This document shows positions 1 through 64,000 of a DNA stretch of 64,000 bases, one piece after another. The first letter of the stretch is position 1. Each line of letters opens with the position of its first letter. A program made the translations under genes and the position numbers. This DNA comes from Celeribacter naphthalenivorans (GTDB taxonomy: Bacteria > Pseudomonadota > Alphaproteobacteria > Rhodobacterales > Rhodobacteraceae), in the NCBI RefSeq assembly GCF_020524585.1, contig NZ_JAIVLK010000007.1, positions 62,001-126,000 of the forward strand. The letters are read 5' to 3'. The notes below the pieces were generated by a model that saw nothing but the letters and a program-made list of their open reading frames with translations, did no database searches and had not been told where the DNA came from.

Positions 1-128
1 GAGGTCTTCCCCGAGAGGGTCGGCCCCAGCAGAACGTTCATCGTTCCTTTTTCGAGCGTCAGATCGGTCGCGGCAATATGCATTTGCCCCTCGACGATCT
101 TCGATACGCCCTTCAGTTCCAGCGTCAT
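1..128 (-). CDS. glpS: Glycerol-3-phosphate ABC transporter ATPase, N-terminal part (partial)
   Basis: Only the first 42 codons lie in the window; the gene continues past base 1. The visible residues form the start of an ABC ATPase, with a Walker A of the unusual form GPTLSGKT. That variant is characteristic, from family knowledge, of the GlpS ATPase of the rhizobial glpSTPQUV glycerol-3-phosphate importer, where most sugar ATPases have GPSGCGKS. The ATG is preceded by a GGAGG-type ribosome site and lies 42 bp downstream of the glpD stop on the same strand, so the two are probably co-transcribed. Assignment to GlpS rather than another family ATPase rests on the P-loop variant and on the glpD context. 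Confidence 0.75.
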   Translation of the reverse strand, partial: MTLELKGVSKIVEGQMHIAATDLTLEKGTMNVLLGPTLSGKT

Positions 129-170
129 TAGGTCCTCCTCCCCGCGCCTTATTGTCTTTGGCCTTTGGCT

Positions 171-1781
171 CTATTCAGCTGCGGCACGCCCCGCACGGTG
201 GGTCTTCATCCAGTCATCCAGATCATGGATCTGCGTTTCATCCAGACGCAGCCCAAGTTTCGAGCGGCGCCAAACAATATCCTCGGCCGTGCGCGCATAT
301 TCGCGCTCCATCAGCCATGTCACTTCGGTCTCGGTCAGGGTCGCGCCGAAATCACGTCCGAGCGCTTCGGCATTCTCTGCGTCTCCCAGCATGTCACGCG
401 CTTCGGTGCCGTAGGCGCGCACCAGACGTCGCGCCCAGAACGGCGTCAGAAACCCGAATTGCGCACGAAGTTCGGAGACGAGCCGGTCAAACCCGTCGAC
501 CGGGAAATCCCCGCCTGCGAGCGGCACACCTGCCGTCCAGCGTCCTTTTGCATTCGGCCCCTTTGCGTTCGGCAGGTGTTCCGAGATTTTCTCAAGCGCG
601 CTTTCCGCCAGCCGCCGATAGGTCGTGATTTTCCCCCCGAAGATGTTGAGCACCGGCGCACCGCCCTCTGCATCGACCTTGAGCGTATAGTCCCGCGTTG
701 CCGCTGTCGCCGATGACGCTCCGTCATCGTAGAGCGGGCGGACGCCGGAATAGCTCCAGACCACATCCTCGGCGCTGATCGGCGCTTTGAAATATTTGTT
801 GGCAAAGGCGATCAGATAGTCGCGCTCTTCTTCGGTACAGGTAGGTTTGAGTGACGGATCGCTGTGCTCGGCGTCCGTGGTGCCGATCAGGGTGAAATCC
901 GTCTCATAGGGAATGGCGAAAATGATCCGCCCGTCGGTGCCCTGAAAGAAATAGCATTTGTCGTGATCGTAGAGCTTGCGGGTCACGATATGGCTGCCGC
1001 GCACAAGTCGCACGCCCTCTTTCGACGGCAGGTCGATTTTGTCGTGAATCACGTCGCCGACCCAAGGCCCGCCCGCATTCACCAGCATTTTGGCGTAATG
1101 GGTGGCGGTGCGGCCATGTTCCATATCTTTCGTTTCGACACGCCAGAGATCGCCTTCGCGCGTCGCACGGGTCACTTTGGTGCGGGTCAGAATCGCCGCG
1201 CCGCGTGCCGCTGCGTCGCGGGCATTGAGGATCACAAGGCGGGAATCCTCGACCCAGCAATCGGAATATTCATAGGCTTTGGCAAAGCGTTCCTGCAGCG
1301 GCGCGCCCTCGGGCGTTCCCGTCAGGCCGATGGTTTCCGTGCCCGGCAGGATTTTGCGCCCGCCCAGATGATCATAGAGAAACAGGCCAAGCCGGATCAG
1401 CCATGCCGGACGACGCCCCTTCATCCAAGGCATCACGACAGACAAAAGTTTCGAGGTCGGCGTTTCGGATTCGAAGCGCATATCCTTATGATAAGGAAGG
1501 ACAAAACGCATTGGCCAACTGATGTGCGGCATGGCCCGCAGGAGAATTTCGCGCTCGATCAAAGCCTCACGGACCAGTCGAAACTCGAAATATTCGAGAT
1601 AGCGTAGCCCACCGTGGAAGAGTTTTGTGGAGGAAGACGAGGTCGCAGAGGCCAGATCACTCATCTCCGCGAGCGTCACGGAAAATCCCCGTCCCGCCGC
1701 GTCGCGCGCAATGCCACAGCCATTGATGCCGCCGCCGATCACAAAGAGATCGACGGGATGTGTGCTGTCATTCCCCTGCAC
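171..1781 (-). CDS. glpD: Glycerol-3-phosphate dehydrogenase (FAD)
   Basis: Oxidises sn-glycerol 3-phosphate to dihydroxyacetone phosphate at the membrane, feeding electrons to quinone. The N-terminus carries the FAD dinucleotide-binding motif GGGINGCGIARDAAGRG, followed by a serine-rich TSSSSTKLFHGGLRYLE segment typical of GlpD. The length of 536 aa is normal for the family. I place the start at the GTG at 1781 because a GGGAGGA ribosome site lies just upstream; a TTG five codons earlier would bury that site inside the gene. It is divergent from glpR and followed by a glpS-like ATPase, which makes a glycerol-3-phosphate uptake and oxidation operon under GlpR control. Confidence 0.95.
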   Translation of the reverse strand: MQGNDSTHPVDLFVIGGGINGCGIARDAAGRGFSVTLAEMSDLASATSSSSTKLFHGGLRYLEYFEFRLVREALIEREILLRAMPHISWPMRFVLPYHKDMRFESETPTSKLLSVVMPWMKGRRPAWLIRLGLFLYDHLGGRKILPGTETIGLTGTPEGAPLQERFAKAYEYSDCWVEDSRLVILNARDAAARGAAILTRTKVTRATREGDLWRVETKDMEHGRTATHYAKMLVNAGGPWVGDVIHDKIDLPSKEGVRLVRGSHIVTRKLYDHDKCYFFQGTDGRIIFAIPYETDFTLIGTTDAEHSDPSLKPTCTEEERDYLIAFANKYFKAPISAEDVVWSYSGVRPLYDDGASSATAATRDYTLKVDAEGGAPVLNIFGGKITTYRRLAESALEKISEHLPNAKGPNAKGRWTAGVPLAGGDFPVDGFDRLVSELRAQFGFLTPFWARRLVRAYGTEARDMLGDAENAEALGRDFGATLTETEVTWLMEREYARTAEDIVWRRSKLGLRLDETQIHDLDDWMKTHRAGRAAAE

Positions 1782-1845
1782 AGGCTTTCCTCCCAAGTTC
1801 TGGCGCTAACGTTGGGTCGAAAAGGTCAAAAACGCAAGGTATTTG

Positions 1846-1861
1846 TTTTCGTTTTTGTTCG
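1846..1861. promoter_or_regulatory. Candidate GlpR operator, glpD side
   Basis: The sequence TTTTCGTTTTTGTTCG lies about 65 bp upstream of the glpD start in the glpD-glpR intergenic region. DeoR-family GlpR proteins bind repeats of TTCG-containing half sites (the E. coli half site is close to ATGTTCG). A second related element sits directly in front of glpR. Assignment is by resemblance and position only. Confidence 0.45.
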
Positions 1862-1993
1862 ATTGAGGAAAATCAACGGGTTAGGATAGATATTTCTGCA
1901 ACTGCGAAGAAAAGATAAGAGAATCTACGCGGGTGCGGCAATGAATTGACTGGATTCGCATCGGGTTTTCGCGTCTTTTTCCCATGACGCCAC

Positions 1994-2014
1994 AGAAACG
2001 AAGCAAAGCGAACA
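1994..2014. promoter_or_regulatory. Candidate GlpR operator overlapping the glpR start region
   Basis: The stretch contains ACGAAGC and GCGAACAT; read on the minus strand it gives ATGTTCGC followed by TTCG, matching the GlpR half-site form. It ends three bases before the glpR ATG, where binding would block glpR expression, consistent with autorepression. No convincing Shine-Dalgarno sequence is visible before glpR. Confidence 0.4.
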
Positions 2015-2017
2015 TCT

Positions 2018-2779
2018 ATGTCCAACAACTTTCGTCACCCCGAGATTCTCGAAATGACACGTAAAGAGGGGAAGGTCACGGTCGAGCGGCTGGCAGAGCA
2101 TTTTGGTGTCACGCTTCAAACCATTCGCCGCGACCTGTCGGAATTGGCGGAACTGGGGCGTGTCGAGCGGGTGCATGGCGGGGCGGTGCTGGCGTCCGGC
2201 ACAATCAATATCGGGTACGAAGATCGGCGGCAGTTGAACGCGGAGGCCAAAATCGCGATCGCGCGGGCCTGTGCGTCGCGGATTCCCAACGGGATTTCGT
2301 TGTTTCTCAACATTGGGACGAGCACGGAAGCCGTCGCGCAGGAGTTGTTGCAGCACAGGGATTTGATGGTCGTCACCAACAATATGAATGTCGCCAACAT
2401 TCTGGCCGGGAACAGCAATTGCGAAGTCATTGTGACCGGCGGGCATTTGCGGCGGTCCGATGGTGGCTTGGTCGGCAATCTGGCCGCAGAGACCATCCGC
2501 CAATTCAAATTCGATCTGGCGGTCATCGGCTGTTCCGCGCTCGACCGCGATGGCGATCTTTTGGATTTCGACATTCAGGAGGTCAGTGTGAGCCAGACGA
2601 TCCTGCGGCAATCGCGCAAGGTTTTTCTCGTCGCGGATCACACCAAATTCTCCAGAAGCGCCCCCGCAAGGATCGCATCGCTGTCCGACATCGACGTGTA
2701 TTTCACCGATCACGCCGTTCCGGCCGAACTGTCCCAAGCCTGCAAAAGCTGGAACACCGAGGTGGTTGCGGGCGGTTAG
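2018..2779 (+). CDS. glpR: DeoR-family repressor of glycerol-3-phosphate genes
   Basis: A 253 aa DeoR-type regulator. The N-terminal winged helix-turn-helix (about residues 8-60) contains the family motif GVTLQTIRRDLSEL, and residues 80-240 form the DeoR C-terminal sugar-phosphate sensor domain. The protein starts like known GlpR proteins (a short lead, then EILEMTRKEGKVTVERL). Divergent placement 236 bp from glpD supports GlpR, whose inducer is glycerol 3-phosphate. The start lacks a clear ribosome site, but the alignment to the family start supports it. Confidence 0.88.
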   Translation: MSNNFRHPEILEMTRKEGKVTVERLAEHFGVTLQTIRRDLSELAELGRVERVHGGAVLASGTINIGYEDRRQLNAEAKIAIARACASRIPNGISLFLNIGTSTEAVAQELLQHRDLMVVTNNMNVANILAGNSNCEVIVTGGHLRRSDGGLVGNLAAETIRQFKFDLAVIGCSALDRDGDLLDFDIQEVSVSQTILRQSRKVFLVADHTKFSRSAPARIASLSDIDVYFTDHAVPAELSQACKSWNTEVVAGG

Positions 2780-2797
2780 CGTCGGTCTTAGCATTGC

Positions 2798-2820
2798 GGC
2801 CCCGCGCATCGCACGGGGCC
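2798..2820. terminator. GC stem-loop between convergent glpR and dehydrogenase genes
   Basis: A perfect 7 bp stem GGCCCCG / CGGGGCC with a 9 nt loop lies between the glpR stop and the end of the oppositely oriented dehydrogenase gene. There is no T-run on either side, so it may be a bidirectional end structure rather than a classical intrinsic terminator. Confidence 0.45.
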
Positions 2821-2877
2821 GTCAGGGTGTTCAGGGGCGGCTCAAGCAACGTTCTGAGCGCCGCTCAATCGCGTACA

Positions 2878-3930
2878 TCACACCGGGGCCTGGACGAGAA
2901 TCTTGACCTGAGATTTTTCCGCCACGAGGGCCTCGAACCCCTGATCGACGATCTCGTCGATGGAGATGCGCTTGGTCACCAGCTTGTCGGCGCTGAAATA
3001 GCCCTGGGTCATAAGCTCCATCACCGCTGGATAGATGTTGCGATAGGCGATGGTGCCCAGAAGCTGACGCTCCTTCAGCACGGCGGTGTTGGGCTGGAAC
3101 GCGGCATCGCCCTCCCAGATCGATACGATCAAGGTCTGGCCTTCGTGCCGCGTGCTGTCGATGCATTGCGGCAGCACGCGCGGCACCCCGGTCACTTCGA
3201 AGGCCACGTTGACGCCGCCGGTGGCCGTGCGGATCGTCTCCACCGGATCGGTCGACATCGGGTCGATGGCGCTGGTCGCGCCCAATTCCAATGCCTTTTC
3301 GCGGCGCTCGGGCGAGGGTTCGACCACATGGATCTGGGCCGCACCGGCAACGCGCAGCGCCTCGACGACCAAGAGACCGATCGGGCCAGCCCCAAAGACC
3401 GCAGCCGTGTCGCCAGCCTTGATCTTGGACATGCGCACCGCGTGGAGCGCGACGGCCGCCGGTTCGACCAGCGCGCCTTGCTCCATCGACAGGGCATCCG
3501 GCATTTTGTGCACCATGCCTGCGGGCACGACCGAGAAGGCGGCAAAGCCACCATGGCCGCCCGAAAGGCCGACAAAGCCAAGGCTGTCACAAAGATTGTA
3601 TTTGCCCTCATGACAGGCGGGGCAGGTGCCGCAGGCAAAGATCGGTTCGATGGCAACCCGGTCGCCAACCGCAAGCCCGGTCACACCCGCGCCCAATTCG
3701 GTGATCTCGCCACAGTATTCGTGGCCCATGGTGATCGGCGCCTTGTCATGGCTGAGCGGGTGCTCTTCGTCCACGGGGACGAAAATCGGCCCGGCGAGAT
3801 ATTCGTGCAGGTCGCTGCCGCAAATTCCGGTCCAGGCCACCTTGATCTTGACCTCGCCCGCTGCCGGGGAGGGTTCGGGGATGTCTTCGACGCGGATATC
3901 TTTGACGCCATGCCAGCGTGCTGCTTTCAT
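2878..3930 (-). CDS. Zinc-dependent 2,3-butanediol dehydrogenase-type alcohol dehydrogenase
   Basis: A 350 aa medium-chain dehydrogenase. It has the catalytic zinc Cys in WTGICGSDLHEYL, GHEYCGEI, and the structural zinc cluster CGTCPACHEGKYNLC. The Rossmann motif is GAGPIGLLVVEAL. The spacing and the EHPLSHDKAPITMGHE insertion fit the (R,R)-butanediol dehydrogenase subgroup, which interconverts acetoin and 2,3-butanediol with NAD. The start at 3930 has an AAGGAG site upstream; an in-frame extension to 4179 lacks one and overlaps the neighbouring gene. It lies downstream of the monooxygenase and is probably controlled by the AcoR-like activator. The actual substrate may be another vicinal diol or ketone. 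Confidence 0.85.
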   Translation of the reverse strand: MKAARWHGVKDIRVEDIPEPSPAAGEVKIKVAWTGICGSDLHEYLAGPIFVPVDEEHPLSHDKAPITMGHEYCGEITELGAGVTGLAVGDRVAIEPIFACGTCPACHEGKYNLCDSLGFVGLSGGHGGFAAFSVVPAGMVHKMPDALSMEQGALVEPAAVALHAVRMSKIKAGDTAAVFGAGPIGLLVVEALRVAGAAQIHVVEPSPERREKALELGATSAIDPMSTDPVETIRTATGGVNVAFEVTGVPRVLPQCIDSTRHEGQTLIVSIWEGDAAFQPNTAVLKERQLLGTIAYRNIYPAVMELMTQGYFSADKLVTKRISIDEIVDQGFEALVAEKSQVKILVQAPV

Positions 3931-3958
3931 TGTGGTTCTCCTTAGGTTCGTAAAGTCT

Positions 3959-3988
3959 GCGCCCGGGCCGGGAAGAAAGCCCGGGCGC
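3959..3988 (-). other. Intercistronic GC stem-loop between monooxygenase and dehydrogenase
   Basis: A perfect 10 bp stem GCGCCCGGGC / GCCCGGGCGC with a 10 nt loop occupies most of the 68 bp gap between two co-directional genes. It has no T-run, so it may protect mRNA ends or partly attenuate transcription into the dehydrogenase gene. Confidence 0.6.
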
Positions 3989-3998
3989 GCGATGCGCA

Positions 3999-5798
3999 TC
4001 ACGACAGGTGATGCACCTCCTGAAGGCCGTAAACGGGGGTCTCGATCCCCTCCAGACGGGCTTTCAATTGCAGGGCGAGGTAGAGCGAATAGTGGCGCGA
4101 TTGGTGCAGGTTGCCGCCCATGAACCAAAGGTGTTCCTGTTGGGTCGGTTTCCACATGTTGCGCTGTTCGCCTTCCCACGGACCGGGGTCCTTGGTAGTG
4201 TCAGAACCGAGGCCCCAGACCTTGCCGATCTTATCCGCGACCTCCGGGCTGATCAGATCCGCGGCCCAGCCGTTCATCGACCCGAACCCGGTGGCCAACA
4301 CCACCAGATCGGCGGGCAAGCGGGTGCCATCGGTCAAAACGACCGCGTCTTCCTCGAAATGATCGACGCCGCCTTTGGCGAGTTTGACCTCTCCGTCGAT
4401 GATCAACTGGCTGGCGCCCACGTCGATGTAATAGCCGGAGCCGCGTCGCAGGTATTTCATGAACAGGCCCGACCCGTCATCGCCCCAGTCGAGATCGAAG
4501 CCGGCGTTTTCCAGACCCTTGTAGAACTCCGCGTCGCGTTCGCGCATCTGGTCGTAGAGCGGGATCTGGAATTCATGCATGATCTTGTAGGGCAGGGAGG
4601 CAAAAATCATGTCGGCCTTTTCGGTTGTCACCCCGTTGGCGATCGCCTCTTCGGAATAAAGCGCACCGAGGCCGATCTCCATCAGACTGTCTGAGCGCAC
4701 GATATGGGTCGAGGAGCGTTGGACCATCGTCACATCGGCATCGCCCTCCCAGAGCGCGGCACAGATGTCATGCGCGGAGTTGTTCGAACCGATGACGACG
4801 ACCTTTTTGCCGGCCCAGGCATCGGGTCCCTCATGCTGCGAGGAATGCTGGATCGTCCCCTTGAAGCGCTCCATGCCGGGAAATTGCGGCATGTTCGGTT
4901 TGCCCGACATGCCCGTGGCAAGCACAAGCTGGGTGGGGCGCAGCGTGACCTCTTCGCCGTCGCGGTTGACCTTGACCTCCCAAGTGCCTGAGGCCTCGTC
5001 ATAGTTCGCTTTCTGGACTTCAGAGCGGGACCAGTAATTGATCTCCATGACCTTGGTGTACATCTCCAGCCAGTCGCCAACCTTGTCCTTGGGTGTGAAC
5101 ACCGGCCAGTTGTCGGGGAACTTGATGTAGGGCAGGTGGTCGTACCAGATCGGATCGTGCAGGCAGAGCGACTTGTAGCGCGAGCGCCATTGGTCGCCGG
5201 GGCGGTCATGTTTGTCCAGCACGATGGCCGGGACGCCCAATTGACGCAGCCGTGCACCAAGCGCGATGCCGCCCTGACCGCCGCCGATGATGACGACATA
5301 GGGCTGGGTGCCATAGCCCAGATCGGCCTCCTCCGCCTCGCGGCGTTCTTTCCATGAGCTGCGGTTCTTTTGGGCGCCATGCTCCGCGCCCATCGGGCGG
5401 CGTTTGCCCCGGTTTTCCTCGAACCCCTTGAGCTCTTGCAAGGCGGTCAGCAACGTCCAGATCCGACCGTCGCGCATCCGCATCAACCCCCAACCACGCC
5501 CGGTCGCGGTTTCGAATGTGAGCCAGGCCGTGATGACGCCGTCCTCCTCGGCGGGCATCTCGCCTGACTGAATCTCGAACTTGCCCGGGCGGGTGTGGTC
5601 AAGCTGGCTGCGCAGCATATCCGCCACGCCCTCGGGGCCTTCGACCGTCTTCAGGTTCCAGCTGACCGCAACGAGATCGCGCCAATAGCTGTCGGTCGCG
5701 AACAGCCCCGCGGCGCGGTCGATATCGCCGCCCTCCAATGCGGCGTTCAGGCTGTCCAGAAGCTCCTGAGTTTGGGTGGTGGTTGAACTGTCGAGCAT
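3999..5798 (-). CDS. Flavin-containing monooxygenase with N-terminal NTF2-like domain
   Basis: A 599 aa two-part protein. Residues 1 to about 125 resemble an NTF2/SnoaL-like alpha+beta barrel. Residues 165-599 are a class B flavin monooxygenase: FAD motif IGGGQGGIALG near 171-181, the FMO/Baeyer-Villiger-like fingerprint FKGTIQHSSQH, and a second Rossmann motif VVVIGSNNSAHD for NADPH. Such enzymes insert oxygen into ketones or oxidise N/S atoms. The neighbours, a butanediol-type dehydrogenase and an AcoR-like activator, suggest oxidation of a small ketone such as acetoin, diacetyl or a methyl ketone. The start at 5798 has a GGAGGA site. The substrate is not established. Confidence 0.8.
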   Translation of the reverse strand: MLDSSTTTQTQELLDSLNAALEGGDIDRAAGLFATDSYWRDLVAVSWNLKTVEGPEGVADMLRSQLDHTRPGKFEIQSGEMPAEEDGVITAWLTFETATGRGWGLMRMRDGRIWTLLTALQELKGFEENRGKRRPMGAEHGAQKNRSSWKERREAEEADLGYGTQPYVVIIGGGQGGIALGARLRQLGVPAIVLDKHDRPGDQWRSRYKSLCLHDPIWYDHLPYIKFPDNWPVFTPKDKVGDWLEMYTKVMEINYWSRSEVQKANYDEASGTWEVKVNRDGEEVTLRPTQLVLATGMSGKPNMPQFPGMERFKGTIQHSSQHEGPDAWAGKKVVVIGSNNSAHDICAALWEGDADVTMVQRSSTHIVRSDSLMEIGLGALYSEEAIANGVTTEKADMIFASLPYKIMHEFQIPLYDQMRERDAEFYKGLENAGFDLDWGDDGSGLFMKYLRRGSGYYIDVGASQLIIDGEVKLAKGGVDHFEEDAVVLTDGTRLPADLVVLATGFGSMNGWAADLISPEVADKIGKVWGLGSDTTKDPGPWEGEQRNMWKPTQQEHLWFMGGNLHQSRHYSLYLALQLKARLEGIETPVYGLQEVHHLS

Positions 5799-5910
5799 CG
5801 CAACTCCTCCTCTGTGCGTGTGTTCAGAAGGAGTATGGGGTGCGAAAATTGCGGCGATCTACGTGCGCGATGGCCATGGGTGACAGAAAAGCAATCGTTG
5901 CAGCGCAGCA

Positions 5911-5937
5911 TGTTGCGCGCGCAACGCCCGCGCAACA
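5911..5937. promoter_or_regulatory. Candidate activator site upstream of the monooxygenase operon
   Basis: A perfect 9 bp inverted repeat, TGTTGCGCG and CGCGCAACA separated by 9 bp, lies 113 bp upstream of the monooxygenase start and directly after the acoR-like stop codon. Fis-type helix-turn-helix activators bind such dyads as upstream activating sequences. It lacks a T-run, so a terminator is less likely. Confidence 0.5.
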
Positions 5938-5939
5938 TC

Positions 5940-7745
5940 TCACTCGGGCGGGCGCAACCCGGCGGCCCGCATCCGGCGCAGGATGGTCGAGCGGTTGACC
6001 CCGAAACGGCGCGCAGCGCGGGCCATGTTCCAGTCGCAGGCGACCAGAACCTGCTCCAGCGAGTCCCATGGGTTTGTCGAGGCGGGCGACCCGTCGACAG
6101 GGGCGGCCACGACCGGATGGGGCAGATCGGGCAGGTCGATCACCGTGCCGACGCAGAGCGCGGCGGCGGTGTCGAGCACCTGTTCAAGCTCACGGATGTT
6201 GCCAGGCCAAGTGCGTCCCATCAATTCGGCCCGCGCCGAGGGCGACAGGCGGATCGTTTCGGCGGTGTGGCGCCGCAGATGGCGCGACATCAGCCAGTCG
6301 AGATCGCGCCGCATCCGGAGCGGGGGCACGGTGAGATTGCAGCCCGCCAAACGGTGAAACAGCGTGCGGGGCAAGGCAATGCGGGCCGGATCGAGACAGC
6401 TTGTCGAAAGTGTGCGCAAATCGGGCCTGCGGTCGAGCAATCCGCTCAGGGCGATGGCGGTCTCTTCGCTCAACTCCTCGATCCGGCGCAGCAAAAGCGT
6501 CGTCAGGCTCACCGAGTCGAGACAGAGATCGGCGATGTCCTCGGGACGCAGTGTGGCGCATTCGAGGCTCATGAACCCTTGCGCTTTGCTCATCATATGG
6601 ATCGCGCGGGCGAGTTTGGTTTTTCCGGTGCCGGTCTCGCCGGTGATCAAAAGCGGAACTGTGGAGGGGGCCAGCCGTTCGGCCTGTTCCAAAAGACGGG
6701 CCATATTCGGGTCGCCGCCGGTCAGCCCGGCCAGCGCACCACCGAGTGTTCCACTCAGGGCGCCTTTTTGTGACCCGGCCAATGTCCCAGTCTGGCGTGC
6801 CCCGTGGCGGGTCTGATGCGGGGCCTTGGGCGCGATGGCATGGCCGAACAGCGCTCCGCCGTCACGCATCTCGATCACCCGCTCTTCGGTGGGGCGGTCG
6901 CGCATCAGATCCGGCAGATCATCGACGCTTACGCTCAGAACCTCGTCGATCCGACGTCCGAGAATTTGCCCCGTTTCGGGGAACAACCGCCGCGCCGCGC
7001 GGGTATAGCCCAGCACCCGCCCCGAGCCGTCCAGCCGCACGGCGGCCTCAGGATCGACATCCAGGAATTCCGGGCTGGACGACAGGCGCAACACCCAGTC
7101 ACGCGGGCTTTCGGCCATCAGATTGGCCATTTCGACGCGGCGCGCGGCGGAGGTGACGAGGCTCATCGCCAGATTTTGGCTGCTTTTGGGGGTGGGGGAG
7201 CGCAGAAGTGAAATGTCGAGCACGGCGGCCAATTGTCCGAGACTGTCAAAGATCGGCGCGGCCGTGCAGGACAGCGCCACATGGGCATTGCCGAAATGGT
7301 CGTCCTGATGCACGGTCACCGGTTCTTGCGTGACGATACAGGCGCCAACGCCGCAGGTTCCGGCGAGATCTTCGGACCAGTTGGAACCGAGATAAAGCCC
7401 GGCGCTGCGCAGGTCCTCGGTGAACAGGTCGTCGCCGAAGTAATCGACGCAGACACCCTCGGCATTTGTCAGCAGCAGCACGTAGTTTTGGCCGGCGACC
7501 TGACGAAACAGAGATTGCAGCCCAGAGCGTGCCGCCGCGATCATCCATTCGGCCTGTTTGCGGTGATCGCGCAACTCGGTCTCTGTGACGATATGCGCCG
7601 GATCGGTGCGCATCGGGTCCATGCCATAGACCTCGACACAGCGCCGCCAGGAGGCCGAGACAATACTGTCCCGCCCGGTCTGGCCGCCCTCGAGCACCTG
7701 CCCGATCTCTTCGACATGGCGTGCGTGTTTCATGGCTTTTATCAT
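5940..7745 (-). CDS. acoR: AcoR-like transcriptional activator with a degenerate AAA+ domain
   Basis: A 601 aa regulator. The N-terminal 200 residues are a GAF-like sensor as in AcoR (SWRRCVEVYGMDP near 32-44, then a GAF fold). About residues 220-300 look PAS-like, residues 320-345 are a Gly/Ala-rich linker, residues 350-530 an AAA+ domain, and residues 555-600 a Fis-type helix-turn-helix (RFGVNRSTILRRMRAAGL). Walker A is intact (GETGTGK, about 369-375) and RTWPGNIRELEQVL is kept, but the GAFTGA loop and the Walker B acidic pair are absent; the segment between residues 390 and 440 is shortened. It probably acts without sigma54. It sits upstream of the monooxygenase/dehydrogenase genes on the same strand. 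An alternative ATG lies at 7733. Confidence 0.82.
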   Translation of the reverse strand: MIKAMKHARHVEEIGQVLEGGQTGRDSIVSASWRRCVEVYGMDPMRTDPAHIVTETELRDHRKQAEWMIAAARSGLQSLFRQVAGQNYVLLLTNAEGVCVDYFGDDLFTEDLRSAGLYLGSNWSEDLAGTCGVGACIVTQEPVTVHQDDHFGNAHVALSCTAAPIFDSLGQLAAVLDISLLRSPTPKSSQNLAMSLVTSAARRVEMANLMAESPRDWVLRLSSSPEFLDVDPEAAVRLDGSGRVLGYTRAARRLFPETGQILGRRIDEVLSVSVDDLPDLMRDRPTEERVIEMRDGGALFGHAIAPKAPHQTRHGARQTGTLAGSQKGALSGTLGGALAGLTGGDPNMARLLEQAERLAPSTVPLLITGETGTGKTKLARAIHMMSKAQGFMSLECATLRPEDIADLCLDSVSLTTLLLRRIEELSEETAIALSGLLDRRPDLRTLSTSCLDPARIALPRTLFHRLAGCNLTVPPLRMRRDLDWLMSRHLRRHTAETIRLSPSARAELMGRTWPGNIRELEQVLDTAAALCVGTVIDLPDLPHPVVAAPVDGSPASTNPWDSLEQVLVACDWNMARAARRFGVNRSTILRRMRAAGLRPPE

Positions 7746-7767
7746 GACGCGCCTTGCGTGGCGCGTC
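7746..7767 (-). other. Perfect stem-loop abutting the acoR-like start codon
   Basis: GACGCGCC and GGCGCGTC form a perfect 8 bp stem with a 6 nt loop directly upstream of the ATG at 7745. The only GGGAGG ribosome-site candidate lies beyond the stem, so the hairpin could bring the site close to the start codon or hinder initiation. Confidence 0.5.
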
Positions 7768-8162
7768 GCCTCCCGGCGGGAGTGTAGCACAGGATGCGCG
7801 CAAACCCAGAGGGGACAATGGTCGAAGATCCCGTGCGCAGCGGGCTGGATTGCACCAGCGTCTCTCTCAGCGATTGGGCCAAACCTTTGCCTGAAACTCC
7901 CGTGGCAGAGATTTGTTTGAAAAGGCACAGGGGATGTGACGCGCTCCGGCAAACGTGATGTTGGCTTGCATCTTGACGCTTTTTTCCGCCATATGCGCAA
8001 TAAATCTGCAATCCGGCGCCGTTTTCCGCAGCTAAATGCTTTTCCGCAGGTCTTCACGAGGGCCTTCGAACTGCATCAAGTGACGCCAGACGGGCGCGTC
8101 GGAGTGGGTCTTGCAACGGGCGCTGGCGGGCGCTCTTCTTTTACTTGTCTGGGAGGACATCT
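7768..8162. promoter_or_regulatory. Gene-free divergent regulatory region, acoR-like / TRAP operon
   Basis: No gene is seen between the acoR-like start and dctP. The octamer TTTTCCGC occurs three times in direct orientation (7982-7989, 8022-8029, 8040-8047), the last two as part of TTTTCCGCAG spaced 18 bp start to start. A GGGAGGAC ribosome site lies just before the dctP ATG. I could not pick reliable promoter boxes. Confidence 0.4.
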
Positions 8163-9143
8163 ATGACATCCTTTATCAAAGCGGCAGCATTCGCTGCGGC
8201 AACTCTTACTGCGCTTCCGGCCATGGCGGATATTGATCCCGTCACCCTGCGTCTGGCGCATGTGGTCAACGAACAGGACGCCTATCACACCGCCGCCGTG
8301 AAGTTTCAGGAACTGGTCTCCGAGCGCTCCGATGGCGCGATCACCGTCGAGATTTTCCCGAACGCCACGCTGGGCGACGAGCGCACTTTGCTCGAAGGCA
8401 TGCAAATCGGCACGGTTGACATGGGCGTGATCACCAACGGTCCTGTCGCGAACTTCCTCGAAGATATCGCCGTTTTCGAACTGCCGTTCCTCTTCCCCTC
8501 TCCCGAAGCGGCCTACAGCGTCCTTGATGGGGAAATCGGCCAGGAGCTTTTGGGTCGCCTCGAAGAGGTCAACCTCAAAGGTCTCGCCTATGCCGAGCGC
8601 GGGTTCCGCAACCTGACCAATTCGAAGCGCCCGGTGAACACGCCTGCCGATCTCGACGGGCTGCGCATCCGCGTGATGGAAAACCCGGTCTATATCGACA
8701 GCTTCCGTGAGCTGGGGGCCGACGCGATCCCGATGGCCTGGACCGAGGCCCTGACCGGCATGCAGCAAAACACCATCGACGGCCAGGAAAACCCGGTCGG
8801 TGTGGTCTATTCCTTCAAGCTGAACGAAACCCAGACCAACATGACCATGACGCGCCACACCTACGCGCCGGCGCTCTTTGTGATGGGCATGCCGAAATGG
8901 AACCAGCTCTCTGAAGAGACGCAGGACATCATCGCAGCCGCGGCACAAGAGGCGGCGGAATACGAGCGCGCGCTCAACGCCGAGCTTGAAGAAGAGCAAC
9001 TGGCCGCCCTCAAAGACGCGGGCATGAATGTGGTCGAAGATGCGGACCTCGCAGCCTTCTCCGCCGCTGTGCAGCCGGTCTATGACAAATACGGCGAGAA
9101 ATTCGGCGACTATCTGCCGCGCATCCAAGAGGCGCTGAAGTAA
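8163..9143 (+). CDS. dctP: TRAP transporter solute-binding protein (DctP family)
   Basis: A 326 aa periplasmic binding protein. A signal peptide is visible (MTSFIKAAAFAAATLTALPAMA, cleavage after Ala-Met-Ala). The mature part has DctP hallmarks: LRLAHVVNEQDAYH, EIFPNATLGDERTLLEGMQIGT, the ligand-contacting Arg in LDGLRIRVMENP, and the DGQENP motif near residue 200. It captures an organic acid or related solute for the adjacent DctQ/DctM permease, which is driven by sodium or proton gradients. The ATG follows GGGAGGAC closely; an upstream in-frame start at 8145 would place that site within the gene. The substrate cannot be read from the sequence. Confidence 0.93.
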   Translation: MTSFIKAAAFAAATLTALPAMADIDPVTLRLAHVVNEQDAYHTAAVKFQELVSERSDGAITVEIFPNATLGDERTLLEGMQIGTVDMGVITNGPVANFLEDIAVFELPFLFPSPEAAYSVLDGEIGQELLGRLEEVNLKGLAYAERGFRNLTNSKRPVNTPADLDGLRIRVMENPVYIDSFRELGADAIPMAWTEALTGMQQNTIDGQENPVGVVYSFKLNETQTNMTMTRHTYAPALFVMGMPKWNQLSEETQDIIAAAAQEAAEYERALNAELEEEQLAALKDAGMNVVEDADLAAFSAAVQPVYDKYGEKFGDYLPRIQEALK

Positions 9144-9144
9144 G

Positions 9145-9687
9145 ATGCTCAAAGGGCTGGCGTGGCTGGACAGATTGGTGGGGACACTCCTCAAACCCGT
9201 GGTTTTCGCGGGTATGGCGGGACTGACGGCGGTGATCACGCTTCAGATCGTGTCGCGAGTGTTCTTCACCTCGGTGGGCTGGACGGAAGAGGTCGCAAGA
9301 TTTCTGCTGATCTGGATCACCTTTCTCGGCGCTGCGCTGGCCTATCAACAGGGGCGGCATATCGCGGTCACGGTTCTGCGTGACAACCTGCCGCCCGCGT
9401 TGCGCCGGATCGTCTCCGGCGCGGCGGTTCTGGTCACGATCGTGTTCCTCCTGACGCTGGCCAAAATCGGCTGGCAATATATGAACATGCAGAGTTTTCA
9501 AAAATCGCCCTCATTGCGGCTCAGCATGACCTATGTCTATGCCGTCATGCCCTTTGCCGCGCTGGTCATGGCGGGGTTGTCGGTGATCGACCTGATCCGG
9601 CTTTTGGCCGGACAGCCGATGCGAGAGGCCCATAGTGAAATCGACAGGGATGTCGATCAGAATGCGGCTCAGGAGACAGTACAATGA
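9145..9687 (+). CDS. dctQ: TRAP transporter small permease (DctQ family)
   Basis: A 180 aa membrane protein with four predicted hydrophobic segments (about residues 15-40, 50-70, 90-112 and 130-155) and the family motif WTEEVARFLLIWITFLGAALAYQQGRHI. It bridges the binding protein and DctM in the inner membrane. It starts one base after the dctP stop and overlaps the dctM start by four bases, so the three genes form a translationally coupled operon. Confidence 0.92.
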   Translation: MLKGLAWLDRLVGTLLKPVVFAGMAGLTAVITLQIVSRVFFTSVGWTEEVARFLLIWITFLGAALAYQQGRHIAVTVLRDNLPPALRRIVSGAAVLVTIVFLLTLAKIGWQYMNMQSFQKSPSLRLSMTYVYAVMPFAALVMAGLSVIDLIRLLAGQPMREAHSEIDRDVDQNAAQETVQ

Positions 9688-10931
9688 GCCTCGTGCTTGC
9701 CGGCCTTTTCGCTCTTTTCCTGCTGTTGGGCATTCCGGTCGCCATCGTGATCGGCGCGGCGACCATGAGCGCGCTTAACCTCTCCGGCGTGCCTTTGATG
9801 GTTGTGCCGCAACAGATGTTCTCCGGCATCAACTCTTTCGCGCTTGTCGCCGTGCCGATGTTCGTTCTGGCGGGCGATGTCATGGCGCAGGGCGAAATTT
9901 CCAAACGCCTTGTGGCCTTTGCCGACAGCATGTTCGGCTTTATCAAAGGCGGGCTCTCTATCGTCTCCGTGCTCGCAGGCATGTTCTTTGCCGCAATCTC
10001 GGGCTCCGGTGCGGCGACAACCGCCGCCGTGGGCGCCAGCCTCGTGCCGGAACTGAAACGCAAAGGCTATGATCCGGCGTCGGCCGCCTCGCTCATTGCC
10101 GCAGCGGGCACCATCGGCGTGGTGATCCCGCCGTCCGTGCCGATGATCATCTATGCTGTGATCGCGCAGGAATCCGTGCGAGAGTTGTTTCTGAACGGTT
10201 TTATCCCCGGCATCGCCATGGGCGTGGGGCTGATCTTTATTGCGCTCATTCAAGGCCACCGCCGCGCCTATCCGCGCGGGACCGCGTTCAACCTGAAAAC
10301 CATTGGCCGCACCTTTATTTCGGCCAGCTGGGGGCTGATGGCGCCGCTGATCATTCTCGGCGGGATATTTTCGGGCATTTTCACCCCGTCCGAAGCCGCC
10401 GTGATTGCGGTGGATTATGCCATCCTCGTGTCACTTTTCATCTACCGCGACCTGACCCTGAAACAGCTTTATCGCATCATCATCCGTGCAGGCGTCACCA
10501 CCTCCGTCATCATGTTTGTGATTGCGGCCTCCTCGATCCTGAGCTGGACGCTGTCAAGCTGGCAGGTGCCGAACCAGATCGCCTCTGCGGCACTGTCCTT
10601 GTCCTCCAATACCTATGTGCTGTTGCTTCTGGTGATGGCGGTGATCCTCGTGGCGGGGGTGTTCCTTGAAACCGCCTCTGCCCTGATCATCCTGACCCCG
10701 ATGCTCCTGCCTCTCGCGGCGCAGCTCGGTCTGAGCACCGTGCATTTCGGCATCATCATCGTGGTCGGCCTGGCCATTGGTATGGTCACGCCGCCGGTTG
10801 CGATCAACCTCTTTGTCGCCTCCACAACGGCGCGGCTGCCGATCGAACGCATCGCCCGCGCGGTTCTGCCCTATCTCGGGATGCTGTTGCTTGTGTATCT
10901 CATGATCGCCTTCGTACCGATCCTGATCTGA
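9684..10931 (+). CDS. dctM: TRAP transporter large permease (DctM family)
   Basis: A 415 aa multi-pass membrane protein that catalyses ion-coupled translocation. Family motifs are clear: AISGSGAATTAAVGASLVPELKRKGYDP, AAAGTIGVVIPPSVPMIIYA, GIFTPSEAAVIAVDYA and GMVTPPVAINLFVAS. The length is typical of DctM. It overlaps dctQ by ATGA and ends about 200 bp before a LysR regulator that may control it. Confidence 0.93.
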   Translation: MSLVLAGLFALFLLLGIPVAIVIGAATMSALNLSGVPLMVVPQQMFSGINSFALVAVPMFVLAGDVMAQGEISKRLVAFADSMFGFIKGGLSIVSVLAGMFFAAISGSGAATTAAVGASLVPELKRKGYDPASAASLIAAAGTIGVVIPPSVPMIIYAVIAQESVRELFLNGFIPGIAMGVGLIFIALIQGHRRAYPRGTAFNLKTIGRTFISASWGLMAPLIILGGIFSGIFTPSEAAVIAVDYAILVSLFIYRDLTLKQLYRIIIRAGVTTSVIMFVIAASSILSWTLSSWQVPNQIASAALSLSSNTYVLLLLVMAVILVAGVFLETASALIILTPMLLPLAAQLGLSTVHFGIIIVVGLAIGMVTPPVAINLFVASTTARLPIERIARAVLPYLGMLLLVYLMIAFVPILI

Positions 10932-11071
10932 GGCCAGCTCTGCCGCACCCCTCGATGTGGCGCGCGCGATAGGTTTGTCACGGCGGAACAGTTTCTGGCC
11001 ACATTCGGGGCGCGGCGATGCGTGACGAGATTGATGGGTGTTTGGTGAAGCTGGTATAGCCACACTGTGAC

Positions 11072-11110
11072 AGTATTCCTGACCTGCAGCTGTCCATGCG
11101 GGTCGGAATA
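11072..11110. promoter_or_regulatory. Dyad upstream of the LysR-type gene
   Basis: TATTCCTGACC and GGGTCGGAATA form a near-perfect dyad lacking one base on one side, with about 15 bp between the arms. It ends about 20 bp before the LysR ATG, overlapping the likely promoter and leader, so it is a candidate autoregulatory site. Confidence 0.4.
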
Positions 11111-11128
11111 TGAGGGAGGACAGTTCGG

Positions 11129-12058
11129 ATGGGGCATTACCTACGTTCTTTGCGGCCTGTGCAATTGCGTTTGATCGCAGCGATTGCGCAAAATGGGAAA
11201 TTGCGGTTGGCGGCCGATGCCTGTGGCATGACGACGCCCGCCGCGTCGCGCATGTTGGCCGATCTGGAGGCGCATCTCGAAACGGCTCTGTTTACGCGGC
11301 AACCGAAAGGCATGGTCACCACACCCGCTGGCGATGTGATCGTGCGGCATGCGCGTAAGGTCGTTCATGATCTCGACTTGATGGAGTCCGAATTCAATAC
11401 GCATCTCGAAGGCTTCAGCGGCACGGTGCGCGTCGGTGCTGTGACAGGTGGGGCGCTGGCCATTCTGATCCCCGCCATCCTTGAGTTGAAACGAGACGCG
11501 CCTCAGATCGACGTTTCACTGGAGATCGCACCTTCGGCGCAATTGATGGACGGGCTGGAACGAGGCCAGTTCGATTTTACACTCAGCCGCGTCGGGGTCC
11601 ATGAACATGCCGGCGCCTTTGACATCACTCCGGCATGGAGTGAGAGAGTGCTTTTGATGGTGCGCAAAGGGCATCCGCTGACCGCACAGGGGCCGGTTAG
11701 CCTTGCCGCGATGCGAGACGCCTTCTGGACGATGCAGGATCGCGGCGCGCCGATCCATCATGCCCTTGAGCTGGCGTTTCATAATGAGGGGCTTGAGCTC
11801 CCGGACAACGTCATCAAAACGGCTTCGGTCGTCGCCATCATGGCGCTTTTGCGTGACTCGGATGTGATCGCGGTCGTCACGCAAGAGGTTGCGGATCTTT
11901 TGCTATCGCCGCCCTACAATGCCGGTCTCGACCTTTTGGAAACGAAAAAACCGATCATAATCGAGCCCTACTATGTGCTCTATCCGCGCGACCGGTTGAT
12001 GTCTGCCGCTGCAAATCGTCTGAGAAAATTGGTCACACAGCGTCTCTCCGCTCAATGA
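11129..12058 (+). CDS. LysR-family transcriptional regulator
   Basis: A 309 aa LysR protein. Its N-terminal winged helix-turn-helix (residues 8-68) reads VQLRLIAAIAQNGKLRLAAD, then PAASRMLADLEAHLETALFTRQPKG. A periplasmic-binding-like effector domain spans residues 95-300. A GGGAGGAC ribosome site precedes the ATG. It lies between the TRAP operon and the arabinofuranosidase/ABC cluster on the same strand and could control either. Related LysR proteins such as GbpR respond to sugars, but no specific assignment is possible. Confidence 0.85.
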   Translation: MGHYLRSLRPVQLRLIAAIAQNGKLRLAADACGMTTPAASRMLADLEAHLETALFTRQPKGMVTTPAGDVIVRHARKVVHDLDLMESEFNTHLEGFSGTVRVGAVTGGALAILIPAILELKRDAPQIDVSLEIAPSAQLMDGLERGQFDFTLSRVGVHEHAGAFDITPAWSERVLLMVRKGHPLTAQGPVSLAAMRDAFWTMQDRGAPIHHALELAFHNEGLELPDNVIKTASVVAIMALLRDSDVIAVVTQEVADLLLSPPYNAGLDLLETKKPIIIEPYYVLYPRDRLMSAAANRLRKLVTQRLSAQ

Positions 12059-12126
12059 AAGACAAGCCTCCCTTAAAAGGGTTACCAATTCTGTCAACGC
12101 GATATTCAAAAAAGTAAATTTCTGTT

Positions 12127-12142
12127 AACTGGATACCCGGTT
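12127..12142. promoter_or_regulatory. Operator-like palindrome upstream of the arabinofuranosidase gene
   Basis: AACTGGATACCCGGTT fits the fully symmetric pattern AACYGGRTAYCCRGTT and lies 49 bp before the abfA ATG in an otherwise AT-rich 132 bp gap. It may be the binding site of the regulator of the arabinoside operon; no LacI-type gene is present in the window. Confidence 0.4.
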
Positions 12143-12190
12143 AGCGTCCTCCTAAGCAAAAATTGCACAAGATTCGTACCGGGAGGGGAC

Positions 12191-13708
12191 ATGAAAAGCA
12201 CTGTCACAATCCATCGCGATTTCACCATCGCACGTATTGACGACCGACTTTATGCCGCATTTATCGAACATATGGGCCGCGCGATCTACGGCGGGATTTA
12301 CGAGCCAGACCACCCAACGGCCAATGCGCACGGGTTCCGCCAAGATGTGCTCGAACTGGTGCGCGGGCTCAACATTCCCGCCATTCGCTATCCTGGCGGC
12401 AACTTTGTCTCCGCCTACAAGTGGGAGGACGGCATCGGCCCGCGTGAGGACCGGCCTGTGCGGCTCGATCTTGCCTGGAGGTCGAAAGAGACGAACCAGG
12501 TGGGCATCAATGATTTCGCGGTCTGGGCCAAGGATGCAGGCATCGAGATGATGCTGGCCGTAAATCTTGGCACGCGCGGCATCGAAGACGCACGCAACTT
12601 TGTCGAATATTGCAACCACCCGTCAGGCACCTACTGGAGCGATCTGCGCCGGTCCCACGGCGTTGCCGATCCCTATGGGGTCAAGATGTGGTGTCTTGGC
12701 AATGAAATGGACGGCCCCTGGCAGATCGGCCACATGGAGGCCAAAGAATACGGACGGCTTGCCGATGAGACCTCGAAAGCGGTCAAAGCCTTTGGTGGCG
12801 GCATCGAGACAGTGGTCTGCGGCTCCTCCAATGATGAGATGCCGAGCTATCCCGATTGGGAACGTCAGGTGCTCGAAGAGTGCTATGAGAATGTCGATTA
12901 CATTTCGCTGCACAAATATTTCGGCAATTCGAGCCGCGATACGCTCAACTATTTTGCGAAGATCGAAGAGACGGGCCGGTATATCCAATCTATCGGCGGG
13001 GTTATCGATTACGTTAAGGCGAAGAAACGCGCCAAGAACGACATCTATATCTGTTTCGACGAATGGAACGTCTGGTATCACAACCGCGAGGAAGACTCGA
13101 AGAACTGGCACAGCTGGGACTGGCCAGAAGCGCCCGCGCTTTTGGAAGAGGATTACAACCTCGAAGACGCGATCTTTGTCGGCGGCCTGCTCAATGAGTT
13201 CATCCGCCGTTCGGATCGCGTGAAAATCGCCTGCATCGCGCAGCTGGTGAACGTGATCGCGCCGATCCGTACGAAAACCGGCGGCCCGGCCTGGGCCACG
13301 ACGATCTACTACCCCTATCAGTTCGCGAGCCTTTATGGTCGTGGCACGGCGCTCAATGTTGCCGTCGACAGCCCGCAGTACAACGCCCATGTGGCGCAGG
13401 ACGTCAACTATCTCGATGTGGCCGCAGTGCTGGCCCCGGATGGCAAAAGCATTACCGTCTTTGCGATCAACCGTCATCTCGAAGAGGAGATGGATGTGAA
13501 CATGGCGCTCCATGGCTTTGGCGATCTGACGGTGATCGACCATCAGGTGATGGGCGGCGACGCATCGAAAGCACGCATCGCCAACACCGCCGATCAGCCC
13601 GATCTGGTCATCCCGCGCAAGGGGGACAAACTTTCGGTCGATGGCGGTGAGTTGACCGGACGTCTCCCGGCGTTCTCCTACAGTGTGATCCGGCTTGCGG
13701 TCGGGTGA
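12191..13708 (+). CDS. abfA: Alpha-L-arabinofuranosidase, GH51
   Basis: A 505 aa cytoplasmic glycosidase (no signal peptide) releasing terminal L-arabinofuranose from arabino-oligosaccharides. The GH51 TIM barrel shows RYPGGNFVSAYKWEDGIGP, the acid/base glutamate in WCLGNEMDGPWQ and the nucleophile in ICFDEWNVWYH. A beta-sandwich domain follows (after about residue 380) and ends in FSYSVIRL, as usual. It starts after a GGGAGGGG site and is followed 39 bp later by the importer ATPase. Imported arabinosides are therefore probably cleaved inside the cell. Confidence 0.94.
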   Translation: MKSTVTIHRDFTIARIDDRLYAAFIEHMGRAIYGGIYEPDHPTANAHGFRQDVLELVRGLNIPAIRYPGGNFVSAYKWEDGIGPREDRPVRLDLAWRSKETNQVGINDFAVWAKDAGIEMMLAVNLGTRGIEDARNFVEYCNHPSGTYWSDLRRSHGVADPYGVKMWCLGNEMDGPWQIGHMEAKEYGRLADETSKAVKAFGGGIETVVCGSSNDEMPSYPDWERQVLEECYENVDYISLHKYFGNSSRDTLNYFAKIEETGRYIQSIGGVIDYVKAKKRAKNDIYICFDEWNVWYHNREEDSKNWHSWDWPEAPALLEEDYNLEDAIFVGGLLNEFIRRSDRVKIACIAQLVNVIAPIRTKTGGPAWATTIYYPYQFASLYGRGTALNVAVDSPQYNAHVAQDVNYLDVAAVLAPDGKSITVFAINRHLEEEMDVNMALHGFGDLTVIDHQVMGGDASKARIANTADQPDLVIPRKGDKLSVDGGELTGRLPAFSYSVIRLAVG

Positions 13709-13747
13709 CATGGACAAAAGACGGTCAGGAGGAGGCCCGGAGGTAGA

Positions 13748-14860
13748 ATGACAGGCGAGACAGGGAGGACAGACATGCAGGGGACCGGTGTTCATCTGGA
13801 TGCGGTGAAAAAGAGCTTCGGCATGGTCGATGTCATCAAGGGTGTCGATATGCAGGTGAAGCGTGGCGAATTCGCCGTCTTTGTCGGACCCTCGGGATGT
13901 GGCAAGTCGACGCTTCTGCGGATGATTGCGGGGCTTGAGGACACGTCTGGCGGGTCGATTTCCATCGGGGAGCGGGATGTGACCCATGCAGATCCCGCCG
14001 ATCGGGGCGTCGCGATGGTGTTCCAATCCTACGCGCTGTACCCGCATCTGTCTGTCTTTGAAAATATGGCCTTCAGCCTGCGTCTTGCCAAACGGCCCAA
14101 GGCGGAGGTCAAGGACAAGGTGCAGGAGGCCGCGGCCATTCTGCAACTCACCGATCATCTCGACAAAAAGCCCTCCCAGCTTTCGGGGGGGCAGCGTCAG
14201 CGCGTCGCCATCGGTCGCGCCATCGTGCGGGCGCCGGAGGTGTTTCTCTTTGACGAACCGCTGTCCAACCTAGACGCGGAATTGCGGGTCCAGATGCGGC
14301 TCGAACTGGCGCGGCTGCACCAGAAACTCGGTGCAACGATGATTTACGTCACCCATGATCAGGTGGAGGCCATGACGCTCGCGGATACGATTTTCGTGTT
14401 GCAAGGCGGTCATGTCCAACAGTCGGGCGCGCCGCTCGATCTCTACGACGATCCGTCCAATCGTTTTGTCGCAGGCTTCATCGGCTCGCCGTCGATGAAC
14501 TTTCTCGATGCAAAGGTTGTGGCGCAGACGTCCGGCGGCATTACGGCCGAACTCACGAGCCAGCCCGATGCGCGGTTCGACATCGCCCTGACCGAGCGGC
14601 CCGCCGTGGGGACGCCCGTCTCACTTGGGATGCGGCCAGAACATATTTCGATCACCGAGGGTGTGGGGCTGCGTGTGACGGTGGACGTGGCCGAAGAACT
14701 TGGCGGCGTCTCTTATCAACACGGCACGCTCGAAGGTGGCGAACCCGTGATCTTTCAACAAACAGGTGCGCGCCACGGGATGCACGGCACGGTCCAGACC
14801 GTGATGCCTGATGCCGCGCGCATGTTCGTTTTCGACGAGGCCGGAGACCGTCTCCGGTAA
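13748..14860 (+). CDS. ugpC: Sugar ABC transporter ATPase (UgpC/MalK family)
   Basis: A 370 aa ATPase energising the sugar importer encoded downstream. Walker A GPSGCGKST, Q-loop MVFQSYALYPH, signature LSGGQRQRVAIGRA, Walker B VFLFDEPLSNLD and switch H in YVTHDQ are all present. A C-terminal TOBE/MalK regulatory domain covers about residues 240-365. Two starts are plausible: 13748 (GGAGGT upstream) and 13775 (GGGAGG upstream), the latter nearer the usual family start. Gene order abfA-ATPase-binding protein-two permeases indicates one operon. Confidence 0.92.
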   Translation: MTGETGRTDMQGTGVHLDAVKKSFGMVDVIKGVDMQVKRGEFAVFVGPSGCGKSTLLRMIAGLEDTSGGSISIGERDVTHADPADRGVAMVFQSYALYPHLSVFENMAFSLRLAKRPKAEVKDKVQEAAAILQLTDHLDKKPSQLSGGQRQRVAIGRAIVRAPEVFLFDEPLSNLDAELRVQMRLELARLHQKLGATMIYVTHDQVEAMTLADTIFVLQGGHVQQSGAPLDLYDDPSNRFVAGFIGSPSMNFLDAKVVAQTSGGITAELTSQPDARFDIALTERPAVGTPVSLGMRPEHISITEGVGLRVTVDVAEELGGVSYQHGTLEGGEPVIFQQTGARHGMHGTVQTVMPDAARMFVFDEAGDRLR

Positions 14861-14949
14861 GGCTGTCCGCAGGCCCGAACGTGCCTTGAGGAGGGGGCTG
14901 ACGGGTCGGCAAGGACAGATCAAAAGACACAATGGAGGAGGAGACCAAA

Positions 14950-16224
14950 ATGAAACTGATGACGAAACTTGCGACGGCCACGGCGCTTAGCCTTGGGCTT
15001 GCCACGCCTGCTCTCGCGCAGGTGAAACTGGAATGGTGGGACTTTCTCGCGGGCGGCGACGGTGTGCGGATGCAGGCGCTGATCGACGAATTCAACGCCG
15101 AACATCCCGACATTCAGGTGAGCGGCACGACGCTTGAGTGGGGGTTGCCGTTCTACACAAAGGTCCGCACCGCCACGGCTGTGGGGCAGGGACCGGACAT
15201 CATGACATACCACCTGTCGCGCCTTCCGCTCGCGCTTGAGGAAAACGTGCTGTCCCCGATCTCGGCGCAGGATCTCGAGACTGCGGGTTTGACGAAAGAG
15301 GACTTCTTTCCTGCGGCCATTGAGGCAGCGTCGACCGATGATGGTCAACTGATGGCTGTTCCTTTTGACATTCATGCGGTCGTGGCATTTTACAACAAGA
15401 CCGCGCTCGAGGGCACCGACTGGCTTGACGAGAACGGCAATCTGACCGGCATTTCCTCCATCGAAGACATGACCGCGCTCTTGCAATGGGCCAAGGGCGA
15501 AGGTTTTTCCGACCCGCTCAGCTTTCAGAGCGAGGGTGGCGGAGGCACTTGGCGGATGTTCTACACCTTGCTGCGCCAACAGGACGGTGAGCTGATCACC
15601 GACGGCGAAGTGCTTGCGGGCGACAATATGGACAAGGCCGTGACCGCAATCCAGACGCTGGCGGATTGGCGATCTGAGGGGCTGATCCCGGAGCAAGCCG
15701 CCTACGAGGCCTCGGTGGCGCTGTTTTCCGGGCAAAAGGCGGTGATTCATATCAATGGCGTCTGGGAAGTGCCGACGTTTAAGGATTCCGCAGCGGATGG
15801 CTCGCTTGGGTTTGACTGGTCCGCGAATGAAGTGCCGCAGATGATGGATCAGCCCGCGACCTGGGCCGACAGCCATGCCTTTGCCATCCCGCAGAACCCC
15901 AACATGACGGACGAAGAACGCAGCGCCGTGATGACCGTGATCGGCTGGATGCAGGAGCATTCGTTGGCCTGGGCCGATGCGGGTCACATCCCGGCCTATA
16001 AGCCGACCGTGGACAGTGCGGAATATGCAGCGCTTGAGCCGAATGCGACCTACGCGTCGCTGGCCGACAATGCGGCCTTTGATCCGCGCTCTTCGATCGC
16101 GGGTGTGGCCTCCCCGGTCTATGACGCCGTCGACAACCTGATTGCGCCTGCGGTGCACGGGTTTCTCAGCGCCGAAGACGCCGCCGCCGAGATGAAGGCT
16201 CAGCTGCAATCTTTGATCGATTGA
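14950..16224 (+). CDS. Sugar ABC transporter solute-binding protein (family 1)
   Basis: A 424 aa periplasmic protein with a signal peptide (MKLMTKLATATALSLGLATPALA, cleavage after ALA). The mature protein begins VKLEWWDFLAGGDGVRMQALIDEF, typical of MalE/UgpB-like binding proteins, and keeps the family pattern TYHLSRL, FDIHAVVAFYNKTAL and AVIHINGVWE. It delivers an arabino-oligosaccharide or another sugar to the permeases encoded next. The ATG is preceded by GGAGGAGGAG; an earlier in-frame ATG at 14932 overlaps that site and is rejected. Confidence 0.92.
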   Translation: MKLMTKLATATALSLGLATPALAQVKLEWWDFLAGGDGVRMQALIDEFNAEHPDIQVSGTTLEWGLPFYTKVRTATAVGQGPDIMTYHLSRLPLALEENVLSPISAQDLETAGLTKEDFFPAAIEAASTDDGQLMAVPFDIHAVVAFYNKTALEGTDWLDENGNLTGISSIEDMTALLQWAKGEGFSDPLSFQSEGGGGTWRMFYTLLRQQDGELITDGEVLAGDNMDKAVTAIQTLADWRSEGLIPEQAAYEASVALFSGQKAVIHINGVWEVPTFKDSAADGSLGFDWSANEVPQMMDQPATWADSHAFAIPQNPNMTDEERSAVMTVIGWMQEHSLAWADAGHIPAYKPTVDSAEYAALEPNATYASLADNAAFDPRSSIAGVASPVYDAVDNLIAPAVHGFLSAEDAAAEMKAQLQSLID

Positions 16225-16235
16225 TCCACCCACTT

Positions 16236-16270
16236 TTCGGGCCGGTGCGACACCCCGTTTCCGGCCCGAA
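16236..16270 (+). other. Intercistronic stem-loop after the binding-protein gene
   Basis: A perfect 10 bp inverted repeat TTCGGGCCGG / CCGGCCCGAA with a 15 nt spacer lies between the solute-binding protein gene and the first permease gene. Such structures after binding-protein genes often stabilise the upstream mRNA or reduce read-through, so that binding protein exceeds permease. Confidence 0.65.
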
Positions 16271-16299
16271 GCTACCGAGAGACCGCAAGGGAGTCCCTG

Positions 16300-17184
16300 A
16301 TGTCACAGGCGAACAGACGAAACCGCGAGTTGCGCGCAGCCGCCCTATTGGTGCTGCCCTTCGTGTTCATCTTTGCGGTCTTTTTTCTCTATCCGACCTA
16401 TAAAGTCGTCGCGCTCAGCTTTACCGATGCGCCTTTGATTGGTGAGGGCAACTGGGTGGGTTTGGCCAATTATACCAAGCTGTTCGGTGATCGGCTGTTC
16501 TACACCTCGCTCTGGAACAACTTTTACTTCGTGCTGCTGACCGTTATCCCGACGACCGTGATCGCGCTTTTGATCGCGCTCTCGGTGAGCAAGCTCAAGG
16601 GCCGCGTGCAGGCGCTTGTGCTGACGTTGTTTTTCCTGCCCTATGTGCTTCCCGTCTCCGTTGTCACCATGATCTGGGCATGGATGCTCGACTTTCAATT
16701 CGGCGTGCTGCAACCGCTCATTGCCGCGATCACCGGCAAACCCGTGCCCGTGTTCAAGAACCCGACCTGGGTGATGCCGATGATCGCCGTGGTGACAGTC
16801 TGGTGGACCAATGGGTTCAACGTGCTTTTGATGATCGCCGGGCTTCGCAACATTCCTGCCGATCTCTACGAGGCCGCCTCTTTGGACGGGGCCACCCCGT
16901 GGCAGCGGTTTTGGCGCGTGACCTGGCCGCTTCTCTGGCCTGTGGTGTCTCTTGTGTTGACGCTTCAGCTGATCTTGCAGCTCAAGCTCTTCGATCAGGT
17001 CTATCTCTTGTCCAACGGCGGGCCGTTCAACCAGTCCTATGTCGTGCTGATGCAGATGTATCGCGAGGCGTTCCAACTGAACAACGGCGGCTATGCCTCC
17101 GCCATCGCCATGGTGCTTTTCCTCGTGATCGTGATCGTCTCGATCCTGCAATTTCAACTTCTGCGTATCCGAGGCCGCAAATGA
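16300..17184 (+). CDS. Sugar ABC transporter permease (MalF family)
   Basis: A 294 aa inner-membrane protein with six hydrophobic segments. The ATPase-contacting EAA loop reads EAASLDGATPWQRFWRVTWPLLWPV. It has a short cytoplasmic N-terminus and the first helix at about residues 15-38, as in compact MalF/UgpA homologues. A GGGAG site precedes the ATG. It overlaps the second permease by ATGA. Confidence 0.92.
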   Translation: MSQANRRNRELRAAALLVLPFVFIFAVFFLYPTYKVVALSFTDAPLIGEGNWVGLANYTKLFGDRLFYTSLWNNFYFVLLTVIPTTVIALLIALSVSKLKGRVQALVLTLFFLPYVLPVSVVTMIWAWMLDFQFGVLQPLIAAITGKPVPVFKNPTWVMPMIAVVTVWWTNGFNVLLMIAGLRNIPADLYEAASLDGATPWQRFWRVTWPLLWPVVSLVLTLQLILQLKLFDQVYLLSNGGPFNQSYVVLMQMYREAFQLNNGGYASAIAMVLFLVIVIVSILQFQLLRIRGRK

Positions 17185-18008
17185 CCGCCAAACGTGCCCG
17201 CAACATCGCCTTTACCGCCATCGTCCTCATCGCGGCGCTGATCTGGATCTTTCCGCTCTACTGGGCGCTGACCACGTCTCTGCGCAGCGAGAACCGGATC
17301 GTGTCCGACGGGGCGGGGCTTTTGATCGATGAGCTGAATTTCTCCGCCTATATCTCGGTGCTCTCGAATTCGAAATTGCCGATCTGGTATCTCAATTCGG
17401 TGGGCACCTCGCTTATCACGACGGTGATCGTTTTGGTGACCGGCATGATGTGCGCCTATGCGCTTTCGCAGCTGAAATTCCCCGGGCGACGTGCGCTTTA
17501 CCTTTTGGTGGTGGCCAGTTTCATGGTTCCCGTCCCTGCGCTTTACGTGGCGCAGTTTGTTCTGATGAATGATCTGGGGCTGGTGAACACATGGTGGGGG
17601 ATCATCTTGCCGCAGTTGATCGTGCCCGTGGTGGTGATCGTCTACAAACAGTTCTTCGATGCGATCCCGAAAGAGATGCGGGAGGCGGTTTTGCTCGACG
17701 GTGGCGGCGAGTTTACGCTGTTGTTCAAACTCTACCTTCCGCTCAACTGGGGCATCACAGCGGCTTTGGCAATCATCACCTTTATTTCCGCATGGAATAA
17801 CTTTTTCTGGCCGTTCCTCATTGCCACGAGCGAAGGTATGATGACGATCCCGGTCGGCATCACGCAGGTCAACGACAGCTTTGGTGTCGCCTATGCGCGT
17901 ATGATGGCCCTTGCGCTTCTGGCCGCCGCGCCTGTGATCATTGGCTACATGATCTTCCAAAAACGCGTGACCGAAGCGGTGATGATCTCCGCGGGTGTCA
18001 AAGGGTGA
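17181..18008 (+). CDS. Sugar ABC transporter permease (MalG family)
   Basis: A 275 aa inner-membrane permease with six hydrophobic segments. The EAA motif is REAVLLDGGGEFTLLFKLYLPLNWG, followed by a helix and FISAWNNFFWPFL, characteristic of MalG/UgpE. The ATG at 17181 overlaps the preceding stop (ATGA); a longer in-frame reading from 16680 merely runs antiparallel to the first permease reading frame and is rejected. It is the last gene of the arabinoside operon. Confidence 0.92.
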   Translation: MTAKRARNIAFTAIVLIAALIWIFPLYWALTTSLRSENRIVSDGAGLLIDELNFSAYISVLSNSKLPIWYLNSVGTSLITTVIVLVTGMMCAYALSQLKFPGRRALYLLVVASFMVPVPALYVAQFVLMNDLGLVNTWWGIILPQLIVPVVVIVYKQFFDAIPKEMREAVLLDGGGEFTLLFKLYLPLNWGITAALAIITFISAWNNFFWPFLIATSEGMMTIPVGITQVNDSFGVAYARMMALALLAAAPVIIGYMIFQKRVTEAVMISAGVKG

Positions 18009-18117
18009 TCTCTGGCAACGTTCGGGCCATTCTATCGGGTGATGCGACAGGAGAACGGAATGGCCTTGGAAGGTTTCATTGATATTCTTTTTGTCCTGCG
18101 CGCATGCAGGCGAAGGA

Positions 18118-18143
18118 CCCGCGGCGCGAAGAGCGCCAGCGGG
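18118..18143. terminator. Stem-loop between the sugar operon and ridA (convergent)
   Basis: CCCGC-GGCGC and GCGCC-A-GCGGG form a 10 bp stem with one bulged base and a GAAGA loop, lying between convergent genes. There is no T-run, so it is probably a transcript-end or bidirectional stop structure rather than a strong intrinsic terminator. Confidence 0.45.
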
Positions 18144-18178
18144 TGATGAGATGGTTTGCTGAGAATGGCGCAAACACC

Positions 18179-18523
18179 TCAGCCTTTGACAGCAACCACG
18201 GTAATCTCGACCTTTGCATCTTCGAGCATAAGGCGGGATTCGACTGTGGTCCGCGCAGGGTAGGGAGAGGGAAACATCTCGGCGTAGACCTCGTTGAAGG
18301 CGGCGAAATCTTCTGCCTGCGCGAGATAGCAGGTTGCCGTCACGACGTCGGCCAAACCCAGATCCAAACCGGCCAGTGTTTCAGTGATGCGTTCGATGAT
18401 GACACGGGTTTGAAGCGCGACGCCCTCGGCCAGCCCTCCTTCGGGCGTGAAGCCGAGTTCACCCGAGAGATAGAAGGTATCGCCGGCCTGGCGGAATTTG
18501 CTGAGAGGTGGGGACATAGTCAT
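18179..18523 (-). CDS. RidA/YjgF family enamine deaminase
   Basis: A 114 aa RidA-family protein. Members hydrolyse reactive enamine/imine intermediates to ketoacids plus ammonia, or act in specific catabolic pathways. Visible family features are FYLSGELGF, the QTRVIIERITETLAGLDLGLADVV block, and the C-terminal ARTTVESRLMLEDAKVEITVVA. The usual catalytic Arg region is present as ARTTVESR. I use the ATG at 18523; 18517 is possible. It lies directly downstream of a broken nitrilase gene, suggesting a former nitrogen-compound pathway. Confidence 0.85.
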   Translation of the reverse strand: MTMSPPLSKFRQAGDTFYLSGELGFTPEGGLAEGVALQTRVIIERITETLAGLDLGLADVVTATCYLAQAEDFAAFNEVYAEMFPSPYPARTTVESRLMLEDAKVEITVVAVKG

Positions 18524-18552
18524 GGAGGAGGTCCTATTTTCGAAAAGGTGCA

Positions 18553-18979
18553 TTAAAGGTCAAGCGTGACGCGGCCGCTGTTGCAGCCCGAAACACAAGG
18601 GGTGAGAAAGTTGGCGCGCTCCTGCGAGGACATGAGGAGGTCGCGATGGTCGACCGTGCCCCTCTTCATCGGGCGCGAGATTGGTGCCCATGGGCGAGCC
18701 ATCCGGCGCAAAGATACGTGCATATCCGCCACCTTTTTTCAGAAGCTGCTGTTTGATCGGCGTGTCGCACATCACGTCGATCATCTCGTCCGAAACGATG
18801 GCGCAGGGCGCGACAACGAAACATTGCCCCTCGACGGCATACATCCGGCTTGCAGACAGGTTCACCTCCGGCCCGAGCGCATAGGCGCCGCCTTCGTAGA
18901 GGGAAAAACTCGGCCAAGCGCCGATATGGATCTGCTCGTTTTGCGTGTACAATGCAGTGTCGTAACGTTTTTCGCTCAA
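18553..18979 (-). pseudogene. Remnant of an aliphatic nitrilase (carbon-nitrogen hydrolase)
   Basis: Residues resembling the middle to C-terminal part of nitrilases are clear: ALYTQNEQIHIGAWPSFSLYEGGAYALGPEVN, then RMYAVEGQCFVVAPCAIVSDEM and GGYARIFAPDGSPMGTNLAPDEEG. The roughly 170 N-terminal residues, including the catalytic Glu-Lys-Cys region, are missing; upstream DNA turns AT-rich and non-coding near 18955. The C-terminal part also breaks off after DEEG: the zero frame ends at 18560 and another frame continues to a stop at 18553-18555 with no recognisable nitrilase tail. It is non-functional as a nitrilase. Confidence 0.8.
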
Positions 18980-18992
18980 TCTGATTCAGATT
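18978..18992. repeat. 15 bp palindrome at the nitrilase-remnant breakpoint
   Basis: AATCTGA-T-TCAGATT is a perfect palindrome with a one-base centre. It lies in an AT-rich stretch exactly between the nitrilase remnant and the AraC-type remnant. It may be an old operator or a junction trace; there is no further element structure around it. Confidence 0.5.
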
Positions 18993-19022
18993 AAATGAAA
19001 AAACGCTTTAAATAAGATATTC

Positions 19023-19238
19023 CATTCGGATCAAAGCTCGATCTCACGAGAGATCGCAAATGCCCGCCTGAACCGCATCGCGGCGGATCTCGCCAGCCCG
19101 CAATGCGCCGGGCGATCCGTCACAAACATCGCCTATGCGCGGGGCATCACAAACTTTCAGAGTTTCTCGCGCTCATTTAAAAAGCACTTCGGGCAAACGC
19201 CGTCGGACTACCGGGCCAACGCCTCGACCCAGAGGTGA
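19023..19238 (+). pseudogene. C-terminal remnant of an AraC-family regulator
   Basis: In the frame ending at the TGA 19236-19238 the translation contains REIANARLNRIAADLASP, then SVTNIAYARGITNFQSFSRSFKKHFGQTPSDYRA. This is the second half of an AraC/XylS DNA-binding domain: helix-turn-helix 2 plus the conserved FSRxFKxxFGxTPSxYR end. There is no start codon, and a stop lies in frame at 18996-18998. The N-terminal sensor and first helix-turn-helix are absent, so this is a truncated gene. It may once have regulated the adjacent nitrilase gene. Confidence 0.8.
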
Positions 19239-19359
19239 CGCAACCCTATGCAGAGCGGGCATCACGCTGACAGACGATGCGGCACGTTTCCACCAAGTTC
19301 CGGTCAGGGGAACTGCGGCGCAGCGAGAGCCAGTTCTTACATTGTAGCAGCCAAGGCGG

Positions 19360-19689
19360 TTACTTTGCGACGAGCCGCATGGTCAATGGCGCACCGCCGC
19401 CTTGTATTTCGAAAAGGCGGTCAATGTTCGGATGCGCGCCGGGCCGGTTCCGCGCGTCCTCGGTATGTTCCGCAAAAACTGCCAGTCCATGTGCCGCAGC
19501 TTCGGCATTTAGTACTCCAAATGTCGCGAGCAGGTATTGGTAGACTGCCAAGGACCCTTGCTTGCCCGGTTGGTTCTCAATGGACGCGACCACATCGCTT
19601 GTCGCATTCACCAACTCTAATCTCTCGATCCCGTCAATGGATGGCAGATTTTGAAGGTTCTCCTTAAACGAAGCAACGGGCTGAATCAT
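19360..19689 (-). CDS. DUF2322 family protein
   Basis: A 109 aa soluble protein of unknown function. The sequence FKENLQNLPSIDGIERLELVN, IENQPGKQGSLAVYQYL and FAEHTEDARNRPGAHPNIDRL matches my recollection of the DUF2322 family (about 100 residues, one domain). An AAAGGA ribosome site lies before the ATG. It is single in its orientation, with decayed DNA on one side and the riboswitch region on the other. Confidence 0.75.
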   Translation of the reverse strand: MIQPVASFKENLQNLPSIDGIERLELVNATSDVVASIENQPGKQGSLAVYQYLLATFGVLNAEAAAHGLAVFAEHTEDARNRPGAHPNIDRLFEIQGGGAPLTMRLVAK

Positions 19690-20171
19690 TGGGCTGTCCT
19701 TTCAATCGCTATTCCGAAAAGCTCATAACAAAAGAATGGAAGCGACGCCAAGGCCGCAAAGGCGCCGTTGCACATGGCATCAGCACATCGGCACCGTTAG
19801 CGCTCATCTTGCTACGCGTGTCAGTTTCGGGAAAATGGAGCCACGCCACCCCTGCGAATGACCACAAAGGGCATCAACGTTTTGGATCATCTCCGCCTCA
19901 CGGCCGCGCAACATTGGCGGAATTGGGCTCAGTGCAGTCGTTTCTCACGCCAAATCCGGCGCTTGGCCGAGAGGGCGTTTGGGCGGATACAGTTGAGAAA
20001 GTCGGCGTATTTTTTTGGGATTTTCACGCTGCTGGAGACAGAGCAGCCGTTTTCGGATCTAAGCGTAGGGAGACACTCTTCAGATTCAAATTTAGGTCCG
20101 ACGAACACCCATGTCGCAATGGTCCGCGGTCGCACTTGTGTAAACCCGAGGGATGTGAAAAGGATGCTGCG
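19690..20171. other. Gene-free stretch before the cobalamin riboswitch
   Basis: Several open frames exist on both strands, but none has a ribosome site, a recognisable family motif or plausible composition. I see no RNA gene or repeat. It presumably carries the promoter of the riboswitch transcript, which I cannot place reliably. Confidence 0.5.
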
Positions 20172-20334
20172 CCACGGTTCCGCATTCGCGGATGAAAAGG
20201 GAACGCAGGACGGGATATCTCCCAGGCTGCGGCTGCCCTCGCAACTGTAGGCGGTGAGTTCGCGATCATGCCACTGGTTGTTGCCGGGAAGGGATCGTTG
20301 AACGTTTGAGCCGCAAGCCAGGAGACCTGCCATG
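20172..20334 (+). promoter_or_regulatory. Cobalamin (adenosylcobalamin-type) riboswitch
   Basis: Conserved elements occur in the canonical order: GATGAAAAGGGAA near 20191, the core GCTGCCCTCGCAACTGT (20233-20249), GGTGAG, GCCACTGG, CGGGAAGGG, and the 3' box GCCAGGAGACCTGCC at 20317-20331. This is the signature of the cobalamin riboswitch, which turns off downstream genes when B12 is plentiful. The 3' box is about 145 bp upstream of the binding-protein gene, leaving room for an expression platform. Confidence 0.95.
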
Positions 20335-20476
20335 GTGAACGCAACTGCCGACGAGGTGTTCGGCGAGGAGACAGCTATGACTGGGCAAGACTTGCCGGAC
20401 GATGTATCGTTCCGGTGCGCATCAGATCGACCTGCCTATCCCGTCACCTCGGGCAATTCAGCAAGTCGAGGTATAA

Positions 20477-21511
20477 ATGTTTTTCAAACCTGTTCTGGCC
20501 GCCGTGTCCCTTTCAATGGCTCTGTCTTCGTCGCTTTGGGCCGAAACGATTACTGACGACGTTGGCCGCGAGGTAGACGTCGATCTGCCGGTCGAAAGAG
20601 CGGTCATCTTTAACCGCTATTCCGTCGAGTTCGCCCGCGCTGTCGGCGCCATCGACCAAGTGGTTGGGACCGGTGCCAGCACGTATAGAGATCCAGATTA
20701 CTGGCCTGAGTTCAGCGAACAGGATGTCGTGGGCCAAGGCCAAAGCGAGCCCAACTACGAAGCGATTATCGCTAAGAATCCCGATCTGGTCATCATGCCG
20801 CGCAATGGCGTCTATGAAGAAGCCGCCCGGCAACTCGAGCCGTTTGGCATCCCGGTTCTGGTCATGACTGCGTGGGATACGCTGAAGCATGTCGAGAACG
20901 TCGAACTGATGGGCCATCTGTTCGGTCAGGAAGAGCAAGCAAGTGACCTGATAGAGTACTACGTGGGCTATCAAGACCTGCTAAAAGAGCGGCTGGACGG
21001 CGTCGAGCCGGTGCGGGTCTATGTCGAGGAAAAGCGTCCGCTGGTCACCGTCACGCCGGGGTCCGGTTGGCATGATATGATCCGTGCCGGCGGTGGCGAG
21101 AATATCTTTGGCGATATCATGATCGAAGAGGAAGCGGCGTCCCGCGGGAACCCGAATGCCTTTACGATCGACCCGGAAGAGCTCGTGGAGCGGGCCCCAG
21201 AATTGATCGTGAAACTTGAGCCGGGATCATACACGACCATCCCGGAAGAGCAGTACGCGGCCACGTGGTCGGAGCTGATCGACCGGGAAGATGTCTTGTC
21301 GACGCCAGCGGCAGAGACCGGAAATGTCCACGTGATCAACTACTATCTCGCGGGAGGCTCGTCGAAGATCACCGGGGCGCTTCAGATCGCCAAATGGGCT
21401 CACCCGGATCTGTTTGAAGATATCGACCCGGAAGAGGCGATGCGCCGTTGGATCGAAGACTTTCAGGGACTGCCCTATAAGCCGGGCATGACCTATCAGG
21501 GCGATCGCTGA
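20477..21511 (+). CDS. Corrinoid ABC transporter solute-binding protein (BtuF-like)
   Basis: A 344 aa periplasmic binding protein of the FepB/BtuF class. It has a signal peptide (cleavage near SLWAET), then ITDDVGREVDVDLPVERAV typical of the class, and YEAIIAKNPDLVIMPRN in the first lobe. Iron-siderophore and B12 binding proteins share this fold; the cobalamin riboswitch directly upstream makes a corrinoid ligand much more likely. A CGAGG site lies before the ATG. It is followed 8 bp later by the permease. Confidence 0.85.
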   Translation: MFFKPVLAAVSLSMALSSSLWAETITDDVGREVDVDLPVERAVIFNRYSVEFARAVGAIDQVVGTGASTYRDPDYWPEFSEQDVVGQGQSEPNYEAIIAKNPDLVIMPRNGVYEEAARQLEPFGIPVLVMTAWDTLKHVENVELMGHLFGQEEQASDLIEYYVGYQDLLKERLDGVEPVRVYVEEKRPLVTVTPGSGWHDMIRAGGGENIFGDIMIEEEAASRGNPNAFTIDPEELVERAPELIVKLEPGSYTTIPEEQYAATWSELIDREDVLSTPAAETGNVHVINYYLAGGSSKITGALQIAKWAHPDLFEDIDPEEAMRRWIEDFQGLPYKPGMTYQGDR

Positions 21512-21519
21512 GCCCATCA

Positions 21520-22647
21520 ATGCAGTCTCGCATCCACATTGGGGCGGCCTCGGCTGCCGCCCCGCATAGTTCAGCCGTACCAGCTACCGCTGTGAGCCTC
21601 GCGTATCGCGCCGCCGGACGTCGCCGCGCGCTCATCGTGGTGGCTGCTCTCATTCTCTTGATCGTTGCTGCGGCGGCGGTGACCGTGCGCGGCATCAACG
21701 AGACGACGATCGGCACACTTGCGCTCGTCTTGATCGAGCAGGCCAGTTTCGGACATCTTAGCCTTGTGAGCGATGAACAATCCGCTCGGGTGCTGCTGTA
21801 TCTGCGGCTGCCACGCGTCGTCATGGCGATCGTTGCAGGTGCCGCTTTGTCGGTTTCGGGGGTGCTGATGCAAGCGATCACGCGCAACCCGTTGGTCAGC
21901 CCCTACACCATTGGCGTTTCCTCGGCTGCCGGGTTCGGCGCCTCCATTGCCATCATGTACGGGGTCGGTGTGCAGTCTGCCGGGGTCTACTTCGTTCCGA
22001 TGTCAGCCTTCGCATGCGCAATGCTCTGTGCGGTTTGTGTCTTTTCTCTCGCTTGGTGGCGCGGAATGGGCGCACAGGCCATGATCCTGACCGGCATCGC
22101 GTTGATGTATCTTTTTAGCGCCATGACCGCAGCCGTGCAGTTCGTCGCGACTGAGGAGCAGCTTGCCAGAGTGGTCCACTGGACCTTTGGCAGCCTTAAC
22201 GGCGTGCAGTGGGACGCAGTCGGTCTGTGCGCGGCGATGCTGGCCGTTATTCTGCCGGTCATGCTGGCCAAGGGGTGGCAACTGAACGCCCTGACCGTTG
22301 CCGGCGACGACGTGGCACAATCGCTTGGCATGAATGTGCGGCGGCTAAGAGGCACGGCGATCCTTTTGTCTGTCGTTGCCGCTGCTGGCGTCATCAGCTT
22401 TGTCGGTGTGATCGGGTTCGTCGGGCTCATCGGCCCACACCTTGCCCGGATGATCATCGGCGGTGACCATCGCCTGCTGCTGCCCTTTGCGGCGATCTGC
22501 GGCGCGGGTCTGCTTCTGGCCGCCGACACTGTCGGGCGGCTGGCATTCAGCCCGACGGTCCTGCCAGTTGGGATCGTTGTGGCATTTGTCGGCGTGCCGG
22601 TGTTCCTGCATCTCGTCATCGCACGTAAACGGGAGACCTTCGCATGA
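21520..22647 (+). CDS. Corrinoid ABC transporter permease (BtuC/FecCD family)
   Basis: A 375 aa inner-membrane permease with about ten hydrophobic segments. FecCD/BtuC motifs are LRLPRVVMAIVAGAALSVSGVLMQAITRNPLVSPYTIGVSSAAGFGA, GDDVAQSLGMNV and FVGLIGPHLARMIIGGDHRLLLP. The GxxxPH loop contacts the ATPase. The first 40 residues are a longer cytoplasmic lead than usual. It overlaps the ATPase gene by ATGA, making one operon with the binding protein. Confidence 0.92.
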   Translation: MQSRIHIGAASAAAPHSSAVPATAVSLAYRAAGRRRALIVVAALILLIVAAAAVTVRGINETTIGTLALVLIEQASFGHLSLVSDEQSARVLLYLRLPRVVMAIVAGAALSVSGVLMQAITRNPLVSPYTIGVSSAAGFGASIAIMYGVGVQSAGVYFVPMSAFACAMLCAVCVFSLAWWRGMGAQAMILTGIALMYLFSAMTAAVQFVATEEQLARVVHWTFGSLNGVQWDAVGLCAAMLAVILPVMLAKGWQLNALTVAGDDVAQSLGMNVRRLRGTAILLSVVAAAGVISFVGVIGFVGLIGPHLARMIIGGDHRLLLPFAAICGAGLLLAADTVGRLAFSPTVLPVGIVVAFVGVPVFLHLVIARKRETFA

Positions 22648-23420
22648 CCGTGCTTCAGGCCACCGCAGTCCGGCAGAGTATCGGCGGACGCACTGTACTT
22701 GACGGTGTGACATTGTCCGTCTCGCCCGGAGAGATTGTCGGCCTTGTGGGACCGAACGGTGCTGGCAAATCGACGCTGGTACGGGCGATGCTGGGACTGT
22801 CACGACCTGTCAGCGGCGACATCCGGCTTGGCGGCCGAGATGTCCGAACTCTGTCGGCACAGGCACGCGCACGAGAAATCGCCTATGTTCCGCAACGCCC
22901 GTCAGACGGTTTCCCCGTCAGCGTGTTCGATACCTGTCTGTTGGGACGCACCCCTTACATGGGAACCCGTCCGGGCCGCGAAGATCTTGCCATCGTCGAG
23001 CAGGTTTTGGAGCAGTTGGGCCTCACCAATTTGGCCTTCCGTACCATGGATGCATTGAGCGGCGGCGAACGCCAGCGCGTCATGCTGGCGCGTGCCCTTG
23101 CGCAGCAAACGCCGCTGATCGTCTTGGACGAGCCAACCAGCGCACTCGATATTGGCAATCAGTTGTTCACGCTGAGGTTCCTTGCAGACGAGGCCCGCAG
23201 ACGCGGGGTCGGTGTACTTGTCGCGATTCACGACCTGTCTCTGGCGGCCCGGTTCTCTTCGCGGATCGCCCTTTTGCATCAGGGTCGCTTGGTGGCAGAA
23301 GGCCCTTGGCATACGGCTCTGACGGCCGAAACCATCCGCCAGACCTATGGTGTAGAGGCCGAGTTCGGGACATTGCGCGGTACACCCGTGATCGCCCCTT
23401 TCGAGGCCGTGGCGTCATGA
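22644..23420 (+). CDS. Corrinoid ABC transporter ATPase (BtuD/FecE family)
   Basis: A 258 aa ATPase with Walker A GPNGAGKST, Q-loop YVPQRPSD, signature LSGGERQRVMLARAL, Walker B LIVLDEPTSALD and switch His in AIHDLSLAAR. It belongs to the FecE/BtuD class that partners FecCD-type permeases. It overlaps both the permease (upstream) and the flavin oxidoreductase (downstream) by ATGA. Confidence 0.92.
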   Translation: MTVLQATAVRQSIGGRTVLDGVTLSVSPGEIVGLVGPNGAGKSTLVRAMLGLSRPVSGDIRLGGRDVRTLSAQARAREIAYVPQRPSDGFPVSVFDTCLLGRTPYMGTRPGREDLAIVEQVLEQLGLTNLAFRTMDALSGGERQRVMLARALAQQTPLIVLDEPTSALDIGNQLFTLRFLADEARRRGVGVLVAIHDLSLAARFSSRIALLHQGRLVAEGPWHTALTAETIRQTYGVEAEFGTLRGTPVIAPFEAVAS

Positions 23421-24406
23421 GGATCGATATCGCCGGCTTCGCACGTGGCGCCCCAGACATGCCGCACGAACGGCTGATGCAAGTCTGCGAGAGAGCAGAC
23501 GCGCTCGGCTTTGGCGGCATCTGGTTCAACGAGTTCCATTTTCAGCCCACGCCTCAGGCCTATCCTTCTACGCTTCTTCTGGCCTCGGCAGCGCTGGCTC
23601 GCACCAAGGCGCTGCGCGTCGGCACGTCTATCGTTGTCCTGCCTCTGTACCATCCGCTGATGCTGGCCGAGATGGTCGCGCAACTGCACTGGCAAAGCGG
23701 TGGGCGGTTCGATTTGGGGATCGGTCGGGGAACGCATCCCGATACTCTACGGTGCCTCGGGATTGCACCAGAGGACACGCGCCGCCTGTTCGAAAGCGCC
23801 TATGACGTCCTGACCGCTGCCTTGTACTCGGTCGCCACCATAGAGGCCGACAGCCCATGGCCTGCGTCCGACACGCCGGTCGGGCCGCTTTTGGCTGGAC
23901 AAAACGTGCCGATCTACGTTGGTGGCTCTACCGAAGAGACCATAGGCTTCGCGGCAAAGCACGCGCTTCCACTCCTGCTCAGCCTGGAGCCCCCGGAAAC
24001 CGCGCAGTGCGCTGTCTACAGCCAGACCATCAAGCGCGACTCTCTCGTCGATCGCAGCGCGGAATTCTCGCTGTCCCGCTTCGCTTTCGTCGCGCGTTCG
24101 AAGAGTGCGGCGGAAGCACTCATGACCGAGCGCTATGATCTTTTCCACCGTCGCAGGATTGACGCGGCGCAGCGCGCTGGCCGGGACATCACCCGAATAG
24201 GTCCTCCAGACCTGGATCGCTTTCGTGACACACAGGCGATCGTCGGCACGCCAGACGAATGTGCAGAGCAGATCGCAGCGCTCGGGGCCAAACACGGGAT
24301 CTCCTCCATCCGGTTGGTCTTTAATGGGAACGGTGCTTTAGACGATGAAGCCGCGATCAACGAAATGACCTTGCTTGGCAAAGGTACGTTGCCCCACTTC
24401 CGCTGA
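23417..24406 (+). CDS. Luciferase-like (LLM) flavin-dependent oxidoreductase in the B12 operon
   Basis: A 329 aa TIM-barrel protein of the bacterial luciferase-like superfamily, using reduced FMN or F420-type cofactors. Family features are ERADALGFGGIWFNEFHFQP, TSIVVLPLYHPLMLAEMVAQLHWQSGGRFDLGIGRG and IVGTPDECAEQIAALG near the end. It starts inside the last codons of the ATPase gene (ATGA overlap), so it is translated with the corrinoid importer and is under the same riboswitch. A role in corrinoid modification or salvage is possible but unproven; its substrate is unknown. Confidence 0.85.
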   Translation: MRIDIAGFARGAPDMPHERLMQVCERADALGFGGIWFNEFHFQPTPQAYPSTLLLASAALARTKALRVGTSIVVLPLYHPLMLAEMVAQLHWQSGGRFDLGIGRGTHPDTLRCLGIAPEDTRRLFESAYDVLTAALYSVATIEADSPWPASDTPVGPLLAGQNVPIYVGGSTEETIGFAAKHALPLLLSLEPPETAQCAVYSQTIKRDSLVDRSAEFSLSRFAFVARSKSAAEALMTERYDLFHRRRIDAAQRAGRDITRIGPPDLDRFRDTQAIVGTPDECAEQIAALGAKHGISSIRLVFNGNGALDDEAAINEMTLLGKGTLPHFR

Positions 24407-24663
24407 TCGGATCTGTGATGGTGGTGCCCGGCGGCGGAAGGCCGGGCGTTGGAAATCGGCATTCGCCGCAATCAATCGAAGGAGTGGAGGGCCTTTAAGG
24501 CGCCGTTCGCGGATTGCTTTTCCAACGTCGGAAATGGGCCGTATGCGGCCATCCGTCATTTTGGGCGGGTAGCCATTCAATTGCTCTTAGGGTGAAAGTC
24601 GGCTTCCTGCGTGAGAGCGCCGTCACAAATCCCATTATTCACATTTGCAAGAGTTGCTGGCAT

Positions 24664-25029
24664 ATGAAGTGGATGACTGTTCGGACCTCGACCATTTTCG
24701 CTTTGCTGCTTGGCTTCGGCCTCGCCGTGACGAGCGTTGTATCGGCGACCCATATGGCCCCCAACAGAACCAGCAATGCCCAGGCCGTCTATGCGATGGT
24801 TTTCGGATTAGAGGCGGAAGATTTCTGTGGTAGAGATGCGGGGCATGGTGAACACGCGTCCAATTGTCCGTTCTGCCACGCTCTCCCTAACGCGCCGCAG
24901 TTGACTGCGCCTGACCTGTCCCTGGCATTCCAGCCGCATGAACTATGGCGACAGATAGAGCCACTGCGACGTGCAGCCTCGGCGCGCAACATCAATCATT
25001 CCACAAGGGCCCCTCCGCGGATCGCCTGA
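24664..25029 (+). CDS. Small secreted or membrane-anchored CPxC protein, DUF2946-like
   Basis: A 121 aa protein with an N-terminal hydrophobic segment (about residues 8-28), then a segment rich in His and Cys: CGRDAGHGEHASNCPFCHALP. The architecture and the C-terminal RAPPR resemble the DUF2946 protein at 42129-42542, which sits beside a copper receptor. I infer a metal-related periplasmic role. The next gene (PepSY) starts 90 bp downstream and also carries a HAGHGEH stretch. The start is uncertain; I chose the Met directly before the hydrophobic segment. Confidence 0.6.
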   Translation: MKWMTVRTSTIFALLLGFGLAVTSVVSATHMAPNRTSNAQAVYAMVFGLEAEDFCGRDAGHGEHASNCPFCHALPNAPQLTAPDLSLAFQPHELWRQIEPLRRAASARNINHSTRAPPRIA

Positions 25030-25119
25030 TTGGCAAAGATTCGACGGCCCTGTCGCCTGATGCGCGGGGCAAATCCCATGCCCGTTCCCGCCCAAGAGGC
25101 GGAACAAAGGAATGTTCAA

Positions 25120-26529
25120 ATGACTGACACACCAAATCGTGCAGCAGGCGCTGCACTCTATCGCGCCGTCTGGCGTTGGCACTTCATCGCGGGGCTTATC
25201 GTCCTGCCTTTCGTTCTGATCCTGGCCGTGACAGGCGCAATCTATCTCTTCAAGGACGAGATCAACAACACCGTGCACCGGAACCTGCGCTTCGTGGAGG
25301 CCCAATCTGTGGCCCTGTCCCCCTCGCAGATCACCGGGGCCGCACTGGCCGCCCATCCCGGCACGCTTCGCGCCTATACGCCCGCCTCTGCCCCGAACCG
25401 CAGCGCCGAGGTCGACATCGTCGGTGAGGATGGGCTGCGCAACACGATCTACGTCGATCCCTACGATGGGCGTGTGCTGGGCACGCTCTGGGACGGCGGC
25501 GCGGCTGGCAGCCCAATGATGTATGTCGTGCGCAAGCTGCATTCTCTGGAATACGTCGGCTGGTTCGGCAACCGCCTGATTGAGGCGGCGGCGGGCTGGA
25601 TGGTCCTTTTGGTGGCCAGCGGCATCTACCTGTGGCTTCCGCGTGGCCGTAAGACCGTGGGGACGCTACGTATAAAGGCCAAGCGTGGCCGTCCCTGGTG
25701 GCGCGATCTGCACGCGGTCACCGGGATCTACACCGGGGGATTCATCGTCTTTCTTGCCATGACGGGTCTGCCTTGGTCCGGCGTCTGGGGGGCGAAATTC
25801 TATGACACAGCCTACGCGCTTGGGCTCGGAATGCCCGATGGTTACTGGTCCAAGACACCGCAATCCGAGGTTCCCACACAGGACGTGGTAGATCGCGCGC
25901 CCTGGATCATGGAGCGCCAGACGATCCCGTCTTCGCAGCCCCCTGAGGGTGGTGCTCATGCAGGCCATGGTGAACATGCGACGACATCCCCCATGCCGGA
26001 GGGCATCGAGCTTCCGCTCCTCGACACAGTGATCGCCACGGTCGAGCGACTGGGCATCGTGCCGGGTTATGCCATCAATGTGCCGACCACGCCGACCGGG
26101 GTCTTCACGGCTTCCGTATATCCGGACGACATCACTTTTGAGCGGGTTATCCACCTTGATCGCTACACGGGAGACGTGCTCTATGACGCGGGTCTCGAAG
26201 ACCTGGGCACTCTGGGTCGCTGGGCGGAATGGGGCATCTCGGTCCATATGGGCCAGGAATGGGGCCTTCTGAACCAGATCGTCCTGCTGCTCTCCTGTCT
26301 CGCTATGGTCATGCTTTGCGTGTCAGCTGCAACCATGTGGTGGAAACGTCGCCCCTCCGGTGCCTTGGGTATTCCGACCGTTCCGACCGATTGGCGCATT
26401 CCCCGGACTTTGCTCGGGATGGCCGTTGTGGCGGGGATCTTCTTCCCGCTGGTGGGGCTGTCGATGTTGCTTCTGCTGGGGATTGAGTTGGTCGCTCATA
26501 CGATCGGACGTCGCAGAAAGTTAGCATGA
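25120..26529 (+). CDS. PepSY-associated transmembrane protein
   Basis: A 469 aa inner-membrane protein of the PepSY_TM family. Four or five hydrophobic segments are visible: about residues 24-46, 150-172, 205-225, 380-405 and 425-455. There are His residues in the first and third (VWRWHFIAGLIVLPF, WRDLHAVTGIYTGGF), and a periplasmic region between residues 230 and 370 holds a HAGHGEHA motif. Relatives flank siderophore or metal uptake genes and are proposed to be reductases or accessory factors for metal uptake. An AAAGGA site precedes the chosen ATG; longer in-frame starts overlap the preceding gene end. Confidence 0.85.
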   Translation: MTDTPNRAAGAALYRAVWRWHFIAGLIVLPFVLILAVTGAIYLFKDEINNTVHRNLRFVEAQSVALSPSQITGAALAAHPGTLRAYTPASAPNRSAEVDIVGEDGLRNTIYVDPYDGRVLGTLWDGGAAGSPMMYVVRKLHSLEYVGWFGNRLIEAAAGWMVLLVASGIYLWLPRGRKTVGTLRIKAKRGRPWWRDLHAVTGIYTGGFIVFLAMTGLPWSGVWGAKFYDTAYALGLGMPDGYWSKTPQSEVPTQDVVDRAPWIMERQTIPSSQPPEGGAHAGHGEHATTSPMPEGIELPLLDTVIATVERLGIVPGYAINVPTTPTGVFTASVYPDDITFERVIHLDRYTGDVLYDAGLEDLGTLGRWAEWGISVHMGQEWGLLNQIVLLLSCLAMVMLCVSAATMWWKRRPSGALGIPTVPTDWRIPRTLLGMAVVAGIFFPLVGLSMLLLLGIELVAHTIGRRRKLA

Positions 26530-26568
26530 GACCCAGTGTACGATGGGGCTCAGACAATAGATACTTTA

Positions 26569-26592
26569 AGAGGGGCCGGTGCTGGCCCCTCT
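26569..26592 (+). terminator. Intrinsic terminator-like hairpin after the PepSY gene
   Basis: AGAGGGGCC and GGCCCCTCT form a perfect 9 bp stem with a 6 nt loop, followed by the AT-rich ATTTAT. It lies 40 bp past the stop, between convergent genes, and probably ends the PepSY transcript. Confidence 0.7.
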
Positions 26593-26702
26593 ATTTATCT
26601 GCCTGGGACAGTCACCTAAGGGCAAGATAACAATCACGAACGACCGTTTTGGGCCGAAGGCGTCGATTGAGTGCCGCCTGAAAGCGTATCGACTGAAATT
26701 TT

Positions 26703-27395
26703 TTAACCCGCTCCCATGACATTTGCGATGTCGACCGTGCCGAAGACGCGACCAGAGGGCGACCCTGTCAGCGAGCCTCCGGGCGGTTCTTCGGAAACGC
26801 CCAGAGTGAGCGTCCCGCGCACCGCGGCGATGTCTGGCGGCAGCGGCAGTCTGATACTTTCGCCCGCAGGCCACAGACCGACCGACTGGGCCGGTTCATC
26901 TGGGCCATGCGCCCAGACCTGAAGGATACGCCCCTCGGGAGCGCCGCCCAGGGTGCGGGTCAGGATGACCTCTTGGCGGGATTTGTCGACCACAGCGACG
27001 ACACGGAAATCTCCGATGTCCGATGTGATCTCGGCGGTATAGAGCGGACCCGTCGTGTTGGGGCCACGCAGCGGCGCCAGTGTGAGAACGAGCACAAGCG
27101 CGACGGCCATCGCCCCGCCTGTCAGGGCCTGCCAAACCCCGAGCCGTTTCCAGATGGGGGGCTTCACGGTCTCGGGAAAGAGATCCGCCATCAGCGCGGT
27201 CTTGACCGAAGACGGCGCCGTCACGGGCGGCAAATCCGCCATCGTGGACAGGCGTGTTTCCCACCCCCGCACAAGCCCCGCAAACCCGGGATCGGAGGCG
27301 GCGCGGCGTTGCACTCTGGCCCGCTCGTCGCCCTCAAGCAGACCGAGCGCCAATTCCGCGGCGAGCATCTCATCATCGTCATGGGATTGGGTCAT
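26703..27395 (-). CDS. Anti-sigma factor (RskA-like)
   Basis: A 230 aa single-span membrane protein. The cytoplasmic N-terminus (residues 1-80) contains LAAELALGLLEGDERARVQRRAASDPGF, the anti-sigma binding segment typical of this family. One hydrophobic helix lies near residues 92-112, and the remainder is a periplasmic domain of the RskA C-terminal type. It overlaps the sigma factor stop by ATGA, so the two are co-translated. It probably sequesters the sigma factor until an envelope or oxidative signal. Confidence 0.88.
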   Translation of the reverse strand: MTQSHDDDEMLAAELALGLLEGDERARVQRRAASDPGFAGLVRGWETRLSTMADLPPVTAPSSVKTALMADLFPETVKPPIWKRLGVWQALTGGAMAVALVLVLTLAPLRGPNTTGPLYTAEITSDIGDFRVVAVVDKSRQEVILTRTLGGAPEGRILQVWAHGPDEPAQSVGLWPAGESIRLPLPPDIAAVRGTLTLGVSEEPPGGSLTGSPSGRVFGTVDIANVMGAG

Positions 27396-27973
27396 CCGTC
27401 CATACACTCCCTTAATGCGATCAACCCGCGTCGCAGCCATGTGCGCATCGTGTTGAGCGGCACTTTGGCGGCCTCGGCCAGTTCGGCATAGCTTTGACCG
27501 TCGAGATAGGCCCCGGTGATGGCGGCGCGCCGATCCTCGGGCAGGGTGTCGAGACAGGCGACGATGCGCCGGGCGTCCGAGGCGACGATGGTGGCTTGCT
27601 CTGGTGTCTGGCTGGGCGCGGCCAGCGTGTCTTCGTAATCGCCGACATGGGCGTGATTGCGCCGTGCCCTGAGCCGATCAATCGCCGTGTTGCGGGCAAT
27701 CGTGATGAGCCATGTCATCGGTGAATGACCTGTCACGCGGTAGCGTCCGGCGTTCTTCCAGATTTTGACATAGGTGTCGTGCATGGCGTCCTCGGCCGAC
27801 TGGCGTTCCCCCAAGACACGCAGCGACACGGCGAAAAGTTTCGCACTCGTCAGGTCATAAAGTTCGGAGAGGGCGGCCCGCTCGCCCAGTGACACGCGCG
27901 CGATCAGCTCTTCGACCCTGTCTCGGGGCGGTGGCGCGCTGTCCTCTTTGTCGCCCTCTTTTGCCTCTGTCAC
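27392..27973 (-). CDS. ECF sigma-70 family sigma factor
   Basis: A 193 aa group IV sigma factor. Region 2: ALSELYDLTSAKLFAVSLRVL through MTWLITIARNTAIDRLRARR. Region 4: LDTLPEDRRAAITGAYLDGQSYAELAEAAKVPLNTMRTWLRRGLIALRECM. The start is placed at the GTG at 27973 because GAGGAC lies at correct spacing; a TTG further upstream is unlikely. Divergent from the DUF4394 gene, the probable target, with its own anti-sigma gene overlapping downstream. Confidence 0.9.
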   Translation of the reverse strand: MTEAKEGDKEDSAPPPRDRVEELIARVSLGERAALSELYDLTSAKLFAVSLRVLGERQSAEDAMHDTYVKIWKNAGRYRVTGHSPMTWLITIARNTAIDRLRARRNHAHVGDYEDTLAAPSQTPEQATIVASDARRIVACLDTLPEDRRAAITGAYLDGQSYAELAEAAKVPLNTMRTWLRRGLIALRECMDG

Positions 27974-28042
27974 GCTGCCGTCCTCAAAAAAAATCAATCG
28001 GGCTGAAACTCTTGCCCGTGTCCCCCCGTGGTTAAAGGCGAT

Positions 28043-28093
28043 TGATCCGTAAATCTCGGCTCAACGCAAGCCAATACCTAGGCCAATACATAG
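28043..28093. promoter_or_regulatory. Divergent sigma/DUF4394 control region with tandem 12 bp repeat
   Basis: TGATCC at 28043-28048 resembles the -35 element used by RpoE-type ECF sigma factors in Rhodobacter, but no well-spaced -10 was found. GCCAATACCTAG and GCCAATACATAG follow as a near-perfect 12 bp tandem duplication at 28070-28093, ending just before the AGGAAGGA ribosome site of the DUF4394 gene. The role is inferred. Confidence 0.35.
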
Positions 28094-28106
28094 GAAGGAA
28101 ACCACG

Positions 28107-28961
28107 ATGACCACCCTGAAACTTGCCCTGACTGCCTCTGCTGCACTTGCCACCGCTGCGCCGACCTTCGCCATGGACCATGTCGGCACCATGGGCTACG
28201 CACTTGCCGAAGACGGAAAAACCCTTGTGACCATGGCCGACATTGCCTCCCCCGGCGAGGTGATGACCCACGATCTGGAGATGCCGCTGCGGGCCATCGC
28301 CTATCGTCCCGTGACCGGACAGCTTTTGGGCTATGCCGATGGCATGATCTTTGAGGTCGACCCGATGTCGGGCGCTTTGACGGACCTTGGCGCGATGTTC
28401 ATGGAGGATGCGATGATCGGTGAAGGCGCGGTTGCCTTTGACTTCAACAACATGATCGACGCGGTGCGTGCTGTGGGCGCCGATGGGGCGAACCTTGTGT
28501 ATTTCCCCGATGGGTTCGGGGACGGCGATGAACGTGCGGGGTCCGTCCGTCGCTTTACCGATACCTTCTATGCCGAAGGGGACATGAGCACTGGCACCGA
28601 GCCGCTGATTTTTGCCAATGCCTATACCAATGCGATCAATGGCATGACGGCCGGGTCCACGGCGCAATTTGCGCTCGATGCCCGCGCCAACGCTCTGGTT
28701 TCGCTGGCCAATAATGCAGGTGAATTGACCTCGATCGGTTATCTGACCCTCGATGGCGAGACCGTAGATGTGACCGATTGGGGCGGCTTTGATATCGTGT
28801 CGCCCGAGGAAGGCATGGACCATGCCTATGCCATTTTGCAGATCGACGGCGAAAGCTCCGCAGGTCTCTATTCCGTGGACCTCTCCTCCGGCGCGCTGAC
28901 CATGCTCGGAGATCTTGGGATGGGTGGCTTTACGGGCTTTGCCGCCTCGAAAGGCATGTAA
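28107..28961 (+). CDS. Secreted DUF4394 domain protein
   Basis: A 284 aa protein with a signal peptide (MTTLKLALTASAALATAAPTFA). The mature part shows repeated beta-propeller-like units such as LRAIAYRPVTGQLLGYADGMIFEVDPMSGALTDLG, which match the DUF4394 family as I know it. It is divergent from the ECF sigma/anti-sigma pair, a linkage common for this family, so it is probably a member of that sigma factor's regulon. A good intrinsic terminator follows. The molecular function is unknown. Confidence 0.82.
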   Translation: MTTLKLALTASAALATAAPTFAMDHVGTMGYALAEDGKTLVTMADIASPGEVMTHDLEMPLRAIAYRPVTGQLLGYADGMIFEVDPMSGALTDLGAMFMEDAMIGEGAVAFDFNNMIDAVRAVGADGANLVYFPDGFGDGDERAGSVRRFTDTFYAEGDMSTGTEPLIFANAYTNAINGMTAGSTAQFALDARANALVSLANNAGELTSIGYLTLDGETVDVTDWGGFDIVSPEEGMDHAYAILQIDGESSAGLYSVDLSSGALTMLGDLGMGGFTGFAASKGM

Positions 28962-29006
28962 AACGATCATGCTGATCGCTTGCGGTCATGCAAAGATCAA
29001 AACGCA

Positions 29007-29035
29007 CACCCCGATCTCAGGATCGGGGTGTTTTT
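29007..29035 (+). terminator. Strong intrinsic terminator after the DUF4394 gene
   Basis: CACCCCGATC and GATCGGGGTG form a perfect 10 bp stem with a TCAG loop, directly followed by TTTTT. This is a textbook Rho-independent terminator 46 bp after the stop codon. Confidence 0.92.
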
Positions 29036-29136
29036 CTATGGCATCTTCCCTCAGTCGATCCTGAAGTTGCACTTGACGGACCCTAAAATCCCCAACTACA
29101 ACACCCATGACGACACACCTTGCATGGAGGACGCAC

Positions 29137-29196
29137 ATGACGATTGCTTATCGCTTCCTCCCGGGGAACTCCGGTTTCGGAGCAGCCCTTATCTGA
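29137..29196 (+). CDS. Possible 19-residue leader peptide before the ABC exporter
   Basis: ATG with a GGAGGAC site 4 bases upstream opens a 19-codon frame (MTIAYRFLPGNSGFGAALI). It lies in the 343 bp gap between the DUF4394 gene and the ABC exporter, 108 bp before the exporter ATG. The ribosome site is better than that of the exporter itself. It could be a leader peptide or a chance frame; nothing else was recognised in the gap besides the terminator at 29007. Confidence 0.3.
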   Translation: MTIAYRFLPGNSGFGAALI

Positions 29197-29304
29197 CGCT
29201 TTCGTGGCGCTTTCGCCCACAAGCTACAGATTGACTGGTCCAGGCTGGACCCATTTTCCAACCCCTTCGCAAGGCGCAACCCGTCCGGTTGTGAGATTGT
29301 CATC

Positions 29305-31059
29305 ATGATCCATTTTTCTGCTCACAGCGCGTTTGCGCGTGTTTTCTCGTTCACCTTCCGTCTTTGGATGCGCCAAAAGGGGAAGGTTGTCACCATTCTG
29401 GCCTTGGTTCTGATCTCCGCGGCCTCCGATCTCTCCATACCTGTTTTCACGGGACGCCTCGTTGATGCGGTGGCCGCGTCGGAGACGCCTTGGCCCGCCT
29501 TCGGGGCGCTTTTGGTGTTTGGTGTTCTCTCCGTCTTCGCCAAAATCCAAAGCTATTTTGCCATCATCGATCTGACCATCCCTTCGATGCGCGCCGCCGA
29601 AGCCGAAGCCTTCGCCCATATTCAGCGGCTCCCCGCCGACTGGCATGCGAATGCCTTTGCCGGTTCCACCGTGCGGAAGATCACACGCGGGGCCTGGGCC
29701 TTGGATGAAATGGCAGACCTTTTGTTGTTGGCACTGTTGCCCTCGGCGCTGATCCTTTTGGGCACGATCGGAACGCTGACGGCGTTTCGCTGGGAGGTGG
29801 GTCTGGTCGCCGGGATCGGCGCGCTTGTGTTCCTGACCCTCTCCCTGTCGTTGACGCTGTTTTGGGTGGCGCCTGCGGCGCGTTTGGCCAATGCGCAAGA
29901 CAGCCGTGTGTCCGGCGCGCTGGCCGATGCGGTCACCTCCAACGGGGTTGTGCGGGCCCATGCGGGCGAGCTGCGCGAAGACCGGCGGCTGGGCCTTGTT
30001 CTGGACAAATGGGCACATCGCAGTCGACGCACATGGCGGCGCGGCACAGTGTCCGGCCTGTCGCAGGACATGACGATCTGGGCCTTGCGGGCGCTGGTTC
30101 TGGGCGGGGCTCTTGTTGCCTATACCCGTGGTCTGGCCAATGCGGGCGAAATTGCCTTTGTGGTCTCGGCCCTCGGGATGCTCGACGGCTATTTGCGCCA
30201 GATGGGCAACCATGTGCGCGGGCTGCAAAAGGCGGTCAACGATGCCGAGGAACTGGTGGCCCTGATGGCTGTCACCCCCGAAACCTCTGTCGCAAAAAGA
30301 CCCGAAGCTACCTTGCCGCCCCGCGCGGCGGCATTGGCGTTCGATCATGTGGATTATGGCTACGACGGGGCTGCAACACCGCTTTTTACCAAGCTGGATG
30401 TTGCCATTCCTGAGGGCCAGAAAGTCGGATTGGTTGGGCGGTCCGGTTCGGGCAAAACCACTTTCGTGAAGCTGATCCAGCGAATTCACGAGATCAATGA
30501 CGGCAGCATCACATTGGGTGGCGTCGATATCGCGCGCGTCCCCTTGGAGGCGCTGCGCCAACACATCGCGCTTGTCCCGCAAGAGCCTGTTTTGTTTCAC
30601 CGCTCTTTGGCCGAGAACATCGCCTACGCGCGTCCCGGCGCATCGATGCAGGAGGTCCAGGAGGCTGCTGAGCGCGCAGGGGCTCTCGATTTCATCGAGC
30701 GTTTGCCCAAAGGCTTTGGCACAAAGGTGGGCGAGCGGGGCGTCAAACTTTCGGGGGGAGAGCGGCAGCGGGTCGCCATCGCGCGCGCCTTTTTGTCCAA
30801 CGCCCCGGTTCTGATCATGGATGAGGCGACATCGTCGCTCGATTCAGAAGCCGAGGCCAAGGTGGCGCAGGCCGCAGAGCGGTTGATGGAGGGGCGCACC
30901 ACTTTGGTGATTGCGCACCGATTGGCGACGGTCGAACGGATGGACCGCATCCTCGTCTTTGATCGTGGACGGATCGTCGAAGACGGCACGCCTTTGGAGC
31001 TCATGGCACGCGAAGACGGCCTCTACCGCGCCCTGCGCGCCCGGCAGGCTTTGAGTTGA
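29305..31059 (+). CDS. ABC exporter, fused membrane and ATPase domains
   Basis: A 584 aa half-transporter. Residues 20-310 form the six-helix type IV exporter membrane domain. Residues 335-580 form the ATPase: Walker A GRSGSGKTT, Q-loop LVPQEPVLFH, signature LSGGERQRVAIARAF, Walker B VLIMDEATSSLD and H-loop IAHRLATV. It works as a homodimer or with an absent partner. The substrate cannot be predicted; relatives export lipids, peptides or drugs. It ends 7 bp from the convergent hisI stop. The ribosome site is weak. Confidence 0.88.
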   Translation: MIHFSAHSAFARVFSFTFRLWMRQKGKVVTILALVLISAASDLSIPVFTGRLVDAVAASETPWPAFGALLVFGVLSVFAKIQSYFAIIDLTIPSMRAAEAEAFAHIQRLPADWHANAFAGSTVRKITRGAWALDEMADLLLLALLPSALILLGTIGTLTAFRWEVGLVAGIGALVFLTLSLSLTLFWVAPAARLANAQDSRVSGALADAVTSNGVVRAHAGELREDRRLGLVLDKWAHRSRRTWRRGTVSGLSQDMTIWALRALVLGGALVAYTRGLANAGEIAFVVSALGMLDGYLRQMGNHVRGLQKAVNDAEELVALMAVTPETSVAKRPEATLPPRAAALAFDHVDYGYDGAATPLFTKLDVAIPEGQKVGLVGRSGSGKTTFVKLIQRIHEINDGSITLGGVDIARVPLEALRQHIALVPQEPVLFHRSLAENIAYARPGASMQEVQEAAERAGALDFIERLPKGFGTKVGERGVKLSGGERQRVAIARAFLSNAPVLIMDEATSSLDSEAEAKVAQAAERLMEGRTTLVIAHRLATVERMDRILVFDRGRIVEDGTPLELMAREDGLYRALRARQALS

Positions 31060-31066
31060 GACAGTA

Positions 31067-31540
31067 TCAAAGCTGTGTCGGGTTCGGCGCGTCTCCGTAG
31101 GCGGCCACCGGATCAAATGTCTTTTGATCTTCAACGAACACCAAGGGGGCTCCAGCCTGCGCGCCATGGGGCACGGCGCGATAGAAACACGACCGATAGC
31201 CCACGTGACAGGATGCGCCCGATCCGGTGACGTCAACGCTGAGCCAAAGCGCATCCTGATCATCATCAATGCGCGCCTCGACGACCTTTTGCACAAGCCC
31301 GGAGGTTGCGCCCTTGTGCCAAAGAACCTGTCGCGCGCGGCTAAAGTAATGCGCTTCGCCGGTCTCAATCGTCAGCCGAAAGGCCTCCTCCGTCATCCAT
31401 CCCAGCATCAGAACGTCTCCGGTCGCCGCATCCGTGGTGATGCAGGGCAGTAAGCCATTGTGATCGAATTTCGGGGCAAGTTCGGTACTCTCTTCGACCT
31501 GTTCGATTGTTTTGCGCGGGGCGAAGTTCATTTGTGTCAT
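31067..31540 (-). CDS. hisI: Phosphoribosyl-AMP cyclohydrolase paralogue (zinc-regulon type)
   Basis: A 157 aa HisI: FDHNGLLPCITTDAATGDVLMLGWM, SRARQVLWHKGATSG, DDDQDALWLSVDV and GASCHVGYRSCFYR carry the conserved Asp and Cys ligands for metal. The enzyme opens the purine ring of phosphoribosyl-AMP in histidine synthesis and normally needs zinc. It has no his genes around it and is divergent from a COG0523 GTPase across a Zur-like site, the known context of hisI paralogues made during zinc starvation. It keeps its cysteines, so it may have higher affinity or accept other metals. Confidence 0.9.
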   Translation of the reverse strand: MTQMNFAPRKTIEQVEESTELAPKFDHNGLLPCITTDAATGDVLMLGWMTEEAFRLTIETGEAHYFSRARQVLWHKGATSGLVQKVVEARIDDDQDALWLSVDVTGSGASCHVGYRSCFYRAVPHGAQAGAPLVFVEDQKTFDPVAAYGDAPNPTQL

Positions 31541-31572
31541 CGGCGTCTCTTTTCAGCTGTTGCGAATAGTAA

Positions 31573-31587
31573 TGTTATAACGTAACA
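31573..31587. promoter_or_regulatory. Zur box in the hisI / COG0523 divergent promoter
   Basis: TGTTATAACGTAACA is an imperfect palindrome (TGTTA and TAACA arms, inner GTTATAAC) at the middle of the 88 bp space between the two divergent starts. It closely resembles the TGTTATA-type Zur operators known from proteobacteria. The flanking genes are classic zinc-starvation genes, which supports repression by zinc-loaded Zur of both directions. Confidence 0.85.
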
Positions 31588-31628
31588 ACGCATGGCCAAA
31601 TCCAGACGCATTGTAAAGGGCACGCACT

Positions 31629-32777
31629 ATGGCATTGGAGGACATGCGCCTTCCGGTCACCTTGCTGACCGGTTTCCTTGGCGCCGGGAAGACAACTCTG
31701 TTGACTCACCTGATCCGTGATCCGCAGGCGGGGCGGGTTGCGGTCATTATGAATGAATTCGGCGATGTGGCGCTGGATCACGATCTGATCGAGGAGGCGA
31801 CAGAGGAGACGGTGCTATTGCCCTCCGGCTGCCTGTGCTGCGCGATCCTTGGCGATTTGGCGACAACGCTTGGGACGCTGGAGGCGAAGCGCGCGGCGGG
31901 TGATTTGCACTTCGACAGGGTCATCATCGAAACCAGCGGCATCGCTGATCCGGGGCCAATCATTCACACGCTGGTCGCGGACCGGCAGATCGCTCAGGCC
32001 TTTCGGCTGGATGGCGTCGTGACGCTGGCGGATGCCGCGACGGGCATGAAGACGCTCGATCAACAGCCAGAGGCGGTGCAGCAGGTGGCGATGGCCGATG
32101 TGCTGATCCTGACGAAAACCGATCTGGTCGACGATTTTGATCTGATCCGGTTCGAGACGCGTCTGGCGGGGATCAACAATACCGCCCGGCGCATCCGATC
32201 AAGCCACGCGCAGGTGCCGTCCGGCGCGCTTTTCGGACTGTCCGCGATGCGCATGGGTGTGTCGCATGCTGAGATTAACACCTGGCTCGGGGACATGTCG
32301 GATGCGACGCAACGTGACCCTCTGGCCGGGCTGTCTGGTCTGAAAGCCACGCTTTCGGCTCCTCTGACATTCAACGCTATGCCTTCGGTGGCGCAGGGCC
32401 GTCACGATCACCGGATCGCATCGGCCTCGATTGAGGTGACAGAGCCCATTCCCGCCACGGTCTTTGACTTTTGGCTGAACACATTGATCGCGCTCCGGGG
32501 GCCGAACATCCTGCGTATTAAGGGCATTCTGCACGTCGAGGGCGCGGCCTATCCCTTTGTGATCCACGGGGTTCAGCATATTTTCGACGCGCCTGTGCCG
32601 TTGAAAAACTGGTCCAGTACCGACACCACAAGCCGTGTGGTTGTTATCGCGCGCGATATGGAGGAAGCCGACCTCAAAGCCAGTCTCAACATGCTTCTGT
32701 CGCGGCCGCCAAAGAGCGCGCCGGTGCATGATCTGGCCAGTGGCATGATGGTCGAAACCCTCGAGATGCCATTTTGA
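31629..32777 (+). CDS. COG0523 (CobW-type) metal-chaperone GTPase
   Basis: A 382 aa G3E GTPase. It has Walker A GFLGAGKT (residues 15-22), the metal-binding CLCC motif (68-71), the guanine-specificity variant TKTD and a C-terminal CobW domain with a GRHDHRI metal-like motif. COG0523 proteins of zinc regulons are thought to deliver zinc to client enzymes such as HisI or ThrS when zinc is short (ZigA/ZagA type). First gene of a six-gene run behind the Zur box. A GGAGGAC also precedes a Met at residue 6, but it is too close to serve that start. Confidence 0.92.
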
Positions 32778-32833
32778 TCCGATGCGTGCCTGACCTGTCT
32801 CATCAAATCGCCCCGCCAAAGAAAGACCCCGCA

Positions 32834-34780
32834 ATGATCCATATTCGCCTGCCCGATGGCGCCACCCGCTCGCTTCAGCCCGCCAGCACCGCCGCCGATC
32901 TCGCCGCCTCCATCAGCCCAAGCCTGGCCAAACGCACGGTGGCGGCGCGGGTCGATGGCAAGCTCACCGATCTCTCCGTGCCTTTGTCGGATGGGGCGGA
33001 GGTGGAGCTTGTCACGCGCGATGAGCCGGCGGCGCTTGAGTTGATCCGGCATGACCTGGCCCATGTGCTGGCCGAAGCCGTACAGGCGCTCTGGCCCGGC
33101 ACGAAAACCGCCATCGGCCCGGCGATTGAGCATGGGTTTTATTATGACTTCGAGCGCGACACGCCCTTCACCCCGGAGGACCTGCCTGCGATTGAGACGA
33201 AGATGCGCGAGATCATCGCGGCGAAAATGCCTTTCAACTGTGAGGAGTGGACCCGCGACGCGGCGCGCGCGCATTTCGAGGCGGCAGGGGAGCCCTATAA
33301 ATTGGCGTTTCTGGAGGCGATCCCTGAAGGTGAGCCGGTGACAATTTACCGTCAAGGTGCGTGGCTCGATCTCTGTCGTGGCCCGCATATGCGCCACACT
33401 GGCGATGCGGGCAGCGCCTTTAAATTGACCCGCGTAGCGGGGGCCTATTGGCGGGGCGACAGCAACAACCAGATGCTCAGCCGTATTTACGGCGTGGCCT
33501 TTGCCGACAAGCCTGCCCTTGAGGCGCATCTCACTATGATGGCCGAGGCCGAAAAACGCGACCACCGCAGGTTGGGGCGCGAGATGAACCTTTTTCACTT
33601 CGAAGAGGTCGCGCCCGGTTCGGTCTTTTGGCATGCGAAGGGCTGGCGGTTGTTTCAGACCCTGATTGGCTACATGCGGGATCGGCAGGAGGCGGCGGGC
33701 TATATCGAGGTGAATTCGCCCGACATCATGGACCGCGCCCTTTGGGAAACCTCCGGCCATTGGCAGAACTATCGCCAGAACATGTTCCTCGCCAAAACCG
33801 AAGATGACCGCGACTATGCTCTGAAGCCGATGAACTGCCCCGGTCACATGCTGATCTACGGGCAAGGCGTGAAAAGCTACCGCGATCTGCCCCTCAAACT
33901 GGCCGAATTCGGCAAGGTGCATCGCTATGAACCCTCGGGCGCGCTTCATGGGCTATTGCGTGTGCGCAGCTTTACCCAAGATGACGCGCATATCTATTGC
34001 ACGCCCGAACAGCTCACAGAGGAATGTTTGAAGGTCAACGATCTGGTGCTGTCGATCTACCGCGACTTCGGGTTCGAGGATGTGCGGATCAAGCTTTCCA
34101 CCCGGCCCGAGAACCGCATCGGCAGTGATGAAAGCTGGGATCGCTCCGAAGCGGCGTTGCGCGCCGCGCTGGATCAGGCGGGGCATCCCTATACGATTTT
34201 CGAGGGCGAAGGCGCGTTTTATGGGCCGAAGCTGGAATATGTCCTGCGCGACGCCATTGGGCGTGACTGGCAATGCGGCACGTTGCAGGTGGATTTCAAC
34301 CTGCCGGAACGGTTCGGGACAACCTATGTCGCGCCTTCGGGGGACAAAATGGTGCCGGTCATGCTGCACCGTGCGCTGTTCGGGTCGCTTGAACGCTTCA
34401 CGGGCATTCTGATCGAGCATTATGCCGGGCACCTGCCGCTCTGGCTCGCGCCAGTGCAGGTTGTGGTCGCCACGGTCACCGGGGCGGCGGATGAGTGGGC
34501 TATGGAGGTTGCGAAAGCCTTGAAAACCGCCGGGCTGCGTGCCGAGACCGACCTGCGCAACGAGAAGATCGGGTACAAGGTGCGCGAACACGCGCTGCAA
34601 AAAATCCCGGTTCAGATCGCCCTTGGTGCCCGTGAAGCCGAAGCGCGCAGCGTCTCGATCCGCCGTCACGGCACGGACAAGACGCAGTCTTTGCCACTGG
34701 AGGAGGCGCTTCAGCTGCTGGTTGCGGAGGCACGGGTGCCGGGGGTGACGGGCCACAGTCTTTGCGTGGGGAAACCATGA
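32834..34780 (+). CDS. thrS: Threonyl-tRNA synthetase paralogue in zinc operon
   Basis: A 648 aa class II synthetase with N-terminal TGS domain (1-60), editing domain (about 70-230; [11 protein letters not shown] and YDFERD), catalytic core and C-terminal anticodon domain. The three zinc ligands of ThrRS are kept: Cys in MNCPGHM, His in TQDDAHIYC and His in MLHRALFGS. ThrS duplicates beside COG0523 genes are known from zinc-starvation loci; a duplicate may allow threonyl-tRNA synthesis with scarce zinc. I infer it is a second copy from context and cannot see the housekeeping gene. It starts 56 bp after the GTPase gene and overlaps the thiolase gene by ATGA. Confidence 0.93.
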
Positions 34781-35955
34781 AGAACAAAGCTTTTATCGTT
34801 GGGGCCTATGAGCATCCGACACGGGATGCGATCGACATTCCATTGGCGCAACTGCATGCCGAAGTGGCGGCGGGGGCGCTGGCGGATGCCGGGTTGAGCC
34901 TTGCGGATGTGGACGGGTACTTCTGTGACGGTGATGTAGCGGGCTGGGACGCGCCCGGATGCGGGCCGTTTTCGATGGTCGAATATCTGGGACTGAACCT
35001 GCGCCATCTCGACACCACCGAAAGCTGGGGGTCGGCCTATATCAACCACGTCGCCCATGCCGTGCAGGCCATCGAGGCGGGTAAATGCCGCGTGGCGCTG
35101 ATCACGCAGGCCGGTCGCCCGCGCGCGGAGCGTAAATCCCCCGCGCAGATGCACAGCGAACAGACGCAAAGCGCGTATGAGGCCCAGTTCGAATTGCCCT
35201 ATGGCCCGGTGGTCACCAACATGTACGGTATGGTGGCCGCCCGTCATATGCACGAACACGGCACCACGCCGGAGCAACTGGCCTGGATCAAGGTCGCCGC
35301 TTCGCATCACGCGCAGTACAATCCCAACGCCGTCCTGCCCAAGGTGGTGACGGTCGAAGATGTGCTGACCTCCCCCATCGTGGCGACGCCGCTGCACCGG
35401 TTGGATTGCTGTGTGATCAGCGATGGTGGCGGGGCGCTGGTTGTCGTGCACCCGGACGTGGCACGCGACTTGGATCGGCCCAAAATCACCCCCATCGGCG
35501 CGGGGTTCACCGTCAAGCATCTCAATGGCGGCTATTTCGACATTCTGGCCTCGGGCGGCGTGAAATCCGGCGCAGCAGCCTTTGCGCAGGCGGGCGTCAC
35601 GCCGCAGGACATCCAATATGCCTCGATCTACGACAGCTTTACGATCACCGTTCTGGTGCAGCTTGAAAACCTCGGGTTCTGCGCGCCGGGACAGGGTGGG
35701 CGTTTCGTGGCGGAGGGCAACCTGATTGCGGGGGTAGGACGTCTGCCGGTCAACACCGATGGGGGCGGGCTGTGCAGCAATCATCCCGGCAATCGCGGCG
35801 GCATGACCAAGCTGATCGAAGCGGTGCGCCAGTTGCGTGGTGAGGCCCATCCCGCTGTTCAGGTGCCCGATTGTCATTTGGCACTGGCCCATGGCACGGG
35901 CGGGCAACTTGGATCACGACACGGCAGTGCCACGCTTGTTCTTGAGAGGGTTTGA
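34777..35955 (+). CDS. Non-canonical thiolase-fold (SCP2-type) protein
   Basis: A 392 aa thiolase-superfamily protein. The start [36 protein letters not shown] and the end [24 protein letters not shown] are typical of SCP2-type members paired with DUF35 proteins. At the position of the nucleophilic cysteine it reads TESWGS (residues 81-86), so classical thiolysis or condensation is unlikely; Cys-lacking relatives such as Ltp2 act as aldolases on acyl-CoA. The next gene encodes the DUF35 partner. Translation is coupled to thrS by a four-base overlap, placing it in the zinc operon. Confidence 0.82.
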
Positions 35956-35956
35956 G

Positions 35957-36367
35957 ATGTCCGCTGAGATGCCTGAACAAAATCCCATCACCGCGCCGGA
36001 GCCGACCGCAGAGACTGCTGCCTATTGGGACGCCGCCGATGAGGGGCGGCTGGTGTTGAAACGCTGCCTCGGCACGGGCAAGGCCTTTCACCCGCCGCGC
36101 ACGATCAGTCCCTTCACCGGGCGGGACGATACCGATTGGATCGAGGCGGAGGGCACAGGGGAAATTTATGCGCTCAGCGTCTCGAAACGTCAGGGCGCGG
36201 TGCATTGCATCGCTTACATTGCCCTCACAGAAGGCCCGATCTTCCTGAGCGCGCTGACCCGGTGCGACCTGTCCGCGGCAAAGATCGGGCAAAGGGTCCA
36301 CGTCGTCTTTGAGCCTTGCGCAAACGGCAGACGTGTCCCCATGTTTACCACGGTTGCGACCGATTGA
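35957..36367 (+). CDS. DUF35 (OB-fold) protein lacking its zinc ribbon
   Basis: A 136 aa thiolase partner. DUF35 proteins usually have a rubredoxin-like zinc ribbon (CxxC, then CPxC) before an OB fold. Here the equivalent segment is RCLGTGKAFHPPRTISPFTG: only Cys37 remains and the other three positions are Thr40, Ser51 and Thr54. The OB part follows (WIEAEGTGEIYALSVSKR to VHVVFEPCANGRRVPMF). It starts one base after the thiolase stop, so the two presumably form a complex as in ChsH2-Ltp2 or BbsAB systems. Loss of the ribbon fits expression under zinc starvation. Confidence 0.82.
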   Translation: MSAEMPEQNPITAPEPTAETAAYWDAADEGRLVLKRCLGTGKAFHPPRTISPFTGRDDTDWIEAEGTGEIYALSVSKRQGAVHCIAYIALTEGPIFLSALTRCDLSAAKIGQRVHVVFEPCANGRRVPMFTTVATD

Positions 36368-36393
36368 AACAAGATCACACAGAGGACTATCCC

Positions 36394-36867
36394 ATGCAGA
36401 TCACCCAAGACGACATCGAAAACGCTCTCATCACCTGGGGCGAGGGCAAGATCGCCATCTCGAAAGCTTTCGAAGAGGGCGGTATCGACGCGGCACGCGA
36501 GGTGGCCTCCGCCAATCTCGATGAGTACTACGGCTATAACCTTGGCCCGGTGATGTTCAAACCGACGATGGCCAGCGGAGCGCAGACGTTTCGCCCGACG
36601 AAAGCGGGCGCTTTGGCCTATTTCTGTGGCCATTCCGAAGAGTACCCGCTCGACAATGGCTTTGCGATCATGGGCTGGCGCGCGATGGAGCGGATCACCT
36701 CGGCCAGCTTCATTCAGGGCGATGTCGCCATGTGGATGGGCTGGATCAAACTGACGAATAAGGACGGATCGGTCACCACCGTCGACAAGAGCTTTGGCTA
36801 CAAAAAGGATGCGGCCGGCAAGATGCGCATCGTGCTGCACCATTCGTCTTTGCCCTACCAACCGTAA
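36394..36867 (+). CDS. NTF2/SnoaL-like protein in zinc operon
   Basis: A 157 aa soluble protein with an NTF2-like pattern: helical N-terminus (ITQDDIENALITWGEGKIAISKAFEEGGIDAAREVA), then beta-rich segments ending DKSFGYKKDAAGKMRIVLHHSSLPY. I recognise the family shape but no defined enzyme. SnoaL-like folds act as isomerases, dehydratases or cyclases or bind small acyl groups. It is 26 bp after the DUF35 gene and 29 bp before the DUF1826 gene, in the same run. The chosen ATG has the AGAGGA-type site; a longer frame into the DUF35 gene is rejected. Confidence 0.72.
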   Translation: MQITQDDIENALITWGEGKIAISKAFEEGGIDAAREVASANLDEYYGYNLGPVMFKPTMASGAQTFRPTKAGALAYFCGHSEEYPLDNGFAIMGWRAMERITSASFIQGDVAMWMGWIKLTNKDGSVTTVDKSFGYKKDAAGKMRIVLHHSSLPYQP

Positions 36868-36896
36868 CCCTCCAAATATCAGAAAAGAGTGCCCGG

Positions 36897-37544
36897 ATGT
36901 TCCTTGAAATCAGCGACAATCTCACCGATTGCACCTCGGTCGTCTCAACACCTAAAGGCCTTTTGGACATTCACGAACCGGCCTGCGCGGCGGCGATCTG
37001 GGAACGCAATCCGCTGCCGCGTTTTCAAAACTGGATCGAGGCCTTGCCGCCGGAGCAGTTACCTAAGGCACGCCTGATCTTGCGGTCCGATGTGGTCTGT
37101 GATGCGCTGATGCACGTGGCATGCCAGTGCGGGACACCGGAGTGCCCGGAGCGCGACATGCTGATCGAAGATGCCTCTGCGCTGGCGGCGATTTTTGCCA
37201 ATGTCATGCAGGCCGAATACCTGCGGCTGCGGCTTGATGTCGTGGACACAAATGCCTGTCGCAAGTTCCACATCGACGCCGTGACAGCCCGGCTGGTCTG
37301 CACCTATCGCGGGACAGGCACGCAATACGGTCTGTCGGAGAATGGCCAAGATCCTGTGGACATCGTCACGGTGCCGACCGGCGCACCGATTGTCTTGCGG
37401 GGGACGCGCTGGCCTGAGACGCCGCTCTCAAGCCTGTTGCATCGCTCGCCGCCGATTGCCGGAACCGGGGAGACGCGGCTCCTTTTGGTGCTTGACCCGG
37501 TGGCGGATCCAGCGGAGGAGGCAGAGGGCGCTTACCTGCATTGA
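36897..37544 (+). CDS. DUF1826 family protein
   Basis: A 215 aa soluble protein of unknown function. The motifs DIHEPACAAAIWERNPLP, RLRLDVVDTNACRKFHIDAVTARLVCTYRGTGTQY and the end LLHRSPPIAGTGETRLLLVLDP match the DUF1826 family. That family is repeatedly found beside COG0523 genes in zinc regulons. The conserved HxD in KFHIDAVTAR resembles a metal-binding motif and could be part of a catalytic or zinc site. It is the last gene of the zinc operon. Confidence 0.85.
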   Translation: MFLEISDNLTDCTSVVSTPKGLLDIHEPACAAAIWERNPLPRFQNWIEALPPEQLPKARLILRSDVVCDALMHVACQCGTPECPERDMLIEDASALAAIFANVMQAEYLRLRLDVVDTNACRKFHIDAVTARLVCTYRGTGTQYGLSENGQDPVDIVTVPTGAPIVLRGTRWPETPLSSLLHRSPPIAGTGETRLLLVLDPVADPAEEAEGAYLH

Positions 37545-37554
37545 GGCGCTAGAG

Positions 37555-38571
37555 CTATTCGGACCCTGCCGTTGCAAACCGGGCGCGATAGTCGCGCGGT
37601 GAGAGGGAGAAGCGGCGGCGAAAGGCTTTGCGCATCTGTTCGTCCGACTGGAACCCGGCCTTATACGCCACGCTTTTCAGCGGCAGGTCGGTGTCGAGCA
37701 GCAAGGCCTTGGCGCGGTCACAGCGCAGGCCTTCCAGCATGGTCATCGGTGAGGCGCCGAATTCCGACGTGAACGCCCGCGACAGGCTGCGCACGCTCAT
37801 GCCCTGCGCGCGGGCAATTTCATCGAGTGTCAGAGGCTGATCCAGCCGCTCGCTCATCCAGTTCAACACATCGCTCATCCGGCTTGTCCCCGACATTTGC
37901 CCGGCCAGCAAGGTGCTGAACTGAGATTGCCCGCCCGGTCGTTTGAGGTACATCACCATGTCTCGCGCCACGGCCAGGGCGATGTCGCGCCCGTAGTCCT
38001 GTTCGACAAAGGCCAGGGTCAGGTCAATCGCCGCCGTCACACCGGCGGAGGTCCAGAAATTGCCCGCCTGCACAAAGATCGCATCGGGGTCCACCTGCAG
38101 CTTTGGAAACCGTTGGCGCAGCCTGTCGGCATAGTTCCAATGGGTCGCGGCACTCTGGCCCTCCAAAAGACCGGCCTCGGCCAGAAAGAAAGAGCCGGTG
38201 CATAAGGCCGCGCAGCGCGTGACGTCGCGCCCATTTTCGCGGCACCAGGCCACCAGCCTGTCTTCATTGCGCAGCACCTCTTCGATCTTGGCCGCGCCTG
38301 CGATCAGGACCGTTTCTGGGGTGCCGAGGTCGTCGAGGGCGACCGTGGCGCCCAGCGTCATCAGAGTGTCGGAGGGGATCGGGCCAGCGGTAGGGGCCGC
38401 GATGGTGACATCATAGCCGCCCGTATGCCCGGCGGCGGCAAGATGCTGCGACGCATAGCTTAGAACGCTCAGAGGGCCTGTTGCCTCCAAGGTCTTGAAG
38501 CCGGGGTAAACAATCAGTGTCACCTGTCGTCGCTGGTTCATCCCGGGGGCAAGGTCGTGATCTGTCGGCAT
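37555..38571 (-). CDS. GlxA-family AraC-type regulator with DJ-1/PfpI domain
   Basis: A 338 aa regulator. Residues 15-190 form a DJ-1/PfpI (class I amidotransferase-like) domain with the Cys in [17 protein letters not shown]. Residues 230-330 carry the AraC DNA-binding domain ([40 protein letters not shown] to [16 protein letters not shown]). GlxA-type regulators usually control metabolism of amines, betaines or aldehydes. It is divergent from the alcohol dehydrogenase, its likely target, and converges on the DUF1826 gene with a 10 bp gap. I chose the ATG at 38571 for its GGGGAA site; 38541 is possible. Confidence 0.87.
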
Positions 38572-38699
38572 CGTGTCGTGGTTCCCCGGATGTGGCCAGT
38601 ACGGCCCGGTGTTTGGCCAAATGGGCGGGGTCAGATCGCTGGACCGCCCGAGGTGATACTGTAACATCTCGGGATCACAGATTAACAGAGAGAACAGCC

Positions 38700-39863
38700 A
38701 TGAAAATCCGCGCTGCCGTTGCTTGGGAAGCCAACCGTCCGCTCGAAATCGAAGAGATCGATCTGGACGGCCCCAAGGAAGGCGAAGTCCTCATCCGCAT
38801 CGTCACCACCAGCCTGTGCCACACCGACATGTTCACCCTGTCGGGCGCCGATCCCGAGGGTCTGTTCCCGGCGGTGCTGGGCCATGAGGCCGTCGGCATT
38901 GTCGAAGAGCTTGGGCCGGGGGTCACCTCGGTGAAACCGGGCGATCACGTCATCCCGCTTTACACGCCAGAAGACCCGAACTGTCCCTATATCAAATCCG
39001 GCAAAACCAACCTCTGCCAGACCATCCGCAAGACCCAAGGCCAGGGCGTCATGCCCGATGGCACCTCGCGATTCAGCTATAAGGGCAAGATGATCCATCA
39101 CTATATGGGCACCTCGACCTTCGCCGAATACACGGTTTTGCCGGAGATTGCGCTTGCGAAAATCTCGAAAGAGGCGCCGCTTGCGAAGGCTTCGGTCATG
39201 GGCTGTGCGATCCCGACCGGCATGGGTGCGGTGCGCAACACCGCCAAGGTCGAAGCGGGGGCGACGGTCGCCGTTTTCGGTTTGGGGGCTGTGGGCATGG
39301 CCGTCATTCAGGGCGCCAAGATGCAAGGCGCGTCGCGCATCATCGGCATCGACACCAACCCGAACAAATTCGAACTGGCCCGGAGCCTCGGCGCCACCGA
39401 ATGCATCAACCCGGCGGATTTCTCCAAGCCGATTCAGGACATCATCATCGAGATGACCGATGGCGGCGTGGATTATTCCTTTGAGTGCATCGGCAACGTC
39501 AATGTCATGCGCTCGGCGCTGGAGTGTTGCCACAAAGGTTGGGGCGAATGCACGGTGATCGGCGTCGCAGGTGCCGGTGAAGAAATTGCCACCCGTCCGT
39601 TCCAGCTTGTCACGGGACGCGTCTGGCGCGGGTCGGCCTTTGGTGGCGTTTTGGGCCGGAGTCAGTTGCCGGGAATGGTCGATGAATGGTTGCGTGGCGA
39701 TTTCGATGTCGATCCCTATATCACCCACAATATGACCCATGATCAGATCAACACCGCCTTCGATCTGTTGCATGCCGGGAAGTCGATCCGCTCCGTGATC
39801 CACTTCCAGCCGGGTGAAACGATGCTGGCCAATGATTTGCCGGGCGTCATCGTGCCCGCGTAA
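38700..39863 (+). CDS. frmA: Class III alcohol dehydrogenase / S-(hydroxymethyl)glutathione dehydrogenase lacking half the structural zinc site
   Basis: A 387 aa medium-chain dehydrogenase very close to FrmA throughout: [68 protein letters not shown] and [20 protein letters not shown]. It oxidises S-hydroxymethylglutathione from formaldehyde. Catalytic zinc residues Cys40, His62 and Cys about 169 are kept. In the structural-zinc loop (residues 91-106, [16 protein letters not shown]) only Cys95 and Cys106 remain; the other two positions are Asp92 and Ile98. The C-terminus is about 17 residues longer than E. coli FrmA. It is divergent from a GlxA-type regulator. Confidence 0.9.
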
Positions 39864-39908
39864 TCTGGCCCGCGTAATCTGACCTGCGGGATCTGACCTG
39901 CGGGTCAG
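39855..39908 (+). repeat. 14 bp tandem repeat spanning the frmA stop codon
   Basis: Three full units and a partial one follow each other: CCCGCGTAATCTGG, CCCGCGTAATCTGA, CCTGCGGGATCTGA and CCTGCGGGTCAGG. The first unit contains the stop codon TAA, so the repeat grew out of the last codons of the gene, probably by slippage. The region continues into the hairpin at 39922. Confidence 0.8.
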
Positions 39909-39921
39909 GCAAAAAGGAACA

Positions 39922-39946
39922 GGGCGCGCCAGAGACTGGCGCGCCC
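39922..39946 (-). terminator. Hairpin with T-run at the end of the TonB receptor transcript
   Basis: GGGCGCGCC and GGCGCGCCC form a perfect 9 bp stem with a 7 nt loop. On the minus strand it is followed within six bases by TTTTT, so it fits an intrinsic terminator for the receptor gene. It may also end the convergent frmA transcript. Confidence 0.7.
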
Positions 39947-39953
39947 GCAAGGA

Positions 39954-42026
39954 TTAGAACTGCACCTGCATCGTCAGGTAGACATTGCGCCCCGGTTCGT
40001 TGACGCGCTCAACGGAGGTGTCATAGCTGTTCGAGCGGTTGAGGTGGGTCGCATAGGACTTGTCAAAAACGTTATCTATTCCTGCCACAAGCGTGACGCT
40101 GTCATTCAGCGCATAGGACCCGAACAGATCGAGAGTCGCATAGCCCGGGGTCTCGCCCGCATCGAGTACGGTGTAGATACGATCCTGTTTCGACGCCCAG
40201 TTGAGGCGCGCGCCCGCCTGCCAGAGATCGGCATCATAGGTCGCGCTCAGCGTGCCTTGCAGCGGCGGAATTTGTCCCAAAGCACCGCCATCGGTCTTGT
40301 TGGCCCCGTAGGTGTAGCTCATATCCCCCGCAAGGATCACCTGTCCGAAGGTCCAGCTGCCGGACAGTTCAACGCCCGCCAGGTCTGCGTCGATATTGCG
40401 ATAGGTTGTTACCCCGCTCATCGACCCGGGCCACGCGGTTTTCTCCTCAAGAATATAGTCGTTGACCCGGTCGTAAAACACCGTGGCGGTCAGGCTGTAG
40501 GTCTCCGTTTGGGTTTCCAGCCCGAAATCGAGCTGGGTGTGTTTTTCCGGGTCAATGTCCGGATTGCCCACATAGGAGGGCACCCCGTTCATGCCACGGG
40601 AAAACGCACGCTCGTTTGCGTCGGCGGTGCGCACGGACCGGGACAGGCCGGCGAAAAGCATCGTGCCCGAAGACAGGTGATGTTCGTAGCGGATGAGACC
40701 GCCAAAATTGTCCTCGGTTTTATCCTCGGTGAAATCGGTGCCATAGACCATCTGGTAATAATCATTGGCCTTGGTCGAAGACGACCCGACGGCCACATCC
40801 GCCTCATCGGCACGCGCTTTGACATGGTCGTAGCGCAGGCCAAGCTTCAGCGTGGAGTGCGCGCTGAGTGTCGTTTCGGTTTCCCCGAAAACCCCAAGCT
40901 GCGCAATTGTGACATCAGGCCAGCTGAGCGACGAGGGGCTGTTGAGGTTGATCGGCATGCCGACCATGCTGGAATAGCCAAGCGCACGGCGCGTGTTGGC
41001 CTGATAATCCACACCGATCCGGGCGGTGGTCGTCCCGAAATCGAGATGGCCTTCAAGGCTGCCCCCCACGGTATCGGAGGTTGTCGGCGAGAGCATGTTC
41101 ATCGCCGCAGGGGTGCGCAGGGTATAGTTGTCCATCGTGTGATCGACATTTGAACTGTAGAGCACGCCTTCGATCCGGGTCAGTCGGCTTGCATCAACAT
41201 CGACACCGCCGCGCAGACGGTAGGTCATGGTTTCGGACAGCGGGCTGTCCATTTGCGTCCCGGCAAATTTGACGTCTTCGGCACGGTCCTTCTCGATGTC
41301 GAGTGCAAGATCGACACCGTCATTTGCATAGCCAAAGGTAACGCCCGCACTTTTTTGCGTAAAGCCGCTGCGCACCTCGTTGCCATTGCCGTCTTCGTAA
41401 TCATCCGAGCTTTTGCGCTCACCGGCAAACTCAGCATAGAAGCCATGGCCCAGATCGGCGGAGACCGTCCCTGCGATACCGTAGCCATTGCCGTTCGAAT
41501 TCGCGCCAGTGCTCAGAGAGCCGGTGAAGACCTTGCCGGGCGCGAACTCCGGCGCCTCGCGTTCAAGCCGTACTGTGCCGCCAGAACCACCCGGCCCGTT
41601 TGTCACGCTGGTGTAGCCTTTTTCGACGATCACCTTGTCGGCACGATAGAACGCCGCGATCGAGGTTGGCGGATCCATTCGGCTTGGACAGCCGCCATAG
41701 GTAAAGCCGCCGGCGTCGATCACGTTGAGCTGGTTCTTTTGCATGCCGCGCATGATGATGTCGATGCCATGTGCGCCCATCCGCCGACCAGAAACGCCGG
41801 GAACGGAAGACAAAAGCGCGCCACCATCAAGGCCTGCGGGAACCGGCAAGGCTTCGGGGTCGAACGTATAGGTATTGGCCGCTTGCGTTACATTTTGGGC
41901 GCCTTCGACGATGATCGTATCGAGCGTTAGAATGTCATCCTGAGCATAGGCCAGGGTCGAGATGGTGCTCATCAAGAGAGCGGTCGCGCCAAGGCGCACC
42001 GTTTTTACCGTGTTGTGAGTGGTCAT
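39954..42026 (-). CDS. TonB-dependent copper receptor (OprC/NosA family)
   Basis: A 690 aa outer-membrane receptor with signal peptide (cleavage after AYAQ). Residues 35-160 form the plug domain and the rest a 22-stranded barrel ending in Phe (NVYLTMQVQF). The copper motif CxxxM is present as CPSRM (Cys113, Met117), and an HxM as HTM (His296, Met298), the arrangement described for copper binding by OprC. It imports copper with TonB energy. A DUF2946 protein is encoded 102 bp upstream on the same strand, the usual partner of these receptors. Confidence 0.93.
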   Translation of the reverse strand: MTTHNTVKTVRLGATALLMSTISTLAYAQDDILTLDTIIVEGAQNVTQAANTYTFDPEALPVPAGLDGGALLSSVPGVSGRRMGAHGIDIIMRGMQKNQLNVIDAGGFTYGGCPSRMDPPTSIAAFYRADKVIVEKGYTSVTNGPGGSGGTVRLEREAPEFAPGKVFTGSLSTGANSNGNGYGIAGTVSADLGHGFYAEFAGERKSSDDYEDGNGNEVRSGFTQKSAGVTFGYANDGVDLALDIEKDRAEDVKFAGTQMDSPLSETMTYRLRGGVDVDASRLTRIEGVLYSSNVDHTMDNYTLRTPAAMNMLSPTTSDTVGGSLEGHLDFGTTTARIGVDYQANTRRALGYSSMVGMPINLNSPSSLSWPDVTIAQLGVFGETETTLSAHSTLKLGLRYDHVKARADEADVAVGSSSTKANDYYQMVYGTDFTEDKTEDNFGGLIRYEHHLSSGTMLFAGLSRSVRTADANERAFSRGMNGVPSYVGNPDIDPEKHTQLDFGLETQTETYSLTATVFYDRVNDYILEEKTAWPGSMSGVTTYRNIDADLAGVELSGSWTFGQVILAGDMSYTYGANKTDGGALGQIPPLQGTLSATYDADLWQAGARLNWASKQDRIYTVLDAGETPGYATLDLFGSYALNDSVTLVAGIDNVFDKSYATHLNRSNSYDTSVERVNEPGRNVYLTMQVQF

Positions 42027-42128
42027 GTGTGTCCCTCTGGGAATGGTATCTGGTCATATGTTTTTGGCCCGGATGTGACCGATAGCGGTGCACATCCGGG
42101 AAACAGCCCTTCCGGGCCTGTCATGTGA

Positions 42129-42542
42129 TCAGAGCGTCAGAGGTGGTGCGCGGGGTGTTCGGCTGAAATCGCGGCGGGCAACCAACAGCACATCGGTTGC
42201 AGATGGGGTGAATTCTGCCCGTTGTTGCGCCACCGGCAAAATGGGCGTCGCAAGGGCCGACATAAGGAACGCGGCACCGACAACACAGTAAGGACACTCC
42301 GCCCCTTTTGTCGTGTCCCCCGATGGCACGTCCCGGATTTCACCAGTCGCCGTGTCAAAGACAAGCGTGGCACCGCTTCCCGGCGTGCTACAAATTTGCA
42401 GGAGAACTTCGGTGTCGGAAAGAACGATCCCGTCGCGCGCATCGGGCTGGAAAGCGACTGCGAACTGGACGGACAAAAGAACAGCAAGGCAGGCGGCCCA
42501 GACGCCACGCAAAAACCGCTTATTCAGAAACTTGTCCCCCAT
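42129..42542 (-). CDS. DUF2946 family protein, copper-receptor neighbour
   Basis: A 137 aa protein with an N-terminal hydrophobic segment (residues 12-31, LRGVWAACLAVLLSVQFAVA), a Cys in LQICSTPGSGA and a CPYC motif near residue 85, then a second hydrophobic stretch. DUF2946 proteins accompany TonB-dependent copper receptors; a copper-handling periplasmic role is inferred. It is upstream of the receptor gene and probably co-transcribed. Its C-terminus (RTPRAPPLTL) resembles that of the protein at 24664-25029. Confidence 0.82.
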   Translation of the reverse strand: MGDKFLNKRFLRGVWAACLAVLLSVQFAVAFQPDARDGIVLSDTEVLLQICSTPGSGATLVFDTATGEIRDVPSGDTTKGAECPYCVVGAAFLMSALATPILPVAQQRAEFTPSATDVLLVARRDFSRTPRAPPLTL

Positions 42543-42577
42543 GGCTTTCGTATGTTCACAAGTTCATGAAAACGCAA

Positions 42578-42591
42578 CTGAAAATTTTCAG
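42578..42591. promoter_or_regulatory. Perfect 14 bp palindrome upstream of the copper genes
   Basis: CTGAAAATTTTCAG lies 36 bp upstream of the DUF2946 start in the intergenic region. Perfect symmetry and position suggest an operator for the copper receptor operon; the binding protein is unknown. Confidence 0.45.
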
Positions 42592-42670
42592 ATCCATTGC
42601 AGCTGTATGTAGAGCGGCAGGCGTGAAAATGTGTTCCTCTTTCAAACTTGGGAAACATTCCGCGCGTGCC

Positions 42671-42720
42671 TTCACTGAGGGGCAGGAATAGATCGCTTCC
42701 CCTATTCATTTCTCAGTGAA
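42671..42720 (-). terminator. Inverted repeat over the dnaE2 stop
   Basis: TTCACTGAG and CTCAGTGAA are a perfect 9 bp pair 32 bp apart, with inner AATAG / CTATT arms. The structure includes the dnaE2 stop codon. It may end the SOS operon transcript; there is no clear T-run. Confidence 0.45.
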
Positions 42721-45700
42721 AATCCCGGCTTGGAAACAACCGCTTGGCCTGCTCCCTCGGGTGACGCGCACGGGGCGGGTAGCGTGGAGGTCGTGGCGCG
42801 TCGTCGGCTTGGGGCTGTGTGACACCGATGGCGTCATCGAGCGGGTGGCCGAGTTCCGAGAGCTTGTGCGACAGGTCTTCGATGTGATCAGCGATGAGGT
42901 GGACGACGATGCCTTCGCGCTCCAGCCGTCCGGTGACGCGCAACAGCCGTCCGCCCATGACGATGCGGCGGAAGCGCTCGTAGACCTTGGGCCAGACCAC
43001 TATGTTTGAGACGCCAGTTTCATCCTCGAGCGTCAGGAAGATCACGCCCGAGGCCGTGCCGGGGCGTTGCCGGGTGATGACGAGACCGCAGACGGTGGTG
43101 CGGATGAGGGGCGCTGTTGGCAGGCGGTCGTGCGGCGTCAGGTTTGGGATCGTTGGGCGCAAAAGCTCCATCGGATGGGCGCGCAGCGTCAGCCGCAGGG
43201 CAACGTAATCCTCCACCACCTCCTCGCCCAAATGCATGTTGGGGAGGATGACTTCGGGTTCACGAATGCCCTCACCATCGAGCGGATCAGAGAACAACGG
43301 CAGCGGTTTCGGGGCGCGGATCGCGCGGACCTGCCATAGCGCATCGCGGCGGGTTAGCCCCATGCCGATGAAGGCGTCCGCCTCGGCCAGCCGCTCAAGC
43401 ACGGAGGGTGCGACGCCCGCCCGGAGCCAGACGCTTTCCGGGTCTTGGTAGCCATTGCCGCGCGCCGCCGTGATCCAACCGGCGTCTTCCTCGCGAAAGC
43501 CCTTGATCTGACGAAACCCGAGGCGCAGCGCCAACGCTCCGTCGGCGCGGCGTTCCAAAAGATTGTCCCAGTCGGAATGGTTGACGCAAACGGGACGCAC
43601 CTCGATGCCGTGGTCGCGGACATCGCGCACGATCTGCGCCGGGGCGTAGAACCCCATCGGCTGGGAATTCAGCAGAGCACAGGCAAACACCGCCGGGTGA
43701 TGGCATTTGAGCCAGGACGACACATAGGTCAGCATGGCGAAGGCGGCCGCGTGGCTTTCGGGGAAACCGTAATCGGCAAAGCCCTCAATCTGGCCGAAAC
43801 AGGCCTCCGCGATCTCTTGGCTGTAGCCATTCCCCATCATGCCGCGCACAAACCTGTCACGGTGCTCGCCGATGGTGCCCATGCGCCGGAAAGAGGCCAG
43901 CGAGCGCCGGAGTTTGTCGGCCTCTTCTGCCGAATAGCCCGCGCCGACAACGGCGATCTGCATGGCTTGTTCTTGGAAAAGCGGCACGCCAAGTGTTTTA
44001 CGCGTGACCTCTTCGAGCGCAGGGCCAAAGGGTTCGGGGGCTTCAAGCTTCTGCCGCCGCCGGATATAAGGTTTGACCATGCCGCCCTGAATGGGGCCGG
44101 GCCGGACGATGGCGACCTCGATCACCAGATCGTAAAACGTGGCGGGTTTCATGCGTGGCAGAAAATTCATCTGCGCCCGGCTTTCGACCTGAAACACCCC
44201 CACCGCATCGGCGCGTTGCAGCATCTCATAGGTCGCGCGGTCCTCTTGCGGCACGCTGTCGAGGGTGAGGCGGGTCTTCTCATGGGCGTCCAAAAGATCA
44301 AAGCTCTTGCGCAGACAGGTGAGCATCCCGAGGCTCAGAATATCGACCTTGAGAATGCCCAAGGCGTCGATGTCATCCTTGTCCCATTCGATCACCGTGC
44401 GGTTTTCCATCGCCGCATTCTCGATGGGGCACAGCTCGTCGAGGCGCCCGAGTGTGATGATGAAACCGCCGACATGTTGCGAAAGATGGCGCGGAAAGCC
44501 GATGATCTCGCCGATCAGTTCAATGGTCTGCGCCAGCCGCCGGTCCTTGGGGTTGAGGCCCAGTTCTTTCGCCCGCTCCATATCCGCGCCGGAATTGGTC
44601 AGCCCCCAAATGTCGCCCGAGAGCCGCGCGGTGAGGTCTTGGGACAGGCCCATGACCTTGCCCACCTCGCGAATGGCGGCGCGGGTCCGGAAATGGATCA
44701 CGGTGGCGCAGAGACCTGCGCGGTGGCGTCCGTATTTCTCATAGATCCACTGGATCACCTCCTCGCGGCGCTCGTGTTCGAAATCCACGTCAATGTCGGG
44801 CGGCTCGCCGCGATGCCGCGAGATGAAGCGTTCAAACACCATGCCGATCATGTCGGGCGACACGTCGGTGATGCCCAGAAGGTAGCAGAGGACCGAATTG
44901 GCCGCCGAGCCGCGCCCCTGACAGAGGATGCCACGCGACCGGGCCTCTTGGACAATGTCATGCACGGTGAGGAAATAGGGCGCGTAGTTGAGCTCGCCGA
45001 TCAGCGACAGTTCCTTGTCCATCAACTGATGCACACGCTCGGTCGCGCCCTCCGGATACCGGCGGCGCAGCCCGTCGCGCGCCAGCCGGACAAGGCGGTC
45101 TTGCGGTGCTTCGCCCTCCGACATCTCGTCGGGATATTCGTAACTCAACTCGGAGAGATCAAAGCCGCAGCGCGCGGTGATCTCCAAGGTGCGCTTGAGC
45201 GCCGCCGGGTGGTTGCGGTAGAGCCGCGCCATGTCGGCGGCACCTTTGAGGCGACGTTCGGCATTGGGCAGGGCCTTGGTGCCGATCCGGTCAATGGTCA
45301 GCCCCTCGCGCAGACAGGTCAGCACATCCGCAAGCCTGCGCCGCCGCCCGTGATGCATGAGGACATCGCCCACCGCCACCATAGGCGTCGAACTCCGCAA
45401 CGCCAACGCAGCGCAGGCATCTAACCACGCTTGATCGGATCCGTCATAGCGCGGCGCGGCGCCGAGAAAGACGTGACCGGGGTAGCGGCGTTGCAAGCGC
45501 TGAAGGGCGGGTTGAGCACGCGTTAGGTCCTTCGGGGGCAAGGCAATGAGGATCATCCCCCGACATCCGGCCTCCAAATCTCTTAGATCGAGATGACACT
45601 CGGCCTTCTCCGCCCGGCGCTTACCTAAAGTCAAAAGCCGCGACAGCCGGTGATAGGCCGCACGGTCGGTAGGCAGTGCGAGCCATTCGACAGGGCAATC

Positions 45701-46060
45701 GCGCAGGACGAGGCGGCTGCCGACGATGAGCTTCGGCAGCTTTGGAGTCAGCGGAACAGGGAAGTCTTGCGGCGCCCCAATCTCTTGTCGTGAACAGGGG
45801 TCGACCTGATGCGAGGAGCGCACGCGAAGCTGTGCGGCGACCTCTTCGCGGAGTGTCTTGAGCGCCGAATAGGCCCGCACAACGCCCGCAAGCGTGTTTC
45901 GGTCGGTGATCGCGATGGCCTCTAACCCCAGCTCTGCGGCGCGCAGCATCAGCTCCTCGGGATGCGAAGCGCCCGTGAGAAAGGTGAAATTCGAGGTGAC
46001 GCACAGCTCGGCGTAAGAGGCGGGCTGGGGATGAGTATTTGGGGCACAAAGGAAACTCAT
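42713..46060 (-). CDS. dnaE2: Error-prone DNA polymerase III alpha subunit DnaE2 (ImuC)
   Basis: A 1115 aa C-family polymerase for damage-induced mutagenesis. It has an N-terminal PHP domain (YAELCVTSNFTFLTGASHPEELMLRAAELG), a palm with PDIDVDFEHERREEVIQWIYEKYG and DADGVFQVESRAQM-like elements, and a C-terminal OB fold (GLVITRQRPGTASGVIFLTLEDETG). It works with ImuA and ImuB and the beta clamp. The start at 46060 has AGGGGGAA upstream and overlaps the imuB stop by ATGA; an in-frame extension to 46114 is rejected. Third gene of a LexA-controlled operon. Confidence 0.95.
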   Translation of the reverse strand: MSFLCAPNTHPQPASYAELCVTSNFTFLTGASHPEELMLRAAELGLEAIAITDRNTLAGVVRAYSALKTLREEVAAQLRVRSSHQVDPCSRQEIGAPQDFPVPLTPKLPKLIVGSRLVLRDCPVEWLALPTDRAAYHRLSRLLTLGKRRAEKAECHLDLRDLEAGCRGMILIALPPKDLTRAQPALQRLQRRYPGHVFLGAAPRYDGSDQAWLDACAALALRSSTPMVAVGDVLMHHGRRRRLADVLTCLREGLTIDRIGTKALPNAERRLKGAADMARLYRNHPAALKRTLEITARCGFDLSELSYEYPDEMSEGEAPQDRLVRLARDGLRRRYPEGATERVHQLMDKELSLIGELNYAPYFLTVHDIVQEARSRGILCQGRGSAANSVLCYLLGITDVSPDMIGMVFERFISRHRGEPPDIDVDFEHERREEVIQWIYEKYGRHRAGLCATVIHFRTRAAIREVGKVMGLSQDLTARLSGDIWGLTNSGADMERAKELGLNPKDRRLAQTIELIGEIIGFPRHLSQHVGGFIITLGRLDELCPIENAAMENRTVIEWDKDDIDALGILKVDILSLGMLTCLRKSFDLLDAHEKTRLTLDSVPQEDRATYEMLQRADAVGVFQVESRAQMNFLPRMKPATFYDLVIEVAIVRPGPIQGGMVKPYIRRRQKLEAPEPFGPALEEVTRKTLGVPLFQEQAMQIAVVGAGYSAEEADKLRRSLASFRRMGTIGEHRDRFVRGMMGNGYSQEIAEACFGQIEGFADYGFPESHAAAFAMLTYVSSWLKCHHPAVFACALLNSQPMGFYAPAQIVRDVRDHGIEVRPVCVNHSDWDNLLERRADGALALRLGFRQIKGFREEDAGWITAARGNGYQDPESVWLRAGVAPSVLERLAEADAFIGMGLTRRDALWQVRAIRAPKPLPLFSDPLDGEGIREPEVILPNMHLGEEVVEDYVALRLTLRAHPMELLRPTIPNLTPHDRLPTAPLIRTTVCGLVITRQRPGTASGVIFLTLEDETGVSNIVVWPKVYERFRRIVMGGRLLRVTGRLEREGIVVHLIADHIEDLSHKLSELGHPLDDAIGVTQPQADDAPRPPRYPPRARHPREQAKRLFPSRDFH

Positions 46061-47511
46061 GCGAATTCCCCCTGCACGAACCAGCCGGGGTTTTGCGGCG
46101 TGTGATAAAGCCAAAGGCGGCGGCCTTCGCGAGTTTCGATCCGCCAGTAATCACGCACACCGGAGCGCCACGCCTCATCCGGCAGCCACCATTCCGGCGC
46201 GATGCGTTCGGGGCCGATGGCGCGCCCGGTGGTGAACGACATGCGCCGCCAACGAAACCGCGCGGGCGGTTCGGCGCTATGAGCGGCAATCGGTTCGGGC
46301 GAAAACAGGCGCAGGGGGCGCGGGCGCAGGCAGGACCATGCGCTGTCGGGCGTACTGAAGGCGGCGGGCGCGATGGCAAAGCTGCGCTCCGGGATGTGGC
46401 TGTCGGAGGGGAGGAAACGTTGAATGTTTTCCAGCCCGATGCGCGTGCCGATCCGGGTGATCAGGTCGTTGAGCTGATCGGGGGAGGTTTGTGCGCTGCC
46501 GATCTGTTGCACGGGGAGCGGTTCGACCTGTGTGGCTTCCAGCCGAATCTGATCGATGCCAAAGCCCGCATCCACCTCGCTCACGCCACGCTCGAACAGG
46601 GGCAAAATCCGCTGCGGATCGCGCATCGGGGCGGCGAGGCGCAGCTCGACTTGTTGGCTGCCCTGATCGACGCGGCGCAGGGTGAGGGTCAGGCGGCGCG
46701 CGCCCATTTCATAGCGGTTGAGCTTGTCACAGAGCGGGGTCAGAAGCCGGGCGGTGAGACCCATCACGTCTTCTGTCAGGCCGATGGGCTCCGGCAGACT
46801 CATACGGGTCGCAAAGCTTGGCGGTTCGCTTTCGGGCCTGACCGGTTCGGGGATATGACCCATGGCTTGATCGAGACGCAACAGCAGATCAGGACCAAAG
46901 CGACGGGTCAGCGGGGCGCGAGCAGCTTCCGCCAGATCGCCAATGCTGCGCAACCCGAGACGTTGCAGGGCTGTGACAGTGGTGTCCGCAAGGCGGAGCG
47001 CGGCCACGGGGAGATCGCTAAGCGCCTCCGTCCCGGTGCCGTAATGCGCAAAGGCCCAAGCAGCACCTCGGGTCTCGGCGCATCCCAGACGGAGCGTCAG
47101 GCCCGCCCGCATCGCACGGGCTCGGATATCCGCGAGCATCTCCGCTTCGCCGCCCCAAAGATGCGTCGATCCGGTGACATCCAGCACCAAGCCATCTTCG
47201 CCATCGCGCCCCACCCAAGGGCAATAGCGCGTCGCCCATCGGCGCAGCATGGCGAGGAACCGGGCGTCGAGATCGGGGCGCGCGGGCTGGCTGATCAGGT
47301 CGGGGCAAAAGGCGCGGGCATCGGCAAAGCTCATGCCGCGCGTCAGGCCCAAGCCTTCGGCGGTCTCGTTGAGGCAATAAATCCGTTCGGTGTTGTTCGA
47401 CTTGAGCGTGATTGCGAAGGGGCCATCAACCAGACGCGCGCGCAGAACCCGGTCGCTCGCCAACCGGGGAAACCACATGCACACGACGCGTTTTTTGATC
47501 CCATCGAACAT
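46057..47511 (-). CDS. imuB: ImuB, Y-family polymerase-like mutasome scaffold
   Basis: A 484 aa Y-family protein. Features include CMWFPRLASDRVLRARLVDGPFAITLKSNNTERIYCLNETAEGLGLTRGMSFADARAFCPDL, LVLDVTGSTHLWGGEAEM and the helix-hairpin-helix LRSIGDLAEAARAPLTRRFG. ImuB proteins lack polymerase activity and link DnaE2 to the beta clamp; I do not see the usual paired acidic residues of active Y polymerases. The start at 47511 overlaps the imuA coding end by 86 bp. Downstream dnaE2 overlaps by ATGA. Confidence 0.92.
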   Translation of the reverse strand: MFDGIKKRVVCMWFPRLASDRVLRARLVDGPFAITLKSNNTERIYCLNETAEGLGLTRGMSFADARAFCPDLISQPARPDLDARFLAMLRRWATRYCPWVGRDGEDGLVLDVTGSTHLWGGEAEMLADIRARAMRAGLTLRLGCAETRGAAWAFAHYGTGTEALSDLPVAALRLADTTVTALQRLGLRSIGDLAEAARAPLTRRFGPDLLLRLDQAMGHIPEPVRPESEPPSFATRMSLPEPIGLTEDVMGLTARLLTPLCDKLNRYEMGARRLTLTLRRVDQGSQQVELRLAAPMRDPQRILPLFERGVSEVDAGFGIDQIRLEATQVEPLPVQQIGSAQTSPDQLNDLITRIGTRIGLENIQRFLPSDSHIPERSFAIAPAAFSTPDSAWSCLRPRPLRLFSPEPIAAHSAEPPARFRWRRMSFTTGRAIGPERIAPEWWLPDEAWRSGVRDYWRIETREGRRLWLYHTPQNPGWFVQGEFA

Positions 47512-48004
47512 TCCAGGCCCCAAGTGTTCCCGATTTGTTCTTTTTAATTTCCCATCGCATCAGAGTCGAGTCCTCGCTTTGTGTGTCGAAGATCGAGGCG
47601 GCATGCCAACGGGTCTCGGCGGCGTTTGACCCCATGCCTTCGGAAATGATGCAAAGCCCCGTGGTGCCGCCCGCCTTGGCCGCGAGTTGCAACCGTCGCC
47701 CCTCGCGCAGGTTCAGCGGGCGGGTGATTTCGATGACGACAAAGGGCAGCGCGCCGTCTTTCAGCGCCTCTTCGGCGACGGCGAGCGCATCGGTCTGATC
47801 CTTGGGGCGGGCCAGCAACAGACGTGCCGGGTTGAAGATCGGCAAAAGTCCCTGAGGCATGAGTGTGTCAGACATCCAGCTTTCTCTGATCCAGAGCGCC
47901 CCATCCCCGACCGACATCGCCGCAAACCCCATCGCAACAGGACCGCAGACCTCATGGACCCGGGCACGACGCAGGGGAAAGACAGTGTGAAAATCGACTC
48001 GCAT
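47426..48004 (-). CDS. imuA: ImuA, RecA-like SOS mutagenesis protein
   Basis: A 192 aa protein of the ImuA family: LRRARVHEVCGPVAMGFAAMSVGDGALWIRESW, LLLARPKDQTDALAVAEEALKDG and VVIEITRPLNLREGRRLQLAAKAGGTTGLCI. It is a diverged RecA/SulA-like partner of ImuB. I start it at 48004 because the LexA box at 48011-48025 lies immediately upstream; a frame reaching 48040 would translate the LexA box. First gene of the mutasome operon. Confidence 0.9.
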   Translation of the reverse strand: MRVDFHTVFPLRRARVHEVCGPVAMGFAAMSVGDGALWIRESWMSDTLMPQGLLPIFNPARLLLARPKDQTDALAVAEEALKDGALPFVVIEITRPLNLREGRRLQLAAKAGGTTGLCIISEGMGSNAAETRWHAASIFDTQSEDSTLMRWEIKKNKSGTLGAWNVRWDQKTRRVHVVSPVGERPGSARASG

Positions 48005-48010
48005 GAGCGA

Positions 48011-48025
48011 GAACATAAGGGGAAC
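48011..48025 (-). promoter_or_regulatory. LexA (SOS) box of imuA-imuB-dnaE2
   Basis: GAACATAAGGGGAAC on the plus strand is GTTC-N7-GTTC on the coding strand, the direct-repeat SOS box of alphaproteobacteria. It ends six bases before the imuA ATG, so LexA would cover the promoter or initiation region of the operon. Confidence 0.88.
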
Positions 48026-48056
48026 GATTGCCCCGATCAACGTTCATATTCATCTG

Positions 48057-48082
48057 CTGGGCCGTCAGTGAAGACGGCTCAG
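48057..48082. terminator. Stem-loop between rhamnose and mutasome operons
   Basis: CTGGGCCGTC and GACGGCTCAG form a 10 bp stem with one G-T pair and a 6 nt loop, located after the end of the rhamnose operon and before the imuA promoter on the same strand. It has no T-run, so it is a weak terminator candidate. Confidence 0.4.
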
Positions 48083-48179
48083 CCATCCACTGCAGGAGTG
48101 ACTTTCGCGTCCCCTCAGAGATCTCGAAACGGACGTGTGCTATGGCACGAACGACCGCAGTGCCCAACGGGCCTGCCCG

Positions 48180-49325
48180 TTAGCGGAGGCGCAGCATATC
48201 GGGGTTGAGATCAGACACCCGCGTCACGCCCATGAGGCGCATGTCGCGGGTGATCTCGGCGGTCAATTGGGTGAGCATCCTCTCAATTCCCGGCTGACCG
48301 GCTGCCGCGAGTGCATAGAGATAGGCGCGGCCCAGGCCCACGGCTTTTGCCCCGAGCGCGAGCGCCTTGAGCACATGGGTGCCGCGTTGAAACCCGCCAT
48401 CGACCATCACGTCGATCTTGTCCCCGACGGCCTGCACGATCTCGTCGAGCTGATCAAAGCCGGAGCGCGAGCCGTCCAGCTGCCGCCCGCCGTGGTTTGA
48501 CAAAACGATCCCCCGACACCCGATCTCGACGGCTTTCTTCGCATCCTCGACGCTCATGACGCCTTTGAGACAGAACGGCCCGCCCCACTCGGCGACCATG
48601 CGTTCCACATCGTCCCAGTTCATCGACGGATCGAGCATCTCGGTGAAATAGCGCCCGATGGTGAGCGTATCGCCCTTCATGTCGATATGGGCGTCGAGCT
48701 GCGGCAGGCTGAATTTTTCGTGGGTGACATAGTTGATCCCCCACATCGGCTTGATCGCGAATTGGATCAAACCCGCGAGTGTCAGGCGGAAGGGGATCGA
48801 AAAGCCGGTGCGCAGATCGCGTTCGCGGTTGCCGCCGGTGATGCTGTCGACGGTGAGCATCATGACGTTGATGCCGCTCTCTTTCGCCTTTTGCATCATC
48901 GCGGAATTGAGACCGCGATCCTTATGGAAATAGAACTGATAGACCTGCGGCGTGTCGTGTTTCGCGGCAAGCTCGGCCATAGAGACGGTGCCCAGAGACG
49001 AGACCCCGAACATCGTGCCGAACTTGGCGGCGGCGGCGGCAGTGGCGCGTTCGCCCTCATGATGGAACAGGCGCTGAAGCGCGGTGGGGGACAGGTAGAC
49101 CGGCAGGGCGAGCTTTTGGCCCATGATCTCCGTCGACAGATCCACATCGGTCACGCCGCGCAGCACGTTGGGGACGAGATCGACGTGTTCGAAGGCCTCG
49201 GTATTGCGGCGCAGGGTCACTTCGTCATCCGCGCCGCCGTCGATATAGTTGAAGATCGGCCCCGGCAGGCGGCGCTCGGCCAAGCGGCGGAAATCGTGGA
49301 AGTTGTGACACTCGGTCAGGCGCAT
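48180..49325 (-). CDS. FMN-dependent 2-hydroxyacid dehydrogenase (L-lactate dehydrogenase type)
   Basis: A 381 aa TIM-barrel flavoprotein of the LldD/glycolate oxidase family. Features include FNYIDGGADDEVTLRRN, YLSPTALQRLFHHEGE, the catalytic His and FMN region SNHGGRQLDGSRS, and VDGGFQRGTHVLKALALGAKAVGLGRAYLYALAAAGQ. It oxidises L-2-hydroxyacids, probably L-lactate formed from the L-lactaldehyde of rhamnose breakdown, to pyruvate. It overlaps the rhamnulokinase gene by 10 bp and is the last gene of the rhamnose operon. It is not a standard member of rhaRSTPQUK. Confidence 0.88.
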   Translation of the reverse strand: MRLTECHNFHDFRRLAERRLPGPIFNYIDGGADDEVTLRRNTEAFEHVDLVPNVLRGVTDVDLSTEIMGQKLALPVYLSPTALQRLFHHEGERATAAAAAKFGTMFGVSSLGTVSMAELAAKHDTPQVYQFYFHKDRGLNSAMMQKAKESGINVMMLTVDSITGGNRERDLRTGFSIPFRLTLAGLIQFAIKPMWGINYVTHEKFSLPQLDAHIDMKGDTLTIGRYFTEMLDPSMNWDDVERMVAEWGGPFCLKGVMSVEDAKKAVEIGCRGIVLSNHGGRQLDGSRSGFDQLDEIVQAVGDKIDVMVDGGFQRGTHVLKALALGAKAVGLGRAYLYALAAAGQPGIERMLTQLTAEITRDMRLMGVTRVSDLNPDMLRLR

Positions 49326-50695
49326 GTCTTTTCCTTCTCAACTTGGGCCCGCCACGCGGTGGCGTATTCTGTGAGTGCATCACTCTGCGATGGTGTGACC
49401 TTATGGGTGTGTGGCGGGGCGGCGTTCTCGGCGAACAACATGGCGGCGCCAACGGAAGTGCCGGTTGCGGAGGCCGCAATCTCAACCCCGCCTGTGTGCA
49501 GCGTGGCGAGCATGTCGAGATACGCGCGATTGCGAGCAAAGGGACCTTCGATGATCACCGGGCCGTCTGCGCCAACGAGATCAAGGCAAGTTTTGGTCAT
49601 CAGGGCGAGGTAAAACCCGAGCGCGGCCATGCGCACGCCCTGTTCCGCTGGCTCAAAGCGCCAACTGGCCTCACGCCCTCGGAACGGGCCCGATCCCGGC
49701 TCGACGGCGGGGAGGAGCATGATGTGTTCCGCGAGCACAGTTGCGCGGTCGACGTCCGTCACCTCTGTGTCGCCGCCCGCGCGGATGATCTCGTATTCGC
49801 GCCCGCCCATGAACCGGGCGGAGGGCACGGCCTGACCGAGTGCGTTGACGTTGACGAGCGTATCGCGGTCCGGATCGAGTGCGGTTGACCGCCCGCCCAT
49901 CGACATGACGATGACCCAAGTGCCCGTGGAGACAACAGAGAACGCCCCTTTGCGCCCAAGCACATGGGGCAGGAGAGAGGCGTTTGAATCGTGAATGCCA
50001 CAGACGACGGGCGTGTCAGGTGACAGGCCGGTGCGGGCGGCGATGGCGTCGGACACCGTGCCAAGCACATCTGCGGAGGGGTGCGCGGGGGCGAGTTTGT
50101 CGGTGAGGCCGAGACGGGCGACAAGGGACGAGAACTTCCCCTCCCACGGGTTCCACAGATCGGTGTGACATCCGAGAGATGTGACATCCGTCGCCATCTG
50201 ACCGGTCAGACGATAGCCCCAATATTGCGGATAGGTGAGCACATGGGCGACGCGGTCGCGCAGACCCGGATCGGTTTCGAATTGCCAGTACAGCTGCGCG
50301 CCCACGTTCAGGCCCATGCCGAGGCGGGGAGACCCGGTCTCGGAAAACGGCGGGCGGATCGCGTCATATGCGAAGGTGAGGCTGTCCGGTCCGTCATACT
50401 CATAGTCGAGCATCGGCGCGGCCAGTTCGCCCTCCGCATCTAGCAAGACGGCCGAGGCGCCATGCGTGGTGACGGAAATCGCGTCGATCCCGTGGCTTTC
50501 ATGGAAGGCCGCGAGGTGGTCGAGAAAGAACGCCCAATGCCCTTCAAGGTCGAAATGCGGCCAGGGCGGCCCCGCCAGAACGGTGTTCGGACGGGTGACG
50601 ATGGCGATTTCCGTCAGGCTGTCGGCATCGACCAAGGCGAGCTTGGCGTTGGTTTTCCCAACATCGAGAACGGCGATATGGCGCGGCGTGGTCAT
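49316..50695 (-). CDS. rhaK: Rhamnulokinase (FGGY family)
   Basis: A 459 aa sugar kinase phosphorylating L-rhamnulose. N-terminal phosphate loop [15 protein letters not shown], sugar site [28 protein letters not shown] and the C-terminal [18 protein letters not shown]. It overlaps the mutarotase gene by ATGA. In rhizobia RhaK is also needed for activity of the rhamnose importer, which fits its place at the end of the transporter operon. Confidence 0.9.
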
Positions 50696-51006
50696 GGCAG
50701 GTGAAACACGGTTTCAAGCGGTTGCTCTTTCGGGCGATTGTCCGGATGGGTCTCCATGATGTCCGCCATATGCGCCCACCAGCGTTTCATCACCGGATGG
50801 TCGGGCAGGGCCGCCATGCCGTGATCGTCGCGCCGCCAGAGGACGCCGAACAGGTGACGGGTCTCGGGGTCGTAGTGGATGGAGTAATCCTCGACACCCG
50901 CGTCTTTGAGCAGGGTGACCAGCTCCGGCCAGATCTCGTCATGGCGTTTGCGGTATTCGTCCAGACACCCTTCGTTCAGGACCATGCGGAAGGCGTATTT
51001 TTCCAT
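50692..51006 (-). CDS. rhaM: L-rhamnose mutarotase
   Basis: A 104 aa protein interconverting alpha and beta L-rhamnose anomers. The RhaM/RhaU family pattern is complete: [46 protein letters not shown] and [22 protein letters not shown]. It is called rhaU in Rhizobium. The stop of rhaQ (TAA) overlaps its ATG, and it overlaps rhaK by ATGA. A longer in-frame reading to 51504 lies inside rhaQ and is rejected. Confidence 0.94.
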
Positions 51007-52010
51007 TATGTCCTCCGAAGGTTCTGGTAGATGCGCGGCAGGGCGATCACCCCGATCAGCAGCGCGCCGACCACAATGGACATCACGATGCCCGGCACGT
51101 TCAAAAGGCCGAGGCCGAAGGTCACGAGGCCCATCACAAAGGCTGCGATCACGACGCCGGGGATCGAGCCGGAGCCGCCGAGGATGCTGACACCGCCAAG
51201 CACCACCATGGTCACGACTTCCAACTCCATGCCGGAGGCGATGGAGGGCCGTGTCGATCCGAGGCGCGAGGTGAGACAGACGGAGGCCAGCCCCGACATC
51301 AGGCCCGTGAGCAGGAAGAGGATGAACTTCACCCGCTCCACACGGATGCCGGAAAAGGTGGCAGCGGTGGCGTTGTTGCCGATGGCATAGACCGCGCGGC
51401 CGAAATTGGTTTTGTGCAGCACGATGCCGTAGATCACCGCGAGGATGGCGAAGATCATCAGCTCGACGGTGATCACCCAGAACACATACCCCTGACCGAA
51501 CCACGCGAAATCAGAGGGGTAACCACGAAACGCGCCGTCGCCGAGAACGATATAGCTGATGCCGCGAAACAGGCTCATGGTGCCGATGGTCACAACGATG
51601 GACGGGAGGCCAAGGCGGGTGACAAGCACACCGTTGAAGGCGCCGCAGAGAAGTCCGGTGACGAGGCCCGTGGCGACAATCGCAGGGGTGCCAAAACCGG
51701 CCTGCATCACGAGGCCCATCGCTGTGGAGGCGAGCGCGATGATGGAGGCGACGGAGAGGTCGATCTCACCTGAAATGATCAGCAGTGCCATCGCAAAGGC
51801 GATCATCGCCTTTTCCGTGAAGTTGAACGTCGCATCCGACAGGTTCCACGCATTCAGAAAGTAAGGCGAGGCAAAACTGTTGAGGATGAAAATTCCGATG
51901 GCCACCAACAACAGCAGGCTTTCCCAGCTTTTGAGCGTCCGCGCGAGCGGCGTCGTCAGCCGGTCGGGAATGTGACGGGCGGCGGTCTTTTGTGTCTCTG
52001 CAAGGCTCAT
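51006..52010 (-). CDS. rhaQ: Rhamnose ABC transporter permease RhaQ
   Basis: A 334 aa ribose/xylose-type (BPD_transp_2) permease with eight to ten hydrophobic segments. Motifs: [64 protein letters not shown] and [23 protein letters not shown]. It pairs with RhaP. ATGA overlap with rhaP upstream. Confidence 0.92.
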
Positions 52011-52984
52011 TGGGCATGCTCCGCGGATTTGAGAATGACACGGCCTTTTGAGCGGCCAGCACGCGAGTTGAAGGTCACGGCGATGATGATCGCGGCCCCT
52101 GAGATGGCGAGTTGCCAGAAGGGGGAGACGTCAATCACCGGCAGGGCGTTCTTGATGATGCCCAAGAACAGCGCGCCCAAGACGGCGCCCGCGACGGTGG
52201 CGACTCCACCGGCGATGGAGATGCCGCCGATCACACAGGCTGCAACGACATCAAGCTCGAACCCGCCGGCAATATCGACATAGGCCACGGCGTAACGTGC
52301 GACCCAGAGGTAGCCTGTGAGACCGGCCAACATGCCGGAAATCACGAAGGCCAGAAACTGGGTCCGACCGACATTGATGCCGGTGTAGACGGCCGCATGG
52401 GGATTGCCGCCGACCGCGAAAAAGGCGCGTCCCAATGTGGTCCGGCTCATGACAAGGCCAAGGATCAGCGTGACGAGAACCGCGATCCAGCCGAGGACCG
52501 GCAGGCCGAGGATGTTCTCGCGCGGGAAGGCCTTGAATGCGCTGCTCATCTGGTGCGAGTTCACCCAGCTGCCGTTGGTCAGAAGAAAAATGATGCCGCG
52601 AAAAATCGTCATCGTGCCAAGCGTCACCACGATGGGAGGGATCGTCAGTTTCCAGACGAGAAAGCCGTTGATCGCGCCCATGAGCGCGCCAAGCCCGAGC
52701 GCCAGCGCGACCAGAACCGGCACCGGCACGCCCGGAAACGCGACGTTGATCAGAGCACAGACCATCCCTGTCAGCGCGAGGTTCGCGGCGACCGAGAGGT
52801 CGATGGAGCGGGTCAGGATGACGACCATCTGCCCCAGCGCGAGGATGATCAGCGGCGCGGTGTCGGTGAACACGGCGACGAGGTTCGAGGGGGTCACAAA
52901 CCCCGGAAAACGGCTCGCGACCAGAGCCAGAAGAAGCAGGATGGCGCCAACAAGGATCGCCTCGCGGGATTTCAGCAGGGTCAT
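52007..52984 (-). CDS. rhaP: Rhamnose ABC transporter permease RhaP
   Basis: A 325 aa ribose-type permease. Motifs: LGQMVVILTRSIDLSVAANLALTGM, GAINGFLVWKLTIPPIVVTLGTMTIFRGIIFLLT and VVAACVIGGISIAGGVATVAGAVLGALFLGIIKN. It forms the membrane channel with RhaQ. ATGA overlaps with rhaT and rhaQ show tight translational coupling. Confidence 0.92.
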   Translation of the reverse strand: MTLLKSREAILVGAILLLLALVASRFPGFVTPSNLVAVFTDTAPLIILALGQMVVILTRSIDLSVAANLALTGMVCALINVAFPGVPVPVLVALALGLGALMGAINGFLVWKLTIPPIVVTLGTMTIFRGIIFLLTNGSWVNSHQMSSAFKAFPRENILGLPVLGWIAVLVTLILGLVMSRTTLGRAFFAVGGNPHAAVYTGINVGRTQFLAFVISGMLAGLTGYLWVARYAVAYVDIAGGFELDVVAACVIGGISIAGGVATVAGAVLGALFLGIIKNALPVIDVSPFWQLAISGAAIIIAVTFNSRAGRSKGRVILKSAEHAQ

Positions 52985-54507
52985 GCTGCTTCTCCTTTCG
53001 ATGAGATACCCGCCGCATGGCGGACGAGGGTTTCGGGGGTCAGATCGTCGCCTTCCAACTCCGCCACCATCCGGCCTTCGCGCATGACGATCACGCGGTC
53101 GGACATGCCGAGGATTTCCGGGATTTCAGAGCTGACCATAATGACGGAGAGACCTTCGGAGGCGAGTTCCGACATAAAGTCGTGCACAGCGGCCTTGGAC
53201 CCGATGTCGATGCCTTTGGTCGGTTCATCGAGAATGATGACGGTCGGCTGCGTGGCGAGCCATTTGGCGATGACCACCTTTTGCTGGTTGCCGCCGGAGA
53301 GGCTTCCCACCGTGGTGTCGAGCGAGGCCGCGCGAAGATCAAGCCGTTCCGTGTATTGGCGGGCAAGCGCGAATTCTTCTGCCATCTGGGTGAAGCCGTT
53401 TTTGGACAGGCGCGGCAAGGAGGGCAGGGTGACGTTCTGGAAAATCGGCATGTCGAGGATCGCGCCCTGTTTGCCACGATCTTCGGGGACATAGACGATC
53501 CCGGCGGCGATGGCGTCGGCAGGCGAGCGGATGACCCGCACTTTGTCGTTCAGCCGGATCGCGCCTTTCGAGGGCCGTGTTACACCGATCAGGCTTTGCA
53601 TGAATTCCGAGCGCCCCGCGCCCACAAGCCCATAGAACCCGAGGATTTCACCACGGCGCAGGGTAAAGTGGATGTCTTCGAATTCGGTGGGGTGGCTGTA
53701 GCCCGCGACGACCAACACATCCTCACCGATCTGAGCGGCGCGTTTCGGGAAAATCTGGTCGACCGAACGCCCGACCATCATTTTCACCAACTCGGCTTCG
53801 GTGATGTCCGCCATGTCGCCCGCACCGATATACTGCCCGTCACGAAAGACGGTGTAGCGGTCGGCGATGCGGAAGATTTCGTCGAACTTGTGAGAGATAA
53901 ACAGGATCGCTTTGCCCTGCGCCTTGAGCGCATCTACAAGCTCGTAAAGCTCTTCGATCTCTTTGCGGCTCAGCGCGGCGGTCGGTTCGTCCATGATCAC
54001 AACGCGGGCCTCGACAGAGAGGGCGCGCGCGATGGCAACGAGGTGACGCGACGCGATGCCGAGATCCTTGAGGCGCACACCTGCATCGATCTCTGCCCCG
54101 ATCCCGTCGAGAATGCTCTGGGCTTTCCGGTGCATGGCGGCGCGGTCAATGAGGCCAAAACGCCCTTTGGGGGCATGGCCGAGAAAAATGTTTTCCGCGA
54201 CAGACAATTCGTCAAACAGCACGGTTTCCTGATGGATCGCGGTCACGCCCGCAGCAGAGGCGTCCTGCGCGGTCGGAAACCGCACCTCTTCGCCGTCCAC
54301 GAGAATGCGCCCGCCGTCCGGCTGGTAAATCCCCGTGAGCGTTTTCACCACGGTCGATTTGCCCGCGCCGTTTTCCCCGATCAGCGCCGTCACCTGCCCG
54401 GCAAAAAGCTCAAGCGTGACGCCGTCGAGCGCTTTGACGCCCGGGAATGTCTTGGTGATGCCGTCAAGCGCGAGCACCGGCGCGGCATGTGTTTGTGCGT
54501 GGCCCAT
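52981..54507 (-). CDS. rhaT: Rhamnose ABC transporter ATPase RhaT
   Basis: A 508 aa ATPase with two ABC domains in tandem, as in RbsA/XylG. First domain: Walker A GENGAGKST, VVIMDEPTAALSRKE. The second has a degenerate P-loop (GLVGAGRSEFMQSL), signature LSGGNQQKVVIAKWL and IILDEPTKGIDIGSK. It energises rhamnose uptake. It starts 105 bp after rhaS on the same strand, with a large hairpin between. Confidence 0.93.
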   Translation of the reverse strand: MGHAQTHAAPVLALDGITKTFPGVKALDGVTLELFAGQVTALIGENGAGKSTVVKTLTGIYQPDGGRILVDGEEVRFPTAQDASAAGVTAIHQETVLFDELSVAENIFLGHAPKGRFGLIDRAAMHRKAQSILDGIGAEIDAGVRLKDLGIASRHLVAIARALSVEARVVIMDEPTAALSRKEIEELYELVDALKAQGKAILFISHKFDEIFRIADRYTVFRDGQYIGAGDMADITEAELVKMMVGRSVDQIFPKRAAQIGEDVLVVAGYSHPTEFEDIHFTLRRGEILGFYGLVGAGRSEFMQSLIGVTRPSKGAIRLNDKVRVIRSPADAIAAGIVYVPEDRGKQGAILDMPIFQNVTLPSLPRLSKNGFTQMAEEFALARQYTERLDLRAASLDTTVGSLSGGNQQKVVIAKWLATQPTVIILDEPTKGIDIGSKAAVHDFMSELASEGLSVIMVSSEIPEILGMSDRVIVMREGRMVAELEGDDLTPETLVRHAAGISSKGEAA

Positions 54508-54548
54508 GGCTACCCCATTGGCTGTATGTCTGTCGAAAAAGTGGAGTT

Positions 54549-54592
54549 GGGCGGCGCCTTGGTCCAGTGTCTGGATGTGGAGAGCGCCGCCC
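54549..54592 (-). other. Intercistronic stem-loop between rhaS and rhaT
   Basis: GGGCGGCGC and GCGCCGCCC form a perfect 9 bp outer stem; TCCAG-TGT-CTGGA gives an inner stem. It sits between the binding-protein gene and the ATPase gene, the same position as the hairpin at 16236, and may set the excess of binding protein over transporter. Confidence 0.6.
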
Positions 54593-54612
54593 GCAAAGAC
54601 CGTCTTCGGGAG

Positions 54613-55605
54613 TTAGAAGATGTCTTTGAAGTCTGCGATATTGGACGCGTCGTAAACGAACGGATCGGCCATTGCGCCGGAGTTCGTCTCATCAAGCGTC
54701 ACTTCGCCCATGCGGCCCATCGGGATGCTGGCGCCCGGCTCCGCCACGGCGTCGCCTTTGGACAGGTGATAGGCGATCATCGTCGCGGAATAGCCGAGAT
54801 CGATCGGGTTCCAGATCGCAAAGGATTTGGACGCGCCGCTTTCGATTGCACCCGCCATTTCAGACGGAAGGCCGAGACCGGTCACATTGACCTGACCCAC
54901 TTTGCCAGCGTCCACCACGGCCTGAGCGGCGGCCACGATGCCCACAGACGTCGGCGCGATGATGGCGTCGAGGTCCGGGTAGGACTGCATGAGGCCGGTG
55001 GCTTCGCGGTAGGATTTGTCCGCGAGGTCATCGCCGTAGACGGTCGCGACGACTTCGACGCCCGGGTAGTTGCCCATCACCTTGTTCATCTCGTCGATCC
55101 AGATGTTCTGGTTCGTGGAGGTGGTGGTGGCGGACAAGACGGCCACTTCGCCGCCCTCAGGCAATTCATCGGCGGCCAGCTTGATGATCATGTTGCCGAT
55201 CAGCGGGTTGGACGAGGGGTTGAGGTGCATCTGGCGACCGTCTTCGGCCACGCCGGAGTCCCAGGAAATCACCGTGATGCCGCGCTGCATCGCTTTTTTG
55301 AGTGTCGGCACGAGCGCGTCGGTGTCGTTGGCGGACACGGCGATGGCATCGACATTCTGCGCGATGAGCGAGTTGATCACTTCGATCTGGCCCTCGGCCG
55401 TGGTGTCGGTCGGGCCGGTGTAGATGATTTCCACGCCACCCAGTTCGGATGCGGCCTCTTCGGCGCCTTTTGCGGCTGCTTCGAAGAAACCGATCCCCAG
55501 AGCCTTCACGACCAGAGCGATGCGCATGTCCTCGGCAGACGCAGCTCCTGCGAACAGGCCCGTCGCGATGGCGGCGGTGGTCAGCAGTTTCGATAGTTTT
55601 TTCAT
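54613..55605 (-). CDS. rhaS: Rhamnose ABC transporter solute-binding protein RhaS
   Basis: A 330 aa periplasmic protein of the ribose-binding family (Peripla_BP_4). Signal peptide MKKLSKLLTTAAIATGLFAGAASA. The mature part starts EDMRIALVVKALGIGFFEAAAKGAEEAASELGG and contains the sugar-contact pattern AISWDSG-like VISWDSGVA and NQNIWIDEMNKV. It delivers L-rhamnose to RhaPQT. It is the second gene after rhaR in the rhizobial order. Confidence 0.92.
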   Translation of the reverse strand: MKKLSKLLTTAAIATGLFAGAASAEDMRIALVVKALGIGFFEAAAKGAEEAASELGGVEIIYTGPTDTTAEGQIEVINSLIAQNVDAIAVSANDTDALVPTLKKAMQRGITVISWDSGVAEDGRQMHLNPSSNPLIGNMIIKLAADELPEGGEVAVLSATTTSTNQNIWIDEMNKVMGNYPGVEVVATVYGDDLADKSYREATGLMQSYPDLDAIIAPTSVGIVAAAQAVVDAGKVGQVNVTGLGLPSEMAGAIESGASKSFAIWNPIDLGYSATMIAYHLSKGDAVAEPGASIPMGRMGEVTLDETNSGAMADPFVYDASNIADFKDIF

Positions 55606-55654
55606 GTGGAGTCCTCCCTAAGTCTCCTGGTTGAATTTTGCGCCCCGAGCAATA

Positions 55655-56455
55655 TCAGGACGCGACGTCCTCCTGCGCCGCGCTGGATGGCGCGACGATG
55701 AGTTTGATGTCGGCGGCCTCAATCATGGCCGCCTCCCGATCACCAATGCCCTCGTCCGTGATCAGCACGTCGATGCGATCAAGCGGACAGAGCACAAGGC
55801 TCGACCGGTTTTTGAATTTCGTGGAATCGACCAGCAGCACAAGTTCATCGGCCTGACCGATCAGTTTCTGTTCGGCCTGGATGAGCAGCGGGTCGGCTTC
55901 CATCACGCCCAAGGGTGCGACGCCTTGCGCCCCCATGAACATGCGGCGCGCGTAGAAGTTGCGCGTGACGTCATTGTCGAAAGGCGACAGCACGATGTTT
56001 TGCTCGCGGTAGATCACGCCGCCGGAAATCAGCACCGAGTTTTTCGAGGTCTTCAAAAGATGCTCGGCAATCGGAAACGAGTTGGTGAACACCTGACAGC
56101 GACGCGTCGCGAGCGGATGTACCATCTGGAACGTCGTGGTGCCGCCGTTGATGATGATCGGCTCTCCGTCTTCGACCATGTCGACGGCGGCGCGCGCGAT
56201 TGCTTGCTTTTGCTTGATGTTGCGCGTTTCGTTCACAGCAAAAGGACGACCCGCAAGCCCGGGGAAGGGATTGGGCGCGAGCGCTTCGGCTCCGCCCCGC
56301 ACACGACGCAGTTTCTTTGCGACATGCAAAGCCGCAATATCTCTACGAATAGTAGCCTCGGACGCATCTGTCAGGCTGCAAAGCTCGACGACGGTCACAA
56401 CCGGCCGTTCCTGAACGGCGGACAGAATGATTCCGTGGCGCTCTCTCTCGTGCAT
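55655..56455 (-). CDS. rhaR: DeoR-family regulator of rhamnose genes
   Basis: A 266 aa DeoR-type repressor. The N-terminal helix-turn-helix is HERERHGIILSAVQERPVVTVVELCSLTDASEATIRRDIAALH; the sensor domain contains INGGTTTFQMV and ends VLITDEGIGDREAAMIEAADIKLIVA. It probably represses both rhamnose arms and responds to a rhamnose-derived phosphate. The start at 56455 has GGGAGGA upstream; an in-frame extension to 56512 would run through the operator arm at 56501-56515. Confidence 0.9.
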   Translation of the reverse strand: MHERERHGIILSAVQERPVVTVVELCSLTDASEATIRRDIAALHVAKKLRRVRGGAEALAPNPFPGLAGRPFAVNETRNIKQKQAIARAAVDMVEDGEPIIINGGTTTFQMVHPLATRRCQVFTNSFPIAEHLLKTSKNSVLISGGVIYREQNIVLSPFDNDVTRNFYARRMFMGAQGVAPLGVMEADPLLIQAEQKLIGQADELVLLVDSTKFKNRSSLVLCPLDRIDVLITDEGIGDREAAMIEAADIKLIVAPSSAAQEDVAS

Positions 56456-56500
56456 TGATGAAATTCCTCCCGTAGCTGAAGCGTGGCGCTCGAAACGATC

Positions 56501-56577
56501 ATTGTCAATCATAAAATGTCATTTCAATCATTCTGCACGTGCATAATGATTGGTTTTGATTATTTATGATTGACAAT
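56501..56577. promoter_or_regulatory. Nested operator of the divergent rhamnose promoters
   Basis: Outer arms ATTGTCAATCATAAA (56501-56515) and TTTATGATTGACAAT (56563-56577) are a perfect 15 bp inverted repeat. Inner arms CAATCATT (56525-56532) and AATGATTG (56545-56552) flank the palindrome TGCACGTGCA (56534-56543). All share nearly the same centre. The core CAATCAT / ATGATTG occurs four times, giving four half sites for a DeoR-type tetramer such as RhaR. Confidence 0.8.
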
Positions 56578-56647
56578 CTGACGCAGCCCACGCAGATTTG
56601 GCTCAATACAAGACCATCCACTACCTGATGATCGGGAGGAGATCACC

Positions 56648-58744
56648 ATGACATCCGCGTCCACGCGGCTCGCTTCGCTTTGGGATGATGCCAAAGCGAA
56701 AGATATGAGCGAGCCTGAAAAACTGCTGTATCGTTCGAACCTTTTGGGGTCCGACAAGCGCGTGACCAACTACGGTGGCGGCAACACGTCGGCGAAAGTG
56801 ATGGAGGATGATCCTCTGACGGGCGAAAAGGCCGAGGTTCTCTGGGTCAAAGGCTCCGGCGGGGACGTGGGCTCGATCAAAATGGACGGGTTCGCGACCC
56901 TTTACATGGACAAACTCCGTGCGCTGAAAGGTAAATATCGCGGCCTTGCGTTCGAGGATGAAATGGTCGGCTATCTGCCGCATTGCACCTTCAACCTGAA
57001 CCCGCGCGCGGCCTCCATCGACACGCCGCTTCACGCCTACGTGCCGCGCAAGCACGTCGATCACATGCATCCGGATGCGATCATCGCGATTGCGGCCTCG
57101 AAAGACTCCAAAGCCCTGACCCAAGAGATCTTTGGCAACGACATCGGTTGGCTTCCGTGGAAAAAGCCGGGCTATGAGCTGGGCCTGTGGCTCGAAAAAT
57201 TCTGCCTTGAGAACCCCGACGCTAAGGGCGTCGTTCTCGAATCCCATGGTCTCTTCACCTGGGATGACGATGCGAAAGCCTGCTATGAGCTGACGCTCGA
57301 CATCATCAACAAGGCGATTGCCTATTTCGAAGACAAAACGGCGGACATCCCGGCCTTTGGTGGGGCGGTGCATGAGAGCCTTGCGCCTGCGGCCCGTCGC
57401 GACGTGGCCGCGAAACTGATGCCGGCGATCCGTGGCTTTGTCTCCGGCGCGCAGCACATGGTTGGCAATTTCGACGACTCCGACACCGTGCTCGAATTCG
57501 TCAACGCGAAAGATATGCGCGATTTGGCGGCACTCGGGACGTCCTGCCCCGACCACTTCCTGCGCACCAAAATTCGCCCGCTGGTGCTGGATTTCGACCC
57601 CGCGAAAAACAACATCGACGAGGTGCTTTCCGGTCTGGATGCGCAGATCGCGGCTTACCGCGAGGATTACGCCGCCTATTACGAGCGCTGCAAACATGAC
57701 AATTCGCCCGCGCTGCGCGACCCGAATGCGGTGGTCTATCTGGTGCCGGGCGTTGGCATGATCACCTTTGCCAAGGACCGCGCCACCGCACGGATTTCCG
57801 GCGAGTTCTACGTCAACGCCATCAATGTGATGCGCGGCTCTGCTGCGGTGTCCGAATATTGCGGCCTGCCGGAACAGGAAGCCTTCGACATCGAATATTG
57901 GCTCCTCGAAGAAGCCAAGCTTCAGCGGATGCCAAAGCCGAAATCTCTGGCCGGTCGCGTGGCGCTTGTCACCGGCGGCGCTGGCGGGATCGGGGCTGCG
58001 ACGGCGGCGCGCTATCTGCAAGAGGGCGCTTGCGTCATGCTCGCGGACATCAATGAGACCGCGCTTGATGAGGTCCGCAGTGGGTTCGCCAGACAATACG
58101 GCGCGGATGCCGTGCGTTCCGTGGTGATGAACGTGACCGACGAAGAGGCTGTCGCGGCGGCCTATGCCGACACCTCTGTCGAATTCGGCGGGGTCGACAT
58201 CCTCGTCTCCAACGCAGGCATCGCCTCTTCCGCGCCGGTCGAAGAGACCACGCTCGCGCTCTGGAACAAGAACATGGACATCCTGTCCACGGGCTACTTC
58301 CTCGTGTCCCGCGAAGCGTTCAAAGTGATGCGCACGCAGGGCATCGGCGGGTCCATCGTGTTCGTGGCGTCGAAAAACGGCCTCGCGGCCAGCCCGAACG
58401 CGTCGGCCTATTGCACCGCGAAAGCTTCTGAAATTCACCTCGCACGCTGTCTGGCGCTCGAAGGGGCTGAGGCGGGCATTCGTGTGAATGTCGTGAACCC
58501 CGATGCGGTTCTGCGCGGCTCGAAGATTTGGGAAGGCGAATGGCTGGAACAGCGCGCGGGCACCTATGGCACCGACAAAGAGGGGCTGGAGGAAATGTAT
58601 CGCCAGCGCTCCATGCTGAAGCGTTCCGTCCTGCCTGAGGACATCGCCGAAGCGGCCTATTTCTTTGCGTCGGAACAATCCGCAAAATCGACCGGCAACA
58701 TCGTCAACGTAGATGCCGGCAACGTGCAGGCCTTTACCCGCTAA
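56648..58744 (+). CDS. rhaD: Bifunctional rhamnulose-1-phosphate aldolase / short-chain dehydrogenase
   Basis: A 698 aa fusion. Residues 1-430 are a class II aldolase domain (NYGGGNTSAKV, the His ligands in DHMHPDAIIAIA, VVLESHGLFTWDDD), cleaving rhamnulose 1-phosphate to DHAP and L-lactaldehyde. Residues 435-698 are a short-chain dehydrogenase (ALVTGGAGGIGAATAARY, catalytic SxxxY/K region NASAYCTAKASE, NIVNVDAGNVQAF), proposed to convert lactaldehyde further. A GGGAGGAG site precedes the ATG. Divergent from rhaR, first gene of rhaDI. Confidence 0.95.
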   Translation: MTSASTRLASLWDDAKAKDMSEPEKLLYRSNLLGSDKRVTNYGGGNTSAKVMEDDPLTGEKAEVLWVKGSGGDVGSIKMDGFATLYMDKLRALKGKYRGLAFEDEMVGYLPHCTFNLNPRAASIDTPLHAYVPRKHVDHMHPDAIIAIAASKDSKALTQEIFGNDIGWLPWKKPGYELGLWLEKFCLENPDAKGVVLESHGLFTWDDDAKACYELTLDIINKAIAYFEDKTADIPAFGGAVHESLAPAARRDVAAKLMPAIRGFVSGAQHMVGNFDDSDTVLEFVNAKDMRDLAALGTSCPDHFLRTKIRPLVLDFDPAKNNIDEVLSGLDAQIAAYREDYAAYYERCKHDNSPALRDPNAVVYLVPGVGMITFAKDRATARISGEFYVNAINVMRGSAAVSEYCGLPEQEAFDIEYWLLEEAKLQRMPKPKSLAGRVALVTGGAGGIGAATAARYLQEGACVMLADINETALDEVRSGFARQYGADAVRSVVMNVTDEEAVAAAYADTSVEFGGVDILVSNAGIASSAPVEETTLALWNKNMDILSTGYFLVSREAFKVMRTQGIGGSIVFVASKNGLAASPNASAYCTAKASEIHLARCLALEGAEAGIRVNVVNPDAVLRGSKIWEGEWLEQRAGTYGTDKEGLEEMYRQRSMLKRSVLPEDIAEAAYFFASEQSAKSTGNIVNVDAGNVQAFTR

Positions 58745-58771
58745 GGGCCAAAAGTCACCGCACAGACCAAG

Positions 58772-58807
58772 CTGCGCGCCCCGCTCGAAACGGGGCAGGG
58801 CGCGCAG
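58772..58807 (+). other. Alternative hairpins between rhaD and rhaI
   Basis: CTGCGCGCCC and GGGCGCGCAG form a perfect 10 bp outer pair, while GCCCCG and CGGGGC form an inner 6 bp hairpin that overlaps the outer arms. The two foldings compete in part. It lies just before the GGGAGGA site of rhaI and could affect translation or RNA stability. Confidence 0.6.
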
Positions 58808-58825
58808 TTCTCACGGGAGGAAATC

Positions 58826-60100
<1,275 letters not shown>

Positions 60101-60132
60101 CCGACTTTAATCTTTGATCGTTCGCGATGAGG

Positions 60133-60161
60133 GGCCTCTCCATTTTCGAATGCGAGAGGCC
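60133..60161 (+). terminator. Terminator-like hairpin after rhaI
   Basis: GGCCTCTC and GAGAGGCC form a perfect 8 bp stem with a 13 nt loop, followed by CTCTTGCTTT. It lies 33 bp after the rhaI stop and between convergent genes. The remaining sequence to 60292 shows no gene. Confidence 0.65.
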
Positions 60162-60292
60162 TCTTGCTTTGACGTCAGAGACGTTCCCATTCGTGTTGAG
60201 AGCGTGTTGCGCCAACGTCATCCCTTAGCGTGATCGCCGAGACGCCACCGCAGCCGACAGTCCGTGGCCACTGCGGACCGCGGTGCCGCTCA

Positions 60293-60805
60293 TTACAAAT
60301 GGTCTGTTGGAATGGCTGTGGTGAATTTCAGTTCTTCCATGGAGATCATGGAATTCACCTGGCTAAACTCGAGCCGTTGAATCATGCGTTTATAGACCGC
60401 ATCATAGGCGGCCATATCTGCCACCACGACCTTGAGGATGTAATCCACAGTTCCCGTGAGGCGGTAAGCTTCGACCACTTCCGGGATCTCGTCGATCAAC
60501 GCGCGAAAGGTGTTGAGCCAATCGATCTCGTGGCGTGAGGTGCTGACGCCGATGAACACGGTCAGGGGCACATTGGCGCGGATCTGATCCACGAGGACCA
60601 CGCGTTTCTTGATCACGCCGGCCTCTTCCATCCGCTTGATCCGCCGCCAACATGGGTTTGTCGACAGGCCCACCGCTTCGGAAATGGCCTGAATCGGCGT
60701 GTCGCTGTCCTGTTGAAGGATTTCCAGAATGCGTTGATCGGTTTCGTCGAAAGTCATGCTTTCGATTGGTTTCGATCCGGTTTTGCGGGGGCGAGGCTCT
60801 GTCAT
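60293..60805 (-). CDS. Lrp/AsnC-family transcriptional regulator
   Basis: A 170 aa Lrp-type regulator. Helix-turn-helix DETDQRILEILQQDSDTPIQAISEAVGLSTNPCWRRIKRMEEAGVIKKRV, then the RAM effector domain with VVEAYRLTGTVDYILKVVVADMAAYD. The first 16 residues (MTEPRPRKTGSKPIES) are an extra lead; a second Met at 60757 is a possible start. It overlaps the upstream VOC gene by ATGA, so it is co-transcribed with the VOC gene and probably the SDR gene. It probably responds to an amino acid. Confidence 0.9.
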   Translation of the reverse strand: MTEPRPRKTGSKPIESMTFDETDQRILEILQQDSDTPIQAISEAVGLSTNPCWRRIKRMEEAGVIKKRVVLVDQIRANVPLTVFIGVSTSRHEIDWLNTFRALIDEIPEVVEAYRLTGTVDYILKVVVADMAAYDAVYKRMIQRLEFSQVNSMISMEELKFTTAIPTDHL

Positions 60806-61674
60806 GCGGCAACAAACTCCAAAATTACACCGGCTGAAAATTCGGGTCCCACGGCCAGGCCGGAGGCGGTGTCACAAATCTTTACATTCGCATCTTTAAG
60901 ACAGTCGCGCAGGGTTTCAAGGCTGCGCACTTTAATGCGAAGCGCTGTAAAGGCGCCCTTGGTCGTGCCGGAAATGTCGATGTCTGGATAAAGAGCGGCC
61001 ATGCGCTCCGCCGTCGCAAGGATGAGCGGCGCAGAATTGGGGCCTGTCGTGATGGTCGTGAGCCCGTCCGCGGTCTGAACCGCGCTGTCGGCCCAAAGCC
61101 GGGCAAAGCGCGGGGCGTCCTCTTCGGGCGTCTCGGAGATCGCAAGCACGGCGTCCAATCCGCAGGCGGTGTTGGCATGTTCCAAAAGCTCCGGAATCCA
61201 CACCGTTTCGCGGGTTTTGTGTTGGCACATAAACACCGTGCCGAATGGGGTCTCATCCGAGGTAAAGCTGACGGTGGAAAAGGCGGCGGTGCCTTCGGAG
61301 CCATCGGGCAGGGGGACCGGGCGGGAAAAACTGCCAAGTCCTTGTGTCGTAATACCCAAAGCGCCAAGAGCCTCGGCGGCGGCTTCGGCATCGTCGATGC
61401 GACAGGCGATGGCATGAAGCCCCTGACCCATCGTGGCCAACATCTCGCGCCGGGAGGCGTTCAACTCGGTCGGGGTGACGACGCCCAAAAGCTCGAAGTA
61501 ATCGTCGGGGAACATGATGGTGTAATTCGCCGTGCCCTTGGCGGCGGAATGTGTGCCGCGCGGCGAGAGGGTAAAACCAAGCGCTTTATATTGTGCGGCG
61601 GCGTGGTCGAGATCGTCGACGAGGGCAAAACAATGGTCGATGCCTTTGACAGGATGGGGGAGGGCGTGGGTCAT
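60802..61674 (-). CDS. VOC-family (glyoxalase-like) protein
   Basis: A 290 aa protein with two halves. The N-terminal half has VKGIDHCFALVDDLDHAAAQYKALGFTLSPRGTHSAAKGTANYTIMF with the His and later Glu (DDYFELLGVV) of a metal-dependent VOC fold, resembling Glyoxalase_3-type proteins. The C-terminal half, from about residue 165, looks like a second, degenerate VOC repeat. The substrate is unknown. Between an SDR gene and an Lrp gene on the same strand. Confidence 0.78.
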   Translation of the reverse strand: MTHALPHPVKGIDHCFALVDDLDHAAAQYKALGFTLSPRGTHSAAKGTANYTIMFPDDYFELLGVVTPTELNASRREMLATMGQGLHAIACRIDDAEAAAEALGALGITTQGLGSFSRPVPLPDGSEGTAAFSTVSFTSDETPFGTVFMCQHKTRETVWIPELLEHANTACGLDAVLAISETPEEDAPRFARLWADSAVQTADGLTTITTGPNSAPLILATAERMAALYPDIDISGTTKGAFTALRIKVRSLETLRDCLKDANVKICDTASGLAVGPEFSAGVILEFVAA

Positions 61675-61697
61675 GTGCGAGTCTCTTTATCTATGCG

Positions 61698-62408
61698 TTA
61701 CGTGCGAACGGGGCTCAGGACAATTTCGGGCAAGCAAATGCCGGGCTGCATTTCCGCCACAAAGAGCGCGGTCTTCGCCATATCTTCGGGCTGGATCATC
61801 GCGGCCATTTTCGCGGCATCAAAACCAGGGCGTTTCGCCAAAAGCGGGGTTGCCACCTCGGCAGGGCAAAGCGCGGTGGAGCGGATGCCGTTCTTGCCCT
61901 CTTCGTCGTTGAGGCTCAGCGACAGATCGGAAAGTGCATGTTTCGAGGCGCCGTAGACCACGCCGCTGACCGGTGAATGAAACCGCCCGGCCCAGCTTGA
62001 GGTGTGGATCATCACACCGTCCTTTTGTGCCCGCATGATCGGCAGGCAGGCGGCAATCACATTGAGCGCGCCGGTGATGTTGACATCGATCACCCGATCC
62101 CAGCTTTCCCAATCGAGGTCGGCCCAGCTGCGTTTCGGAATGTTGAGACCGGCGTTGTTGCAGAGCACATTGAGGCCACCGGACCAGTTCGTAATGCTTT
62201 GCGCGGCCTCCGCCATGCCCGCACGATCGGTGACATCACCGGGCAGGATCAAAGCGGCCGCTGGGTCGGGCAGGGTGTCAGCCACGGCCTCGAGGCTGTC
62301 GCGCCCGCGCGCGGTCAGCGCCACGCGATAACCGGCCTCCGCAAAGCCCTTTGCCATGGCCGCGCCGATGCCGGAGCCCGCGCCGGTGATCCATGCAGTT
62401 TTTATCAT
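61698..62408 (-). CDS. Short-chain dehydrogenase/reductase
   Basis: A 236 aa classical SDR. Cofactor motif TGAGSGIGAAMAKGF, NNAG motif LNVLCNNAGLN, catalytic Ser-Tyr-Lys as HTSSWAGRFHSPVSGVVYGASKHA. The Arg in LTARGRD suggests NADPH. First gene of a probable SDR-VOC-lrp operon, 23 bp before the VOC gene. The substrate is unknown. Confidence 0.88.
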   Translation of the reverse strand: MIKTAWITGAGSGIGAAMAKGFAEAGYRVALTARGRDSLEAVADTLPDPAAALILPGDVTDRAGMAEAAQSITNWSGGLNVLCNNAGLNIPKRSWADLDWESWDRVIDVNITGALNVIAACLPIMRAQKDGVMIHTSSWAGRFHSPVSGVVYGASKHALSDLSLSLNDEEGKNGIRSTALCPAEVATPLLAKRPGFDAAKMAAMIQPEDMAKTALFVAEMQPGICLPEIVLSPVRT

Positions 62409-62506
62409 ATGTTCTGTCCCAGTGTTGTCGGTTTAATGAGGATGGTAGCACCAATATTTAATCATTGTGTAGAATTTTTTTCCAATCTTGTATTAAAAGT
62501 TGGTTT

Positions 62507-62536
62507 TTGATGTTGACGAATGCGCTGTGCTACACT
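62507..62536 (+). promoter_or_regulatory. Possible sigma70 promoter of the solute-binding protein gene
   Basis: TTGATG and TACACT are separated by 18 bp in an AT-rich intergenic region, about 70 bp before the ATG. Spacing and boxes are acceptable but not strong. Confidence 0.35.
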
Positions 62537-62606
62537 CAGGTGAGGGGGCAAAACGTCCGCACAGGCCCGATAGAGGGCAAAAACTTGACCGGGAGAACCA
62601 GAAAAG

Positions 62607-64000
62607 ATGAGTTTGACGATGAAGCAGGCGGGGCTGACGCTCGCCATGACCGGGGCTCTGAGTTCCGTGGCCTTCTCGGCCCTAGCGCAGGAAGAGGTCC
62701 AAAAAGGCGGCACCGCCGTCATCCACATGATTTCTGAACAGCGCATCCTTAATCCGGGCCTGCGTGCGTCCACCGGGGTGTACAACATCACCGGCAAGAT
62801 CATGGAGCCGCTGATCGACAAAAGCTATGACGGCTACGAGCCGGTGCTGGCGACCGAATGGTCCAGCTCCGACGACGGTCTGGCGATCACGGTACAGCTG
62901 CGCGAAGGTGTGAACTGGCACGATGGCGAACCCTTCACCTGTGACGACGTGGCGTTTTCGGCGATGGAGCTTTGGAAAGAGCTGCTGAACTATTCCTCCG
63001 CGCTTCAGGCCAATCTTGAAAGCGTCGATTGCCCGAGCCCGCATACGGCGGTGTTCAACTATTCCAAACCGATGCCGCTCGAACTCTTTGTCGCCGCCAT
63101 GCCCGATCTGGGTCATCCGGTGCCGAAACACCTGTTCGAAGGCACCGACATCCTGAAAAACGAGTATAACACCGCGCCCGTCGGCACCGGCCCGTTCAAA
63201 TTCGTCGAATATCAGCGCGGGCAATATGTTCTGGCCGAGAAAAACGAAGACTACTGGCGTGAGGGCTACCCCTATCTCGACCGCATCGTCTGGCGTTTCA
63301 TCACGGACAAATCTGCGGCCGCCGCCGCTTTGGAAGCGGGCGAAGTGCATGAGTCCGGCTTTATCGGCGTGTCCATGGCCGATGTGGCGCGCTTCGGTGA
63401 GGATGATCGCTTTGACGTGGGCACCATGGGCTATGAAAACAACGTCGCCCACTCGACCGTTGAATTCAATCACCGCAACCCGATCCTCGCCGACCTGAAA
63501 GTGCGTCAGGCGATGTATCATGGTTTGGACATCGACTACGCGATCCAGACGATCATGCATGGCTTTGCCAAACCGGGCCGCGGTCCGGTGCCGAGCGCAG
63601 GTGGCATCAACTACACGGATGACGTGCCGACCTATGACTACGATCCGGAACTCGCCAAGCAGATGCTCGACGAAGCGGGCTATCCGGTGCAGGATGACGG
63701 CTTCCGCTTTCACCTGAAACACCGTCCGGCGCCTTGGGGGGAATACACCCAGCTTTGGGCGGAATATTACGCCCAGGCGATGAAAGAGATCGGCATTGAT
63801 GTCGAGATTCTCACCAACGACGCGCCGGGCTTCCTCAATGGCGTCTACCGCGACCATGATTTCGACACTGCAAACGGCTGGCACCAGTTCCGGTCTGACC
63901 CGGCTGTGTCCACCATGGTGTGGCTGCGCTCCGGTCAGCCGAATGGCACGCCCTGGACCAACCAGTTCGGTTGGAAGAGCGAAGAGATCGACCAGATGAT
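62607..64000 (+). CDS. Dipeptide/opine-type ABC transporter solute-binding protein (partial)
   Basis: A family 5 (SBP_bac_5) binding protein cut by the window end after 464 codons. Signal peptide MSLTMKQAGLTLAMTGALSS to about residue 26 (SALAQ). Mature motifs: YEPVLATEWSSSDDGLAITVQLREGVNWHDGEPFTCDDVAFS, YNTAPVGTGPFKFVEYQRGQYVLAEKNEDYW and LKVRQAMYHGLDI. Members bind peptides, opines or similar solutes. Divergent from the SDR-VOC-lrp genes, so the Lrp regulator may control it. A GGGAGAA site precedes the ATG. Confidence 0.9.
   Translation, partial: MSLTMKQAGLTLAMTGALSSVAFSALAQEEVQKGGTAVIHMISEQRILNPGLRASTGVYNITGKIMEPLIDKSYDGYEPVLATEWSSSDDGLAITVQLREGVNWHDGEPFTCDDVAFSAMELWKELLNYSSALQANLESVDCPSPHTAVFNYSKPMPLELFVAAMPDLGHPVPKHLFEGTDILKNEYNTAPVGTGPFKFVEYQRGQYVLAEKNEDYWREGYPYLDRIVWRFITDKSAAAAALEAGEVHESGFIGVSMADVARFGEDDRFDVGTMGYENNVAHSTVEFNHRNPILADLKVRQAMYHGLDIDYAIQTIMHGFAKPGRGPVPSAGGINYTDDVPTYDYDPELAKQMLDEAGYPVQDDGFRFHLKHRPAPWGEYTQLWAEYYAQAMKEIGIDVEILTNDAPGFLNGVYRDHDFDTANGWHQFRSDPAVSTMVWLRSGQPNGTPWTNQFGWKSEEIDQM

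Follow-up and report, generated by a model that had tools for sequence, protein, structure and literature searches.

Zur targets include carbonic anhydrases, among them enzymes of the gamma class (Haas et al. 2009, PMC2770081; the Figure 4 legend also names DUF1826 among the Zur-cluster genes) and B. subtilis YtiB (review, PMC6103462). A different group, the COG4337 iota carbonic anhydrases (iota-CAs) such as Anabaena all2909 and Bigelowiella Bn86287, is reported to work without metal (PMC8132391). In Ltp2/Sal-type aldolases, a tyrosine in a YDxF/Y motif serves as the base and the C304S substitution abolished Sal activity (PMC12329534). Finally, CouO-type amidohydrolases remove acetyl-CoA from the p-hydroxycinnamate side chain, and in SYK-6 the non-homologous VceAB is a published example of such an enzyme being replaced here (PMC4737184, PMC9618137).

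The window analysed here is a stretch of 64,000 nucleotides from Celeribacter naphthalenivorans, a marine bacterium. With moderate confidence, we read one of its loci as a Zur-repressed zinc-sparing operon that combines an iota-CA with an Ltp2/Sal-like pair of proteins, hydroxycinnamate being the likeliest substrate of the latter. This reading draws on sequence: the box, the regulon, gene order, homology, catalytic residues, cysteine loss and gene contexts.

Organisation of the locus

All seven genes are open frames at the positions that a first-pass annotation had given them (Table 1), and the gaps between the six plus-strand genes (56, −4, 1, 26 and 29 bp) agree with the −4 to 56 bp given in that annotation for six co-directional genes after hisI2. 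Another hisI gene lies elsewhere in the genome, at C6; in hisI2, Asp replaces the Cys of that protein's DCD motif (the wrong-strand rows L094, L097 and L077 of the comparison were disregarded), whilst ThrS2 retains Cys335 within NCPGH. Five genes were tested for selection and gave dN/dS values of 0.04–0.16, indicating purifying selection. Profile searches of the operon's six genes identified neither a transporter nor any recognised gene for ligand synthesis. For DUF1826, a known Zur-cluster neighbour, the structure model (pLDDT 38.5) gave no usable fold.

Table 1. Features of the Celeribacter locus (window coordinates)
Feature	Position	Strand	Evidence
hisI2, second phosphoribosyl-AMP cyclohydrolase	31067..31540	-	PF01502 5.7e-29
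Zur box ATGTTATAACGTAAC	31572..31586	.	motif matches; between hisI2 and COG0523 gene
COG0523 GTPase (CobW type), GCLCC motif	31629..32777	+	PF02492 7.4e-48, PF07683 1e-18
thrS2, zinc-operon threonyl-tRNA synthetase	32834..34780	+	TIGR00418 3.7e-204
Thiolase-fold enzyme, probably retro-aldolase	34777..35955	+	NF006010 3.5e-205
DUF35 partner (ChsH2-type ribbon + OB fold)	35957..36367	+	PF12172/PF01796
COG4337-type iota carbonic anhydrase (NTF2-like gene)	36394..36867	+	NF047901 4.4e-53; PDB 7c5v 2.2e-43
DUF1826 protein	36897..37544	+	PF08856 8.3e-54

The Zur box and its regulon

The first-pass annotation had placed a Zur-like dyad at 31573–31587; the dyad is real but the 15-mer lies one base to the left. 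Within it, the 13-mer dyad GTTATAACGTAAC (31574–31586) has 0 mismatches, and the reversed box, GTTACGTTATAACAT, differs by one base from GTTACGATATAACAT, the gel-shift-tested Zur site of znuA in Paracoccus denitrificans (Table 7, PMC5387054). Searching the 4.36 Mb genome with GTWAYRWWATAACAT at up to one mismatch gave nine matches, against one for a reversed-motif control: an overlapping couple at the box described here, a further two beside a second COG0523 gene, and single matches at zinT and at zur-znuC/znuA. The remaining three look accidental: one covers a HupE start codon, and the others lie at genes for a dioxygenase and an ADH. The zur/znu locus (L137) comprises a Fur-family gene, an ABC ATPase gene and znuA, and carries the same motif with one mismatch. 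At up to two mismatches, the whole window holds two overlapping matches, both at the box, against none for the control; the looser 13-mer at two mismatches gave nine matches with 5.2 expected, which is not significant (11 of 100 shuffles scored as high). A dyad at 38653–38665 is a candidate Zur box, with three mismatches in the window and one in Tritonibacter.

The same motif accompanies the thiolase–DUF35 pair in other genomes. Across 34 thiolase loci (522 kb) there were ten box matches, some overlapping, at seven loci (reversed-motif control, one), always at the head of the pair-containing operon, and the exact reverse complement of the window box heads the COG0523–thiolase–DUF35 operons of both Rhizobiaceae. 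Scanning positions 31000–38750 returned no promoter-like site, even at the Zur box, and is uninformative on an internal promoter; of the ten terminator-like sites that it returned, against 6.4 expected, the thrS2–thiolase junction has none. Box, regulon and likeness to the znuA site bear out the first-pass proposal of a Zur-type zinc operon: Zur control is well supported and very probably correct, with Zur binding and zinc-dependent expression predicted on this basis.

An iota-class carbonic anhydrase

The NTF2-like gene had not been recognised as a zinc gene in the first-pass annotation. By homology, however, its product is a COG4337-type iota-CA. A sequence search of known structures matched residues 3–156 to PDB 7c5v with 47% identity, and residues T58, Y76, H149 and S151 correspond to the essential T106, Y124, H197 and S199 of all2909. 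Its NF047901 score of 179.7 bits (residues 3–156 aligned) is below the 350-bit cut-off, which is an NCBIfam labelling threshold and not a defining feature. Metal-free activity is predicted accordingly from its relatives. A search for beta-class enzymes found one such (zinc-type) carbonic anhydrase in the Celeribacter genome, which may not be the sole other carbonic anhydrase as that class was the one searched. We consider it highly likely that the iota-CA is a zinc-free backup.

Related iota-CAs are found in hisI2/COG0523/thrS2/DUF1826 loci of several other Rhodobacterales. Zinc-locus context was seen at five of 37 other iota-CA loci (a count that excludes G145:C4, G174:C36 and the second places of G635 and G922); one of the five is outside the Alphaproteobacteria and has a zur-like gene, COG0523 and its own 0-mismatch box 38 bp upstream. 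These 37 loci (704 kb) hold 16 box matches, 11 inside the five zinc loci and five at four further loci, 0.95–7.5 kb from the iota-CA. All four examined plasmids with an 81–88% identical iota-CA (Phaeobacter, Paracoccus, Thioclava and Tritonibacter) showed zinc-locus context, three with a Zur box; six of 26 plasmid records with iota-CA were examined, chosen by closeness, and one of 44 with the thiolase. We rejected the idea that iota-CAs are generally Zur-regulated, because 32 of the 37 loci have no zinc link and the plasmids were picked as the closest.

The thiolase–DUF35 pair

Sequence searches matched the thiolase-like protein to PDB 4u4e, 9myr (Sal) and 6ok1 (Ltp2), and Sal and Ltp2 are among the structures nearest to the pair by both sequence and fold. 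The protein retains the Ltp2/Sal tyrosine base (Tyr285 in YDSFT), which is kept in every row of our motif table, as well as an NHPG motif. Apart from the outlying L125, which has Cys at both, no row has Cys at either of two aligned places that we take to be the thiolase Cys positions; the Celeribacter protein has Ser at the first and His at the second. It is thus probably no thiolase. The known catalytic acid (Tyr344 or Cys304) is not matched, with Ser (YDSF) at the Cys304 place and SNHPG near the Tyr344 place, so we liken the pair to Ltp2 and Sal in its working and do not file it as either.

The DUF35 partner has kept one of the four zinc-ribbon cysteines, Cys37, and its AlphaFold2 model (pLDDT 91) has 6ok1 and 9myr as best folds. 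The cysteine loss is seen in 19 of 19 clade members, catabolic ones included, and Cys-poor DUF35 proteins also occur elsewhere without zinc context; it was therefore not driven by this operon, and we rejected it as a mark of zinc operons. Also rejected was the notion that this DUF35 duplicates, in zinc-free form, a zinc-ribbon DUF35 encoded by the same genome, where it is the sole PF01796 match. A zinc-free pair of the aldolase type is likely, its aldolase activity being predicted from these relatives.

Gene contexts of the pair

The pair is Zur-linked in three arrangements, those of Celeribacter, of Pseudooceanicola/Pseudodonghicola and of the Rhizobiaceae. It was not matched in the corresponding operons of one plasmid each from Phaeobacter, Tritonibacter, Thioclava and Paracoccus, nor in four other Rhodobacterales loci of the operon, hence conservation of the six-gene order is not general and the thiolase–DUF35 pair is an accessory cassette. 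The middle genes had been described as locked in; this holds in that the iota-CA is found repeatedly at zinc loci and Zur boxes accompany the pair in three arrangements, but not for the pair as a fixed component. In both Rhizobiaceae the unit consists of box, COG0523 and pair with no catabolic gene between, and dioxygenase and Fe-ADH genes lie 1.3–4.6 kb upstream. The clade tree requires at least two changes of zinc label on supported branches (L139, L144, L148 and L149 were dropped by a length filter and the partial L127 was left out; the wrong-strand rows L142, L145 and L147 form a false long branch). The thiolase frame of L095 ends at 279 amino acids, though the protein match continues.

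Ten of 11 non-zinc clade members lie in aromatic, hydroxycinnamate-like clusters; relatives with 79–86% identity are found in aromatic clusters. MarR–ECH–ADP ligase clusters surround the pair in eight of eight relatives from Oceanospirillaceae, Pseudomonas, Pantoea and Bradyrhizobium (two being strains of one Marinomonas species). The pair is also plasmid-borne (44 plasmid records with the thiolase); on a Phaeobacter plasmid it follows an AMP ligase gene, ~6 kb from pobA/pcaD/pcaQ.

Candidate substrate and the CouO-like enzyme

The Celeribacter genome, in which two CouO-like genes (C1, C4) were located, has an intact CouO-like amidohydrolase, whose need for zinc is predicted from its family and ligand residues. 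An intact CouO-like gene was found in none of ten genomes with the pair in an aromatic cluster versus five of nine with the pair elsewhere (Fisher p 0.011, uncorrected for kinship). Eight of the ten have no such gene, one has an in-frame TGA and one a remnant; the Ruegeria remnant contains stops and lies ~6 kb upstream of the pair. Comparing zinc-linked genomes (4/8) with hydratase–ligase clusters (0/8) gave p 0.077. Where zinc-linked genomes have the CouO-like gene, it adjoins an AMP ligase gene in all four (in this comparison the wrong-strand row L227 was disregarded, and the positions numbered 157 and 199 are one before His158 and His200); the other four, one of them a 2.6 Mb MAG, lack a close CouO-like enzyme for which the pair could serve as a backup. 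No ADP-ligase hydroxycinnamate cluster was found in the zinc-linked genomes (ligase identity 28–33%, or no match), where AMP-ligase clusters were found instead.

What is observed for action on hydroxycinnamoyl side chains is genomic context. That the pair uses a hydroxycinnamate substrate and replaces CouO is accordingly a tentative proposal, and we put it at rather less than even. The earlier suggestion of a zinc-free substitute for an acyl-CoA step was the right kind of idea, with the substrate a matter of inference; the accompanying suggestion of small-ligand synthesis gained no support.

A proposed mechanism and its alternatives

With zinc present, Zur on the box would silence both hisI2 and the unit running from COG0523 to DUF1826; with zinc absent, both would be expressed. 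The three middle genes would then supply zinc-free enzymes of carbon metabolism. The iota-CA would provide bicarbonate once the zinc-type beta-CA fails, whilst the thiolase-like protein and the Cys-poor DUF35 would form an Ltp2/Sal-like complex with no zinc in either subunit, catalysing retro-aldol cleavage of a 3-hydroxyacyl-CoA to acetyl-CoA and an aldehyde. Its likeliest substrate would be a hydroxycinnamate such as p-coumarate or ferulate, in the form of its hydrated CoA ester, and the pair would relieve or replace the CouO-like amidohydrolase, an enzyme of metal type, that the genome encodes in its hydroxycinnamate-type cluster. On the boldest reading, a non-homologous aldolase complex that needs no zinc takes the place of a metal-dependent amidohydrolase under Zur control, a metal-free carbonic anhydrase is made alongside it, and lignin-derived carbon is rerouted through zinc-free chemistry; this is speculative and on present evidence doubtful.

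The pair might instead be a passenger, acquired by transfer and transcribed by read-through, so that of the middle genes the iota-CA would have a role in zinc starvation and the pair none. Operons without it, its mostly catabolic settings elsewhere and its presence on plasmids fit such a history, which is nevertheless hard to square with three distinct zinc architectures, repeated changes of zinc label on the tree, the compact Rhizobiaceae unit and purifying selection; we regard it as unlikely. To the same degree improbable is that the pair replaces some other metal-dependent C–C step on an ordinary metabolite, for instance a retro-aldol reaction like that of HMG-CoA lyase. Zinc-linked genomes without a close ADP ligase, half of them also without a CouO-like enzyme, are in keeping with this, as are co-members from core metabolism (HisI2, ThrRS2, CysRS2, FolE2), but the close identity of the relatives in aromatic clusters argues for the same substrate class.

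Much less probable are two further readings. Were the pair to make or degrade a small zinc-binding compound, whether a ligand or a phenolic chelator from which zinc is released, induction under zinc starvation would fit; the operon's lack of transporter and recognised ligand-synthesis genes and the degradative contexts elsewhere speak against it, and we give it very little weight. Scarcely more credible is that the iota-CA homologue does not act in vivo as a zinc-free carbonic anhydrase, having another function or being metal-dependent like the COG4875 type. The missed naming cut-off, the description of COG4875-type relatives as metal-dependent and the zinc carried by a Burkholderia enzyme point that way, against which stand the identity to a crystallised metal-free enzyme and the presence of all four essential residues. 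The zinc-sparing operon is the preferred reading.

Comparison with known systems

The Zur clusters of Haas et al. resemble the Celeribacter operon in having COG0523, HisI, ThrRS, CysRS, FolE2 and DUF1826 near Zur boxes, and the idea of zinc-free replacement is common to both (PMC2770081, PMC6103462). Neither text mentions a thiolase, PMC2770081 mentions neither DUF35 nor NTF2, and PMC6103462 does not mention COG4337. The iota-CAs of PMC8132391 share domain, HHSS motif and catalytic residues with the Celeribacter protein; that text states no zinc-starvation link, the terms Zur, operon and starvation being absent. The Celeribacter operon gives metal-free iota-CAs a predicted biological trigger, zinc starvation, testable in culturable marine bacteria.

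With the steroid side-chain aldolases Ltp2–ChsH2 and Sal–Shy, the pair shares a thiolase fold plus DUF35, the tyrosine base and the absence of the nucleophile, but its second catalytic residue differs and its DUF35 holds one of the four zinc ligands (PMC12329534). CouO would carry out the same step, taking acetyl-CoA off the side chain, yet belongs to the amidohydrolase superfamily; its substrate is a 3-keto ester and its product an aromatic acid (PMC4737184, PMC9618137). The operon suggests a way to save scarce zinc in carbon metabolism; if this is true, zinc sparing, so far a matter of swaps within protein families such as HisI, FolE and ribosomal proteins, would extend to a non-homologous complex of carbon catabolism.

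Zur box and operon layout

The first-pass annotation described six co-directional genes opposite hisI2, spaced by -4 to 56 bp behind a Zur-like dyad, and this layout holds. The divergent set comprises COG0523, thrS2, thiolase-like, DUF35, 'NTF2-like' and DUF1826 genes, with intergenic gaps of 56, -4, 1, 26 and 29 bp. The 15-mer box between hisI2 and the COG0523 gene, ATGTTATAACGTAAC, appears to be a genuine Zur site: reversed, it lies one base from the znuA box of Paracoccus denitrificans, where Zur bound the zur/znuA promoter in gel shifts (PMC5387054). With at most one mismatch, GTWAYRWWATAACAT matches nine times genome-wide, against one for the reversed control. Besides the window box, matches precede zinT and another COG0523 gene, and one lies in the interval from zur/znuC to znuA; three further matches are probably accidental. 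Across the 64 kb window the box is the sole match at up to two mismatches (control 0).

Features of the window operon (genome G000, 4.36 Mb in 29 contigs; window = contig C7, 62001-126000) and of related loci
Feature	Position	Strand	Remark
hisI2	31067-31540	-	
Zur-like box	31572-31586		
COG0523 gene	31629-32777	+	
thrS2		+	
thiolase-like gene	34777-35955	+	
DUF35 gene	35957-36367	+	
iota carbonic anhydrase gene	36394-36867	+	'NTF2-like' at first
DUF1826 gene		+	
downstream dyad	38653-38665		between AraC/GlxA-type and class III formaldehyde dehydrogenase genes
CouO-like copies, G000	C1:211759; C4:356668		98% identical
G105 zinc operon	L075:10627-11091		only C-terminal part of thrS2 matches (query residues 483-637)
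Phaeobacter inhibens M631	L242:2588-3394		ribD overlaps hisI2 end

The nearest loci are Celeribacter L095 and L096. A third, L094, is labelled a Kangiellaceae MAG; since it is syntenic with the window and 92-99% identical over nine compared genes, it is probably mis-binned. HisI2 carries Asp where the genome's other HisI has the Cys of the DCD motif, as also seen at loci L074, L075 and L078. The downstream dyad recurs in L094-L098 and Tritonibacter, with three mismatches to the Zur motif in the window, two in L094-L096 and one in Tritonibacter; its two flanking genes follow the zinc operon in Tritonibacter and Paracoccus seriniphilus too.

The 'NTF2-like' gene

Judged by sequence, this gene encodes an iota carbonic anhydrase. 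The NCBIfam 'metal-independent carbonic anhydrase' profile covers residues 3-156 (4.4e-53, below the naming score), and Anabaena all2909 (7c5v) matches at 2.2e-43 with 47% identity. T58, Y76, H149 and S151 correspond to all2909 Thr106, Tyr124, His197 and Ser199, mutation of any of which inactivates that enzyme, and K132 to Lys180, which is dispensable (PMC8132391). The same paper reports that no metal is bound and that activity persists after metal stripping, and it suggests an advantage in metal-poor water. The genome has one beta-class enzyme (beta class searched).

Zinc loci are a recurrent, but not universal, setting for this gene. It is present in 26/244 genomes of the order and, at a stricter limit, in 15/398 of the phylum, the sets sharing three such genomes, the window's own included. 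Outside the window, 5 of 37 loci (one per genome) are zinc-linked. Four come from Rhodobacterales and combine hisI2, a box and COG0523, with thrS2 and DUF1826 variably present; the fifth, in genome G635 from outside the class, has COG0523, a zur-like gene and a long gene whose start we take to resemble a dihydroorotase, with a perfect box 38 bp upstream of the anhydrase gene. It is also plasmid-borne: in Phaeobacter inhibens M631, Tritonibacter mobilis A3R06 and Thioclava sp. FTW29 it lies together with hisI2, thrS2 and a box (1, 1 and 0 mismatches, respectively), and in Paracoccus seriniphilus with COG0523, thrS2 split in two and DUF1826, there without a box at the threshold used. More distant copies in Stutzerimonas and Peteryoungia (49-53% identity) had no zinc context in the fetched stretch.

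The M631 plasmid is conjugative and has TonB/ExbBD and ABC uptake genes further on. Several plasmid records (L242, L243, L244, L247) label relatives 'phosphoribosyl-AMP cyclohydrolase', perhaps through hisI2 adjacency.

The thiolase-DUF35 pair

The pair is accessory to the zinc operon. In Phaeobacter, Tritonibacter and Thioclava thrS2 is followed directly by the anhydrase gene, whereas in Celeribacter the pair is inserted between them. Among 34 thiolase loci (521,918 bp) we found ten box matches, some overlapping, at seven loci (reversed control 1), all at the head of a pair-containing operon; because L094-L096, L097-L098 and L107-L109 are near-copies within each set, the seven loci stand for only some three lineages. 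The proposal that the middle genes are locked into the operon survives for the pair as linkage to a box in these lineages, but not for the operons without it. In Pseudooceanicola/Pseudodonghicola the order is hisI2, box, cysS2, thrS2, Fur-family gene, folE2, pair, anhydrase gene, DUF1826 (by Pfam, cysS2 from the former, the Fur-family gene and folE2 from the latter), and no COG0523 match was found at these loci. In Pararhizobium and Flavimaribacter it is box (identical to the window's box in reverse complement), COG0523, pair, AraC gene. Rhizobiaceae loci L107 and L109 have an aminoacyl-tRNA editing domain gene after the pair and AraC gene, and, 1.3-4.6 kb upstream, two genes for intradiol dioxygenases and one for an Fe-ADH. 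In a 41-row tree, zinc-linked pairs fall within a supported clade of 19, 11 of them non-zinc; the zinc label requires three changes, at least two forced by supported branches.

The closest sequences to the thiolase-like protein are 4u4e, Sal (9myr) and Ltp2 (6ok1), the last two being steroid side-chain aldolases; the modelled DUF35 fold (pLDDT 91) most resembles the DUF35 domains of these two. The window protein and its clade carry Ser and His at the two thiolase Cys places, and both Cys occur only in the outlying row L125 among aligned rows. An SNHPG stretch is a candidate catalytic acid. One of the four DUF35 ribbon Cys is kept in 19/19 clade members, and the complex would therefore be expected to work without zinc.

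Possible substrate

In Oceanospirillaceae, Pseudomonas, Pantoea and Bradyrhizobium, all eight relatives have the pair downstream of genes for enoyl-CoA hydratase and ADP-forming ligase, together with a MarR gene (SDR gene in five). In Ruegeria an AMP ligase gene precedes it, as is also the case on a plasmid of Phaeobacter, where pobA, pcaD and pcaQ lie about 6 kb away; a tannase/feruloyl-esterase gene and TRAP transporter precede it in Paracoccus rhizosphaerae. This is the company expected for hydroxycinnamate degradation, where hydratase plus aldolase would suffice for the side chain without a 3-keto step. No aromatic cluster surrounds the pair of Pararhodobacter (L099), the eleventh non-zinc clade member.

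The window's genome holds, on contig C1, a cluster of MarR, SDR, hydratase, TRAP, MarR, AMP ligase, amidohydrolase and acyl-CoA dehydrogenase genes. The CouO-like amidohydrolase has HxH 13-15, His158, His200 and Asp252, the metal ligands typical of its superfamily. Intact close CouO-like genes (71-100% identity) occur in Pararhodobacter and in four of eight zinc-linked genomes, with two copies in G000. This makes 5/9 genomes whose pair lies outside aromatic clusters, compared with 0/10 where it lies inside (Fisher p 0.011, kinship uncorrected); zinc-linked genomes against the eight hydratase-ligase genomes alone give p 0.077. Eight of the ten had no CouO-like gene at E 1e-10; Bradyrhizobium has one with an in-frame TGA, and in Ruegeria a remnant interrupted by stops lies near the pair. 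A comparable AMP-ligase cluster in Pararhizobium lacks the amidohydrolase, of which that genome has only distant relatives (34%).

Comparison with known systems

Titles and abstract starts, covering few subscription papers and the unhyphenated form 'iota carbonic anhydrase', yielded no description of Zur control of this enzyme or of the pair, and neither was found under Zur in the available portions of PMC2770081, PMC10957091, PMC9337993, PMC6103462 and PMC8425729. The C1 cluster resembles the CouO arrangement (PMC4737184). In Sal and Ltp2 the base is the Tyr of a YDxF/Y motif, and Sal is said to be incapable of thiolysis (PMC12329534); YDSFT in the window protein matches this motif. For its iota carbonic anhydrases, PMC8132391 mentions neither Zur nor operons.
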